Assembly (NCBI RefSeq): GCF_000004075.3
Contig: NC_026658.2
Location: 2,046,001-2,110,000, forward strand
Source of the DNA: Cucumis sativus
Lineage: Eukaryota; Streptophyta; Magnoliopsida; Cucurbitales; Cucurbitaceae
Direction of reading: 5' to 3'
Length of the DNA stretch: 64,000 nt
Part shown: in pieces, positions 1-64,000 of the stretch
Numbering within the stretch: the stretch's first letter is position 1
Layout: each line of letters starts with the position of its first letter
Notes under the pieces: generated by a model
Database searches by the model: none
The model's input: only the letters and a program-made list of their open reading frames with translations
Told to the model about the DNA's origin: nothing
Made by a program: the position numbers and the translations under genes

Positions 1-1949
1 ACATTTATAAAAGACCATAGTATAAACTTATGTTAATGTCTACCAATGCATCTATAATATAATCTAAAATTTTACTTAGTTAATTATGTTATATATAAAT
101 AATAATAATCACTAAATAATGCCCTATAGCACCACACAAAAATATTTTCATATGTTTGGTAAACTTGGTGTTCATGGGCCAGGCTAGGCCAGGCCGGTCT
201 TTTCGATAATGATGCATGTTTTGATAATGGAAAATAAGAACAACTTGTTTTTCCTCATTCTTCTAGTTCTTCTTAGTCTTCTAATTCTTCTGAGTCTTCT
301 AGTTCTTCTCTTCAGACTCTACGACTTCACATAATTTTGATCAAAATCAAGATGCTTCGAGTATAGATTATCATGAGATGCGGCTGCACCTTTTATTCAT
401 GTAATTGGATAAATAATGTAGGGTTGGAGCAACCAGATCATCAATTTATTATTATTGAAAACAGTGATTGGATAAATAATGTTTGTTTTTTTTGTGTAAT
501 TATGAAACAACCCAAATGGGCAATAAACAATCTTCTAATAATTCTATTTTTTTCATTTTTCATTTTTATTTTAAAAATGGCTAGTATTTATATCCAATCG
601 TAACCACGAAACTAAACTAGAAATGTTATCGAAACTATTTCGTATATATTTAGGGTTAATATTTCAAATTTTAAAAATTAGAAATATTAAAATAGAAATA
701 TGATTTTTCTTTTTTTTTTTCAATTTATTTTTAAAATAATGGTGTTACTCAATTTAATTGTGTTGTTTTGTGATCACCAACCATTATTTTGTATTATGAA
801 AAATAATTTGGAAATAGAGACTTTATTCAATTTATTTTTAAAATAATGGTGTTACTCGATTTAATTGTGTTGTTTTGTGATCACCAACCATTATTTTGTA
901 TTATGAAAAATAATTTGGAAATAGAGACTTTAGTGAGAAAGTTGAATCTCTCAAAGACTTTCGTGTATTGAAAAACATTTTAAAATTACCACAAAAACTA
1001 ATTAATGTTTAATATTTGTTGATAGTTTAGATTTCACCTAAATTTTATTATATTTTAATTAATCATGTAGATTATTTTTGGTACGGATTGATGTACTTAT
1101 TTTATCATGTGTAGCTATGAAATCTACTAAAATGCTTGGTTGTATTGATTTTAATATGCACAACTTAAAATGCTATTACATGACTTTATTGTAATAAGCA
1201 TGTTATGGAGATGTTTGAATATATATATATATCGAATTGGTTTTGGAAATGCAATAGGTTTATAAATAAGTATTAATAACTTATCCTCTCACGTTTGTTA
1301 TAATTAGTATTTATTCCTTTGATTTGAAAAAGGGTAAGCTCAATATTTTGGAATCAAGCAGATCGAAATGCAAACAAGACGAACACTAACATATTAGGTT
1401 GAACACTTCGATTCTCTTCTCATTTTCAAAGCATTTAGCAAACCACAGTTACACCTTGGAACAAAAGTAAACATGTACTCATTACACTTCAAAAACGTCT
1501 ATTTCACCCATCAATCTGGATTCTCATTCCCCAATCATTATCACTAAACTTAACAAGAACATTAAAAATAATAATAATAGTAATAATAACCAAATTTTGC
1601 ACAGCCTAATTAGTTAGTCTCATGAACAGATTGGTAGAGCCTTTGGTTCAAATGTTTAACATAAGTCACTTGAGAAACGCTTAATAAGTTTTTTCCTTCC
1701 AAAATTGCTCAAAGAAAAAGTAATTTTCTTAAAAAACGTTGTAGCAAAGGCATCATCCAAAAACCACATGGGAGTATTTGGAACATTTCAAAACAATAAT
1801 ATTGAATAAATTGCAAATAGATTACAACATCCAACTCTAGGAAGCTCGCCATCATATAAAAGTAAAAACTCTAGTTTTATCTCTTCCCAATTACACAATG
1901 CATTACAAAAAGATGCGGCGAAGAGAATAGACCTTAGAACGCGTCAAAA
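1..1949. other. AT-rich intergenic region
   Basis: No supportable gene is seen on either strand; open frames are short and low in complexity. The stretch holds an imperfect CT-rich tract near 245-315 and the 107-bp tandem duplication listed separately. The last few hundred bases (about 1400-1949) are probably 3' UTR and flank of the minus-strand eIF3h gene. Confidence 0.6.
721..934. repeat. 107-bp tandem duplication (2 copies)
   Basis: The block starting at 721 recurs at 828 with a period of 107 bp. The copies are nearly identical; I see one substitution (A to G within the ACTCAATTT/ACTCGATTT segment). The near-identity suggests a recent duplication. No coding capacity is seen. Confidence 0.85.
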
Positions 1950-4732
1950 TTAGTTGTCGTGAAGAGCCTTCATCAAATGAAGTCTGTTGAAACTCTGTCC
2001 AGCAACCCTGAAATATTTCATTGCACACAAAGTTATTATTCAACTCTTCCGAAATTGAGAAAACACGTTAGCTTCTACAAGATATCACAAGGAGTGGAAA
2101 ATTATTTTTGGAGAATAAGATCAGTAGGCAGCAGCGCTGTACCCATTAATTTGATTGCAGTAGTTTGCTATTTGATTTGTTATGAGATAGCTATCCAAAC
2201 GTGATGGCTCGGGGAGTGGTTTAAAGATGGGGTTTGTAGGATCCTCCTCAGGGAGAGGCTCTTCACCTGCAGCCTTCCTCGTCATGTTTTCGGCTCTACA
2301 AAACAGATACCAGATATGGATGAACTTGGACGATAAGCAAATGTATCTTACAACAAGATTCCGCATTGTGATTGTAAGGAATTACAATGCCAGCCAAATG
2401 TAACCAAAACATTCATGTGAAAAACCAAGAAAGAATTACCTTCTCTTTTGAAGCCATGATTGTTGCTGAGCTTGCTGACGGGTCAGGCTCCGATAGTAAA
2501 ATTGGAACTGAACAAAAAAGATTCATTTATAGTGTGCCACAACAAATCATAAAACAGAAATTAAAGAAAGGATGAATCATAATATGCACATAAAGACTTC
2601 AACAGAAGACACGAACCTTCTGTTGCTCGACTGACAAATCATCCATACATTCAATCAGAAATTCCACATTCCTCTCCATAAATGGATTGGTTGAAAGTTG
2701 CAAGCGGTCATAATCACACTGCAACAGTGATAATCCAATCAATAAAAAAAAACGGAATGATAAAATTTAGATCACCTATGTTGATGACAGCACCCACAAG
2801 TTACGTTTTACCTGGGTGACAGGAGAGTCAGATTCAAGCTCCGTCATAAAGGCACTAATGAGGGCAGAATTTGAAACTTTGATCTGAACGAAACAAGAAA
2901 CAAGAAACGTGGCAGTGATTATGTTATATTGTCTGCTTAAAAAATCTCAAAACCTATAATGACTTTCAACCAATCATTAGAGTATAGTCCAAAGGAGGAA
3001 ATAGGGTCCAAGGAGCTTACAGGTATTTCCTCAAAAATATCCACCCACGATAAGTTCTTCTCCCTCAATCTGTTGCATAGTGACAAAAGTTTCCAATAAA
3101 TAACTTGACTTAAAAGAATAATAGCAATAAGCTTACATACTTCTCTCCAGTAAAGCTGTTGGTGCGGTAAAGTTCCATAAAAGAATCTGAAAGTTTCAAT
3201 GCTTTAAGAGCTAAGACGCCTTGATTAGACCTTGATGGGTCATAAATTATGCAGACGCACCGCCTAATATTTTCCTGCAAGTTTATGTTAACTGTCAATA
3301 AAAATGCCCTAAAATATAAATGCAAATAAGAAAAGCTTCTAATGATGAAGATATAACACATAAAGATCTTTAAAAGTTTTGAGGGCCCAACTTCTGAGTT
3401 CGAGAATGGAAACAGATTTTTATTGATTATCAAATAATAGAAAAAGTCATTACAAGAATTCTATGAAGAAAAATATAAAAGTAGAGAATGACTAAACCAA
3501 TACCTGATAATTCATAAACGTCTCAATCAGCTCTACAGTCTGATATGAACCTAAGAAGGTTGACTGGTACCTGAATATGATTAATCAAAATGTCAACCAA
3601 TCCAAATGAATAATGAGAAGAAATTAGTTTCAGCCTATTTATCAATAATGCCAATCAAGTAAGCAGAAGAGCTCACCAAGATGACATTGTCAGTTAATAA
3701 TTAACTTCCATTGTGGAGCACAAAAAACAGTACACTTCTTTTACATTCATGAACCCAACCAAAAGAAAAGCCAAATGAAGTATCAAGTCTACATTTAAAT
3801 ACCTCAAATTCGCAAAAGTATGTCTTTATCCAAACCAAATTAACCAAGGCTAACCAAAGTGCCGGGGTAAAGTTTTACATCCTTATATTACCCAATTAAT
3901 AATGCCAAGTTTTCCATAAATATGCACTATCATAAAACTAAGCTTACCATCCAACAGTGTTGTTGTCAACATTGACTTCTCTCAAGCATCTCATCATTTC
4001 AAGCTGGTAATTAGCACCATCGGCTTCAATCTCCTCATCCTCCTCCCGAGTCTAACAGATTCATGTTAATTAATTAAAAAGAAATTAAACTAGAAAAAAA
4101 AAACTGAACCATTAAACAACATAAAAAAAAAAATAAGCCGCCTCATCATACCGGGAAGGGAAAGCAATTAGTGACTTCAAGAACACTACCAACATCTAGC
4201 CCAAGAAGTTGACCGGTCACAAGAGCTGGTGAAAACTCCTTACAATGCTTGATTATCTTCAATATAACCTATAGGAGAAGATACAAAATGTTTTAACCTA
4301 AATACAGACACGATAGGAATGATGCAGAACATATACAACAACAATTATAAATCCAAACTGGAAGTCTCACTAATTATCAATTTTCAAATATAAGTACGAC
4401 CGGGCGTGAAAACTTCTCAACGTAACCACTAAAAGAACAACGAACAGAAAAAGAATCTCAAATGACCTTCCGAATCGAACGAGACGCAAAATAAGAAAAG
4501 GGATAAGAGAAATTTACCAATCCTTCAATCTGAACAACACGAAGAGGGGAAGCAACCTCTTCCGTAGCAGCAACCTGCAGAAAAGATCTAGCCATCGCTG
4601 CAGCAGCAACAAAAACGAATTCATCAACAGCGAAGCGAAAAGACGTCAGAATCAAACTCGCAAATCAAAATTCAAAATGGACAAACGAAGAGGTAGAGAA
4701 AAATGAAAGAGGTTGTACGTACAGTTTGCCAT
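1950..4732 (-). CDS. TIF3H1: Eukaryotic translation initiation factor 3 subunit H
   Basis: This is a subunit of the cytosolic eIF3 complex. In plants eIF3h is known to support reinitiation on mRNAs carrying upstream ORFs. Twelve coding exons, all with GT-AG junctions: 4723-4732, 4518-4597, 4152-4268, 3948-4051, 3504-3570, 3141-3274, 3021-3069, 2812-2883, 2617-2718, 2440-2507, 2143-2295 and 1950-2007. They join in frame to 337 residues, the length I recall for the Arabidopsis protein. The N-terminus reads MANSMARSFLQ, with codon 4 split by intron 1. An MPN-type domain follows ([35 protein letters not shown]), then the [11 protein letters not shown] and [16 protein letters not shown] segments, then a Gln/Arg-rich helix ([14 protein letters not shown]), the [15 protein letters not shown] motif and the conserved end MKALHDN. 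If intron 11 were retained, translation would stop almost at once, giving 325 residues. Identity is very secure. Confidence 0.95.
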
Positions 4733-4898
4733 GATTAAGGATTCGATGGAAGGAAGAAGTGAATTGAATCGCAGAAGCAGCTACGTACGTGGGTGTTTGG
4801 GAGGAGCAAAAGTGAAGGAGAGTTTTGTTTGAATAAACCCTACCCGCGGCGGCACTGTCCGGTGATGGGAAAGAGGAGCAACGATACGTCTCCGATTA

Positions 4899-4928
4899 TG
4901 GGCCGAAGTATATCAAATAATCGGCCCA
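4899..4928. promoter_or_regulatory. Inverted pair of TGGGCC (site II) elements upstream of eIF3h
   Basis: TGGGCCGA at 4899-4906 and its exact reverse complement TCGGCCCA at 4921-4928 form an 8-bp inverted repeat with a 14-bp spacer. They lie about 170-200 bp upstream of the eIF3h start codon. TGGGCC/T site II elements are typical TCP-bound motifs in promoters of plant translation and growth genes, so a role in eIF3h transcription is the natural inference. Confidence 0.6.
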
Positions 4929-5352
4929 AATAAAAATAAAAACAAAAATATCAGCTTTAGAGCTTCTATTTTTAAAAAAAAGGTAAATTCACACAATAAT
5001 TAAACATATAACAACTATATTCCAAATATTGATTTACAAGTTATAAGATAGTTTTTGTTAGAGTTATAAAATGACTATCAATTAATACTATAATCTCTAA
5101 ATATTTTTATTTGTAATCTCGATAACAAGCTGGGAAGTCATAATTTGTAGTCCCCTAAAAATTAATTTTTTGTTAATTTATTCGACATCCAAATATTTTA
5201 GGGTTGGATAATAAAAATCAAAATCAAGGATATTATAACTTATCCGTAAGTCCTAAGAGCTGATTTAATTTAATTTAATAGTCATACAAGTTGGAATGAA
5301 ATTTGGGGTCATTTTTGTAATTTGACCAAAAATTAAGGGAAGAAAAGGGTTC

Positions 5353-5700
5353 TATAAAATGAGATTCATAGGGGAAAAAAACCCTAACAAGGTTCTCTGG
5401 GAAAAAAAATCATTGGCTGCTGGGAGCTTTGGGGGATCGGAATTCGATCCTCCGATCGTTAATTCCTTGCAGATTATGAGAATCTGACAATGAAAAAAGA
5501 CATCTCAGAAAGCCAGTTCCTCATTTCTCCCATGGGTTCTTGGCTCGCTATGATGTCTACATTTTCTACTCGTTTGAGCTCCACCATCCTCCTCTCTGCC
5601 TCCAAATCTTCTTTTTTTTTGTCTCTTGATTTAGGGTTTATGGAACCTAGATGCTGTACTTACTGTTTTGTTTTCGTCGTTTTTTGATTCAGATTCCGAG
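5353..5700 (+). other. TATA plus telo-box leader without an ORF
   Basis: TATAAA lies at 5353-5358 and AAACCCTAA (telo-box) at 5379-5387. A GC-richer, CT-rich stretch to about 5700 follows. The arrangement resembles the promoter and leader of a plant housekeeping or snoRNA gene, but no convincing ORF, splice pattern or snoRNA box set is visible. It may be a promoter fragment, a non-coding transcript, or the 5' end of the decayed resistance gene that begins about 300 bp downstream. Confidence 0.3.
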
Positions 5701-6002
5701 TTTTCAACGAAATTTGGTTTATTTTTCGTGTTTTTTGTTTTAAATGGTAGACTTCTCACTTCTTGTTCAAGTTACTTTTATATGTTCATGTTGACATAGA
5801 CGAATTATCAACGTCCTAATAATAATTGAAATAACCCAAATGCGAAAAAAATATAAAAACTTTGCCTCTGGGTTATTTCTTCTCAATATGAATATAATTG
5901 AGTGATATAGTATCAATTAATTGAAATTAAATACCATGGTAATTATCGTTAAATAAAAATAATAAAATAAACATCTCTTCCAAGCTATGTTTCTTTGTCT
6001 GG

Positions 6003-6730
6003 TGTGCAAGAAGTTCTGAAGAAGGTACTCAAAGTTGCTTGAAAAATTGGTGTGGCTTTGGGCTTCGAGAAGTAGCTCTCCAAGTTGACAAAATGGTTAC
6101 TCAAATCTGAAGCCATTTAAAGAGATATCAACACTAAGAAATTGCACCATGATCTGTGAGAATGTGGGTGGAGGATCTTCAACATCTTGTTTACGATGAT
6201 CTGTTGGATGAGCTTGTTTATGAAGATCTTCGACGCAAAGTGGGAACAGAGAAAATAAAGAAAAAGGTTCACAGTTTCTTTCATCTTCCCATAATAATCC
6301 ATTTTTGGTTTGTAGAAATATGACCTAAAGAATGAAGGACACTACTGAAACTATGTGTAAACGTTACCATGAGTCAAGTCCTTTAGGCTTGATTGCTATG
6401 GTTAGGGAGGAATGCATTGAAACACATGGGAATGTTGATATAATTAAGCAGATTCGAGAGACAACATCAAATCTTAATTTTGATGAAGTTATGATAGGAA
6501 GAGAAGTGGAAGTTTCAAACATAGTGAAGTTGGTGATTGAATTTAGCAAAGAACATCAAATATCCATCATACCCATTGTGGGTATGCGTGGGTTGGGGAA
6601 TACAACTTTGGCCTTCAATCATGAGCCGGTTAAAGGTCATTTTGATGAAACTATATGGCTATGTGTGTGGCTGAACATGAAAACACCTCGCAATCTTGTT
6701 ACTTGAATAAGAAGCATTGTGGCGAATTTG
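6003..6730 (+). pseudogene. CC-NBS (CNL) disease-resistance gene remnant
   Basis: This is the broken 5' part of a nucleotide-binding resistance gene of the CNL class. Conceptual reading in shifting frames gives an Rx-N coiled coil (near 6016-6270: QEVLKKVLKVA, then MWVEDLQHLVYDD and LLDELVYEDLRRK). A linker with SSPLGLIAM follows, then an IGREVEV segment and a P-loop region at about 6570-6620 reading GMRGLGNTTLA, in which the canonical invariant lysine of GKTT is Asn. ETIWLCVW (RNBS-A like) comes next, then a stop at 6704-6706. Several internal stops and frame changes are present. The ARC, kinase-2 and LRR regions are missing, and the sequence passes directly into a gypsy gag remnant. It is almost certainly non-functional as an immune receptor. 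Confidence 0.85.
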
Positions 6731-6734
6731 CGAG

Positions 6735-7110
6735 GAAATCTAGTGGTGATACTTTTAACTTTTGAAGTGATAGTAAGAGTCCAAGAAATGGGATACAAGC
6801 TGAAATTGATTTGCCATACTTTGATGAATGATACATGAAAAAATTATTTGATTTGATTAAAAAAAAAGTAAAAGATATATTTGATTGGATGGATATTCAT
6901 GAAAAGAGACAAATTAAGTTGTTAAAATACAAATTAAAAAGGTGGGACAACAACATGGTGGGATCAATTGTCATAAAAAAAAGGAGGAAAATTGGCAAGA
7001 AGGGAATAAAAGATTGAGAAAAAAGAAAATGAGGAAGATGTTTGAAGCAAAGAGTCTTGTTTAACAATTATGAATAAATATTGGATTAACCATATCAACA
7101 TTCCAATCAA
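6735..7110 (+). mobile_element. Degenerate Ty3/gypsy gag fragment
   Basis: Conceptual translation in more than one frame shows hallmarks of the retrotransposon gag domain: DLPYFDE near 6809, KDIFDWMDIHEKRQ near 6871-6912, then after a frameshift GGTTTWWDQL near 6940-6970, followed by a Lys/Arg-rich helix. Stops and at least one frameshift show that it is dead. No LTR, protease, reverse transcriptase or integrase is seen nearby. It directly follows the CNL remnant, so element insertion or recombination may have removed the rest of that gene. Confidence 0.6.
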
Positions 7111-7560
7111 TAAACTCAAACTATTAATATAATTAACCATTTGTATAATTAAAAACTCATTAACCCATAAGCTTCTTTTGGGAGTTGTCTCATCCGGCAA
7201 ACTTGTTGGGCAACTAATATAAACTTATACTATCAGTCTGATCTTTCGTGAAATTTTTTTGAAGAGCATAGTTTAACAATTGACATGACCATTTTTTGTA
7301 AGTCAATGATTGGACCCATTGCCGAAATTGTTGTAGTGAAAGAAACGTTTCTCCCAAGTAATTTGCATATAGAGAATTGGTATCACTTATGAGAGTAGCG
7401 TAGGCCTGCAATTTGCATATACATAATTCCATAAAATCCAAAACTTCCTTTGAAGAGCACCAATTACCTCAGATTCTCTCTTCCATTTTCCATTCCTCGA
7501 TTCCTGATTGCCTTCAACCCTCACTTCCCACTCACAACTACCTCACTATTCAGTGCTCCA

Positions 7561-10057
7561 ATGGCGGTTGCCTCCGCCACTCCCCCTTTTTCCCCTCCAT
7601 TTCTCTCCTCCCCTCGCCATCGCCATCGCCGTCCTGATGCAATTTCCTTCCGACCCTTTTCAATTTCGACCCCCAATTGCCTTCAGCAACTTCCCCTTTC
7701 TCTCAATTCCTTCCACATTTTCCGACGTCCTCGATTGGTCGCCGAGGCTTCTATTGGAGACAGGGAGAGTGGTGGGTCGACCTCTGTCTCCGACGACGAG
7801 GGCTTTGTCGGCGAGGACGCTGCTGCTTTTGATCTTTCCGAGCAGAAATTGACTTCGTGGGTTTATTTCACTGTGATTTTGGGGGTTGTTCTGTTCGTGT
7901 TGAATGTTGTTTGGATTGATAACTCTGCTGGGGGTGTTGGGAAGGCCTTTCTGGATGCTGTTTCTGGAATTTCGGATAGTCATGAGGTTCACTTTTTTTG
8001 TGTTACTTCGTTTTGTTTAATTTGATTCACATTTGGAGATGAAGCCTGTATAGAAATAGTTCCATTGCCATAGAAGCAGTGTTCATAGTAATTCTGCTGT
8101 TTTATAGTTTATATATAGTGTTTCTCTCAGATGGTTTGTACGTGTTGGGTTCGTTGCTAAGACTTTTAGAAAGTTCAATTTTGTCCTTAATTTTAGTAAA
8201 CTTCTAATGAATATGTAGAAGTTCTAAAATTGTATTCATTTGTAGCATTTTTGGGCTGTCTTGTGATATAGGAATATTTCCAATTCAGTTAGTAAAATAT
8301 GTACATAACTCACAGATTTTGATAGAAAAATCAATCTTGATACATAAAGGATTGTATTGAAACTACGATCTTATTTGAACGAGATCTGTTTTGTAGGTTG
8401 TATATCTCTGTCCTTGAGTTCTAAAGGATTGTATTGAAACTGATTAAGGTCTTGTATGTCTGCTGTATATGAATGATTGGGGTGGATGAACATGGCATAA
8501 GGATTATATTGCTCATGGTTTAATGTTGAATTTTGGAAACTCACTTGATTATTTGATTATGAATCTAAGTCTTGAAACTTTCTTCCGTAGGTTGTGATGT
8601 TGCTCCTCATATTCATTTTTGCCATTGTCCATAGTGGTTTGGCCAGTCTCCGAGATCAGGGCGAGAAGCTTGTCGGGGAACGAGCTTTTCGGGTTTTGTT
8701 TGCTGGAGTTTCTCTGCCATTGGCTGTTAGCACTGTGGTAGGTACCTTACCGCTTCTTTTCCCTTGAACTTGATGCAGTAAATGCAATGTTCTTGAAGTT
8801 ACCTCAGTACCTTTTATTCATTCAAGTTTTCCGAATGCACACGCATATTGACTTGTTTACACTAAGGAATTATATTCAGGTGTATTTCATTAACCATCGA
8901 TACGATGGAGTACAGTTATGGCAGCTCCAAAGTGTTCCCCTACTGCATCAACTTGTGTGGCTTAGCTCGTTTGTCTCCTTCATCTTTCTCTATCCTTCAA
9001 CTTTTAATCTGCTGGAGGTTGCAGCAGTTGATAAACCAAAAATGCACCTTTGGGAAACAGGCATCATTAGAATAACTAGACATCCACAGGTTTGTTCGTG
9101 TTTCATTATCTTCAATGTTCATTTCATTTCATTATAATATCCGGGTTCTATTGTTGAGTAGTACTTGGGTGCAGTCTAGGTTGCACCATGTCCATGAGAT
9201 GACTGTCAATTAAAAATGAAAAAAAATAGAACATAAGACAATCGTTTTTAAAAAGTAAATTTGCTACATGGCAGCTTGTGATTTGCACTTGGGTGGGTTG
9301 CACAAGATAGTTGCATCCTAGGATGCTCCCAACTATTTTTCTTTATTAGTGCTAGTTTGCTGGCTTCGACTTGAATTCATCGATGAACTTGAGTTTTAAT
9401 TTTGTGTACCACTTGAAATACACGTCTCATAGACAAATTTCTTATGTCAAGTGTCCTCAAATAGTAGGGTTGAACAATAAATTAGCCAAATGAAAGCTTA
9501 GAAACCATAATATAGGATTTAAAACCAAACTGTATATTGCATTAGACGAGTTTTTTCAGAAGTCACATTTGGTCTTCTAGAATAACACGAGAGAAGATGA
9601 AATCCAATTTCGTCCCTCTCTGTTTCCTGATAAAATGTTGATACTTCATGAGGGGAGGTTAAAAAAGACCACCAACCATGAAAAGTCAAACTGACCTGGC
9701 AAATCTTGGTTTTCTTTTAAGATGGTTGGACAGGTGATATGGTGTCTTGCTCATACAATCTGGATTGGGAACTCTGTTGCAGTAGCAGCTTCCATTGGTT
9801 TGATAGGACATCATCTGTTTGGCGTATGGAACGGAGACAGGAGGCTAGCCAAGCGATATGGGGCAGATTTTGAAGCCGTGAAAAGCCGAACAAGCATCAT
9901 CCCATTCGCTGCCATTGTGGATGGTCGTCAAAAGTTGCCCGACGATTACTACAAGGAGTTCCTTCGCTTGCCATATCTATCAATCACTGCACTAACAATA
10001 GGAGCTTACCTTGCTCACCCTCTTATGCAAGCTGCTAGTTTCAGGCTTCATTGGTAA
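7561..10057 (+). CDS. Z-ISO: 15-cis-zeta-carotene isomerase, chloroplastic
   Basis: Z-ISO isomerises the central 15-cis bond of 9,15,9'-tri-cis-zeta-carotene in plastids, between phytoene desaturase and zeta-carotene desaturase in carotenoid synthesis. Exons 7561-7986, 8591-8737, 8880-9089 and 9722-10057 join in frame to 372 residues. The N-terminal ~60 residues are rich in Ser, Pro and Arg, as expected for a transit peptide. The NnrU-type membrane core follows, with hydrophobic segments near residues 100-120, 143-162 and 175-195 and more beyond. Conserved His-containing motifs are IVHSG (H156), ITRHPQ (H259) and GHHLFG (H291/H292); some of these His are candidate haem ligands. The C-terminus ends ASFRLHW. 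ATG 7561 is chosen because it is the first in-frame ATG and sits in a strong context (CCAATGGCG). The frame is open upstream to 7450 but has no ATG. Confidence 0.95.
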
Positions 10058-10929
10058 CTCCATTTCTATGCAGCTAACTCTCCTGTTGTATCATAAATAC
10101 TCAAATGTATTTCATTTGTTGTATAAACCAAAGCATAGAGCATACAGAAATGTGAGGCTATAGTCATAGCCTTTTTTATTACAAAGTTATGAAATAAAAA
10201 TCATTCAACCTTATAAAACTATAAAAATGCCCTTCAAGAAAAATTATTCGTTGGGCCTTAAAATATGCTTAACTCGAATAACAACTGGATGTAACAAACG
10301 GTTGGATGTAGATTAAATAATTTCTTTGTTCTTATTAACTAAAGGATATACATATAACAATCTATATCCATTGGTGAAAATTTGTCAATTACATTCTAAT
10401 GGCTTCAACCAATAATCTCAATCCTTTTTCTAATACACTCACCAATCACTTTTTCTGTATATATATGTATATATGTATAGTTTTCTTTAAGAAAAACTAA
10501 TCTAAACAAGAATAGTGGGATCAAAAGTAACAGTGTTGAAATTTGAATTTCAATGGCGGAAATTGATGGATAGCTAAATAATTATTTAGCTATATATATA
10601 TATATTTGTTAATTTTGCTATATTTAAAAACAATCCATTAAAATTAGATAAAATCACTATTGATTTGTACAAGTATATTACAAATATGAATTTCATCAAT
10701 ATTTTCATAAAATTAAAACTATCAATATTTGAGCAATAAATATTTTAATTTGTTTGAACAACATAAAATATTGTTTAAACACTAAATATTTACTTGATAA
10801 TTTAAACCTTAAGCACGATCAATCAAACTTCTAACTTGGAGTTTGGTTTAAAATAAGAAATAAAAGAGGAGAGGAAATGGAAGGACGAGGAGAGGGTCCG
10901 TAATTTCTCTTAAACTGACACTGAACACA
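10058..10929. other. Z-ISO 3' flank and AT-rich spacer
   Basis: The first ~150 bp are probably the Z-ISO 3' UTR. The remainder is AT-rich non-coding sequence with a perfect 22-bp palindrome (listed separately) and an AT microsatellite near 10590-10606. The end runs into the CT-rich leader of the FAR1-domain gene. Confidence 0.5.
10571..10592. repeat. Perfect 22-bp palindrome
   Basis: TAGCTAAATAATTATTTAGC followed by TA reads the same on both strands with no spacer. It is AT-rich and flanked by (TA)n. It may be a chance hairpin or the relic of an excised element. Confidence 0.7.
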
Positions 10930-11062
10930 ACCACTCATTCCCTCTCACCTTTTCCCTTCTTCTCGCCGGCGATCTTCTTCCCCATCAACCTCCGGCCTCC
11001 ACGCCCGCAAAGCTTCAAGATTCCCTCACCCGTTTCTCCATCATGCACTTTCTGTTCTAGGG

Positions 11063-11552
11063 TTCCTTTCCTTTCCTTTCCTTTCCTTTCCCCTCTTCTC
11101 TGTTTCCTGGTGAGTGACTTCACTGATTCTCCTCTCATTGTTTTGTTTGTTTCTCTCCACAATGCCTTGCTTTCTGCCAACGTTAAATGGTCCCCATGTT
11201 CGTAACGCTCTTTTAGAAGTACGTTTTCGGGTCTAATTCGTTATCAGGTCTCGCTTTACTATGCCCAATTTTGCGGAATGGAATGTTATCCAATTTTGTC
11301 TCTTTTTTAATTTTATTCTCATTTCTCTTGGGCAATGTGCGTCTGTTGTGGGATGGGAAATGTTGATAAAACCTTCTCCCGGTAGTTTTATGTCTTGGAA
11401 TTTCAATCTTTTCTTCATTTCTTGTAACTTTTGATGGGTTGTTGAGATAGAACATTGAGGCATTTGATATTTGCGGATCTGCTCTGTATAATTCACTCAT
11501 ATAGTTCGTTTACTCTTTCCTGCTGTTTCCATTGACTTGTATACTTTTGTAG
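11063..11552 (+). promoter_or_regulatory. CT-rich 5' leader and 5' UTR intron of the FAR1-domain gene
   Basis: The leader holds a (CTTTC)5-type pentanucleotide repeat near 11064-11091. A candidate 5' UTR intron runs 11110-11552, with GTGAGT at its start and TTTTGTAG at its end. The second exon begins seven bases before the ATG at 11560. Leader introns and pyrimidine-rich leaders are common in plant regulatory genes. Confidence 0.6.
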
Positions 11553-11559
11553 GTGATTA

Positions 11560-13298
11560 ATGGACTGCCAATCTAGTCACACATTTGATTCAGATGAAAG
11601 TGATATTGATATTCAGACTGAAATTTATGAGAAGGGTGGGAGTATAGACGATATTCGTAATGACTTGGATTTTTGCTTGCGTGACGATGATAAGGTAGCA
11701 GAACAATCTGTTGTTGATTTGCCTATGGATGGAGTAGAACCATACATAGGTATGGAGTTCAGTTCTAGAGATGAAGCTAGAGAATTCTATGTTAATTATG
11801 GTAGGCGTGTTGGATTCACCGTTCGAATACATCATAATCGTCGTTCCCGTGTAAACAATCAGGTGATTGGTCAGGATTTTGTCTGCTCAAAAGAAGGATT
11901 TCGTGCTAAGAAGTATGTATGCAGAAAAGACAGGATACTTCCAGCACCACCAATTACTCGAGAGGGATGTCAAGCAATGATGAGATTGGCTTTAAGGGAT
12001 GGAGGGAAGTGGGCTGTCACTAAATTTGTTAAAGATCATAATCATCTGTTACTGAGTCCTAGTAAAGTCCCATGGAAAGGATCTGGAAAAAACTTGAGCG
12101 AGGTATGTTTTAGGCTTGTTTGTTTTAATAACTAATATACTCTCCCATATGCATTTCTATGGATTATTGCCTGTCTTGTTATAATTCAGGGTGTATTGGT
12201 TTTGTTTCCTATCTTGTTGGTTATCAAACTTGCTTTATCATGACCTTACTTGAACAAGATTTGTCAATAATTTGTACAACTATGTCCTTGAGTTCAAGCT
12301 TTGCTTTGTCAGTTTGCATTAGAAAACTATTAAATCATCAAACCCTAGAATCGAACTTTTGGTTTGACAATTGTCTTTTGTGTAGAAAGAAAAGGCATTG
12401 AGGACCTTGTGGTTCTTACTTCTTTTTTCCAACATGCTTGATGGGGTACCTTGAATTGGATTTTTCTTTGAAATTCAGTTGTTGTCATCGCTACTACAGC
12501 TGCGAGATTTAGAATGAATAATTGAAATTCTAGTTTGTGTTCCTTTCCCTTTAAGTGGTAGAGTTTCTTTTATCATCAATTTTATGTTGTGTATTCTATA
12601 ATACTGCCATTGTCACTTGTCGGTTGGTTAATGTAATATAAAATATCAACTTTAGGGTCAACATTTTATCAATGATTTTACATCTAACATATTTCGTGTC
12701 GAGAGGAAGCCATCTCTAGTCTATTCCCATGGTTTTGCCATAGTTTGACAGCACTATTCATTCATCTAATTGTCTAGCCAAAACCATCTTTTTCTTAAAT
12801 GGATCTTCAGTTTATGTTTCTATATCAATATGATTATCTGGCATGCACCCAAACGTGTTTATTATTCTACCTTTTGACTAAATTGGTAAGAGTTAACCTT
12901 CCAGCTTTTCAGTTTGAATGGTTATGATTCTTCATTTTCTTCATATCTGGAATTCTTATTTGAAAGCATTAATGTAACCATTCTCTTGAAGCTTTTAGCT
13001 TTTATCATCTTTTATCATCTTTTATCATCTTTTATCATCTTTAGCTTTTCATCCTGCGCTTGTTCTTTCGCAGGATGAAAAGGATAAGCGGATTCGAGAG
13101 TTATCTCTGGAGTTGTACAATGAGAGGCAGAAATATAAGAGAAAATGTGCTGCATATGAAGAACAATTGAAAACAATTTGGAAGGAGTTGGAAATGCACA
13201 CAGAATGTATATCAAACAAAGTTGCAGAAGTAGTAAAAAGCATTAGAGAAGTTGAGGAGGAAGAAGAATCAAAAGGTTCGAATGAAAGGTGGATTTAA
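11560..13298 (+). CDS. FAR1-type DNA-binding domain protein (short FRS-like)
   Basis: Two coding exons, 11560-12102 and 13074-13298, join in frame to 255 residues. After an acidic N-terminus, residues 61-165 form a FAR1 (WRKY-GCM1) zinc-cluster domain. PYIGMEFSSRDEAREFYVNY and GRRVGFTVRI are diagnostic, and the probable zinc ligands C109, C137, H160 and H162 fit the C-x(24-29)-C-x(22-25)-H-x-H spacing of the family. Exon 2 encodes a Glu/Lys-rich helix, residues about 182-245, likely a dimerising coiled coil. The MULE transposase core and SWIM finger of full-length FHY3/FAR1 are absent, so this belongs to the short FRS-like class derived from Mutator-like transposases. It probably acts in the nucleus as a DNA-binding or interfering partner of FHY3/FAR1; that is inferred from the family. 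Confidence 0.9.
13001..13042 (+). repeat. Four perfect 10-bp repeats in an intron 3' end
   Basis: TTTATCATCT is repeated four times from 13001 to 13040, ending about 33 bp before the acceptor TTTCGCAG at 13073. It supplies most of the pyrimidine-rich tract of the FAR1-gene intron. A related CTTTTAGC/CTTTAGC motif flanks it on both sides. Confidence 0.85.
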
Positions 13299-14907
13299 AT
13301 TATCATAACTGCACTAACTTATCATATATTATTATATCTTAGGTATGGGTTTTTGGTATCCAAAATTTAACTCTCATTTGTAGATGGATAATGACTTCTT
13401 TGAGAAGCATTTTAGTGTATAAAGTATTTATCCATATGGCATGCTGCTTGAAATCTGGAAACTTGTGTGACCTGGCAATGACGTGGATTTTGTCATACTA
13501 GATAATAGATATAAACGTATCTATTAAAAGGAGACAAAAGGTATCTTTGGTGACATTCTTTTTGCCGTCTGTTGTTTTTCTTTAATTCTTTTTCTCATTC
13601 ATGCTTTTCAAATGGAAATGAAAACGTGTTTGGTAATATTTAAATCGAAGAATATTTTGTAATGTTGAAATTTAAACATTTCAAAATTATTGTTGTACAT
13701 TTTAATTATACTTTGGTGTCTGAAATGTTATTCTGTATTAGGACATACATTCCAGGTTTTTCTTTTTCCGTTAAATGAGAAACTTTGGTTGATCATTATC
13801 CATTTAAAAATATAGTTTCTTTAAGATCAAACATTAGATTTGTTTGAGATTTTCTCTCTATAAAAGGGATTAAATCATGCATAAAACCCATTAGACTCGG
13901 ATATGTTTGAGAAGTTTAAGTACAACTTTCATATCAACATCACTTTTGGATAATTAAAAGTGTGTTACAACTGATTTTAAAAACTAAAGCCAAACATGTT
14001 CTCAATTTCCTAGTAGCTCATAAACTTATATTAAACATTTGATCACAATGAAATGCAATGGAAAAGTGGCAAGTGGCAAATGAAACTAAGTTGGGACTTG
14101 TGGAAATGGAAATTGATAACTTTTAGTGACATTTTTTTTTTTCATTAATTACTATTGATGTGACTAATGATGATTTAACATAAGATGATAATGGTCAGTA
14201 GCAGTAGAGAGGTGTTGGACAGTTTGAAACATGTTGCTATGATTACTCACTTCATGTCTTCATCAAATCTTTGTGTGCACCTCTACTCACATTGGACGTA
14301 CTCTTTTATGTCACATCACATAGAGGTTTTAGAATTTAACTTCTAATTAAAGACTTCAAGATAAGTTTCTTTGTTATCAAATTCAAAGTTATTAAATCTA
14401 TACTCAAGTTGATACGATACTTGCATTGAAAATCGTATTATATCTTTCATATTATATTTACGAGTTTGACAAGTCAAGTTAGTTCAAATGATGCTCACGA
14501 AATGCTTTACTTGCTTGAATTATTCAAGCCAACAAATTCCAACTATCCATTTAAACAGAACATGCCCTTACCTTCAAATATCTATAACAATAATTTGAAT
14601 CTCACTATTATCGTTTATCATTACAGCAAAAATCTGTCATTAAATGATTCCAGTGAAATATACTTGAGAACAAAAAAGTATGTAAAGCAAAACCCAGAAA
14701 TTTTCAATGCAACCAAAGTAAAGTGTTTTATAGTTAACTCTTGCTAACTGAATGCTTTTTTCTTCATCGTGTAAGAGAGCCTCCTATTGGAAGTACTGAT
14801 GAACTCAGAATTAACTGAATCGAATGCCCCTCTATTCACTAACTCCCAAATGCTGACTTCTCGATGTATCCAATCGCAACATAGGGAGATAAACACAAGC
14901 TGATAGC
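13299..14907. other. Spacer between convergent genes
   Basis: This contains the 3' UTRs of the FAR1-domain gene and of the minus-strand ProRS gene, with AT-rich sequence between. No exon-like stretch is recognised. A 93-codon open frame at 14466 begins with TTG and resembles no family I know. Confidence 0.5.
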
Positions 14908-17900
14908 TTAGTAGCTTCGGCCCCAATAGCTCCATTTCTTTGCAGGTTTTCCAGAAGCAAAGCATTTGGTACCTGAAACGAAACATCATCACGGTAAATT
15001 CAAGGAAACCAAAAAGAGTTGCTAACAAATTTCCCAATTAAGTCATTAGAAAGAAAGGATTTGGACAGAAATTTAGTACCTTCTGGAAGTGCAGGCTGGT
15101 CGAATGGGGAACATAAGGTTTTAGCTGCTCCCATCTCACCCTTTGTCCTTGTTTTCACATCCTTCTCAACCTCCTGGAGGAGCATAACAATGAAACCATC
15201 TTTTTAGAGAAAATGGCACACCAGTAAATGATAACAAAATATATATTTCAGAACACTTAGCCCAATTTACTCAACATACTAACACAAACTTCAATAGAAA
15301 CTAAAGACTTGAATATGCATTTACTAAAGCCACTGATATGGAAATATTGTATAAAGCTGCAGCAGCCAAGACAAGCGGAAAACTCTTCCTAACGATGACA
15401 ACAAGCTCCACAAAAAACAATAACTTCAAACCAGGATTTTAATGTTGATTCTGCAAATTGATTTCAGCACATGAAGATGTGTTGGGAACTTTGGGAAAAG
15501 AAGATTAATCATAATGATCTCTTCAATAAACAAATAAAATTATGCTGGCCTCATGATAAGTCAGAAAAGTAGGCAGTCCTCCATTACAATCAACACAAGT
15601 AGAATCAAAATACCTCTTCATCACACCATGGAGCCAATATCATTTTCTTCTGACCGAGGGCTTCAGTAAACTCCTCCCATGTATTAATAACTTGAATGCA
15701 TGTATCTCGTTTTACTTTTGCTGCATCAAACAGACTTTGTTGAATACTTTCTAGCAATTCTTTCACTTGTTCTACCAATGAATCCCTAGGTATGTCTTTT
15801 TTTCCCGAATTATCACGGCGAACAGCACGCACCTAAAGTTAAAGTATAACAATGAATTAGCACTATGTATTAACATAATCCAAGTCTTAACAGTTATAAT
15901 GTGTTAGTGAGAGGAAAGTAGTATTTCAATGGCGTGGAAAAACAACATCGATAGACAAAATAGGTAACCTGATTGTTTGCCAAGTCCTTAGGTCCTATTT
16001 CAATCCTGAGTGGAACACCTTTCATTTCCCAGTGAGAGTACTTCCATCCAGGAGAATAGTTATCCCTAGAGTCTACCTCCGCACGAATCCCTGCTGCTGT
16101 CAATGTATCCAAAGTGGCAGAACAAGCATCAAAAATTCCTTGAGTGTCTGCATCTTTGTAAGGTACAGGGACTATAATAACTTGAACCGACGCAACTTTA
16201 GGAGGCAGCACCAATCCTTTGTCATCCCCATGAACCATAACCATCACACCAATCTGCAAACAATTTGTAAAGACTAGATTAACTAGCTTACATATATCAA
16301 GATATACCGCTCTATCTTATCCAAAAAAAAAAAAAAATTCATACCGTTCTAGTACTATAGGCCCAAGAATTTTGCCAGACCATAGCTTTCTCCCCCTTTT
16401 CGTTTTCGAAATTGATTTCAAACATTTTTGCAAAATTTTGACCCAAACAATGTGAAGTAGCACCCTGAATACCACGGCCAGTGTTTGGGATAAATGCCTG
16501 CATATCACATATGACGAAATGGTTTTATACAATGTAAACCAGTAACAGATACCATTTCACCATGCTGAAAATAGTCATAGCATTTAATCAACTTATACCT
16601 CAACACTTGTGGTGTAAAGACCGCCAGCAAACTTCTCCATCTCACTCTTCTTGCCCTTGATAACAGGAATCGCCAAGTATTCTTCATATATCCTTCTATA
16701 CAATTCCAATATCTCAAGAACCTGAAACAAAAGTAACCTTTAAATAATGACCACAGACTACAGTTACACAAAGAACTGCATATTTTCAGGGTTACATAGA
16801 AGGGTATTCTCGTGGTCTCCCTTGGATACGTTAAGAATAAGATGGAATTTTATATTCTTTCAATTATTCACATGATTTTGTTTTCCACCCAAAGAAAAAG
16901 GAGCAGACAGAAAGAGATCAAAGCATGACAGCTATTATCCCATTAGTTGATCCATGCACAACAAAACATGGTTCGTTGTGCCCAAAATCAATTAATAAAA
17001 CATAATCCATTGCAAAAAAATAACACCTCGTGAATTCACTAACTAACTCCAATCTAAAAAATCCAGTTACCGTTAAAAGTTATCTAATAGCATTAACCAT
17101 ATAAAATATAAATTTTACAAGACAACTAATAACTAAATAGCACCATATGCTTTCCAACTGAGAAAATTCATCCTTGGGTTTAAAGCACCCCAAGACAATC
17201 CCTTGAAGAATTTTGTGCTACCAAATAAGAACCCACTCATTCTTTTTGCTTTCAATGAAAGCTTGCATGTCTGAAACCCCAAATTTGCTCAGGATAAGAA
17301 AATTTCTAAATCATAATTTAAAATTCTGAAGTTTGATACCTCTGTATCTGCTTCATCCTTAGTAGCAAAAGCAGTATGCCCTTCCTGCCAAAGGAACTCA
17401 CGACTCCTGCAGTCAATAGTTTAAAACAATTAGATGTTTTCATCAAATGGTTGAAAATAATTTCAAAACAACGAAGTGTTTAAAATCTTCTAAGGTTCAA
17501 GAAGAATATACTGCCTTATGCAAATAAGAGGCATTAATTAGGAACATGGAACATATTATATAAAACGTCAACTGTCAACAGGTCCAACATAATCCATCAC
17601 CATAGTGATAAGAAAAGGAACAAAAAAATAAGCACAAGCACGAGTAATTGCCTAATAAATGGTGTGGGATGGCTGAACTCCCATCTCACAACATTGCACC
17701 ACTGGTTAAGTTTCAAAGGCAAGTCACGGTGGCCCCTGATCCACTTAGAATAGTATGGATACATAACAGTCTCACTTGTAGGGCGAATCGCAATGGGCAC
17801 TTCCAAGTCAGACTCCCCAGATTTTGTCACCCAAGCAACCTTCAAATAAATGCCAAGTACCAAACTGTCAGTACTAAACCACAATGGCACCTTTATCAAC

Positions 17901-19333
17901 ATAAAAATTTAAAATGAATGAACAGAACATAAGAAATGAAAAGACTTCTTAGAAACAAACATAAGGTTATAAGAAAGATTACTCATCATTGAATAAATTC
18001 TTAATAAACTGCTAAAAAGGCGGAAGAATGCAGGTCTTCAAAATCTTATAAAAATAATACGTTTTAATAAAAGCAATAGAAGTTCAACACTTGAGCTAAA
18101 GCATCGCCGATAAACAGGTCAGGGGCTGGAAGAACAAAACATAATGAAGATTGCGATGACATTCATAAGCTAATGACTATGACAACTATACCATCACTTT
18201 AATAGTATTGCACCCACAACAGAGATGTAAGCATATCAAAGTTCATCATATAAATGAAACACCCATATCTTGTAAATAAAAAAATAAATAATAATTAAAA
18301 CAAACAAACAAACAAAAAGATGATAAACATTTCAAATTCAAATAGACAAGTTTCTCTATTGTTGCTTATATATGAAGCATCACCTCAGGAGCAAAACCTT
18401 CAATATGATCTTTCTCTCTTTGTAAAACGCCAGGAGATACAAAAAGTGGAAAATAACAGTTCTTGATTTTCATTTGCTTAATTTCTGCATCAAAAAATAC
18501 CTGCAGCGATTACAAATTAAACCTTCAAACTTCAGAACAAGAGATTGTAAAATGAACAATGTAAAGAGTAGCATCCTTACTTGCATAGTCTCCCAAATAG
18601 ATATTGCCCACGGCCTTAGTATATAGCAGCCAGAGATATCATAATACTCGATCATTTCTCCACTCACAACCACCTAGACAAACTAGAAGAAGAACTATTC
18701 AAGTCACTGTAAAGAACCCGTTCATAATATTAGTGGGGAGCTTGATCTAAAAAGACATCTTAAAAAAATTATTCCATTTTGATCAATGGCATTTTATAAA
18801 GCAACATAGAAGTTCTAAAAATCAATAAAACTTAAGAACTAAAATATACATTTCTCTCCAAAGTTAAAGGAAAACTGTTCAAATCCTGTCAAATTTAAGT
18901 GTCACTGAGGGGAAAAAAACTCAACTCATACAATTAATTCTACTCATGGTTTAAGGCATGTATTGACAGCCTAGGAGTGAAACTACAAAATCTACCTTCA
19001 CAACGACAGCTATCAAACAACGTTGCCAAACTCACACGAATTTTACAAAACACAAAAAGTCATTTTGCAATGAAGAAAACAAAAACCGCGCAAGAAACAG
19101 CACCTCAGAATACCACTCTCCAAAGTTATCATCTTTCTTATTGGTGAGACCTAAACCAGTCTCTTTCTTCACCTCTTTCTTTTTGCCACCTGCCCAATAA
19201 GCAACAAAGAATTAGCAAACACGAACCAAACAAGGGAATAGGAAGCACTTACACAAAGAAGTACCGTGTTAAAGGAACAATACTTACCAGCTTTTTTATT
19301 AGTAGCAGAGCTACCAGGCTTAGGACCAGCCAT
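14908..19333 (-). CDS. Proline--tRNA ligase, cytosolic (class II)
   Basis: The enzyme charges tRNA-Pro in the cytosol. Twelve coding exons: 19288-19333, 19104-19189, 18581-18673, 18384-18500, 17652-17839, 17340-17406, 16599-16721, 16345-16497, 15969-16253, 15614-15832, 15080-15173 and 14908-14972. They join in frame to 511 residues. Order of domains: a Lys-rich N-terminal tail ([20 protein letters not shown]); the class II core with CYILRPWA, the motif 2 region ([20 protein letters not shown], then [12 protein letters not shown]) and [15 protein letters not shown]; the anticodon-binding domain ([18 protein letters not shown]); and the eukaryote/archaeal-type C-terminal domain with Cys residues in APWCDEE, TLCSPF and KCFASG, ending YWGRSY. 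The exon at 17652 ends in AG followed by GCAATT, a GC donor, with the acceptor before 17406. There is no plastid transit peptide, so this is the cytosolic rather than the organellar enzyme. A 5' UTR intron probably ends at 19353. Confidence 0.95.
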
Positions 19334-19914
19334 GGTTTTCAGTTTTCAACTTCTGCGAAAGAATCCAAGTCAATTAACTATGCACTGAGAAAAGTTATCA
19401 CAATCTATCATGTAAGAATGAACAGAACAAAAGAAGGGATCAAAGTCAACACTATGAAATCCGAAATGGGTTGAATTCAATTGCCAAAATTCCCCACAAA
19501 TGCCACGAAATAAACCCACCCCATGAAAGATTTCTATGCAAAAAAATGAAAATAGCATCCAGAATCAATATAATCCCCAGAAACACATGGGTAAAGACAT
19601 AAAAAGGATATTAATTTGTAGTGGTTCAGAATAAGAAAATTAAAGCGAAGATAAGAAGGAGCATTGAAGAGTTAAACAACACACTGCAACTGCGCCATAG
19701 TTGAGAACAAGAGAAAAGAGAGAGTGGATGAATTGAAGGTAGAAGAGAGATGTAAGAAACTTTACAATGGATGAATCTCTGCGATTTGGATGAAAGGGCG
19801 GCTGGGAGGAGGCGCGAACAGTGATGAAAATGAGAGAAGAAGATTGAGGGTGGAGCTCAAAGACGCAGGGCAAAGATGGCTTTGACCAATGACACTTCAT
19901 TGCGTCTTCCATTT

Positions 19915-19947
19915 TGGGCTGGGCCTCACTTTCCAAAAATATGGGCT
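19915..19947. promoter_or_regulatory. Three TGGGCC/TGGGCT (site II) motifs upstream of ProRS
   Basis: TGGGCT at 19915-19920, TGGGCC at 19920-19925 and TGGGCT at 19942-19947 cluster within 33 bp, about 0.6 kb upstream of the ProRS ATG. Given the probable leader intron, they would sit just upstream of the transcription start. Such motifs mark plant translation-machinery promoters. Function here is inferred. Confidence 0.5.
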
Positions 19948-21990
19948 TTCTAGAAGTGTATTTCTATCTTTCCAACCAAAAAAATACCTATGCAATATTC
20001 TTTATATATTTTCATAAATCAATTATATTCCATCGTATTAAGGAGAAATAAACACGAAATCTTAATTAAGAAAATAAACGAAATTTTAAGTTATTTTTGA
20101 GAAATTATTTCTTGATTTTTTTTTATCGTTTTCATTTTAGCTTTTAATACTAGAAAACGTGTGATATTAATCTTTCAAGTATATTATTTGTTTTACTTCG
20201 AGAGTATTACCATCCCTTTTTTAAAAGCGCTTTTACAACTTTTGATAAAAGTGATATTCTATCATGACTCAACTATTTTAATTATTTACCTTTTGAGTTT
20301 GGTGGTGTTCATTAATGACGACGTTCCATTTGAGTTCTTTCAATTCGTATAACAGTGGGACCTAATATTGGTGTTTGTGTCTCTTCTAGTCATACTCCAC
20401 CTCAAGCCATCTTCTAACCGTGGTTTAACATCATCTATCTAGCAACTCCTACAAAATTAAATGCAATAACAAATTAGAAAACCAATCATAAAATCAACAC
20501 AAGAAAGTATGTAGATTTTTTTAAATGAATTATATTCCATCTTCTCCATTTCGTCCGACGGTAGATTGATCTCCATCTCCACGGCAGAGGCAGACCATAA
20601 CCATTGTTTGCATGCCTCACCATTCTTCAAGGTACCTAAAACTAATTTACACTATATTCTATTCTATTCTATTAGTTTTTATCTTTGCTCTTTTCTATTC
20701 CACTTAATATTTCCATCATAAACACAACAATAATGGTGGTTTCATGTTACTGTGACAAAAAGCATAATACAAGTTTAGGAGTTTTGAATACATTCATTGT
20801 TCTTTCTGTTTATCCATTTGAAAGTAATGAGACAAATATTGACATTTGAAAGATGGAGAATGATGAATCTAGTGTTGTTTCATAGTCGAAGCTATTGACG
20901 AATGACCCTACTTTTGGAATTGAACAACCATTGTTGTTTGTAAGTTGTGAAGAACTGTTTGTGGAGTCTAGAGAATGAAATGTAATTCTGTATAACAGTA
21001 AAACTCAACAATTCAAAAAACTCCTAATAGAAGGAAAAGTAACTTATGCAAAACCCAACATGTTTGAAGCTATTGAACTTTTTATTAAGAGTTTGGTATT
21101 CGTGGAAGGAGGAAGGAGGAAGAGATATGAACAATATATATTATTCATTTCAACAACTCATTGAATGGCTCCCAAATCCAATTTACCTTTAACATATCTC
21201 AAACTCTCTTTTCTTGAATTCTTATGTGTGCAAGGTTTGATGTTTAGTGTTTCTAAAATTTCATACAATAGTAAGCACTGACGAGGAGAAAAGGAGAGAG
21301 TTTGAGAGCCGATGTTAAATTATATGTAGGAGTTTCAGAGGAAGGTCAAAAGAGACGAAGAGGGAGAAGAGAGTAAAAGACAAAATTGTCCATTGGCGTT
21401 CCCAAATTCAATCATCAATAATTAACGTAAAATCAATATAATATACCAAGTTAGCAATATAGTCGTTTTTTTTTTTTTTTTTGTAGAAAAAAATGAAAAC
21501 TATAGATGTATGGCAAAGAAATACTAATTTGCACATGATTCCCAACTTTAAAAACTAAAAAATGCCCTTCGGCTTCTCATTTTTCTCTCGAATTTACATG
21601 AAATTCAATTATATATTTTTTAAAAAAAGTATTTAAAAAAACGTCTATATTATATATATAGCAAAATTTATCAATTAATAAACACTGCATCGGTGGTGGT
21701 GATGTGATTAATTTGGATATTGGGGGATGAAATTATAATTTGATGTGATTAATTTGGATTTTGGGCGATGGAATTATAATTTTCTATGTCTATATATTCT
21801 GTTATATATGATAATATTTTTATTCTTAAATTTCAACGTCTATATTTTTCATTTGGATTTCCAAAATATTAATTAATTTTAATTAATTATGTAGTAAAAT
21901 AAAAAAAATTGATATGGATGCAAAATAGTGAAACATAATTATATTAAAGGTAATTGTAATGGACGACTATTTGAGAAATAATAATTAAGA
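19948..21990. other. AT-rich intergenic region
   Basis: No gene is supported. A slightly GC-richer patch near 20540-20640 is interrupted by stops in all frames I read. A 41-bp tandem duplication is listed separately. A purine-rich stretch near 21280-21390 is not recognisable. Confidence 0.45.
21701..21782. repeat. 41-bp tandem duplication
   Basis: GATGTGATTAATTTGGAT starts at 21701 and again at 21742. Both copies continue into GG.GATG.AATTATAATTT with a few substitutions. Confidence 0.7.
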
Positions 21991-22127
21991 ATATAGCAAC
22001 ATTTAAAAAAATTTGCAAATATAGCAAAAGTATCACGGGTAGTATGATCTATCGGTGATAGACTCTATCATTGATAAAATTTGACAAATTTTGTTATATT
22101 TGTAATTTTTTTAAAATGTTGTTATAT
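21991..22127. mobile_element. Palindromic MITE-like element
   Basis: The left arm 21991-22029 and the right arm 22090-22127 are imperfect inverted repeats of roughly 37 bp (ATATAGCAACATTTAAAAAA versus the complement of TTTAAAATGTTGTTATAT). They surround a core with GGTGATAGACTCTATCATTG, itself partly self-complementary. No coding capacity is present, which fits a miniature inverted-repeat element. Similar fragments occur near 37540-37650, 40220-40360 and 56780-56870 in this window. Confidence 0.6.
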
Positions 22128-23362
22128 ACGCAACTATCCCTTATATTAATTATTTAAAATTAGATAATATATATTAACAATAAAGATATTTAATGAAAAT
22201 AAATCCAAAATTAAAAATGTAAATTTCGAGACGTATACACTACATTTTGTGTAGTCGAACCAATAAGAAATGGAACCACAATTTTGAAGGAAGAAAGAAC
22301 CTCAACTTCATATAAAAGTTATTGGCTTAAAGTACATCCACATGGTAACATACCTTCATTATTCATTATTCATCCATTAAAATATTATGCATTACCATAG
22401 TTAATCGAGAGAGAAAGATTACTTGATAAGTTGTTTCTTTTGTTTCTTACATTTTAATACATTTTTATCCAAAATTTTTTATGTGAGAAAATGAAAGTCT
22501 CCCATTTAAAATATTGTGATGTGTGCTCTATCAATAAGGTATCTTAAATTTATAAGATTATGCTATAAACATCATTAGTAAGATACGAGAAATTTTATAA
22601 TCTATACCATTGTGGTGAACTTCAGGATTCAATCTAAACACCTCATTTCAATTACCAATAATTAATTTAGTATTATAACAAGAATGCATTTAACATAAAA
22701 GACTAGGGAAGATAAACAGATGATTTGTATATGAGAAAATAAATGAATAATATGGGAAAAAGAATGAACAAAAAAATCCATTGGAAGAAAGAAAAAACAA
22801 TCAATCTCTTACTGAGTTTGAAAAACAAATTAATTAAAAAAAGAAAAAAGAGGAAAAAAAAACATAATAATATTTTGTTGGTGTCCCGACCCGGAACCGA
22901 CAATCAACAAAGTAATCACTATCCCTTTCTTTCTTTCTCCCTCCTTCTCTTTCCCCAACAATTAAAAAATTCAAAATTACATGGAATATTCAATAAATTA
23001 AAATTAATAATTCAAAAACATTTTAAATATATATAATATTCTCAGCACGTGTCAGTAGACAATTGGGTGAAAACAAACTGGCCAATGTCGTGCCAACACG
23101 TGGACAGATTGCAGAAATAATCCATGCAACTTTGTGTGTAATTATCAAATCTTTCCTCTTCTTTTCCTTCGTCGTCTTCTTCATCGTCGTCTTCTTCATC
23201 TTCTTCAAGGTTTTATATACAGAACTCTAATGGAAAAACATCCTCTCTGTTTCTCTCTCTCTCATTCTCTGTTTTTGTTTTTTGTTTTTTATTTGTTTTG
23301 TTTGGGAAATTGAAGGTTTGTGATTAAGTGAGAAAGATATATATGTGTGTGTGTATATATCA
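22128..23362. other. Spacer downstream of CML7
   Basis: AT-rich DNA. The part from about 23030 to 23362 has CT-rich and GT/AT microsatellite tracts and probably includes the CML7 3' UTR. No gene is seen. Confidence 0.4.
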
Positions 23363-23815
23363 TCAACCTAATGCACTAAATCCGCCTCCCTTCATCATTT
23401 GTTTAAACTCTTTATAATTCACCATTCCATCTCCATCCACATCCACTTTCATTATCATTTTCTTGCAATCCTCTACAGTTCTCCCTTGTTTAAGCCCCAA
23501 GGAAGCTAGAACTGACCTCAATTCGTCGACGGTGATGAATCCATCGCCATTTTGATCGAAGACGTTGAAAGCTTCTCTCATATCCTCCTCCTCGTCTCGC
23601 TCGTCCATAATCGACTGATACAGCTCACCGAACTCATCAATATCGACACATCCATCGCCATTGACGTCGATTTTCTCAATCATTTGAGTCAGATCTTTAT
23701 CAGGAATGAAAATTCCCAAATTCTCCAAGGAGTCGCTTAGTTCCTTCTTGGTGATTCTGCCGTCGCCGTTGCGATCGAACATTTGGAATACTCTTCGTAG
23801 TTCCGTTGGATCCAT
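23363..23815 (-). CDS. CML7: Calmodulin-like protein with four EF-hands (CML7-like)
   Basis: A single uninterrupted exon encodes 150 residues, a cytosolic or nuclear calcium sensor. Four 12-residue EF-hand loops are visible: D14-E25 ([12 protein letters not shown]), D50-E61 ([12 protein letters not shown]), D87-E98 ([12 protein letters not shown]) and D125-E136 ([12 protein letters not shown]). All have acidic residues at positions 1, 3 or 5, and Glu at 12, so all four should bind calcium. The acidic linker [13 protein letters not shown] joins the two lobes. The Met-Lys-Gly-Gly-Gly-Phe tail is typical of the CML3/CML5/CML7 group, and [14 protein letters not shown] fits CML7 best. There is no myristoylation or prenylation signal. 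The leader upstream (about 23920-23945) carries a GA microsatellite. Confidence 0.93.
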
Positions 23816-24200
23816 TTGTAAAATGATTTATGTATTATATGTCGCGTTTGTGTATTGGATGAGAGATCTGTGCCAGCCGGCGAAGGGCAGGAGGAGATTG
23901 GGAGTAGGTGAAAAAGAGAGGGAGAGAGAGAGAGAGCGAGAGAGAAAATAAAAAGCGATGAGGATGGGAGGAAAGTGATTTTAGGGTTTAATGGAAAAGG
24001 AGAGAGAGGAGAAGGAGGGGAATTAATGTGGAAATGGAGATTGTAAAAGGGGGAAAATCCTGAAGGGAAATGGTTGGCAATGGGGAAATGTATGTGGTGG
24101 AGGTTGGTTTGGTTGCTGAGAAAAAGTGGGAGAGAAATTAGGGCTTTGCTAAACAAAAATATTCTAAAACAGAGAGAAATTATGAAGAAGATGAACCAAC
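23816..24200 (-). promoter_or_regulatory. CML7 leader and proximal promoter with GA repeat
   Basis: The sequence immediately upstream of the CML7 ATG holds a (GA)n tract on the plus strand near 23922-23945, which is CT-rich in the sense direction. Further purine-rich blocks extend to about 24180. Long CT-rich leaders are common for highly transcribed plant genes. I cannot place the transcription start. Confidence 0.4.
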
Positions 24201-24856
24201 GGTTCCAATGTCCAACCCCTTTTTGAAGGACTCTTCACAAATAATTCACGCGTTATTTGCGCCAATTTTTTTCTTTATTATTTCTATTTTTTTTATAAAA
24301 ATAATTATATATATATATATGTATTTCTTTTTTACTCTTTTTGCGAAAAACGCGTTCTCATTATTGTGGTTTGGTGGTTTGGTTTGTCACTCAAATTAAA
24401 AATTGTGTAATTACTTAGACACATTAATTTGATTTATCGCTTAAATTAAATTTTTTGTGTAATTAGTCGAAGACATATTAATTTGATTTTCACTTTTAAT
24501 CTCATTTCTTCCAGAAAAATTACATTATTAATTTATAAGTTTTAGAAGATATTTGTATCTAATTTTGAGTTTTAAAAATATTTATAAAAATTGACTCATC
24601 TCGTTTTTAAAATTTAAAACGCATGTTTTTAGTTTTTAAATTTTTTAAAATAAATTTAAATAATTATTCAAAAAATCATAAAATGATAAAATTCATTACA
24701 CTCTAAAACTGTTTTTTTTAATGTTGCATATTTTTTTCTTTTTAAATCAACAAAAATAAATACTTAAAAAGATCCTTTAAATCTATTTTTAAAAATTTGG
24801 AAATTGAAAAAGTATATTTTAAAATTTTAAGAGTAAGTTAGTCTATTATCATGAAC

Positions 24857-25055
24857 TTGAAGTAAAATTTTAAAACTTATAAATTAAGTATACAAATATA
24901 AAAAATAGTAAAATGAACAAAATTGAAGTAAAATTTTAAAACTTATAAATTAAGTATACAAATATAAAAAATAGTAAAATGAACAAAATTGAAGTAAAAT
25001 TTTAAAACTTATAAATTAAGTATACAAATATAAAAAATAATAAAATGAACAAAAT
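24857..25055. repeat. Tandem array, 3 copies of a 66-bp unit
   Basis: The unit begins TTGAAGTAAAATTTTAAAAC and recurs with an exact 66-bp period (GAAG at 24859, 24925 and 24991). The first two copies look identical; the third differs by about one base (TAGTAAAATG versus TAATAAAATG). It could be a small satellite-like array. Confidence 0.9.
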
Positions 25056-28000
25056 ATTTACATTTCAAGTAAAAATAAAGAGTTGAGTTGTTAATAATTG
25101 TAGGAAAGTAATTAGAGAGTTGACACGAATAACAATGTACAAAATGTGAGTTGATGCAAATAACAATGCAGTAAACCTCCCTAATTATTGGTGAACCAAA
25201 CCGTGAGTAAACTCTTCGTATAACTTCCATATAATTTATAAAAATTATATATATATATAATTATTTATTTCAGGTATAAAAAGTAGTTATTTTCATATTA
25301 TAACCGATTTCTTTCTTTTTTTTTTACTTTGTACGCAAACACTTTTGTCTCTCGCGCTAATTTTTCTTCACAACACTTTTCTCTTCTTGTACTCATTCTT
25401 TCATCTTTCCAACTTGATAATATTCTTTCCTTCATACATTAATAAATAGGAAACTTTTCTAATTACCAAATATTTTATAGCTACTGATCTTTATATCTAT
25501 ATCTATATATACACCAATCCGAGTTGTTTTCATGAATATATAATGCAACTCTTGTAGCAATATTTAAATGCTCAAAAGAAAAACAATGTTTAATTTTTTG
25601 GGTCATGGACTACTTTCCATATACAAAAAGTCAGCATGATTTTGATATTATAACCATGTTTGATAGAAACTTTGATATTTTAATTTTAGAATTTAAAAAT
25701 CAAATTATTGGATCCATTTGGTAAATATATTTCTTTTCTAGTTTTTAGTTTTTGAATATTAAGTCCATAAATAATACTTATTCCACACCCCTAATTTATA
25801 ATTATGGTATATACTTCCTTCCAATATTTTGGATAACTAATACAAATTAGGAAAACTTTAAAAAAAAATTAAAGCATGTTTTCTTTTTTACCTTTTTGAC
25901 ATTTGGTTAAGAATTTGATATTTTATTCGAGATGAAATTATTAAAAGAGATTAAAATAGACCTAATTTCTAAAACAAAAAATCAACTTATCATACCCAAC
26001 AAACTCTTAACACTAAAAAAAATGAAAAGTAAACAAATTAAAAAAGAAAAAAAAATATATGAATATTTTTAGAGATTTTTTTTTATGAGTTATTGTTATT
26101 AATGAAAATGACGATAGAATGAAAATGTGGATGCATTATTAATGTTTATTTAAAATTATTATATGTAGGTGTAAAGTAAAAGAAAAAAGAAATTAATAAG
26201 TAATAATTTAATTTTCTCTTTTATTATATAAATAAAAAGAAAATTGTGCCGTTAAGGGAGAGGGGGTGTAAAGAGAAAAGACCGTTGGGACTTGGGGGGC
26301 CGGCAATATAATTTTAGTTTTTTTCTTTCTTTTTCTTTTTTAATGCTCTCAACGGCAATATAATAATACTTAATACGTCTATTAATCAGGTGTTGACACG
26401 TGTCTTCGTTTCGTCGCTTTCTTTGGTTTCTTACTTCCATTATTCATTTTATATTGATAGTTAATTAAAGTCCTTTTTATAATTTCAATAGAGGTAAGAG
26501 ATCGAACTCTCTTAATTCAATGATAATTGAAAAAGTAATATTGTTTTAGATTAAGACTTATATGGATGTAACAAAACATTTTAATGTGATAGTGGGAAAT
26601 TGAACAACTTGTTTAATCACAAGTTAGAGCAATGATGGTGTATAGCTATAATACATTTACATTACCAAATTTCTATTATCAATGAAGAGGTTAGAGTTTT
26701 GAAACTTCATTAAAAGTCCTTACAAATCAAACATACACCTCTAAATATTCTAAAAAACAATTACTCACTTTAGCTTCTTATAAAATAAATTTATAAATCG
26801 TTTTAAGAACAAAATGTATAAATATATATACATATGTATACAAAACAATATCACGTATCAATTATTACTTAATTAATAGAGTGTTTCGAGTCATTAGAGA
26901 CTAATTAGTTTATGTCATATGAAAGAAACATTCAAACTTGGAAGTAGTCAATTAGTTAATATAGTTTTTTTTTTTTCTAAAAGAAGATAGATTATTACTA
27001 CAAAACTAAACCATATATACTCTCACACATTACAAATTTACACCATTAGTATTTCTCAACATGCATCCCACTTTTTTCTTTTTTCCTTTTTTAAAAAAAA
27101 AAAAAACTAAACATGCAACTCACAAGTGAAAAGTTGTCTCGATACAAAAAGTCAAACGATTCATTAGCAATCCAATGCTTTAATTCGCTTACGATTATCT
27201 CTTCTCAAATTACACGAATTTAATTTAATTTTTTCTTAGTTAGGTTCGAAATTTATTTTATATCTCAATTTCAACGTTAATACTATTTTAATTTTTGTTT
27301 GAGTCCATAGAAAATTTTTCAAATGCGACACATATAGAAGGTTACATATATTAGGTTTTAAAATGTGGGATGAAATATTGAAAAAGTTTGTTTTTAGTAA
27401 CACCAAAGGAATGAGACAAAAATCAATTAAAATATTTTAATACCCTTTCAATTCAATATTTTATTGTCTCGTTTAATAATTATTTAGCTTTTTAATATAT
27501 TTTTAAAATTAAACTTATAGATACTATTTTCATCCTCTACGATTTTGAATAATGTAACTAATACGTACTGATGAATTTAGTATAGATACAAGAGCTCGAA
27601 CCCTTTCCTCAACTTTATGCTATATTAAAGTGATATAATATCAATACTATTAGTTAGCTAAGTGATAAATTTATTTTTTAATAGCCTCCTCTAAAACTTC
27701 TCTACTCCTTACTTTTTTTTTTTCGGGATACATTAGTACTTTTATTGAATTATAAAGCTCGATCTCCACCTACAAAATTGATAGATACACCACTCCTAAC
27801 ATGAAAATAGCTCGTCTAAAAAGTGCAATGTTTGTTTACTGTTTTTTTTCAACCTTTTGTTTTTATAACAAGGCCAACGATCAAGATAACAACTAAATCT
27901 TGAACCGATATATAAGGGGGATGGAGATGATAGCCAACAAAAACCTACACTTTTCTTCTTATGTAAACAACTATTTACATTGACACTCATAACACATTTA

Positions 28001-30500
28001 CGTTAAATTGAAACCTCGACTTTTTAGACCTAGACGGAACGTGTATACACAAATTAAAGTCCACAATTTGTGGGATGGAGACATTGTTATTTGTGGATAT
28101 AAAGTATGTGGGAAATAGCTGGTGCCTTGCAACCCTAATATCCAAAGAATTAGAAAGTGAGTGTGTTGAAATGAAAGTGATGATAAAGCAAAAGTTATAA
28201 ACATGAGCTCCACCACACCTTCTTCTTCAATTTTGATACACTTTATACTCACAACTTTGTTCAAATGTCAAATTACAGATTCTTGTTTATATACATTATC
28301 TAATTTAATTATTCATTCATGCCACCTTTCTTAATTTTCATTTCCCTTCTGACATAACTAATTTCCAATTCAAAAATATTAGTTTAGAATAATGTGATAT
28401 TTTGATGAATATTTTAGATAGACAATTTTTTAAAAAATTAGTTGAGCAAAAGCTATTTTATTTTATTTGGCTAAGATTAATTAGTTGAACAAGAATTTGA
28501 TTGAAATCCAACCTAAGAAAATCCAACTAAACCATATCTTGTAATGTTCAAATCAATATATCATTTCCCCCTCCAAATTAAAATATCATACTTTTCAAAA
28601 TCTTCCGTAGCGTACAACAGATCATAGATGTATACAATATACATTGTGTTGATATATGATTTGGTTTGGTGATCTTTAGTAACAACTAGATAAGCTCCAT
28701 CGTTTTTGTCAATTATTTAAATCGACCTCACTTGTAAGACATAATACTATAATAGAGGTTGATATATTCAAAATGCTCTGATACTTAGGTTAGTAGTATT
28801 GAAATTTAACAGTGAGAACGTCTCCTATTTATGTAACTCTATCTAGCTAACACCTTAGCTTAGAATTTTGACATTTAAACGTATAGTAGACAATAAACTT
28901 AAACAAAAGCAAGGAGAGTCATGTTCAAATTTGAAGAAGGAAGAAATGAAAAGTTATGTAGGTTTAGTTTGATGCATAATAATTGTATTTTTTGACAAAC
29001 ATAAAATAATATTAAGAATATATATATATTCTAAAGAGAAGGGAAAAATGAGAGAATAAGAAGTGCTGTCAGATGCTAAAGTGACAGCTGGGTGACCATT
29101 AGATTTTCTTTTTGTTGAAAATAAAAGAAAAGAAGTTGATAAATAAATAAACTAATCAATTAATTTCCAGAAGAAGATGAGCTGTGTTTGATTCCTCAAT
29201 CACAGCCGTTCATTTCTCCCTCATTTCCATTATTTTTCCATACAATAAATAATTTACACATAATTTTTTTTTTATAGTTAATGATTTTTTCTTTTAAATT
29301 TTAAAACTTTGCCAACTATATATATATATATGTATGTATGTATTACATTTGGGTGAATTAAGAGTAAGACCCATCTAAAAGAGAGGATTTTCAGTTTTAG
29401 GAAGCGACAAAAAAAGAATATAAAAAAGATAAAATTAGAGAATTTGTATAAAAGTTTTACGTGGTTCATCAACGATGTGTTAATTGTGTTTGTAGAATAG
29501 AAGGTAGGAGTAAGATCTACTTTCTTTAGAAAGAATAATATAGACATAGAATAATTAAGAGTCCTCTAACATTAGAGAGCTTGTATTACGTACTTCTCTA
29601 AACGTTAGAGTCGTAAATATAAATACACTATATTTTAGATATTCAAAATGGATAAATAATCTTCCTTTGAAATTTTTTGAACTCATTGAATTGGATGATA
29701 TGTAAACTTATCAAATCATCTAATAAGGTTTCGTGGGAGATTGCAACGTTACAAGTGATTATTGGAGATTTCATCTACTTTCATTTTTTTCATACAAAAT
29801 GGGTGAGAAGAACTCGAACTACAAACCTCTTGATTATTAATATTTATTAATGTAGTGCTTGCCCACACAAACTCTTATGCTTAAGTTAGAGAATAAAATA
29901 GTGGATAATTTAGAATTTGAAAATAAGAGTTAGTTACTTAATTTTTCTACCGCTACAAGATGTACTTATATCAACTATAGAATTGTAGAGCTAAACTAAG
30001 ACAACCATTTATCTCCATGGGTTGGGGCATGCCTCATTTTGGTTTTAGAATGATATTCTTGGGTCAAGGCATGACTCTTCAAGCACAGTATGTTAGGCTT
30101 GACCATACCGAAGCATGTTAGCTTGGGTTAAGGACAAAGCTATAAGCTTCTCCCTTAGGCATGTTGTACTTAATCTAGAGTGCTACTTTTGGCTCGAATA
30201 TTGTTATTTTCTTAGCTATATTAGTTGTTCCTATTTAACGTTGTATGGAAAAAGAACAAAATGAGTGACTTTCTAGGTCGAAGAGTCTTGATATATTGGG
30301 TCCACGTAGCTTGGTTTTGTTCCCTTTGATTCCAACAATCTTGTCTCTTTGTTTGTATGAGTTTATTTTAGTATTCTTAGTTGCTTCTTTCATTATACAA
30401 ACTCTTTAGAAAGTAAAGTTTTCATGGAAATTGACTCACCAAAATTGAAGTGTTCCCCTGAATATCTTTAAATTAGAACTAATTTTATATATCAAATTAA

Positions 30501-30770
30501 GGGTCAGTTTGGATTGAATTAAAAATCTAATGTTTTTCAATAATACATTTTATTTTAAACATTTTTTTAAAAGTGAGTTTAAAATTTAAACACTTAATGT
30601 TTAGTTAGACTTTCTTACAAGTGTTTACATGTGAATTTGGTTTTTAAAGATTTCTCTAAAATAGATTATTTTATAAATGCATTATTTTAATTTGCCAAAC
30701 GCTACCATTTTTTTCAAAATAATTTTTTTTTTACCAAATTAAACACTTAGAATCTCAACTAAACACACCC
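30501..30770. mobile_element. Tourist-like (PIF/Harbinger) MITE with TAA target duplication
   Basis: A 270-bp element begins GGGTCAGTTTGG and ends CTAAACACACCC, giving terminal inverted repeats of the GGGTSWGTTTRG type. It is bounded by TAA on both sides (30498-30500 and 30771-30773). That three-base duplication and terminus are characteristic of PIF/Harbinger MITEs. The interior is AT-rich without ORFs. Confidence 0.7.
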
Positions 30771-31559
30771 TAAGTTACCCTCTAAATCATCGTTCAAATT
30801 CATCAATTTCATAACCCATCAAAACCAACCAAATATAACCCTACCCATGTGACAAATTATAAAGTTGGTTGAGAAAGGTTGAAGTCTCAATTATGAAAAT
30901 ATGAAAATAATTCTTAATGTCCATGCACAAGGTGACTGAGAATGAGTTGGCTAACCAAAAGTATTTAGGATGAAGTGATCTTAAATTAAATTACTTAGAA
31001 GAGGTGATAGAGGACGGGATGACGTGGAATGAGGTAGTCGACAATAGATAATTAAAATGAGGTGACACGAGGCAGAAGTTTTCATATGAAGCGACTTGTA
31101 ACAAAAAAAAAAAAAGAACGACACACCAATATATTATTAAACTACATATCAAAATTACAAACCTAAAATATTATTAGAAACCCAAAATAAAATGTTGGGA
31201 TACATATATAGAGATAAAAACAATTTTTAGTTTGTAATTTAACATTTTTAGAGTTGAATTATAGTTTTTAGATTTTCAATAAATCTTAAATTTAGTTTGG
31301 TGGATGTTTTATTATTTATTATTAATTAAAAAAGTATCAAACATATTATTTAAAATGAGTGTTGGAAGAGTAAATTTAAGATTAATACAAAAACTAAAAT
31401 TGAATATTGAGAAGGAATAAAATGAACAAAATGATATTTTGAATTTTTTGACGGGAGAAAAATAACCATTGGCTATAACGCTCGTTTTGAGCAGCCAATG
31501 AGAATGTAGTTCACTGTTCGGATATAGTTCTGAAGAAAAACTGAAAAAATAGTAATAGA

Positions 31560-33751
31560 AGAAGAAGCCAAGCCATGGGTGTTTGAGAATTAAAGATCTT
31601 GTTCTACTAAATTGTTTCTTTAATCCATTCTTTCCAATGTGAAATCCTTACTATCTGCTTACTTCCTTGGACAATTTCTAATCAGGTACCACTAATCTTC
31701 TCTCTCATTTCACACTTTCTTATTCTTTTCGATTCCAGCTCGTAATCTCCCCTTTGCTGCGTGTATAGACGTAGATCAAGAGTTTTGTGTACATCAATTT
31801 CATCTTCAAGTAATTTTACTTAGTGGGTAAATGGAATGTAGATTTTGTTTTGACTGAGAATCCAACCTGTTTATATTATACTTCAAAGTTTTTCATTCCC
31901 CCATTTTCTTGGAACCGAAATGGATTTTATTGGATTTACGGAATTGGGTTTGTTCACCATGGCTCACTGACTAGAAGTTCAATTTGGGAAAGTCGTTGTG
32001 TTATGTTTTATTTTCTCAGCTGAGCGTAGTTTAGATTGTTCATTTGCTTGTCTATTAGATTCAGGATGATGGTTTCGTTTTGGAAGTTGTTTATTGTCCG
32101 ACTATCACTAACTTTACTGAATTCCCACTTCAGGTTTTTAACTTCGTGTGGATTTTTGTTCATATTCATGTGTTGTTTGATGAGATTAAGTGAAGCTGGG
32201 TTTACTTGTAGAAATTTATCTAAGTTCGGAGTTTTCTGACATGTTGAATGTGAATAGGAACTAACTTTTCACCATTGCATAAGTTAAATAAAAGGAGAGG
32301 AGCTGCTTTGGCTTTATTATAGTGCTCCAGAAAATTCCAAGAGTTGTGTTTTTTTCAAGGTTTTTCATTGCGTCCTTATTCTTTTCAAACCGACTTGGAA
32401 GCCAAGGCAATATGTCTCTATTCTACATCCTCTATCGTTATGCTCCCTGCTCTTTTGAAACTTCAATGCAACTTACGACATGAACATCCTCTTCACACCC
32501 TTCCTCAACTGACTTGAAGATTCTCATACTTTTTGTCTAACTCCTTCATTACGTCACTTAGCATAGAGGAGCTGGCCACACTAGCAAGGCATGATTGTTT
32601 CACGACTACTTTACATCCTTTTGGGAATTTTTCCTTTTATCCACTTCTTTAATCTGTTCTTGATTCTTTCCACTATTTAAAATTTAATCTCAATAAGTGA
32701 AATTTGAAGGATCGAAGGGACATATGCTGCCATGTAATATAAAGACCCCCTCTCAGACTACAACACCAAAGTGATCATCCTGGAGAACCTCCGGTTGATC
32801 AATATTGACGCACACAATTATAAACTATCTGTTGATATTCTCATACTAGCAACCTTTTACCGAATTTCCAGGATTATTAAGGAGTTTTCTAGTACTTTTT
32901 TCTTTAAATAATTAACATAAAATAAAGAAAAAAACATAATATTATAAGTAACTAGTGATGGTTATCCTGAATTGAATTCTCCCCTGTTCTTTCTGAAACA
33001 ACATTCTTTAGAAATCTGCAATTATCACAATCAGGAATTGGAAAAGAAAATCTCCATGTCTAAGCCGTTCTTTAAATTCAATTTTATCTCTTGGTTTACC
33101 ACCTTGAGAACCGAGAATCTAGTGTTTGATATGCACTTTGGCAACTTACAAACCTTGATCGCCAAATTAATTTGGTGGAAATATATCCAGCTAGCTGTTT
33201 CTTTTGTAGGAAGACATGTAACGTTCTGTTTCAGGGAAGCATTCTGCATCTCTAAATAAATTCTAAAAATTTTCAATTTAGTGTAAAGAAGAGATCTCAT
33301 AATGTCGAGGGGAAACTTAATTATGAATCGTTACTTGTAATTTTCTTTAAAGAGGTCATCCAGTGGTCCAAAATAAAATTTTCACGTGCATTAAATTGAT
33401 TTTTTTCTATGCAAAATTTAACTGCTTATATAATAGAGTATCAATACTGTGGTATTTTAAATATCTTGTGGCTTGGCTCAATTGATGAAATAAAAAATTC
33501 TGTATAACAATGCCAATACATAGAGTGTGAAAATTATGATTTGTGGTCTACTTTTTAGTATTTTATAAATATATAATAGATCCAGTGCCTATAAATCCGA
33601 ATGTATCTTTCATGTTTTAAATAATTATTTTTACCTCAAGTTCCTTTGTGATTCATCTAACTCCAGAGCTTTGCTTGCCAATAGCACAATATAGCAGGAA
33701 TAAATTTAACTGCATGACAGACAGTACTACATGTGATTTCATTGGTTTCAG
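31560..33751 (+). promoter_or_regulatory. Putative non-coding first exon and 2-kb leader intron of the unknown gene
   Basis: A likely non-coding exon ends at 31685, where CTAATCAG meets GTACCA. The next acceptor, TTTCAG at 33751, lies five bases before the ATG at 33757. The proposed leader contains a short upstream ORF, ATG GGT GTT TGA, near 31575. The ~2.07-kb intron holds no convincing exon, although it is less AT-rich near 31700-32650. The exon assignment rests on splice signals only. Confidence 0.4.
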
Positions 33752-33756
33752 GTGAT

Positions 33757-35241
33757 ATGACTGGAAACATACCTGAGGTCCAAAGTAGACGTGTAGAGCA
33801 TACATGTTTAGCTCAAAATGTAAATGCTTCTGCTGATTCTCCTAAAACTTCTTCAGAAGTCTTCCCATCTGCTATTGAATTCTATGTCTGGTCTGATGAG
33901 GGAATTAATCTTTACGTGGATTTAAATTCTAGCCCTTTGGATTGGACTGAAAGATTAAAAAATGAGGTTTACATCTGTGAGAGCATCTACAGAGACAAAC
34001 GTCTGCAACAAAACCTCTGTTGGTTTAAAGGTCATAAAGAATTTGCAAAATCTTTTCAGTGGAATAATCATGCTGGCCTATTCAAGGGTGGCTATTTACA
34101 GAAGGAAACTCCCTCCTGTTCGAACCTGATGATAAATAATAGCACGGAGGCTGGCCGGTTAGATGAAGCTGATGGATCTGTAATCTTCTCTCGTATTACG
34201 TCTCATGCCATTAATGCAGATGCTTCTGAAAATTTAGATGAAAATCAGACAATCATATCTTCTGAAACTGATTTTGATAGGCAAAACCAGAAAATTGCTG
34301 GGTCTGAATTTTGTGCGGAAGAGGATAATCGTGCTACGAGTCTTGATTTTGAGATTGACAATGATTTACAGAAAAAGGAAAATTCTGACCCAATTTCTGG
34401 TGGTCAATCTGATCTTTCCATATTAGTCCATCAAAATTTTACGCTTGAAAGTGAAATGTGTGAATCTTCAACACTGCAGAACAGCTGCAGTGCTTTAAAC
34501 CTCTCTGTGGAGAATCCTGGAAGCTCAGCAGCTGGTTCTATGGACATGGAATCATCAGATATTGAACAATGCTCTAAAGATGTCTCTTGTTCACCTTGTA
34601 GAGCATTACCACAGGGAGACTCAAATGTTTCTGATTACTGCTTGCAAACAAGTGCAGAGAAGTCGGTAAGGTGTTGTTTCGTTGCCAATTTCCATGTGTT
34701 CTACAATTAAGAGTCGAGTCTATCATGCTTTCTATATTTCCTATTTCCTATCTTCCTTTTTGTACATAGTTCTTGTTTGATGGATATTTCACGTACATGG
34801 ATATGGATATAAGAACATTTTTCCAATGAAAATCTTCTTCAGCCAGTAGAAAGTACACCTATTTTTGCTCGCTTTAATCACTCTTTGGATCGTGATATGA
34901 TTTTTTTTGCTTGCAGGAGAGGAACAACTTAAGTGTTGCAACGGAGAGTTCGGAGTAAACATTTCTCTAATGAGAGGCCTTTTAATATTTTGACTTGTTG
35001 TTTGATATCATCATTCCTTATTTTTATTATTATTTTTTTCAGATGCTCTCAAATCCGTGAATCTATGGAGAAAACGTTGCCTGTATCTCATAGTCTCGAA
35101 TCTAATGGAGCACATAAGAAGAGGAAACTCACTAAAACTGAAACAAAATGTTATAGTCAACCTGATAGAAGAGTTTTAAGAAGTGTAACGAATAAACAGA
35201 GGCTACCTAGAAGATCCAGGCGGCTCGTTTCAAAGGTCTAG
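33757..35241 (+). CDS. Unrecognised plant protein, Ser/Asp/Glu-rich with basic C-terminus
   Basis: I do not recognise the family. Exons 33757-34665, 34917-34954 and 35043-35241 join in frame to 381 residues. The GT of the second intron interrupts what would otherwise be an immediate stop (GAG TAA). The best-ordered part is near the N-terminus, about residues 43-100: EFYVWSDEGINLYVDLNSSP, DWTERLKNEVYIC and LCWFKGHKEFAKSFQWNN. A long acidic, Ser/Asn-rich, probably disordered middle follows. The C-terminal ~60 residues are strongly basic, with a KKRKLTK nuclear-localisation-like motif and Arg-rich clusters (RRVLRS, RRSRRLVSK). This suggests a nuclear protein. Codon use and clean splice signals argue that it is real. 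The 3' end is uncertain: GTC TAG ends the frame, but AAG|GTCTAG could also be a weak donor. Confidence 0.65.
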
Positions 35242-36279
35242 TACTCTATTAATTGAAACCTAATATGTATAGTGCTTTTCTTTCATGAGTTGCTTTATTC
35301 CAATCTCCATATTTCAGTTATCTTATTTTTCCATCTTCAAACATTTATTCTCAATGAGCCTCCCAAATACCTACAGATTTTCTTCGTTTCTCGTCTAATG
35401 TTTTACTGCTTCACCTTTTTAATGCGCTTGAAGTGCCAGTGTAGAAAATGTGAATGTGGGAAAGTTTACAAAGATAGGAAATAAATATACATGTTCTTGT
35501 ATTAGCTCCTCTCTCTTCTGTTATGGAGATACTTAAATCTGGTTTTCTGCATTTGAAACTTTGCCACTTTGTATGGATTAAATTCTTATACTTCGATGCG
35601 AACGCTTATCCATATGTTTCTTTTATTAGACCGCGAGTTCGTAAATTGCATTGGGCATGATGGAACATGGAAGGATCAGTTTCTTCAAATCTTCTGTGGT
35701 CTAGGAAGAATTACATCAATTGTGTACGTATGAACATATTTATCATAAGTTTGCTCCTGGAAAAGCTATTCATTTTGAGAAGATGAAAAATTTTCGAGAC
35801 GAAAATCAATCAATCAGCTTATTTTAGGAATGTATTACTCAAACAATAATTCTTATATCGGTACATGAATTGACTAATTATTTCATCTTATCATTTCACA
35901 TAGACAGTAATTGATGTAAGCATCCAATCCATAATAGCCTACCTACGATTTTATCCCATGACATCTAAATGTTGTAGGGTTAGACAAGTTTTCTGTTTAA
36001 TAGAGACGTGTGTAAGCAAGCCGAACACTCAATATACAAAAAAAGGTAAGATGTTAGATGTAGGTATACACATTTGAGATTAGATCTTATAGTACCATTA
36101 AATTAATACCAAACGTGATTCAGAAGTTTGAGAATTGTGGACTTTTGTTGCTGTTGTTATGGCATTGTTTCCTCTGAAGAAAATGCTTACAAGTTACAAG
36201 CATCAATGGTTGAAGATGCCCAAAATTCAATTGTTAACTTTCATGCTTATGAACATCAAAACCAAATCACCCAATCTTA
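35242..36279. other. 3' flank of the unknown gene
   Basis: Moderately AT-rich. Short open frames at 35272 and 36135 show no family resemblance. This may be 3' UTR or an intron if the downstream exon near 36703 belongs to the gene. Confidence 0.35.
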
Positions 36280-36360
36280 GGGTCTGCATGGTATGGTTTT
36301 TCAAGTGCTTAGTAGAAAAAAAAGGTTTTCGAGTACTGAAAAATCATTCCAAACGAACTC
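36280..36360. mobile_element. 81-bp Tourist-like mini-element with TTA target duplication
   Basis: The sequence begins GGGTCTGCATGG and ends CCAAACGAACTC, and the two halves are imperfect inverted repeats over roughly 30 bp (both contain GATTTTTC/GGTTTTTC-like runs). It is flanked by TTA at 36277-36279 and 36361-36363. This fits a very small PIF/Harbinger MITE and is related at its ends to the element at 30501. Confidence 0.6.
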
Positions 36361-36702
36361 TTAGTTCATTTCCTCGGATGGATGCTCAAGACAAAACTAC
36401 CAAACATAAATGCCTCTATTATAATAAAGCTGTCACTATCTGACTCATAACATGTAACAGATTGTCTTTACACCACACAATTATTTCGTTTACATTTGGT
36501 TTTCTGTCAAAATATGGCCTTATTCATAGGCCATTCTCAATCTCAACCTAAAGAGGTAGATCCCTAGCACCCTTTAGGATATAGACTGTTTTTTTTAACT
36601 TCAAATAGTCTCATTTTCTCTTCACCCCATTAAATACCAATCAAGCTTTTCGGTATCTGATGATGCTTCTTATTTGTAACTAAGGATTCTAACTTGTTGC
36701 AG

Positions 36703-36837
36703 GTTGTGTTGACTGTTGCCACGTTGCGAATCAACAATTTTTTCCCTGGAAATGTACAAGATTGTATCCAGGTTTCTTCTTTAGTTGGATGGGGTACGAA
36801 CTCTTATCATTTAAAGGAAGAAATCAAGTATGTGTAA
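36703..36837 (+). other. Possible downstream exon of the unknown gene
   Basis: After a good acceptor (AACTTGTTGCAG, ending at 36702) the sequence stays open for 44 codons to a TAA. It reads VVLTVATLRINNFFPGN and later LVGWGTNSYHLKEEIKYV, less biased than the surrounding DNA. If the weak donor at 35236 were used, it would join in frame after RRLVSK. A non-coding exon or chance are equally possible. Confidence 0.25.
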
Positions 36838-37539
36838 GGCTGACGAGTTTCATATCTGAAGAAATTCTTATAAAGAAGATTCTTTAGGGACACAATTCTG
36901 AGATCATCATATGATACATTTTAGAATAAAAATGACTTTTTAGTATTGAGCAGTTTCTGCTGTTTATAGAAGTCATTTTTGCGCCTTGCTTGTTCTATCT
37001 ATGTGTAGTAAATTCGAGTTATACTTACCATAACTAGGGCCCTATTTGATGATGGTTTCATTTTTAGTATCACATTACAATTTTCTTCTCAAATTTTCCA
37101 TTACACTTTTTCTCATTTGTTAGAAGAAAGAGATGAATCTTACATAATTGTTGGTTGAATGATAGAGATCTATAGTCTTAATAAAAATGTTCAATGCCCT
37201 ATTAACTTTTGTACGTAAAATACATAAAACAACCAATTTAATTAAGTGGTATTAGCACGACTTTTTTTGAAAGGTGGAAGGTTCAATTTCTCTATCCGTC
37301 AATTGTTTAACTTTTTTTAAAAAGGTGCTATATTGAAAATTAATAGGTCATCAATGATCCTCCATGTTGTATTTATTTAGCCTCCTTATTGAGTTCATAA
37401 TAAAATCTTGGACACCTATGGTAGATTCATATTATATCTTTTGTGTATTTATGGATCGAGTAAAATACATTTTTGTCAATATAACTAATCCTTTTTTAGA
37501 GATGATATTAAAAAGTAACAAGTCATTTTCACATATATA

Positions 37540-37650
37540 AATATAACAAATTTTTATTTTCTATATATGCATTGCCTTAGTACTACGGTCTATCATTTAT
37601 AAAAACAACTTTTGTTATATTTGTAATATTTTTGTCATTTAAAATATTTT
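37540..37650. mobile_element. Fragment of the 21991-type MITE family
   Basis: AAATATAACAAATTTTTATT and TTTTGTTATATTTGTAATAT flank a CGGTCTATCATTTAT core. The arms are inverted relative to each other, as in the element at 21991, but the ends are decayed. Confidence 0.4.
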
Positions 37651-40224
37651 TTATTTTATCAAATACAAATTCAAAGTTGGCAACACACCCACCTATATAA
37701 TCATAACATAAACTAACAACTACGCTTCAATTATTTGAATGTTTCTAATTTGAGAATATAATCTTGAAAATCTTTAATGATAGGTTGTTAGAACATAATA
37801 TTCCCCTATTAGATGATCTTTTATATTAAATTATATTTTATCGATAAAAAAGTCCATGTTCGAAATCTTTCAACTCAAACAAAAAAAATTAATTGAGGGG
37901 TAGTTATGTAATTTCAACTAATAAAAAGAAAACAAAAGTTTCCTTAATTTGGTATATATTTGCCTTCAATCTAACAAATCATAGTTTAAAAATATTAACG
38001 TTGGGAAGAAATTTTAAAAAAACGATTTGCAAAAACATCAACCAAAAATTTCTGGATTATGTTTCACTATAACTTGACACTTTATATAAAAATATTGGCA
38101 ACCTAAGTTCACAAGACACTAAAAACCTTTCACTAAAAAGTATGTTCAAATCTTACATATAATTAAATATAAACAAACATTTGTAGAGAGAAATATAATC
38201 TTTATTGAAGTTTTCATTAATTTTGTTCCATTTGACTCTCTAAGTTATTTTAAAATGATATGAAATATGACTTAGATAACATAGATAACATAACATTCAA
38301 CAAGCTATTGTCTTATTAGAGTTTTTTTTTTCTCAATATAAAAAGTTATTTGGGGCTCAATAAGTATATATATATACACACATACACACACTTCAACTCT
38401 AAGTTCCCTATGTTTAGTTAACATTCAATTTTTCAGTTGAATATACCTAAAATAGTAGGGGAAAATTACTTTTAAAAGAAGTGTGTCTAATATGAACAAC
38501 TGTAAAGGCTTTTTTTTTTCCTTCGTAAAAAAGAAAACCTTAAAAATGAGGGATTAACCAAAATTTTGATATGAAATTTATTTTTTGAGTAAAAAAGTTC
38601 CAAACATATTTTGACTTGACCTATTATTTTTCTTTAAGAAAAAATTAACCTATTATTTATTGAGTTTTTTGTTTCTAAAAAAAGTGTATGAGGTGTACAA
38701 TATATGATGGTATTATTTGGCCATTGATTTGGGTTTAATGATTTTAATGCTTTTGCATAGTAAAAATCATGTCTTAATTTTCATTGTTTTAATTAAGACT
38801 TTTAAAATAGCTAAAAATTTGGATTTTGAAACACATTATTAATTAAGTTGTGGTTTTGTTCTTGGTCCAAACTATGAATGGACAACTTTTCTTTCATATT
38901 TTTGTGGTTATAACTTTACATTAGAAAATGATAATAAAAGAGAAAGTTGAAGTTGAAGTTGAAGTTGAAGTTAAGGCCAACTAAAGAGAGTCATGTATGT
39001 CTTTCTTTCCATGACACAATAATACAATCACAAGCCATTCATAACCCAATTCAATGCTCTCTCATTTCTTCCTTTTATATACATATATCTAAAACATAGC
39101 CATCCATAAACGTTTTTTTAAAAGGTAAATATTATAGTAATAGGTAAATAATTACACACTAACGCTTATTAATTAGGCTAATTTTATGGTTAAGTTTTTT
39201 TCATTCTTTATTAAGTAATACATAATAATCACACTAGCTTAGCTAATAATATATGTTTAAATAAAAGTTGATAGTAATAAGATTTAATGAAAATATATAT
39301 GAGAACAACATTAAAATCTTAATAAATAACTGAAATGAAGTGTTGTTTTCAAAAAGAAAAAGAGAAAAAAAAAAAAAACTCAAAAGAAATGGGAGTTTGG
39401 AAAACATAGTTGAATATAGAAAAATATAATAAATGTGTGTTAATTAATTATATTAAATTGGAATGAAATACAAAAGTCAAAAGTTGAAATAAATTAATAT
39501 GAAAATAGAGCAACACCTCATCACACAAATCTATGAAGCAATTCTCCTCAAAAATAAATTAAAAGATGATCAAAAATAGAATTCACAGATCTCAATTACA
39601 AAAATGCTCATTTTTTAATTGAACCATACCAACAATTGGTCTCCACAAATTGGGACATTAAGAAATCCTTTTTGTATATATAATATAACAATCGTTTTAT
39701 TTTCTCAAAATTAACTTTGCTTTACATATGATTTCTTCTTAAAATTTAGAAGAAAATAAGTAATAGTTTCGAAAATAAAGTTGGTTTTGGAGATTTAGCT
39801 ATGACCCCATCAAGAGTGTTTAGGTAAAAAAGATGAGAGCCATTAACTTGAAGGATTATAGAAAAATCATATTATAAACACTTTGTGAAACTTCATTTGA
39901 CGTAGTAATCTCATTTATAGAAATACATTATTTATGTTAATAGATTTAAAATGTTTATGTATTTACTTTTTTAATGAAAGGCATTAATGTTAATATATTA
40001 AAATTTAAAATGGAAGAAGTGAATGAGTGTCCTTTTAGGGAAGGTGTTAGATGGGATGGGAATCATGTGAGATTTTCCTATTTGTTTGTAATTTTGAACC
40101 ATCTTTTTCCAACCTATCAATAATGATCTCTATACTAATTAATTAGCTATAATCCAATCTTAATAACCCTCTCTTATAGTTTAACTATAATTATCATTTA
40201 AATCGTAGAATTTTCAAATACAAT

Positions 40225-40360
40225 CCAATCAAAATATAGCAAATTTCATTCATATTCTATGTACCAATCACAAATGTTTATAGATATCTATCAATGTCTA
40301 TCGCATTGATAAACATCAATACAAGTGCCTATTATTATTGATTAAATTTGAAATTTTGGT
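40225..40360. mobile_element. Second decayed fragment of the same MITE family
   Basis: ATATAGCAAATTTCATTCAT is followed by ATATCTATCAATGTCTATCG and CATTGATAAACATC. This is the same left arm and self-complementary CTATCA/TGATA core as in the element at 21991. The right arm is not clear. Confidence 0.35.
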
Positions 40361-42900
40361 CTTTCAAAATGTTTTTAGAAAGTCTTATCATTTGGAATAA
40401 TTAATTTCTCTTCAAATTGCTCATATAGTTTTAATTCTACGAGAAAAATACACATTTTCATTACATTATGTTACATAGTCGTGTAGGGAGTTTTTGTTTG
40501 TAGTTGTTTTTTTTTATTATGAAGTTTAACTTTTAAATTTGTGTCTAAAAGTCTTTAAACTTTAATATGTATTTAATATCAATTTTTAACTTCTAATTTT
40601 ATGTCTAATAGGTTTTAAAGCTTTAAGATAAATCTAACAAGTTTCTAAACTTTTAACTATTTATTGAACATAACATACAATCGAAAACTTAATTAAGAAT
40701 TTATTACATACTTTGAGAACATTTATTAAATCCAAATTAAAAAGTTTTTAAAGTTTTTTTTATATATAGTTTATAGCATGCGCGGCTTGACATTATTAAT
40801 ATTTTTTTAAAGTACAAATTGAGATTGAATGATTTGAATCAGAGATTTTTTGTTTTTGAGAACATATAAAATGACAGTTAAACTAAGTTCATGTTGACAC
40901 TCTTAAAATATTCATTTCAGAAAGCTATTTATATTTTATTCAGACCATTCTTAATTTTAAAATTAAACTTTCTTTTTATGACGTGTTTTGCATGAAACAT
41001 ACAACATGAAAAGCACAACAAAAAGGAGGTTTCGTTAAAAGAAGAGCAAACAATAATCGTTTGAATTAATTTTTTAAAATGTTTTAAGAACAATTTCTCA
41101 TACACTCAACTTTCTTAGTAAAAACATATGAAAATCAATTAAAATGAAATAAGGTAGTTAAGAACGTTAAACACATAAACAAAATTTCCAATACTCAAAA
41201 CTTTTTGACTTACAAAGAACCTCACTTTTTGACCAACTACTTTATTATACATTACTAAGTTCAAATGATAATAATAACAATGTGTAACACTTTTGCATTT
41301 ACAAAATGAAATTGTTGTTGAAAGAACAAATATAAAGTTCAAAGCTATATAGACTAACACCATTATTTACTAACTTTTCCTTTTCCTCTCTCTTTTATCA
41401 AATTACCCATAAATTGTATTTTTTTTTGCAAAGAATAAGTTTATATATTAATCATGTTGAATACTTTGGTCAAAATTTATAACATAAAAAAAAAAAAAAT
41501 CAAACTTCTTATTTTCTAAAATTTTATTTATTAATCTTCAGTATAAAAAGAAAGAATTTATGTTGATTGCTTAATTAATTATTCTCATCAAAAGTTAGAA
41601 TCAAAATTTTGGTGTTTCTTTTAGAATATAAAACCATATGTAAAGTGACACGACCCTAAAGTTATAGTTATGTCATTTTATTTTTATTCTAAAACTTTTA
41701 AAGATTTGATTTGATTTTAAAATATTTAGTAAAAAGTATTACTTTCTTGAACTTTATCCTTATTTTTGTATTATGTTTATAGTTTAAATTGCGAAAAGAA
41801 AAACGAATAATTTAAAAAATAGTTGATAGATTATAGTCTCCTATGGATCGAATTTTATATTAGAAATCTTTAGAACATTTAATTTATTCACTTGAAAATT
41901 AACTTTTTATTAGTTAATTATTTTGTACATATAATCAAAAAATTTTATTCTATTAATTGTGATGACAATGATGTATAAATACTCATAACTTAGGTCTCCT
42001 TTTAGTCTAAATATTTGATTATTTTTTCATCCTATTTTGGTATATATTTTAAGTACAAAGTTGATATTTTACCCAGAATTTTAAAAAACTACATTTTTTT
42101 TTTTATAATTTTTAAAATTTGACTTGATTTTTTAAAAAGAATGGTAAAAAGTAGATAATAAATTTTAAAATTTGAATTTTGATTAAAGTTGAAACATAAA
42201 ATTATTATTTAGGTAAAAGTTTAGACTTGAATTATGTATTATTAAGGTGGAGGTGAGAGGATGGATTGATTGCCATTGTTTGATTCAAATGCTTTAGGGA
42301 AAAAGAGGAAGAAAGAAAGAAAGATTGAAAGTGATTTTTGAAATGAAAAAAATAAAAAAAGGGGAAATAAACCAACGGATAAACGAAGCTCAAAATGATG
42401 AACAATAAAATATTACAAGAGGAAGAAGTGAAGTCACACTGAAGACAAAATAAACAAAAATGGTGGAAATTGGGAAATGCTCTTATTCATAAATCCCAAC
42501 TGCCATTTTTTTTTTTTTTTGATTTGGACAAAAAGTAGATAAATTTAATACAATAGAGAGATACCCAGAGTAGTGCGTCGCTTTGTTTCTTCCCAATTAC
42601 TTGATTTGCAGTAGCGAATTGTTTCGAAAACCAGAAGAAGAAGAAGAAGACGACGAAGAAGGGCATTTTCTGTTTTTTAAAAGAAATTTGAATCAGTGGG
42701 GAAGAAGACAATGTCCCCTGTAATTGGTATGTGAGGTCAAAGATTTGAACGAAATTGTTGTTAAGAAAAAAACAGCAGTGATTTTGGGGATTTTGGGTGG
42801 TGGAATAGCAGTAATCCAGGCATGAAAAGATCAAAACCGCATTAACTTCTCATTTAATGCCTTCACCTACGCTTTTCCCAATGTCAGAAGTGTAGTTTCC

Positions 42901-43412
42901 GCATTTAAATCTCTTTTCTTTCTTTTTTTTCTTCTACCCTTTTCCTTCTTCTTCTCTTCCTCTGTTCTTCCTCTTCTCTTACAACAATTCCCATGATTCC
43001 CTTTTTTCTAAATCGGATGGTGGTTTCGTGCAATGAGCTATGGAGGTTTAATGGGTAATTTTGTTGCTTCTGAATGTGAATTGGGTTCGCTTTGTTTTTG
43101 CTTTTATCTGAATATCTTCTTGAATCTGAGGATATGTGGTGTGGGTGTGTACTTCTCGAGAGGACAGGAACTAATTGCTTGCTGAATGAGTGAATGTCTG
43201 GGGATTTGAAAGAGAATGAAGTAAATTTTACTGGTTCCTTCTTGGATGTTGGATTTTGAATTTAGTGCTGGAGGAATTTCTTTAATCTCTTATGTCTTGC
43301 TGAACTTTGGTTGCTTCTGGTTTTGTTAAATTGTTATGTTTTTTCTGTTTGTTCATGGAACATTTGAAGAGGAGATTGTTGTTCATTCTTTGAATGATTG
43401 GTTTGGTCTGCA
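42901..43412 (+). promoter_or_regulatory. ACR4 leader with CT-rich tract and several upstream ORFs
   Basis: A pyrimidine-rich tract at 42908-42985 probably marks the transcription start region. The following leader holds upstream ORFs: 43033-43185 (50 codons), 43185-43208 (7 codons, overlapping the previous stop), 43194-43259 (21 codons) and 43355-43393 (12 codons). The ATG at 43394 opens a 100-codon frame that overlaps the ACR4 start out of frame. If transcribed without splicing, these would restrain ACR4 translation. Confidence 0.5.
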
Positions 43413-46178
43413 ATGGGGTTATTCTTGTTGGTGGATTTGGTTGTTTCGTTCTTGAAGAAGATGTGTGGTTGGAGGGGTGGATTGTTTGTGGAATTGGTTG
43501 TTTTTGCAGATATGTGTTTGTTGGTGTCAGGTTTAGGTTCAATGTCTCCTCTTGCTGTTTCTTATGGGGAGAAAGGGCCTGTTTTTTGTGGTTTGAAGTC
43601 AGATGGGTCTCATCTTGTGAACTGTTTTGGTTCAAATTCAGCCATAACTTATGGAACCCCTTCTCATTTCCCATTCATTGGTCTCACTGCTGGTGATGGG
43701 TTTGTTTGTGGGCTTCTTTTGGATTCCAACCAACCTTATTGTTGGGGGAGCAGTGGCTATGTTCAAATGGGTGTTCCTCAGCCCATGATCAAAGGAGCTC
43801 AATACCTGGAAATTAGTGCTGGTGATTATCATCTGTGTGGACTTCGAACGCCTCTCACTGGACGGCGTAGGAACATGTCATTTGTCGATTGTTGGGGTTA
43901 CAACATGACCAGAACCTTTGCTTTTGATGGTCCTATTGAATCGATCTCAGCGGGGTCTGAGTTCAACTGTGGGCTGTTTTCTCTTAATAGAACTGTTTTC
44001 TGTTGGGGTGATGAGACGAGCAGCCGTGTAATCAGTTTGATACCTAAAGATATGAGGTTTCAAAAGATAGCGTCTGGTGGATATCATGTTTGTGGAATTT
44101 TAGAGGGTGCAAATTCAAGAGCGTTTTGTTGGGGAAGGAGCTTAGACATTGAAGAAGAGATCTCAGTTGCATATTCAGGTGAAGGAAATGTTGAATTGGT
44201 TCCAGTTGATCCATTAGCCTCTGTTGTTGGGGGAAAATTCCATGCTTGTGGAATAAAGAGCTCAGACCGTGGTGTGATTTGTTGGGGTTTTACGGTTAAA
44301 CCGAGTACTCCACCACCGGATGGGATTAAAGTTTACGACATTGCTGCTGGAGATTACTTCACCTGTGGAATTCTAGCTGAAAAATCTCTCTTGCCTGTTT
44401 GCTGGGGTCTTGGATATCCTACTTCCCTGCCTTTAGCCGTCTCACCTGGAATCTGTAAAGCAACTCCTTGTCCTCCTGGTTTCTACGAAATTAGCCAAGA
44501 CAAAGCTCGGTGTAAGTCACCAAATTTTCATGTGTGTATGCCCTGCAGTTCTGCTTGCCCTCCTGATATGTACCTAAAAGTTGAGTGCTCCTTAAAATCT
44601 GATAGGCAGTGTGAATATAATTGTTCAACTTGCTTTTCAAGTGAATGCCTCTCAAACTGCTCGTCCATGCTTTCAAATGGTATGATGGGAAGGAAAAATG
44701 GGAAATATTGGCCTGTGCAGCAGCTTCCAGTTCTTGTAGCTGAGATTGCTTTTGCTGTTTTTTTGGTAGCTATTGTGTCTTTGACTGCAATCTTATACGT
44801 CCGATACAAGTTACGGAATTGCCATTGCTCAGGAAAGGAGTTGAAGTCTAAGAAAAATAAAGGGACTGCCTCTTCCTTCCAGAAGGAAAGCTATAAAATA
44901 CGTCCTGACTTGGATGAGCTGAAAATAAGGAGGGCTCAGATGTTCACCTATGAAGAACTCGAGAGAGCGACATGTGGGTTTAAGGAAGAGTCTATTGTGG
45001 GAAAGGGAAGTTTCTCTTGTGTTTTTCGAGGGGTTTTAAAGGACGGGACGGTTGTAGCAGTAAAACGAGCTATAATGTCTCCCAACATGCAGAAGAATTC
45101 AAAGGAGTTCCACACTGAACTAGACTTACTATCAAGATTAAACCATGCCCATTTGCTTAATCTGCTTGGTTATTGTGAAGAAGGTGGAGAGAGGCTTCTT
45201 GTTTATGAGTTTATGGCTCATGGTTCCTTGCATCAGCACCTCCATGGCAAGAACACAGCCTTAAAAGAACAATTGGATTGGATAAGAAGGGTCACAATTG
45301 CAGTCCAAGCAGCCAGGGGAATTGAATACTTGCATGGCTATGCTTGTCCTCCAGTCATTCATCGAGATATTAAGTCGTCAAACATTCTCATCGACGAAGA
45401 GCACAATGCTCGAGTCGCTGATTTTGGCTTGTCGTTGTTGGGACCAACTGATAGTAGCTCTCCATTAGCTGAGCTACCAGCGGGGACTCTTGGCTATCTT
45501 GATCCTGAATACTATAGACTTCATTACCTTACCACCAAGTCGGATGTGTATAGCTTTGGTGTTTTACTGCTAGAAATTCTCAGTGGTAGAAAAGCCATTG
45601 ATATGCAATATGAAGAAGGGAACATAGTTGAATGGGCAGTGCCTTTGATAAGATCTGGAGATATCTCTGCAATTTTAGATCCGATATTAAAACCGCCTTC
45701 TGATGCAGAGGCCTTGAAGAGGATTGCAAATGTAGCCTGTAAATGTGTGAGAATGAGAGCGAAGGAGAGGCCATCAATGGACAAAGTGACAACTGCTTTG
45801 GAGCGTGCTCTTGCCCAATTAATGGGAAGCCCATGTAACGAACAACCGATCTTACCAACCGAGGTGGTTTTGGGAAGCAGCAGACTACACAAAAAGTCTT
45901 CTCAAAGATCATCCAACCGTTCGGTCTCTGAAACAGATATAGCAGAAGCTGAAGATCAAAGGTTCGAGTTCAGAGCTCCATCGTGGATTACATTCCCGAG
46001 TGTGACATCGTCCCAGAGGAGGAAATCCTCAGTGTCAGAAGCAGATGTTGATGGAAAGAATTTGGAAGGAAAAAATGTAGGGAATTGTGGAGGTGTTGGG
46101 GATGGATTGAAGAGTTTAGAGGAAGAGATTGGACCTGCTTCCCCTCAAGAAAAGTTGTTCTTGGAGCACAATTTTTAA
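43413..46178 (+). CDS. ACR4: CRINKLY4-family receptor kinase ACR4
   Basis: A single-exon receptor serine/threonine kinase, 921 residues from ATG 43413. An in-frame ATG at 43461 (MCGWRGGLFVELVVF) would give a more classical signal peptide. The ectodomain carries the CRINKLY4 repeats, each with a C-G...CWG pattern (VFCGLKS, PYCWGSSG, VDCWGYN, VFCWGDE, AFCWGRS, VICWGF, PVCWGLG). A TNFR-like Cys-rich region follows (CPPGFYEI, CMPCSSACPPDMYL, CSTCFSSEC). The membrane span is near residues 438-461. The kinase has a P-loop GKGSFSCVFRG (about 529), VAVKRA, HRDIKSSN (about 650), DFGLS (about 670) and the APE-region GTLGYLDPEYY. The Ser-rich tail ends in RRKSSVSEAD and EEIGPASPQEKLFLEHNF, typical of ACR4. 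In Arabidopsis ACR4 acts in epidermal and root-cap cell-layer specification downstream of CLE peptides. It appears intact and catalytically competent. Confidence 0.96.
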   Translation: MGLFLLVDLVVSFLKKMCGWRGGLFVELVVFADMCLLVSGLGSMSPLAVSYGEKGPVFCGLKSDGSHLVNCFGSNSAITYGTPSHFPFIGLTAGDGFVCGLLLDSNQPYCWGSSGYVQMGVPQPMIKGAQYLEISAGDYHLCGLRTPLTGRRRNMSFVDCWGYNMTRTFAFDGPIESISAGSEFNCGLFSLNRTVFCWGDETSSRVISLIPKDMRFQKIASGGYHVCGILEGANSRAFCWGRSLDIEEEISVAYSGEGNVELVPVDPLASVVGGKFHACGIKSSDRGVICWGFTVKPSTPPPDGIKVYDIAAGDYFTCGILAEKSLLPVCWGLGYPTSLPLAVSPGICKATPCPPGFYEISQDKARCKSPNFHVCMPCSSACPPDMYLKVECSLKSDRQCEYNCSTCFSSECLSNCSSMLSNGMMGRKNGKYWPVQQLPVLVAEIAFAVFLVAIVSLTAILYVRYKLRNCHCSGKELKSKKNKGTASSFQKESYKIRPDLDELKIRRAQMFTYEELERATCGFKEESIVGKGSFSCVFRGVLKDGTVVAVKRAIMSPNMQKNSKEFHTELDLLSRLNHAHLLNLLGYCEEGGERLLVYEFMAHGSLHQHLHGKNTALKEQLDWIRRVTIAVQAARGIEYLHGYACPPVIHRDIKSSNILIDEEHNARVADFGLSLLGPTDSSSPLAELPAGTLGYLDPEYYRLHYLTTKSDVYSFGVLLLEILSGRKAIDMQYEEGNIVEWAVPLIRSGDISAILDPILKPPSDAEALKRIANVACKCVRMRAKERPSMDKVTTALERALAQLMGSPCNEQPILPTEVVLGSSRLHKKSSQRSSNRSVSETDIAEAEDQRFEFRAPSWITFPSVTSSQRRKSSVSEADVDGKNLEGKNVGNCGGVGDGLKSLEEEIGPASPQEKLFLEHNF

Positions 46179-47637
46179 CGTTTGAGGACTGCTTGAAAAG
46201 CAAAGCAAAGCAAAGCCCAAGAAAGAAAAATTCCAAAGCTTTGATTTTTATTACAAAGTCTCTCTGACATGAAGGAAAAAGAATGAGATTTCAATATAAA
46301 ATTCTTGGAATCATTTAAAGCTCTAAGCTCTTATTGTTCTGTGATTTCAAAGTCATTCCATTGCATTTTTCTACTAATTGGCTTCTCTTGTTTTTTTGTA
46401 TTTGATGCTAACAACCTTCCATTTACTCTTCTTGTAAGTTCCAGTTTGTGAATAACTTTTTTTTCTTTTCCATTGCTTTTAATATCCTCATATTTACCTT
46501 TTATTATTATTATTATTTATATTTAATATCGACATTTTCATAAAACTCTGATTGAAAGAAGACAACTCCAACCTTTGAACATATACCCCCACATTCTTGT
46601 TAATTGTATTAGTGAAGGAGATTTGGTACAAGTATAGTCCAAATTTATAACTATTTTTGCATTTGAAAATTCATTTTTATTTTAAAAATAAAATATATAT
46701 ACAAGTTCTAAGCACAAAAGACTACTATTAGCAGAAAATTAAAATTTTGGAAAACATAATCAATGGCCTTCACTTCAGCCATGAATGGAATTTGGCAAGG
46801 ATAGTCCTCTTTTTTTAATTCTTTTCTTTTTTTATAGAGAGTGGATTTTCAAATTTGTGCTGAGTTTTTGCCAATGGATTCCATTCCAAAAGTTGAGTAA
46901 AACATCATTTAAAGAGTGAAATTTTCAACTCTCATTCATCCATTCAATTTCCATAGATTAGAAGAGTAGCACTAAACTTTGAATTACAAGTAAATTTAAT
47001 ACCTCTCGAAATTAAATTATAACATTGCTTATATAACTAAAAATATGAATCGTATCATATGCTAAGTAGTTAATATTATTATTACAAACATAATCAATAT
47101 AAAAGAATGATATCATACGCTAATTATTATTATTATTTTTTGCAGAGCTCAACACATAATTCGAACCTCTATTTTTGTGGTTGAGGGTATGTGTTCCTCA
47201 ACTAGTCTAGTTAAGCTAGAATGGATGAATCCTCTCGATTTGAAAATCTTTCTTTTGTAGTGATTTGATATTGCTCAACCTGTTACACTAATCTTACAAG
47301 AACACTTTGAAGTCACCGTTATTCTCCAGACAGATCTTTTTCTCCCAATCCCAAGCAGATTTCAGAAAGAGACAGAGGGGAGGAAAAAAGTACCATTACC
47401 TGAAAAAAATTGTGCAAAAAACACTCTAAATGAAATTTTTTAACATTTTCTTCTAGACAAAAAGAATAAACAAATAAAGTTTCAAGTGTTGAGCTGCAAA
47501 TATGCTTCCTTCCATCTGAATGAAAATGATGGAAACCCCTACAAATGTAACTACTTAACAGAAGACCCAACTTTGATTATGATTATGATTTTGATTTTGA
47601 ATTGTAAAAGTAAAAACATACCTAGAAAATGTACAAG
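46179..47637. other. Spacer between convergent genes
   Basis: The ACR4 3' UTR probably occupies the first ~300 bp. The remainder is AT-rich with ATT trinucleotide runs (46501-46517, 47119-47140). No gene is recognised. Confidence 0.5.
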
Positions 47638-50600
47638 TTAGGCACAAGGGCAAAGCCTCTTCGTATGTGGGTGTGAGCCATCACAAGAAACCATTGATTG
47701 TGCGCTACTATATAAGCATGCTCCTGGATTCTGATATTAGTACATACTAAAAATAAGAACTAATGTATTTCCTTTATAATAATACATTGACATTCAAAAG
47801 AAACTCAGTAAAACATACAATCAACAAGAAAATAAAGCATATGCAACAGAACATCATTAAAATAGTATCTTCAACCTTATAGAGAGGAAACATAGAGTGG
47901 TGTTCTCGATGTAATAAGAGAAGCATGAGTGAGTAATAATAGTGAGGTAGTAAGTATGTGTATGTTCCATCATCTTCTTGAAGGGGTAAACAAAACAAAG
48001 GTGGTCAATAGGATGAACAAAAGTCCACTCTTTGAAGGGGTAGAGAAGTTGATGACCATGTGAAGAAATCTCGGGTAAGTTTGGTTCCAATTCCTTGCAA
48101 TGAAGGAAGAACAAAATCAGATGGTTTGGGCGTGAAATGACACCGAGAGTTCTGTTTTGATTGGTAAAGGAGAACGGAAATTTTCCTTTTAATTTGACGG
48201 CTGTTGAGCTGGTTGTTTCTTTGATATACTCTTGAACTTGGCCTAGCTACACCTTCTTTAAATGTTTTATTCTTTGCAGTGGAAATCTTAGAGTTCACAT
48301 TTGTGGTTTTCTTTTTCCTTTGACTAAACAAGGACTATGCCAATGGGAATCCCTTACAGAAGAGATATATATCTAGATTTATCCAAAAAAAAGGAGGATG
48401 CTTAGGTTCTATCCTTCTAAATGGGGTTGTCCACAAAGTATCTTTGATGTTTTGAACTTTTGAGCTGCTTGCGGAAATTCTTCTTCCTTGAATGCATGAA
48501 AAAGCCTCACGACCCAATTAGAATGTTAGGTCTCACATTATCTCCTCTTCCTTTTTTCTCCCAAAATTTCAGTATCACAGTATGATATTTTCACTCTCCT
48601 GTCTCATTTCTACTCCTTTCATTCTTCTTGACTATTCTTCTCATAATCTTCCAACCCAATGCCAACTATCAGCGTCTGAGTGTATTTAGAGGAAAATTGA
48701 AAATGAAATAGAATGTCAATTAGCAATAATAATCCCCTCGAAGTGATTTACTTTTTCTAAATTTCCTTTATTGGTGATCTTGGACTAATAGTGATAATCA
48801 CTTTTGATGATCAATACAAAAAAAAGCAGGACAGCATACCAGTTCTTTAGGAGCATCATAAGCAACTTCAGCAGGTTGATCGGTTCCAACACTTGCTAAG
48901 CAACCTCCTTTGCAGCTCAAGTATTTTTGCATACTATCCCAGAATAAACATGAATAAAATATAAGAAAGTACATAATTCATAAGTCAGACCAAAACACTG
49001 AAAAGAAGCAGAGTAACTAATGATTGGGAGTAAAACTATCTATTCACTTGTTTATTAAAAAACACTTGTATCAAGAAAAAACTTTCTGTGGCTTCATTAA
49101 GAAATAGGAGGAAAAAAAAAACAAACAGAAACTCACTCACATGTCACAGTGATTTAGGACCAAAATCTTGTTAGGGACACATGATTGTCCATTTGACTTG
49201 CAAACTGAATCACACGACTCTCCTTGTCTACCATAGATGCAGTTCAGAAGAGTAAGAAAGATGTCAAACAATGTTTAAAATAAACAAACTTGGGATAACT
49301 ACCCAGTGAGAGATACCTTCCAATAATGACATTAATGCCACTGAGTCTGAACTCTAGTTGTGTGCTGTTGTCTCCTATGAGGTTCATTTTAAGAATAATA
49401 AATTGTTTAAGATGAGAAATAATAACCAAATGAAAATTTTAAAGCTAAGAGAATGCAATTACACTGGCTAAGCACTTTTGCTTTATCTTGCAGCCACAAA
49501 CTATATTTCTTCAATATCACATGGGCTACAGTGTACCTTTTACACTATAATCCTACCTCTTATAAGTTTGTTCTTACTACTTATAAACATCAGGGAATGC
49601 AATTACAGTGGCTACAAAAGCCTACAATAAATTAAATCTAAAAGCAAAAGTGAGAAAGACAGCTACTATATTAACAACAATAAAGTGATGGAAATGATGC
49701 TAACAAATGGAAAAAATATACCTAGAAAATTGTTTAAAAAAATGTTACACATGGAATTGACCTCTGTGCAATATTTCTAAAAACCACGATCCCTATAGGC
49801 TATATGATTTGGGTTCAGCTATTAAAGTTGGTAACTATTCCACGGTAGTTCACAACAGCCAAGAAGAGTTCTGATCTAATTCAACATCATGACTAACCTG
49901 AAGAATATGATGGCAGAGAAAAGCAATGATGGAAAGCACTGTGATAAGCATTTTCGTGTACCTGAAAATTTCAAAATTCTATCGAATATCTGAACAGCGA
50001 GAATAAAGCATATGATGATAAATTATACATTCATCATAGTTTACAAGGACTCTAAATCAAAATGAAAACATTGTGTAAATCATTCAAAAGGATATTCCTA
50101 AATGGAGTGGCACTTAGTATCCATTAATGTATATTCAACCTTGCCTGACTTGTTGGAGCATCATCAACAATGACACAAATGACATTTAAACGTATATTCT
50201 ACAAATAGAAAAACTTCTTCCATTTTATAAACATTACATAATAAGTAGAAAAAAAATTACATACGTTTAGCCGGGTTTATATGAAGGTAAGTAAATACAC
50301 TTTTTTGTAAAAATCATATAAAATTACTAATAAGAAACAACCAGTGACACAAATAAAATGCAATAGTACTGAACTCATTTTAAACATGAAAAAAATATCA
50401 ACGCAGGATACTTACAACACTCTCAGAATTGTGACGACACCTCCCAACACAGAAATCAAAGACGCTGGCATATGTCCCTGCAAGATTTAACGTAGTTTTA
50501 AATGTTTAATCTGATATCAACAGTTTCTTTGGGGTAACTTGTGGGAAAAAATGTTTTTGGACAGACTCAAATTTTCTTCAAGTGGCTTGGGAAGAATTAA

Positions 50601-52532
50601 TAATTTAAAAAATGTAGTTTTTTAATGTGATTTTAGATGGAAAAAAATCTAATATAAATTTTAAAAATAAAAGTATTAACAAATAAAAGTACCTAAAAAA
50701 ATTGTAGTTAAAAAGTCATTTTAGGTGGGATAATCCATCTTTCAAAAGTTTCTTTAAAAAAAAGAAATGGAATAAGCTTAAATACAACCTACACATCATT
50801 CTTACTCATAATGGAAGCTTGTCTATAGGTACTAGTCATTAGTAATTACCTGCAGTGGCTGGCTTGGCAATTTTAATTTTTAATATTTGCTCCCTTTTGG
50901 TCTGCATGCAGCATCCAGAAAGGCGTCAATTTTTAGATTCCAGCTCAAATTCATAGGGAAAAAGAAAACTAAAAAGAAGAATGAAGCATTATAAGAATCA
51001 AGAAGAGACCCATTCATACCCTTGAAGGATTCTGGCAGCATGAAACACAATATTCATATGAATTGCAACATTGTAAAACAAGATTGCAGCCACTGCAAAG
51101 TGTAAACAGAAAATAAACAATAACCTCGAAAGAGCCCTTACACTCATCATGAGCCATTGAAGATTTATTTTGGAAAGAAAAAACTCACTGACAAGGAAAT
51201 TTCTCCCCTTTTCCATGACAACAACGAGACAGTGGATCAACAGACAAAGCATCACACACATAGCCTGGAAATGAGAGCACAATAATTATACTGAATGAAA
51301 AAAGTATGCATTAGGCTTTGAGAGAATTTCTATTTCGAACAAAATATGAACGTAACAAGTTATAGGACTTTCCAGAATATTTAATATTTTATAGAATACT
51401 ACAGAGATAACGATACAATACAATAATAAGTAGAAAATATAAGTATTGTCATAGCCAGCAGAGGTCATAGTTGAAAATTAAAATCACAGATGGAATATCT
51501 AAATTGAAGTACAAGAAATCAATAATGCTTATTACCGTGGAGAGTGACCAATAAGAGTATAGCAAATAGGTAGGCAATGCAACATGATTGACTACCCAAG
51601 ATTAACATTTTACTACAAACAATCCCTTTGTAGAAACCTAGCATACAATAGTGAAAGTGGCCAAGAAGCAATTCCACATACACCTTGCAAACCGACACTA
51701 CCGAAGAAGGTGATCCAGGTTTTCCCCTACCTTTGACAAAGGACGCAACAGAAAGAGCTCAATAACGAAGGCATCGTTCTTACAAGGCCTATCCAACATG
51801 TTCACAAGACTAAGCAACACTTGCCAAGGAAAGAACTTAACTTTCTTTGGAATCTTAATAAGCCATAAAACATCAAGATTGTAAATCCTAATTAAGTCGC
51901 ACAAAAAGTAAATAACAACGACGACAACAACAATGATAACAACAATAAATCAAACTAAACAAAAGCTAACTTTTTCACTTGCCCATTTTCCTAATAAAAA
52001 ACACCAACTCGAAAAATAAGTAAAAGAAAGACAAATTCAGGAACCGTCAATGTCCAATAAAATGAAGTAACACCAAGAATTAATGAAAGAAATACTTACC
52101 ATTATCATCAGACAACAAATATCTTCCCTGAACAGTGCTCCTACATGAGCTATTTACTGCTAAGCCAATATTAGTCCTTCAAAAAAGAAAAAATATACAT
52201 ATAACTCAGCTATGATTGGGCAGGAAGAAAATGGTAAACAACAAAGAGGATATGAATACAGAGGGCAGGCATCATATATAACATATAGTTTGAAAAGAAA
52301 ATCTTTTGAACAAGAATCCAAAATTGAGGAATCTGAAGAGCTGCATTCTTCCGTTTGGGTACAGAATAGTATGAAAGGCCAAAAACCCAGAAAGAATAAG
52401 GGTGGTAGAGTGAAAATGGGAAGAATTAGAAAGTGAAAGTGGAAAATTTCACCTGATGGATGAAATTGTTGAAGGAAAGAGGAAGAGAAATTGGAAGAAT
52501 AAAAAAGTTAAATGGAAGCGATGAATCCACAT
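47638..52532 (-). CDS. SPRING-like (SREBP regulating gene protein family) with extra Cys-rich C-terminal domain
   Basis: Eleven exons: 52453-52532, 52100-52176, 51189-51264, 51020-51092, 50850-50901, 50416-50477, 49898-49961, 49317-49374, 49141-49227, 48840-48933 and 47638-47730. They join in frame to 271 residues. Residues 7-24 are a hydrophobic signal peptide or anchor. Residues 38-162 match animal SPRING (C12orf49, DUF2054) motif by motif: CRSTVQGRYLLSDDNGYVCD, CHGCN, QCCNSYEYCVSCC (C86, C87, C93, C96, C97), FDFCVGRCRHNSESVVHENA and FHHCFSLP. Residues 182-271 form a second Cys-rich unit with SCDSVCKSNGQSCVPNK, NPGACLY and RLCPCA. Animal SPRING is a Golgi protein required for site-1 protease activity and SREBP processing. 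Plants have S1P, which processes bZIP17/28, but are not known to use SREBP. A secretory-pathway role with S1P is inference. Intron 1 uses a GAAG acceptor, although a CAG lies 20 bp further downstream. Confidence 0.9.
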
Positions 52533-53552
52533 CGTTGTGAGGATGAAGAATAATTAAACCCAGAAATGAGAAACGTTTGAGGAAATGAGCGATTAATTGG
52601 ATTCGATGATTTCCCGTTTGTATGAGACTAAGCTTTGTTCTATATGGGACGTCAAATTACCAAATTACCATCCTCATATAGAAGTATTCATTTGTCAAAT
52701 GTTTTAGATTTTAGGGCAAGTCCCACGACACAAACAAACAACTTTAATTTCTTCTAATTACATCCTTTAATTATACCTTCTAATAATGTAAATTGGTTAT
52801 TTAACTATACAATAAGTTTTTATATATATAATTATACAAGTTTGTGGATTTAATTTTAAAATTTGAATAAGTTTGAGGATTTAATTTTTAGTTTTGAAAG
52901 TTTAAAATTATAATTGCAACTATCATCTTACTTCATCCTCATCCTTCATCCGTGGTTAAGAATAATTATGAATGATAATATATATCTATTATTTTTTATT
53001 AGAAAAGAAAATGTTTTGAAGATGGATGAGTTTCAATCACAAACACAATTTGATTAATGTTATCGTTTGACTCATAAAAGTTTTAAACTTATTCGCATAC
53101 TATAACAATAACCGTAATTAGTAACGGCATTGCATGTAGTAGACTCAATGATATTCATTTTTCAAATTACCATTGATTCAAATGTGTTGATTCTCACCTA
53201 ATTTTCACACAAAACTTAAATAGCATTTATTGTTAGTTTGATGTTAATTGCAAAATGTGGGATTAAAAAAGTTTTACAATGAACCTAGAAAAAGCTTTCA
53301 AAAGAGGGAGAAGTGATTTTTAGACCTAAAAACACTTCTCCAAATGTTCAAATTAGGAGCCATTTGAAAAAGTGGGAAAAAAGATAAAAGAGAAATGTAT
53401 AACAGCATTCTACTTTTAGGCGATTACAAAGTAACTGTTACACATCATTAAGAAAGAGTTTTCCAAGCACAATAACCAGTTGGTACACAGCCAAAGTAAT
53501 GGTTATAAGCTACTTAGTTAATCTTTAACAATTGGAGAATGTAATCAAACAT
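52533..53552. other. SPRING-like promoter and spacer
   Basis: The first ~100 bp upstream of the ATG are the likely leader. The rest is AT-rich without recognisable exons and ends in the 3' UTR of the RNase H2A gene. Confidence 0.45.
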
Positions 53553-55973
53553 TCAAAAACGAGAGAGTTGTTCAAGTTTTCTAGCCTGGAAAAACTTGCA
53601 CCGTCCTTTGCCACTTGATTCAATTTCTTCACTCTTTCTCTTGGATGTGGTGATGCCAACATTGCTTAATCTTAATTGTTTCTTACCACTCCCACCCGTT
53701 GCCCCATCTTCATCCACTTTATCCGACTCCCTGTAAATCAAGCATGTAAATACAATAATATAACAATATGACATCAATGTGAATACACAATCGAAAGAAC
53801 TTAATACCAAAGTTCTACAATAAAAGTGTATCAAGAAGTTGACATCAGGAACCAACCTAAATTGTTGTCCAACTATTCTACAATAGAAGTGGAGTGCAGC
53901 AAACAAACTATAGGCTAGAACAAAGCCTGTCCTTTCCATACCGTGGCAAACATAAAAGAAATTCTATATGGCTTAATGAGCTAATTCTGCAAAGAGCTAC
54001 AATTCTTACAAGGCAGAGTAAAAACTAACCATGATACTTCAACAACGTCTTTGAAATATGAAGTGCAGGTACCCCAACTGAAGCGGACTAGTGTAGGGAA
54101 CCCAAATACCGAGTGCTTGTGATCTTCTAACCAACATTTAGTTGTTGGATCTATATAGATTAAATCATAAGAGCATTATTGATATCACCCTGTGCAACGA
54201 AAATCAGATTATAGGATGCTGCAAAAAATATTTAGCATATGAAATAGACCTCCAGGGTATCCAGAACCAAAGTTTCTATGCATGTTTTCAGCTGTTTCCT
54301 CCAATGCCCATTCCCGCAATGCACGATCTCTTGTGACCTACAAGTCACATTGATGTTGAAGTGTGGGAAACAGTTAGAATGCTATATCCTAAAAGGAAGC
54401 ATTAGCATTACCTTTGCGACTATGCTTGCCCCACTGACAACAGGATACAAGCTATCAGCTTTCTTTGCAACTACAAATTTTATATTAGGAAATTTTTCAG
54501 ACAACTTGATCCTGTACTTTTCAGGATCTCCAACAGTATCCACATAAACCTGAAAATAAAGATGAGATTTGCTGAATGGGGATTTTCTTTCCCTCCCTAT
54601 TATGGACTTGAAAAAAAAATCAAGAACATGACATCCAAAACTTAATTTTTACACATCTATCTAATAAAGAATGTGTCACGCCGTGCTACTGTAATCAAGA
54701 AATAAAACTTGTTCATTTTACCTCCTTGTGGACTTTGGTCTAGATCTATAATTAACAAAGCATTAAAAATCTGTAGTTTGAAATTTTTATATTTTGCCCT
54801 CCAAAAAAGTTAAAAGTTATGACATGATAACAAATGAAGTTCAAGATTCCATATGCTATCTCCTCTTCAAATGCTATTTCCTCTTCAAATGCTATTTCCT
54901 CTTCTATCTCTATCGGGACTGTATTCTTAACAAGTTTAGTTTCTTTTCATCAGTCAATGAAGAAACAAGGGAAAGAGTTACCTCAGTTAAAAGAACTCCC
55001 ATGCTTAGAACCTTGGTGACCAGACCCATCGCAGAGTCATGTGATATTTCATTTAGGTTGATCTTTACTCTGTTGAGCAATAAAGAAAAAAGAAATCAGA
55101 AACAAAAACCCAGGTGTGATAATTCTCATATGATTAATTATGATAGCATCATATTTCATAAACTTTACAAGTAATATTCTTGATAAAGTAGGCAGGAGAA
55201 AAAAAACAAAACTTTAGTCCAAGCCATAGTTGCCCTTTGATGTGCATAAATTAACAAAACTAGAAGGGGGAGGGAGGGAGAGCATCATTATCCACGTTCA
55301 GTCTTTTGCTGACTCTAACTCTGAATGAAGATAAGTTTCATTGTCTTAGTTTAAAGAATTACTAGAAATTAAATGATTTCATCTTAATCAGTCAACTTAA
55401 GTTCCAGAAAAAAGGAGATTTCAGCTGAATCCCATTCTTTGTACCTTCGAATTCAAAAGGTGTAGTGGAAAGTAGAGTGTTTGTGCAAATGCAAGAATTC
55501 ATAAACCATTTAGACTGACTTATTTAGCATCTTCGAAGAAAGTTCTCGAGGATCAATGACATCAACAGCCCATCCAATTGACTCATTAGCCTTCAAATCT
55601 TCAAACAATTCCTCCCTCTTCTCTTCTTTCAAAGTTTTCGAGTCTACATGGAAGAGAAGTAAACGAAGCAGGGAATGATGATTAACAGTCAAAAAGAAAA
55701 TGAATAGAAGCATAAATTAGGCAAACCTGCAAAATTCAAAGACGAAAGTTGTTTCAAATAGGAACTGGCGCAGTACAAACATCCATACACCATTGGACCT
55801 GAAATAAAAAAAGTATCCCAAAATATGATGATCGAAACGGAGTTAAAAGAGACAGAAATGGAATAAAACAAATAGGAAAATAGAAAACCTAAAACAGGGC
55901 CTCGACCAGCTTCATCTATGCCCATTACACAAGGCTTGGAAGTCCATTTTGGGAGTGAATCTTGAGAAGACAT
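53553..55973 (-). CDS. RNASEH2A: Ribonuclease H2 subunit A (catalytic)
   Basis: Eight exons: 55889-55973, 55727-55798, 55520-55643, 54982-55069, 54412-54549, 54250-54337, 54030-54150 and 53553-53730. They join in frame to 297 residues. This is the catalytic subunit of nuclear RNase H2, which removes ribonucleotides from DNA and degrades RNA in RNA:DNA hybrids. The active-site carboxylates are all present: D20 and E21 ([13 protein letters not shown]), D127 ([12 protein letters not shown]) and D155 ([19 protein letters not shown]). Their spacing of 107 and 28 residues equals that of the human enzyme as I recall it. Other family motifs are [42 protein letters not shown] and RFSWGTC. A basic, Ser-rich tail ends [14 protein letters not shown]. 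The first ATG of the frame is used. Confidence 0.95.
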
Positions 55974-58189
55974 TGCAGTTTATCAGCTAATCTCCTCCCG
56001 CTTTTTCTTCTATTTAGTGTTTCTTTTAGGTTGTTCCCGCGTGCAAGCACAAATTTTCTTGCTATAGGTTTAAACAGCGTTTCAGTACTTATTTTAAAAT
56101 CACTCAAAACATGAATTGGCTTAGCCTCACTAAACTTGCTTACTTTAAAACATATTACACCACTAAAACCACTTTAACAATAAACTAACATCAATATTAA
56201 ACATATATATTCAATTAGCTTTCTTTATACATATTATATAAATAAGATAAAGCGGACTCGAATCCTAAACTTATACTAAATCACTCAATTTGAGTCTGAT
56301 AACTTTTAAAATTTGAAACATTAACCCTAAATCTTTTCGAAAATAGTTTTCTGGATTACTTTCATCATTAACCTTGGAAATAAATACTAACCATTTTTAA
56401 AATAAAAAGTTATTTTTTAAAAATGAAAAAGTTTAGAATTATTAGATGAGTCTTTAGTACCATTTTCAATAATAATAAATTAACGGTGTGGTTGCTTCAA
56501 CACTACGTTATTTGTCCAATCACCCAAATAAAATAAAGAAAATTACACCGCATATCACGTGGAGTCGTCGGAGTGTGAAGAGAAGAACCAGAAGTACGAG
56601 GAAAGACAAGTTGTTCTTATTTTTCATTATCAAAACATGCATTATTGGAAAGACCCAACCAAGTTTACCAAACATATGAAAATACTTTTGAGGATGACGG
56701 GCAACTTGTCTATGTGATGCTATAGTTTTCCATTCACTTCTAGAAAATACATATCTACACAGTTTGTGATTATTATTATTGGCACGTTCAAATATAACAT
56801 AATTAAGTCAAATATAGTAAAATTTTAGATTCTATGATAGTTGCATTGATAGACGTTAACATAAGCTTATACTAGTCTTAAATTTTGTTTTATTTTATAA
56901 TAAGGATGTGTTTGCCCTCGTGCCAAGAGGGTGATATCGTGAATACTTGTTCTTTTACGCTTGCGTTTTAGTTACAAGGTAAGTAGATGATGAAAGTATT
57001 TTTGGATGTGGCCAATCATTTTCTTTCGATTTTTTTCATTCACTTTTGCTAAAAGTCATCCGGTCTAAATATTCAATATTCAAATGAAGATTTAGCAAAT
57101 TTAGTTTCATGAGATTCAATATAGGTCGATTGGTCGGGTCTGGTCTTCAATTTTGTACCTAGGGCTTTTGTAATAATAATAAACTTAATCGTCAACCACA
57201 CTTAATTTTGAAATGTTTTTCTATACAATGTTGAACTTTTTCACACTACTCCCTATTTTCAACATATATTTCATAATATAAAATAATGTTTCACGCTAAT
57301 CATACAAAGAGAGAATTAAATCAATCTAACACTGTTTTAAAAATAAATTGAAAAAAATAAAAAATTACGTTATATTTTAAAATTTTTGAAACATTAACAC
57401 TAATTTTTTTTCTAAAATAGTTTCACTTTACCTTGTAAATAAATATTAATAGTTTTAAAAATAAAATTTAAATAATATAACATATTAATTTTTTAAAATA
57501 AAAAAATTAAAACTATGAGGATAAAAGATCTCATCATAAGTAATAAAATAAAAAGATGATATTAATATTTTCATTACTAAAATCATACAAATTGTAAAAC
57601 TATAGGAAGAATCCAAACTTTAAAAAATCATATTAACTTAAGAACTCAATATTACTTCACCTATACTTTTTTTTTGTATAGTTACCATTGATAAATATGA
57701 GTTATTAATTACCAAATGAAATAAAAACAAATAAGTTGATTTTTTCATTTTTAACTTTTTTTTTTCTTAAAAAAATCATATTGAATTTTTAAAAAACTAA
57801 AGTAAAAAATCTAACTTTTTTTTTTCTTCTATAAATCTAAAATTTATTTAGTGTGATAAGCATGTTTTTAACTAATATTTTTAACTAAAGAGGAATTAGA
57901 ATATAAAATATTAATTATTGTATTATATATAAGCAATTAATTTTAAAAGTATATTTTTATTAGGATAATTGTTTGAAGAAAATCCATATTATTTTTTCTA
58001 AAATAAGGAGTAAAATAGTAAACCTTTCAACACTCAGAAGTAAAAATTAACTAGTAAATCTTAAATAAGTACGTTATAATCAAGAAGATGATTATTCTGG
58101 ATTGATATTTAGTGTGATAACTTTGATTATACATAGACTTTAAACTTATAACAATAATAAGAGATGTAAGTCAGGCCAGACCGAAATTT

Positions 58190-58560
58190 AGAATTCGGGC
58201 CTCCGAACCACATCTTATGTCCGAACCACATCTTAATGGGGGAGTTTCGCTCTATAGCATTTCCCATAAAGACTGTTTATATTATATCATTGTTGATAAT
58301 AGGGCACACCACTTGTAGATATGTGATATTATGGCTATCTTCATATGCTCTCTAATGATCCTTTGTGGGTGTGTAACTGAAGAGGATTTCTTGACATAAG
58401 AAGAACATGACATTCTCCTCTATTGCAAGAGGAACATGACATTCTCCTCTATTGCAAGAGGATTTCTTGATATGAGAAGAACATGAATGTAATCTGCTTA
58501 GAGTTGCATACTCGTTCATCATCAATCTTCAACCCAATGTTCTCTTACGTTCTATGTAAA
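58190..58560. repeat. Repeat-bearing patch, possible old LTR or TE
   Basis: AACATGACATTCTCCTCTAT plus TGCAAGAGG is duplicated in tandem (29-bp period, 58404 and 58433). The flanking GGATTTCTTGA.AT.AGAAG.ACATGA block occurs on both sides. A CCGAACCACATCTTA direct repeat lies near 58204-58234. Composition differs from the AT-rich surroundings. No coding frame or clear LTR ends are seen. Confidence 0.35.
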
Positions 58561-58732
58561 GCATGTTATTATGTTTTGGTGTTTTTTTGTTTTTTTTTTT
58601 TTTTGTCTTCTTTTGTTTCTTTAGCAAGTTGCTGATGACTTCCTCAAGTTCGGTCATCGAGTGACCTCCTCAACCTACTTGATATATATTTTGTTTATAT
58701 CTTCCAACTTTCCACGAACTATATTAATATTA

Positions 58733-58846
58733 GTGATACTTTGATGTTTATTTTTTTTTGTTTTGTGGATTTATCAACGATATGATGGAGTGATACTTTA
58801 ATGTTTATTTTTTTATGTTTTGTGGATTTATCAACGATGCAATGGA
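58733..58846. repeat. 57-bp tandem duplication
   Basis: GTGATACTTTGATGTTTATT at 58733 recurs at 58790 as GTGATACTTTAATGTTTATT. Each copy continues through a T-run into TTTTGTGGATTTATCAACGA. Confidence 0.8.
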
Positions 58847-59210
58847 AATATTGATTCGCTTTTTATATCAAAATTAAAACTATAAAAACATGGAAATATC
58901 GATGAAAATACGGACATATCAATAAAAATTTGATACTTTTAAAATATCTCAAACTAATGATTTTAATAATAATTGTAGTTATCTAACTGTTATAATTTTA
59001 CTTCGATTGAAATTTAGTTATTTTGAATTTGCCATCTTATATTTCAAGCTTGAAAATTACAAACTAAGTTAATTCACATCATCCTCTAAAATGTTGAACG
59101 CAAAGAATGAAAAAAAGCTACTAAGAACAATCCATTATAAGAACACATTAAAAGAGAATGAAAGCAAAGGTAAAATGAGAAATGAAATTGAGAGTAGTTG
59201 TCTCAAAATC

Positions 59211-62200
59211 TTATATTCTTTGAGGAAGTGGAGCCTTGATAACTTGAAGAATCTGCACAACTTCAGCCATGGAAGGCCTACTTGAAGGAATTTGAGAAGT
59301 GCATACCAAAGCCAATTTGAGGATAGGCACAACTTCATCTTCTGAATATTGAGTCATACTTGGATCAACACAATCCAACACATTACCTCTCTCAAGCAAA
59401 TACCTCACATGGTCTGTCAATATAACCACATTGTCTTCTCCATACTCCACCGGCCTTCGTCCCGTCACGATCTCTAGAATCATCACCCCAAAACCGTGTA
59501 CGTCGCATTTCTCATTCACCCTTATGCTCTGGCATGCTAGTTCCGGTGCGACGTATCCCAATGCACTTTGGAATCTGTTGTTCATGACGTGCTTGTCAAG
59601 CTTTGTTAGGAGTCTTGCGAGCCCGTAATCAGAGATCTTTGGGTTGAAGTTTTCATCGAGGAGGATGTTGGTTGGCTTTAGATTGTAGTGAACGATTGGC
59701 GGGCGGAATGAGTGGTGTAAATGTGCTAGTCCTTTGGCTGTCCCAAGCACAATCTTGAACCTGTTATCCCAAGACAATGGTGGAGCTGAAGGAAGTCTTC
59801 CATGGAGTTGAGTTTGAAGACTTCCATTGTTAGCATACTCCATTACCAATAGCTGAGTTTGAACAGTCCAATAATAACCCTTTAAGCTGATCAAATTAGG
59901 GTGTTTAACCTTCCCCAAAACTCGGATTTCCCGGTCAAAATCTTCCGGATTTTGAATAATGTCTGATTTCACAAGCTTCTTCATAGCTACATCTCCTCCA
60001 TCTCCCAATGAAACCTTATAAACCGTTCCGAAAACTCCACCACCAATCTCAGAGGCCTTATTCAGCAAGGCTTCATGGTTACTAACCCAATTCAACGATG
60101 CCTTTGAGTTTGAATCAAACAAAATAAGCTTACCAGCAGTGACTGTCCCTGATTTCGAAGAGCTCGAACAGCTTTCCAACGCATTGTCGACAAACGCAAG
60201 CGATCTCCTCCGAGCAGAGACATTGAGCAAGGTGATTACAAGCACCCCAAGGGCAATCAAAGTGGCAGCAGAGATGGCAACAATGGCAGAGACACTGAAG
60301 AAAACATGATGTGAGGAATGATTAGATAATTGTGAAGGTCTGTTTCTGCTGCTTTGGCCACCCATTTGATTGGGATAGGCATTGGGATCAAGAACAAGGG
60401 GCTTAGGGACATTCATTTTGCAAGGTCCTTTAAGTAAAGGGGAGCAAAGGCCTAGGTTTCCTTGCAAAGCACTTTGATCTAAGCTTGGAAAAATGCCACC
60501 AACAGGAAGTCTGCCTGTTAACATATTGTATGAAATATTAACAGCTAGTAGGTTTTGAAGAATTCCAAGCTCTTGAGGTATTTCTCCACTTAGTTCATTT
60601 GATTCAAGTCTTAGAATCTCTAACTTGCTTAGTTTGGAGATTGACTTGGGAATTTCTCCACTTAGATTGTTGTGGGATAAACTCCTGCCATACAAAAGTA
60701 AACTCAACAGGTTATCACCACATTTAATATGATTTTTTAAATAGAAACCTATCAGAATAATATTTAATCTAAGGATCTCCAAAGTTCAAGGTCTAATTAT
60801 ACACATTTTATAGTTTCTAAACCTATTAAACATGAATTTAAGTCTAGTTAATTTAACTCAAACAAATAAAGAAAAATTATCAAAATTAACAAATATCTAC
60901 TAGCTTTTGTATTTGTGGGTTTTTTTTTCTTGTTAGGAAAGGTAAATAGTTTGTTTTTTTTTTTTAATTATTCTTAAAAAAACTCATATAGATAAGGAAT
61001 GAACCAAATGAAGGAAAAATACATATAATGATTGGAAATTTTCTGGTTTTATTTTGAATCTATCTTTAATTTATAATGGTATTAAATTGAGGTTAGCTTT
61101 CCGATAATTGACATAAAACTAGATTTAGGATAAAAAACCAAAATTCATTAAAGAAAAGCACAAATTCCACGCCCAAAACAAATTCTCAAAAAAAAAAAAA
61201 TCCCTTTTGACAATTTTTTGAAGGCAAGATCAAAATTTTAATTTAATGTGAACTATGTTCATTTTAAAAAGAAAAAAAAGAAGAATAAAAGTTATGTTTA
61301 GGGTTCAATATTATAAAATTAAAAATCACCATCTCATTCTTAGTTAAGTAAAAAGAAAAGAAACTTTTGGAAAAATGTAAACATTGAGAAGGAAAGGACC
61401 ACAATGGCATAATACTTACAGCAAGTAAAGTGAGAGACAATTCCCAATCTCATCAGGAATTGGACCAACCAGAGAGTTTCCATCAAGTTGAAGAATCTTC
61501 AAACTCCCAGAATCACACAATTCTCCAGGAATTGAACCATACAAATCACTGCTTCTAATATCTAACACATTCAGATTCTCAAACAACCCCATTTCTGGTG
61601 GAATCTTTGCCTTAAACTCATTCCATGACAGATTCAAGTACCTCAAATTTCTATACAACCCCATTTCTGCTGGAAAGTTCCCTTCTAATCTGTTACTTGA
61701 CAAGTCCATTCTTGTCAGCTTCTCATATAGCCTACTTGATCCCACTGGAATTGAACCAATCAGCTCATTCTTAGACAAATCCATCTCCTCTAACCCCAGT
61801 TCAAACAACCCTTCTGGCACCCTTCCATTCAAACTGTTTCCTTCAAGCTTGATCACAGATAGCTCAGAACATTCCATCAATGTCTCTGGGATGTTCCCAG
61901 TCAGCTTATTGTTTGAAAAACTCATGTATTTCACCGATCTTAATCCCCCCATTGTTAAGGGAAGACTACCAGTGAAGCCATTGCTTGAGAAATCCATGTA
62001 TTCTAACCTTCCCATGTTTCCAATCCACTGTGGGAGCTCATCTGAAAAACTGTTGAATCCTATATTGAGGAAGGTTAAGGAGGTTAAGAGCCTCATTGAG
62101 TTCGGTAGCGGCCCGGTGAGACGGTTTCCACTGACATCCAATGTAGCTAAGTGGACGCATAATCCCAAGTCTGAAGGTAATGGCCCTGAGAATTGGTTGT

Positions 62201-62969
62201 TCTGCAACTTGAGCTCTTTTAGATTATGAATAGCTGAAATCCCTTGTGGTAAAACACCAGAGAAATCATTTTTTGAGAGATCTAATGTCCTCAGCCTTGC
62301 TAAAGACCAAATCCCAGGAGCAAAATTTAAGCTACCGGAGAATTGATTGGTTGAAAGATTGAGAGTGTTTAAATATAAACACCTTGTGGGCAATGTGTTG
62401 GGAACAGGGCCTTGAAGCATATTAGAAGCAAGAGAAAGATAATGAAGAGAAGAACAATTAACAAACATTTCATCAGGAAGTGGCCCAGATAAGAGATTAT
62501 CAGAAAAATCAAGAAATCTAATGGAAGACATAGAGATAAGAGAAACAGGAATCCGCCCAGATAAACTATTGCCGCTGAAATTAACTCTGTCGAGACTAGG
62601 AGGAAGAACAAGCTGAGGACTAAGATTCCCAGTGAAATTATTCCCAGAGAGAGACAATACCTTGAGATGCTGTAATTTCTCAAGCCCTCTTCCGATTCTC
62701 CCAGATAATCCCAACCCATCAATGGAAACCTCAGAAACTCTGCCATTAATGGGGTTGCATTTAATGAACTTCCAAGAACAAGGGGAGTCATCGTCTTCAC
62801 TCCAGGAGGAAAGAACGGAAGAAGGGTCTTGAAGGTCGGATTTGAAAACGATTAAGCCGAGGATATCGTCGTTGAGTTGAGGATAAAGTTCATTGAAGGC
62901 AATGGCATTTTGAAGAAGAGTGGAGATGGATCCCAAAAGGGAAAGAGCGAAGAAACAGAGGAAAGACAT
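59211..62969 (-). CDS. LRR receptor-like kinase (At3g28040-like) with atypical catalytic loop
   Basis: Two exons, 61420-62969 and 59211-60684, join within a Leu codon to give 1007 residues. After a signal peptide (about residues 1-24) comes an LRR N-cap (LNDDILGLIVFKSDLQDP...DDDSPCSWKF), then about 20 leucine-rich repeats of the plant type (LSGxIPxx) in which the intron falls. A GNLGLCSPLL...GPC end cap and a membrane span near residues 646-672 (VFFSVSAIVAISAATLIALG) follow. The kinase has GGGVFGTVY (about 736) and VAMKKL. Its catalytic loop is VHYNLKPTN (about 849) instead of HRD, and its DFG motif is DYGL. The nearest relative I recall is Arabidopsis At3g28040, which also has a non-HRD loop. 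Weak or absent phosphotransfer is expected. The C-terminus ends APLPQRI. The ligand is unknown. Confidence 0.93.
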
Positions 62970-64000
62970 TGGAGAAGAATGAAGTTCAGTTAATGGGTGT
63001 TTTTTCAGTTGAAGGAGATGGAAAGTTACATGGAAAAGGAGAGAGGAAACAGAAATTGGAGGAGAAAGAATGAAGAATGAAGATTGTAGAATGAAGAAGA
63101 AAGAGAGAAATGATATATGAAATTATGAATGGCCATTTTTGGATCATTGTCGCTTACTTCATCTTCTCTTATGTTTTCTTGCTTTCTCTCTTACTTCGCT
63201 TTCTGTGCCTTTCTATTTTTAAATTCACCTTCTTCTTATATCATTTTCTATTTCTTTATTTATTTTTAAAACATTTCTCAAATTTATCCATCTTTTTCAA
63301 TTTCACCCCGTCTTTTAAAATAAAAAAAATATCAAATTCTATCTATGATAAATACCGATTCCCTTATAACTTCTATCAACCCTACTACTTTATCTACTCT
63401 ACTTAAAAAAAAATGCAAACATGTAACTAGAGAAAATAGGTTTCACTCCCAAGAATAAAAGCAAAATAGTTATTCGAGATAGAAACTAAATATCAATAAC
63501 ATAGTAATCAAATAGTAATGGTAATAATAGACCTTCTAAATGGAAATAATATTAGTAAAGTTATAATTAATATATATTTTTTAAAATTGAGCTAAAAATT
63601 CCAAATTGTTATATGGAAATGTGATTAAATCTTAATTAAATTGTCATGTGACTTTAATCTTTCAAACTATTTAGTCACAAGACACATTTATAATATATAG
63701 GCTAAAGTGAATAGGTAGGCCTCTTGTAGCCTCTCAATGCTTTCATAAGTTTAGTTTTTCCCCCTCACTTTTTCCTATTCTTTTTTTTTATATCTTCATT
63801 TAACAAAACAACAAAATTCACTATTTTCTCTTAGATTTTCTTTTACTCATTCCAAAAACTACCATAAAAGTACGATAGCAATTGTTGTCGTTGTATCTTA
63901 AGCTTTTAAACTTTATTGAACTCTCAAATTTATCAAAATTTTAAACTTAGATTCTCAAACATGTATAATTGTATAAATTTGAAGATTCAATTTGTCATTT
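62970..64000. other. LRR kinase leader/promoter and AT-rich end of window
   Basis: The first ~140 bp upstream of the ATG are purine-rich on the plus strand (GAAGAAT/GGAGA runs) and probably form the leader. The rest is AT-rich with no recognisable gene. The window ends without an exon crossing the boundary that I can see. Confidence 0.45.

Follow-up and report, generated by a model that had tools for sequence, protein, structure and literature searches.

A cucumber gene predicted to encode a SPRING-family protein with a GnT-V-like C-terminal module

In humans, SPRING binds S1P, displaces its pro-domain and licenses the cleavage of external substrates (PMC11231238). The interface of the two proteins is known from cryo-EM: mutation of R95, R174 and V180 in SPRING or of P317, N328 and W556 in S1P, tested singly or in pairs across both partners, lowers SPRING cleavage and binding, and R174 constitutes the centre of the interface (PMC11231238). 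Another residue of S1P, N515, is a glycan site required for S1P maturation, and SPRING appears to contact the outer sugars of its glycan (PMC11231238). In plants, the S1P homolog AtSBT6.1 is reported to be located mainly in the Golgi, to have a cleavage preference nearly that of human S1P and to process the CLEL6 precursor in the same compartment (excerpt of PMC7162652). S1P was also claimed, in the initial annotation of the DNA described here, to cleave the plant factors bZIP17 and bZIP28. This agrees with the literature for bZIP17, whereas the cleavage of Arabidopsis bZIP28 is reported to be S2P-dependent and S1P-independent, although earlier data on S1P-site mutations and target genes had pointed to S1P (excerpt of PMC9237531).

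The second system of relevance is the glycosyltransferase GnT-V. Its catalytic residues, Glu297 and Glu526, are located in two Rossmann domains, and its C-terminal domain (G628-L741) contains five of the eight disulfides (excerpt of PMC6107550). Genes of the corresponding Pfam family, PF15024, are reported in some dicots, ferns and algae; the 2017 survey describes the other GnT-V domain as missing in one clade, suggests a loss of GnT-V activity and, in the available part of its text, makes no mention of a SPRING domain (excerpt of PMC5225481). No description of a plant SPRING was found in the literature searched (titles of papers on SPRING, C12orf49, DUF2054 or PF10218, preprints and most subscription papers being outside the scope), and the word 'plant' is absent from the SPRING papers that were word-searched. 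Within the same scope, no earlier description was found of an architecture joining SPRING to the C-terminal domain of GnT-V.

The window, i.e., the whole analysed stretch of 64,000 nucleotides from Cucumis sativus (NC_026658.2, positions 2,046,001 to 2,110,000), contains a minus-strand gene (52532..47638) whose 11 exons (Table 1) yield, once spliced, a 271-codon open reading frame followed by a stop, with GT-AG boundaries in 10 of 10 introns. The span given initially, 49898-52532, holds exons 1-7 (484 of the 816 coding bases, residues 1-161) and stops short of the remainder of the gene, which continues to 47638; the second, GnT-V-like module encoded by exons 8-11 was missing from that account. 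Besides 24 cysteines in total, the protein carries N-glycosylation sequons at N35 and N164. Its N-terminus is hydrophobic, 19-residue Kyte-Doolittle windows exceeding 1.2 inside residues 1-28, which would fit either a signal peptide or an anchor of short length; for a SPRING-family member, a glycosylated Golgi protein with one N-terminal membrane anchor would be expected. As SREBP signalling in mammals is rescued by the ectodomain of SPRING on its own (PMC12419022), a signal-peptide form of the plant protein would not be disqualifying. Judging from its sequence, the gene product is best explained as a secretory-pathway protein that is rich in disulfides and consists of two modules, a SPRING (CREST) domain at the N-terminus and a homolog of the cysteine-rich C-terminal part of the Golgi enzyme GnT-V (MGAT5).

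Table 1. Exons of the SPRING-like gene (positions in the window), with their content and the evidence used
Feature	Position	Strand	Content	Evidence
Exon 1	52453..52532	-	ATG, hydrophobic N-terminus	Open frame, GT donor, Kyte-Doolittle windows
Exon 2	52100..52176	-	Start of SPRING (CREST-like) domain, CRSTVQG	Splice model, Pfam SPRING1
Exon 3	51189..51264	-	GYVC ... CC ... C	Splice model, alignment to 8uw8_B
Exon 4	51020..51092	-	CC(N)SYEYCVSCC core	Splice model, alignments
Exon 5	50850..50901	-	Variable stretch opposite human helical insert 139-164	Splice model, alignment
Exon 6	50416..50477	-	CVGRCRHNSESV, carries R134 and V140 (human R174 and V180)	Splice model, residue mapping
Exon 7	49898..49961	-	VHENAYHS...C, end of SPRING domain (C153)	Splice model, Pfam SPRING1
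Exon 8	49317..49374	-	Linker and start of GnT-V-like module, sequon N164	Splice model, Pfam search
Exon 9	49141..49227	-	GnT-V C-terminal module, GESCDSVC...C	Splice model, PF15024 model positions 467-557
Exon 10	48840..48933	-	GnT-V C-terminal module, middle	Splice model, alignment to 6yjr
Exon 11	47638..47730	-	End of GnT-V C-terminal module, SCDGSHPHTKRLCPCA and stop	Splice model, alignment to 6yjr

The initial annotation had proposed a plant homolog of SPRING, to be checked by an HMM search against Pfam DUF2054/SPRING, and the proposal is borne out. The 271-residue protein matches Pfam SPRING1 (PF10218) with residues 35-154 at model positions 3-131 of 131, scoring 122.7 bits against a curated cut-off of 22 (E = 1.4e-35), and its best match in the PDB is the human SPRING chain of the complex with S1P (8uw8_B; residues 34-154, E = 2.9e-17). 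The pairwise alignment to human SPRING contains 42 identities over 115 residues, and the cysteines of the domain fall into shared columns almost throughout (14/14 in the plant protein, 14/15 in the human one). All the key words claimed for the family are present: CRSTVQG (38-44), GYVC (53-56), CCNSYEYCVSCC (86-97) and CRHNSESVVHENAY (133-146). When the cysteines were kept in place and the remaining residues permuted, none of 2000 shuffles reached the real score of 65.2 bits (best shuffle: 36.7), so the match is not an effect of cysteine composition, and a chance cysteine match is ruled out. Membership in the PF10218 family is strongly supported, as well as a sequence can support it.

The presence of S1P in plants, also part of the initial account, was confirmed in the same genome (226.6 Mb, 88 contigs). 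The MBTPS1_3rd profile has one match there (191.6 bits), and a hand-assembled stretch of 638 residues aligns with human S1P (8uwc_A) at E = 1.2e-268, with 370 of 616 aligned residues identical (60%) and the catalytic D218, H249, N338 and S414 (human S1P numbering) all conserved. The stretch encoded by the first exon matches MBTP1_N, the family of the S1P N-terminal domain (E = 1.3e-17), and, more weakly, residues 59-124 of 8uwc_A, which belong to the A-domain (E = 3.2e-4). The pro-domain displaced by human SPRING thus has a plant counterpart.

Residues of the SPRING-S1P interface can be followed in both plant proteins, with human numbering fitted to the PDB chains from the named residues (offset 14 for SPRING and 6 for S1P; all letters agree). 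In the SPRING-like protein, human R174 and V180 correspond to the conserved R134 and V140, whereas R95 is lost, its position being occupied by A58. Plant S1P retains P317, N328 and W556 (3/3 tested contacts), N515 together with its sequon, and the stacking Y561; at 60% identity, all three contacts would be kept by chance in about 1 in 5 cases, and in about 1 in 8 with N515 included. The kept residues are consistent with a conserved SPRING-S1P interface; as proof of S1P binding, conservation of the contacts was rejected as too weak. Within SPRING, identity to the human protein is higher in the S1P-contacting parts (37/89) than in the insert that is not resolved in the structure (4/22, p = 0.05), the counts excluding human residues opposite gaps (5 and 4, respectively) and residues 72-75; with cysteines left out, the difference no longer holds (24/75 vs 4/22, p = 0.29).

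On balance, the plant protein probably works like animal SPRING, meeting S1P in the Golgi, displacing its pro-domain and licensing the cleavage of external substrates. From the human mechanism we infer that plant SPRING would bind plant S1P (AtSBT6.1 class) in the Golgi and occupy the site of the inhibitory pro-domain, which would thereby be displaced; S1P freed of its pro-domain would then be able to cleave external substrates. SREBP and SCAP are not known from plants, so these substrates would be those of plant S1P, for example bZIP17 and the CLEL6 precursor. As the cleavage of bZIP28 is reported to be S1P-independent, bZIP28 would be a poor readout of plant SPRING; bZIP17 or CLEL6 would be better.

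Alternatively, the SPRING fold might serve another task in plants, e.g., that of a luminal disulfide-rich adaptor or chaperone carrying the GnT-V-like module, and S1P activation might have been gained in animals together with SREBP/SCAP. We regard this as possible, yet rather unlikely, with evidence on both sides. The loss of R95 and the presence of a module that human SPRING does not have would accord with a different task, but the central contact R174 is conserved together with V180, and plant S1P retains both the matching residues and the N-terminal domain displaced by SPRING in human. The mammalian data are divided as well: in liver and cell models, SPRING is reported to be specific for SREBP, its loss altering SREBP output and leaving ATF6 and CREB3L3 signalling unaffected, and it is reported to bind Scap, whereas a wider role is left possible by one study implicating it in lysosome biogenesis in HeLa cells and another of mbtps1-like defects in zebrafish (PMC12419022 and studies cited therein).

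The C-terminal module is similar to only a small part of GnT-V. Residues 173-270 match Glyco_transf_18 (PF15024) exclusively at model positions 467-557 of 557, a stretch of 91 positions at its C-terminal end. The score is 26.1 bits when the whole protein is searched, slightly below the cut-off of 28, and 32 bits (E = 6.8e-8) for the C-terminal 109 residues (163-271) alone. Searched against the PDB at E <= 10, the protein retrieved seven sequences: five of GnT-V (E from 4e-5 to 5.1e-5), one of SPRING, and RLP24 (E = 0.82), which is unrelated. A DUF1623 match from the Pfam search is at chance level (E = 0.16). None of the 1991 cysteine-fixed shuffles of the module that were scored (2000 made) reaches its 31.0 bits, the best one having 13.7. 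Aligned with human GnT-V, the module has 31 of 92 residues identical and 8 common cysteine columns; 8 shared columns are also given by MAFFT, with one human cysteine opposite plant C217 instead of C221. Because the match covers positions 520-611 of the 626-residue chain 5zib, the construct of which ends at L741, the module is placed in the C-terminal domain of GnT-V.

With a PF15024 score above the cut-off for the C-terminal 109 residues, GnT-V crystal structures matched at E about 4e-5 and PF15024 genes already reported in some dicots, ferns and algae (excerpt of PMC5225481), the protein could be taken for a relic or variant of the GT18 glycosyltransferase GnT-V; this is very improbable, as the match lies outside the two Rossmann domains with the catalytic Glu297 and Glu526 (excerpt of PMC6107550), is restricted to one end of the model and drops just below the cut-off when the whole protein is scored, the remainder of which is SPRING. 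A complete GT18 / GT-B glycosyltransferase is ruled out, since only the C-terminal part of GnT-V is present. In a SPRING-like S1P activator, the module might perhaps contribute to retention, or to the docking of glycans or partners. A bolder and decidedly improbable version of this idea is that plant SPRING would be a general, glycan-aware activator of S1P: its GnT-V-derived module would dock on the S1P N-glycan equivalent to that of N515, or on glycosylated substrates, S1P would be unlocked only after glycan processing in the Golgi, and animals would have narrowed a more ancient eukaryotic protease switch to SREBP-only use.

Searching the cucumber genome with the protein yields 14 exon-wise matches, 11 in this gene and 3 at 2003639-2004097, in a second locus of the contig at a distance of about 90 kb. 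The second locus is an 834-base alignment with 94.7% DNA identity that comprises exons 3-5 with their introns and directly abuts 33 bases derived from window positions 48475-48507. Differences from the gene amount to 4/201 aligned bases in exons (with 2 gap columns) and 27/620 in introns (with 11 gap columns), and no convincing match to the other exons was found in the 19 kb around it. This locus represents a gene fragment of recent origin rather than a second gene. Although such a copy indicates that pieces of the gene have been duplicated, a decayed gene or pseudogene without function has the slightest probability of all the readings, given the complete 271-codon frame, GT-AG boundaries at all 10 introns and the 14 of 14 SPRING-domain cysteines in human cysteine columns.

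Profile searches of the same genome gave narrower results. With PF10218, this gene was the only match and the partial copy was missed; with PF15024, no match was obtained in the genome, though the module is present in four exons. Exon-wise family searches thus overlook split domains, and the lack of a match to the INSIG profile in this genome is not evidence of absence. The scans for relatives covered viral contigs and prokaryote genomes, and say nothing on other eukaryotes. Among viral contigs, 2 pattern matches were obtained with the whole protein, 18 with the SPRING domain and 20 with the GnT-V-like module, each of the two domains being used as a two-row alignment; among prokaryote genomes, scanned with the SPRING alignment only, there were 44. 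None of these was confirmed by tblastn.

The gene suggests that SPRING may have arisen before the cholesterol pathway in which it acts in animals. A clear SPRING homolog in a lineage not known to have SREBP, encoded in a genome with an S1P that retains its N-terminal domain and the tested contacts, argues that the pairing of S1P with SPRING may predate the use of SREBP, and this becomes testable in Arabidopsis. For studies of plant S1P, concerned with stress bZIPs and the maturation of CLEL peptides, it provides a specific candidate cofactor. It also offers a possible reason why some plant genes have been listed as incomplete relatives of GnT-V: extrapolating from this one case, the plant PF15024 genes of the 2017 survey (excerpt of PMC5225481) might be of the same two-module type as the cucumber gene.

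Compared with animal SPRING (C12ORF49, POST1; PF10218; 8UW8), the cucumber protein shares the cysteine-rich domain over its whole length, 14 common cysteine columns, the key words, two of the three tested S1P-contact residues and a hydrophobic N-terminus. Unlike animal SPRING, it has a replaced R95 equivalent, a shortened helical insert, an added GnT-V-like module at the C-terminus, and a hydrophobic segment separated from the domain by only a short linker, which lacks an S1P-type site: the sole R-x-[LVIT]-[LK] word, RYLL at 45, lies within the SPRING domain, and the looser R-x-x-L word is found in RFHL at residue 5. In comparison with GnT-V / MGAT5 (GT18; PF15024; 5ZIB, 6YJR), each of the 8 cysteines in the aligned human stretch has a counterpart in the plant module, and at the edge of the match both sequences terminate with CPC; however, the plant protein has neither the Rossmann domains with the catalytic glutamates nor the N-terminal domain of GnT-V, and its module has two cysteines in excess of those in the aligned human stretch. 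The plant PF15024 genes described previously belong to the same Pfam family as the C-terminal module and, like the cucumber gene, are reported without the other GnT-V domain (excerpt of PMC5225481).

Outside the window, about 90 kb off, there is a recent partial duplicate of the SPRING-like gene, which covers exons 3-5 with introns and is 94.7% identical to the gene over an 834-base alignment. The duplicated exons are directly abutted by a 33-base piece derived from another stretch of the window. One end of the duplicate lies where a local direct repeat (~2.7 kb, 85% identical) has its edge. The duplicate looks like a piece of the gene that was copied and carries an internal deletion.

The Pfam scan of the open frames in the window covered 8 of the 15 long frames. 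The plus-strand receptor kinase, whose TNFR match falls slightly under the Pfam cut-off, has the domain build of the CRINKLY4/ACR4 family. The two minus-strand frames, read unspliced, probably constitute a single leucine-rich-repeat receptor kinase gene.

Locations of the features discussed
Feature	Location	Strand	Source
Receptor kinase open frame (RCC1 repeats, TNFR-like cysteine region)	window 43398-46178	+	Pfam
Kinase and leucine-rich-repeat open frames	window 59211-60785 and 61416-63122	-	Pfam
Partial SPRING-like duplicate	G000:C4:2003600-2004428 (cucumber contig carrying the window) = L013:6601-7429 (stretch read around the duplicate)		
33-base piece, origin	window 48475-48507		
Exon 2, encoding RYLL	window 52100-52176		

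The C-module of the plant protein contains 10 cysteines, compared with 8 in the aligned stretch of human GnT-V. The additional residues are Cys208 and, depending on the aligner, either Cys217 or Cys221 (exons 9-10); these two may pair with each other in a separate disulfide. The plant protein has a single match to R-x-[LVIT]-[LK], namely RYLL at residues 45-48. In human SPRING, the S1P site (RNLL49) is located in the linker, whereas the plant RYLL aligns within the SPRING domain.
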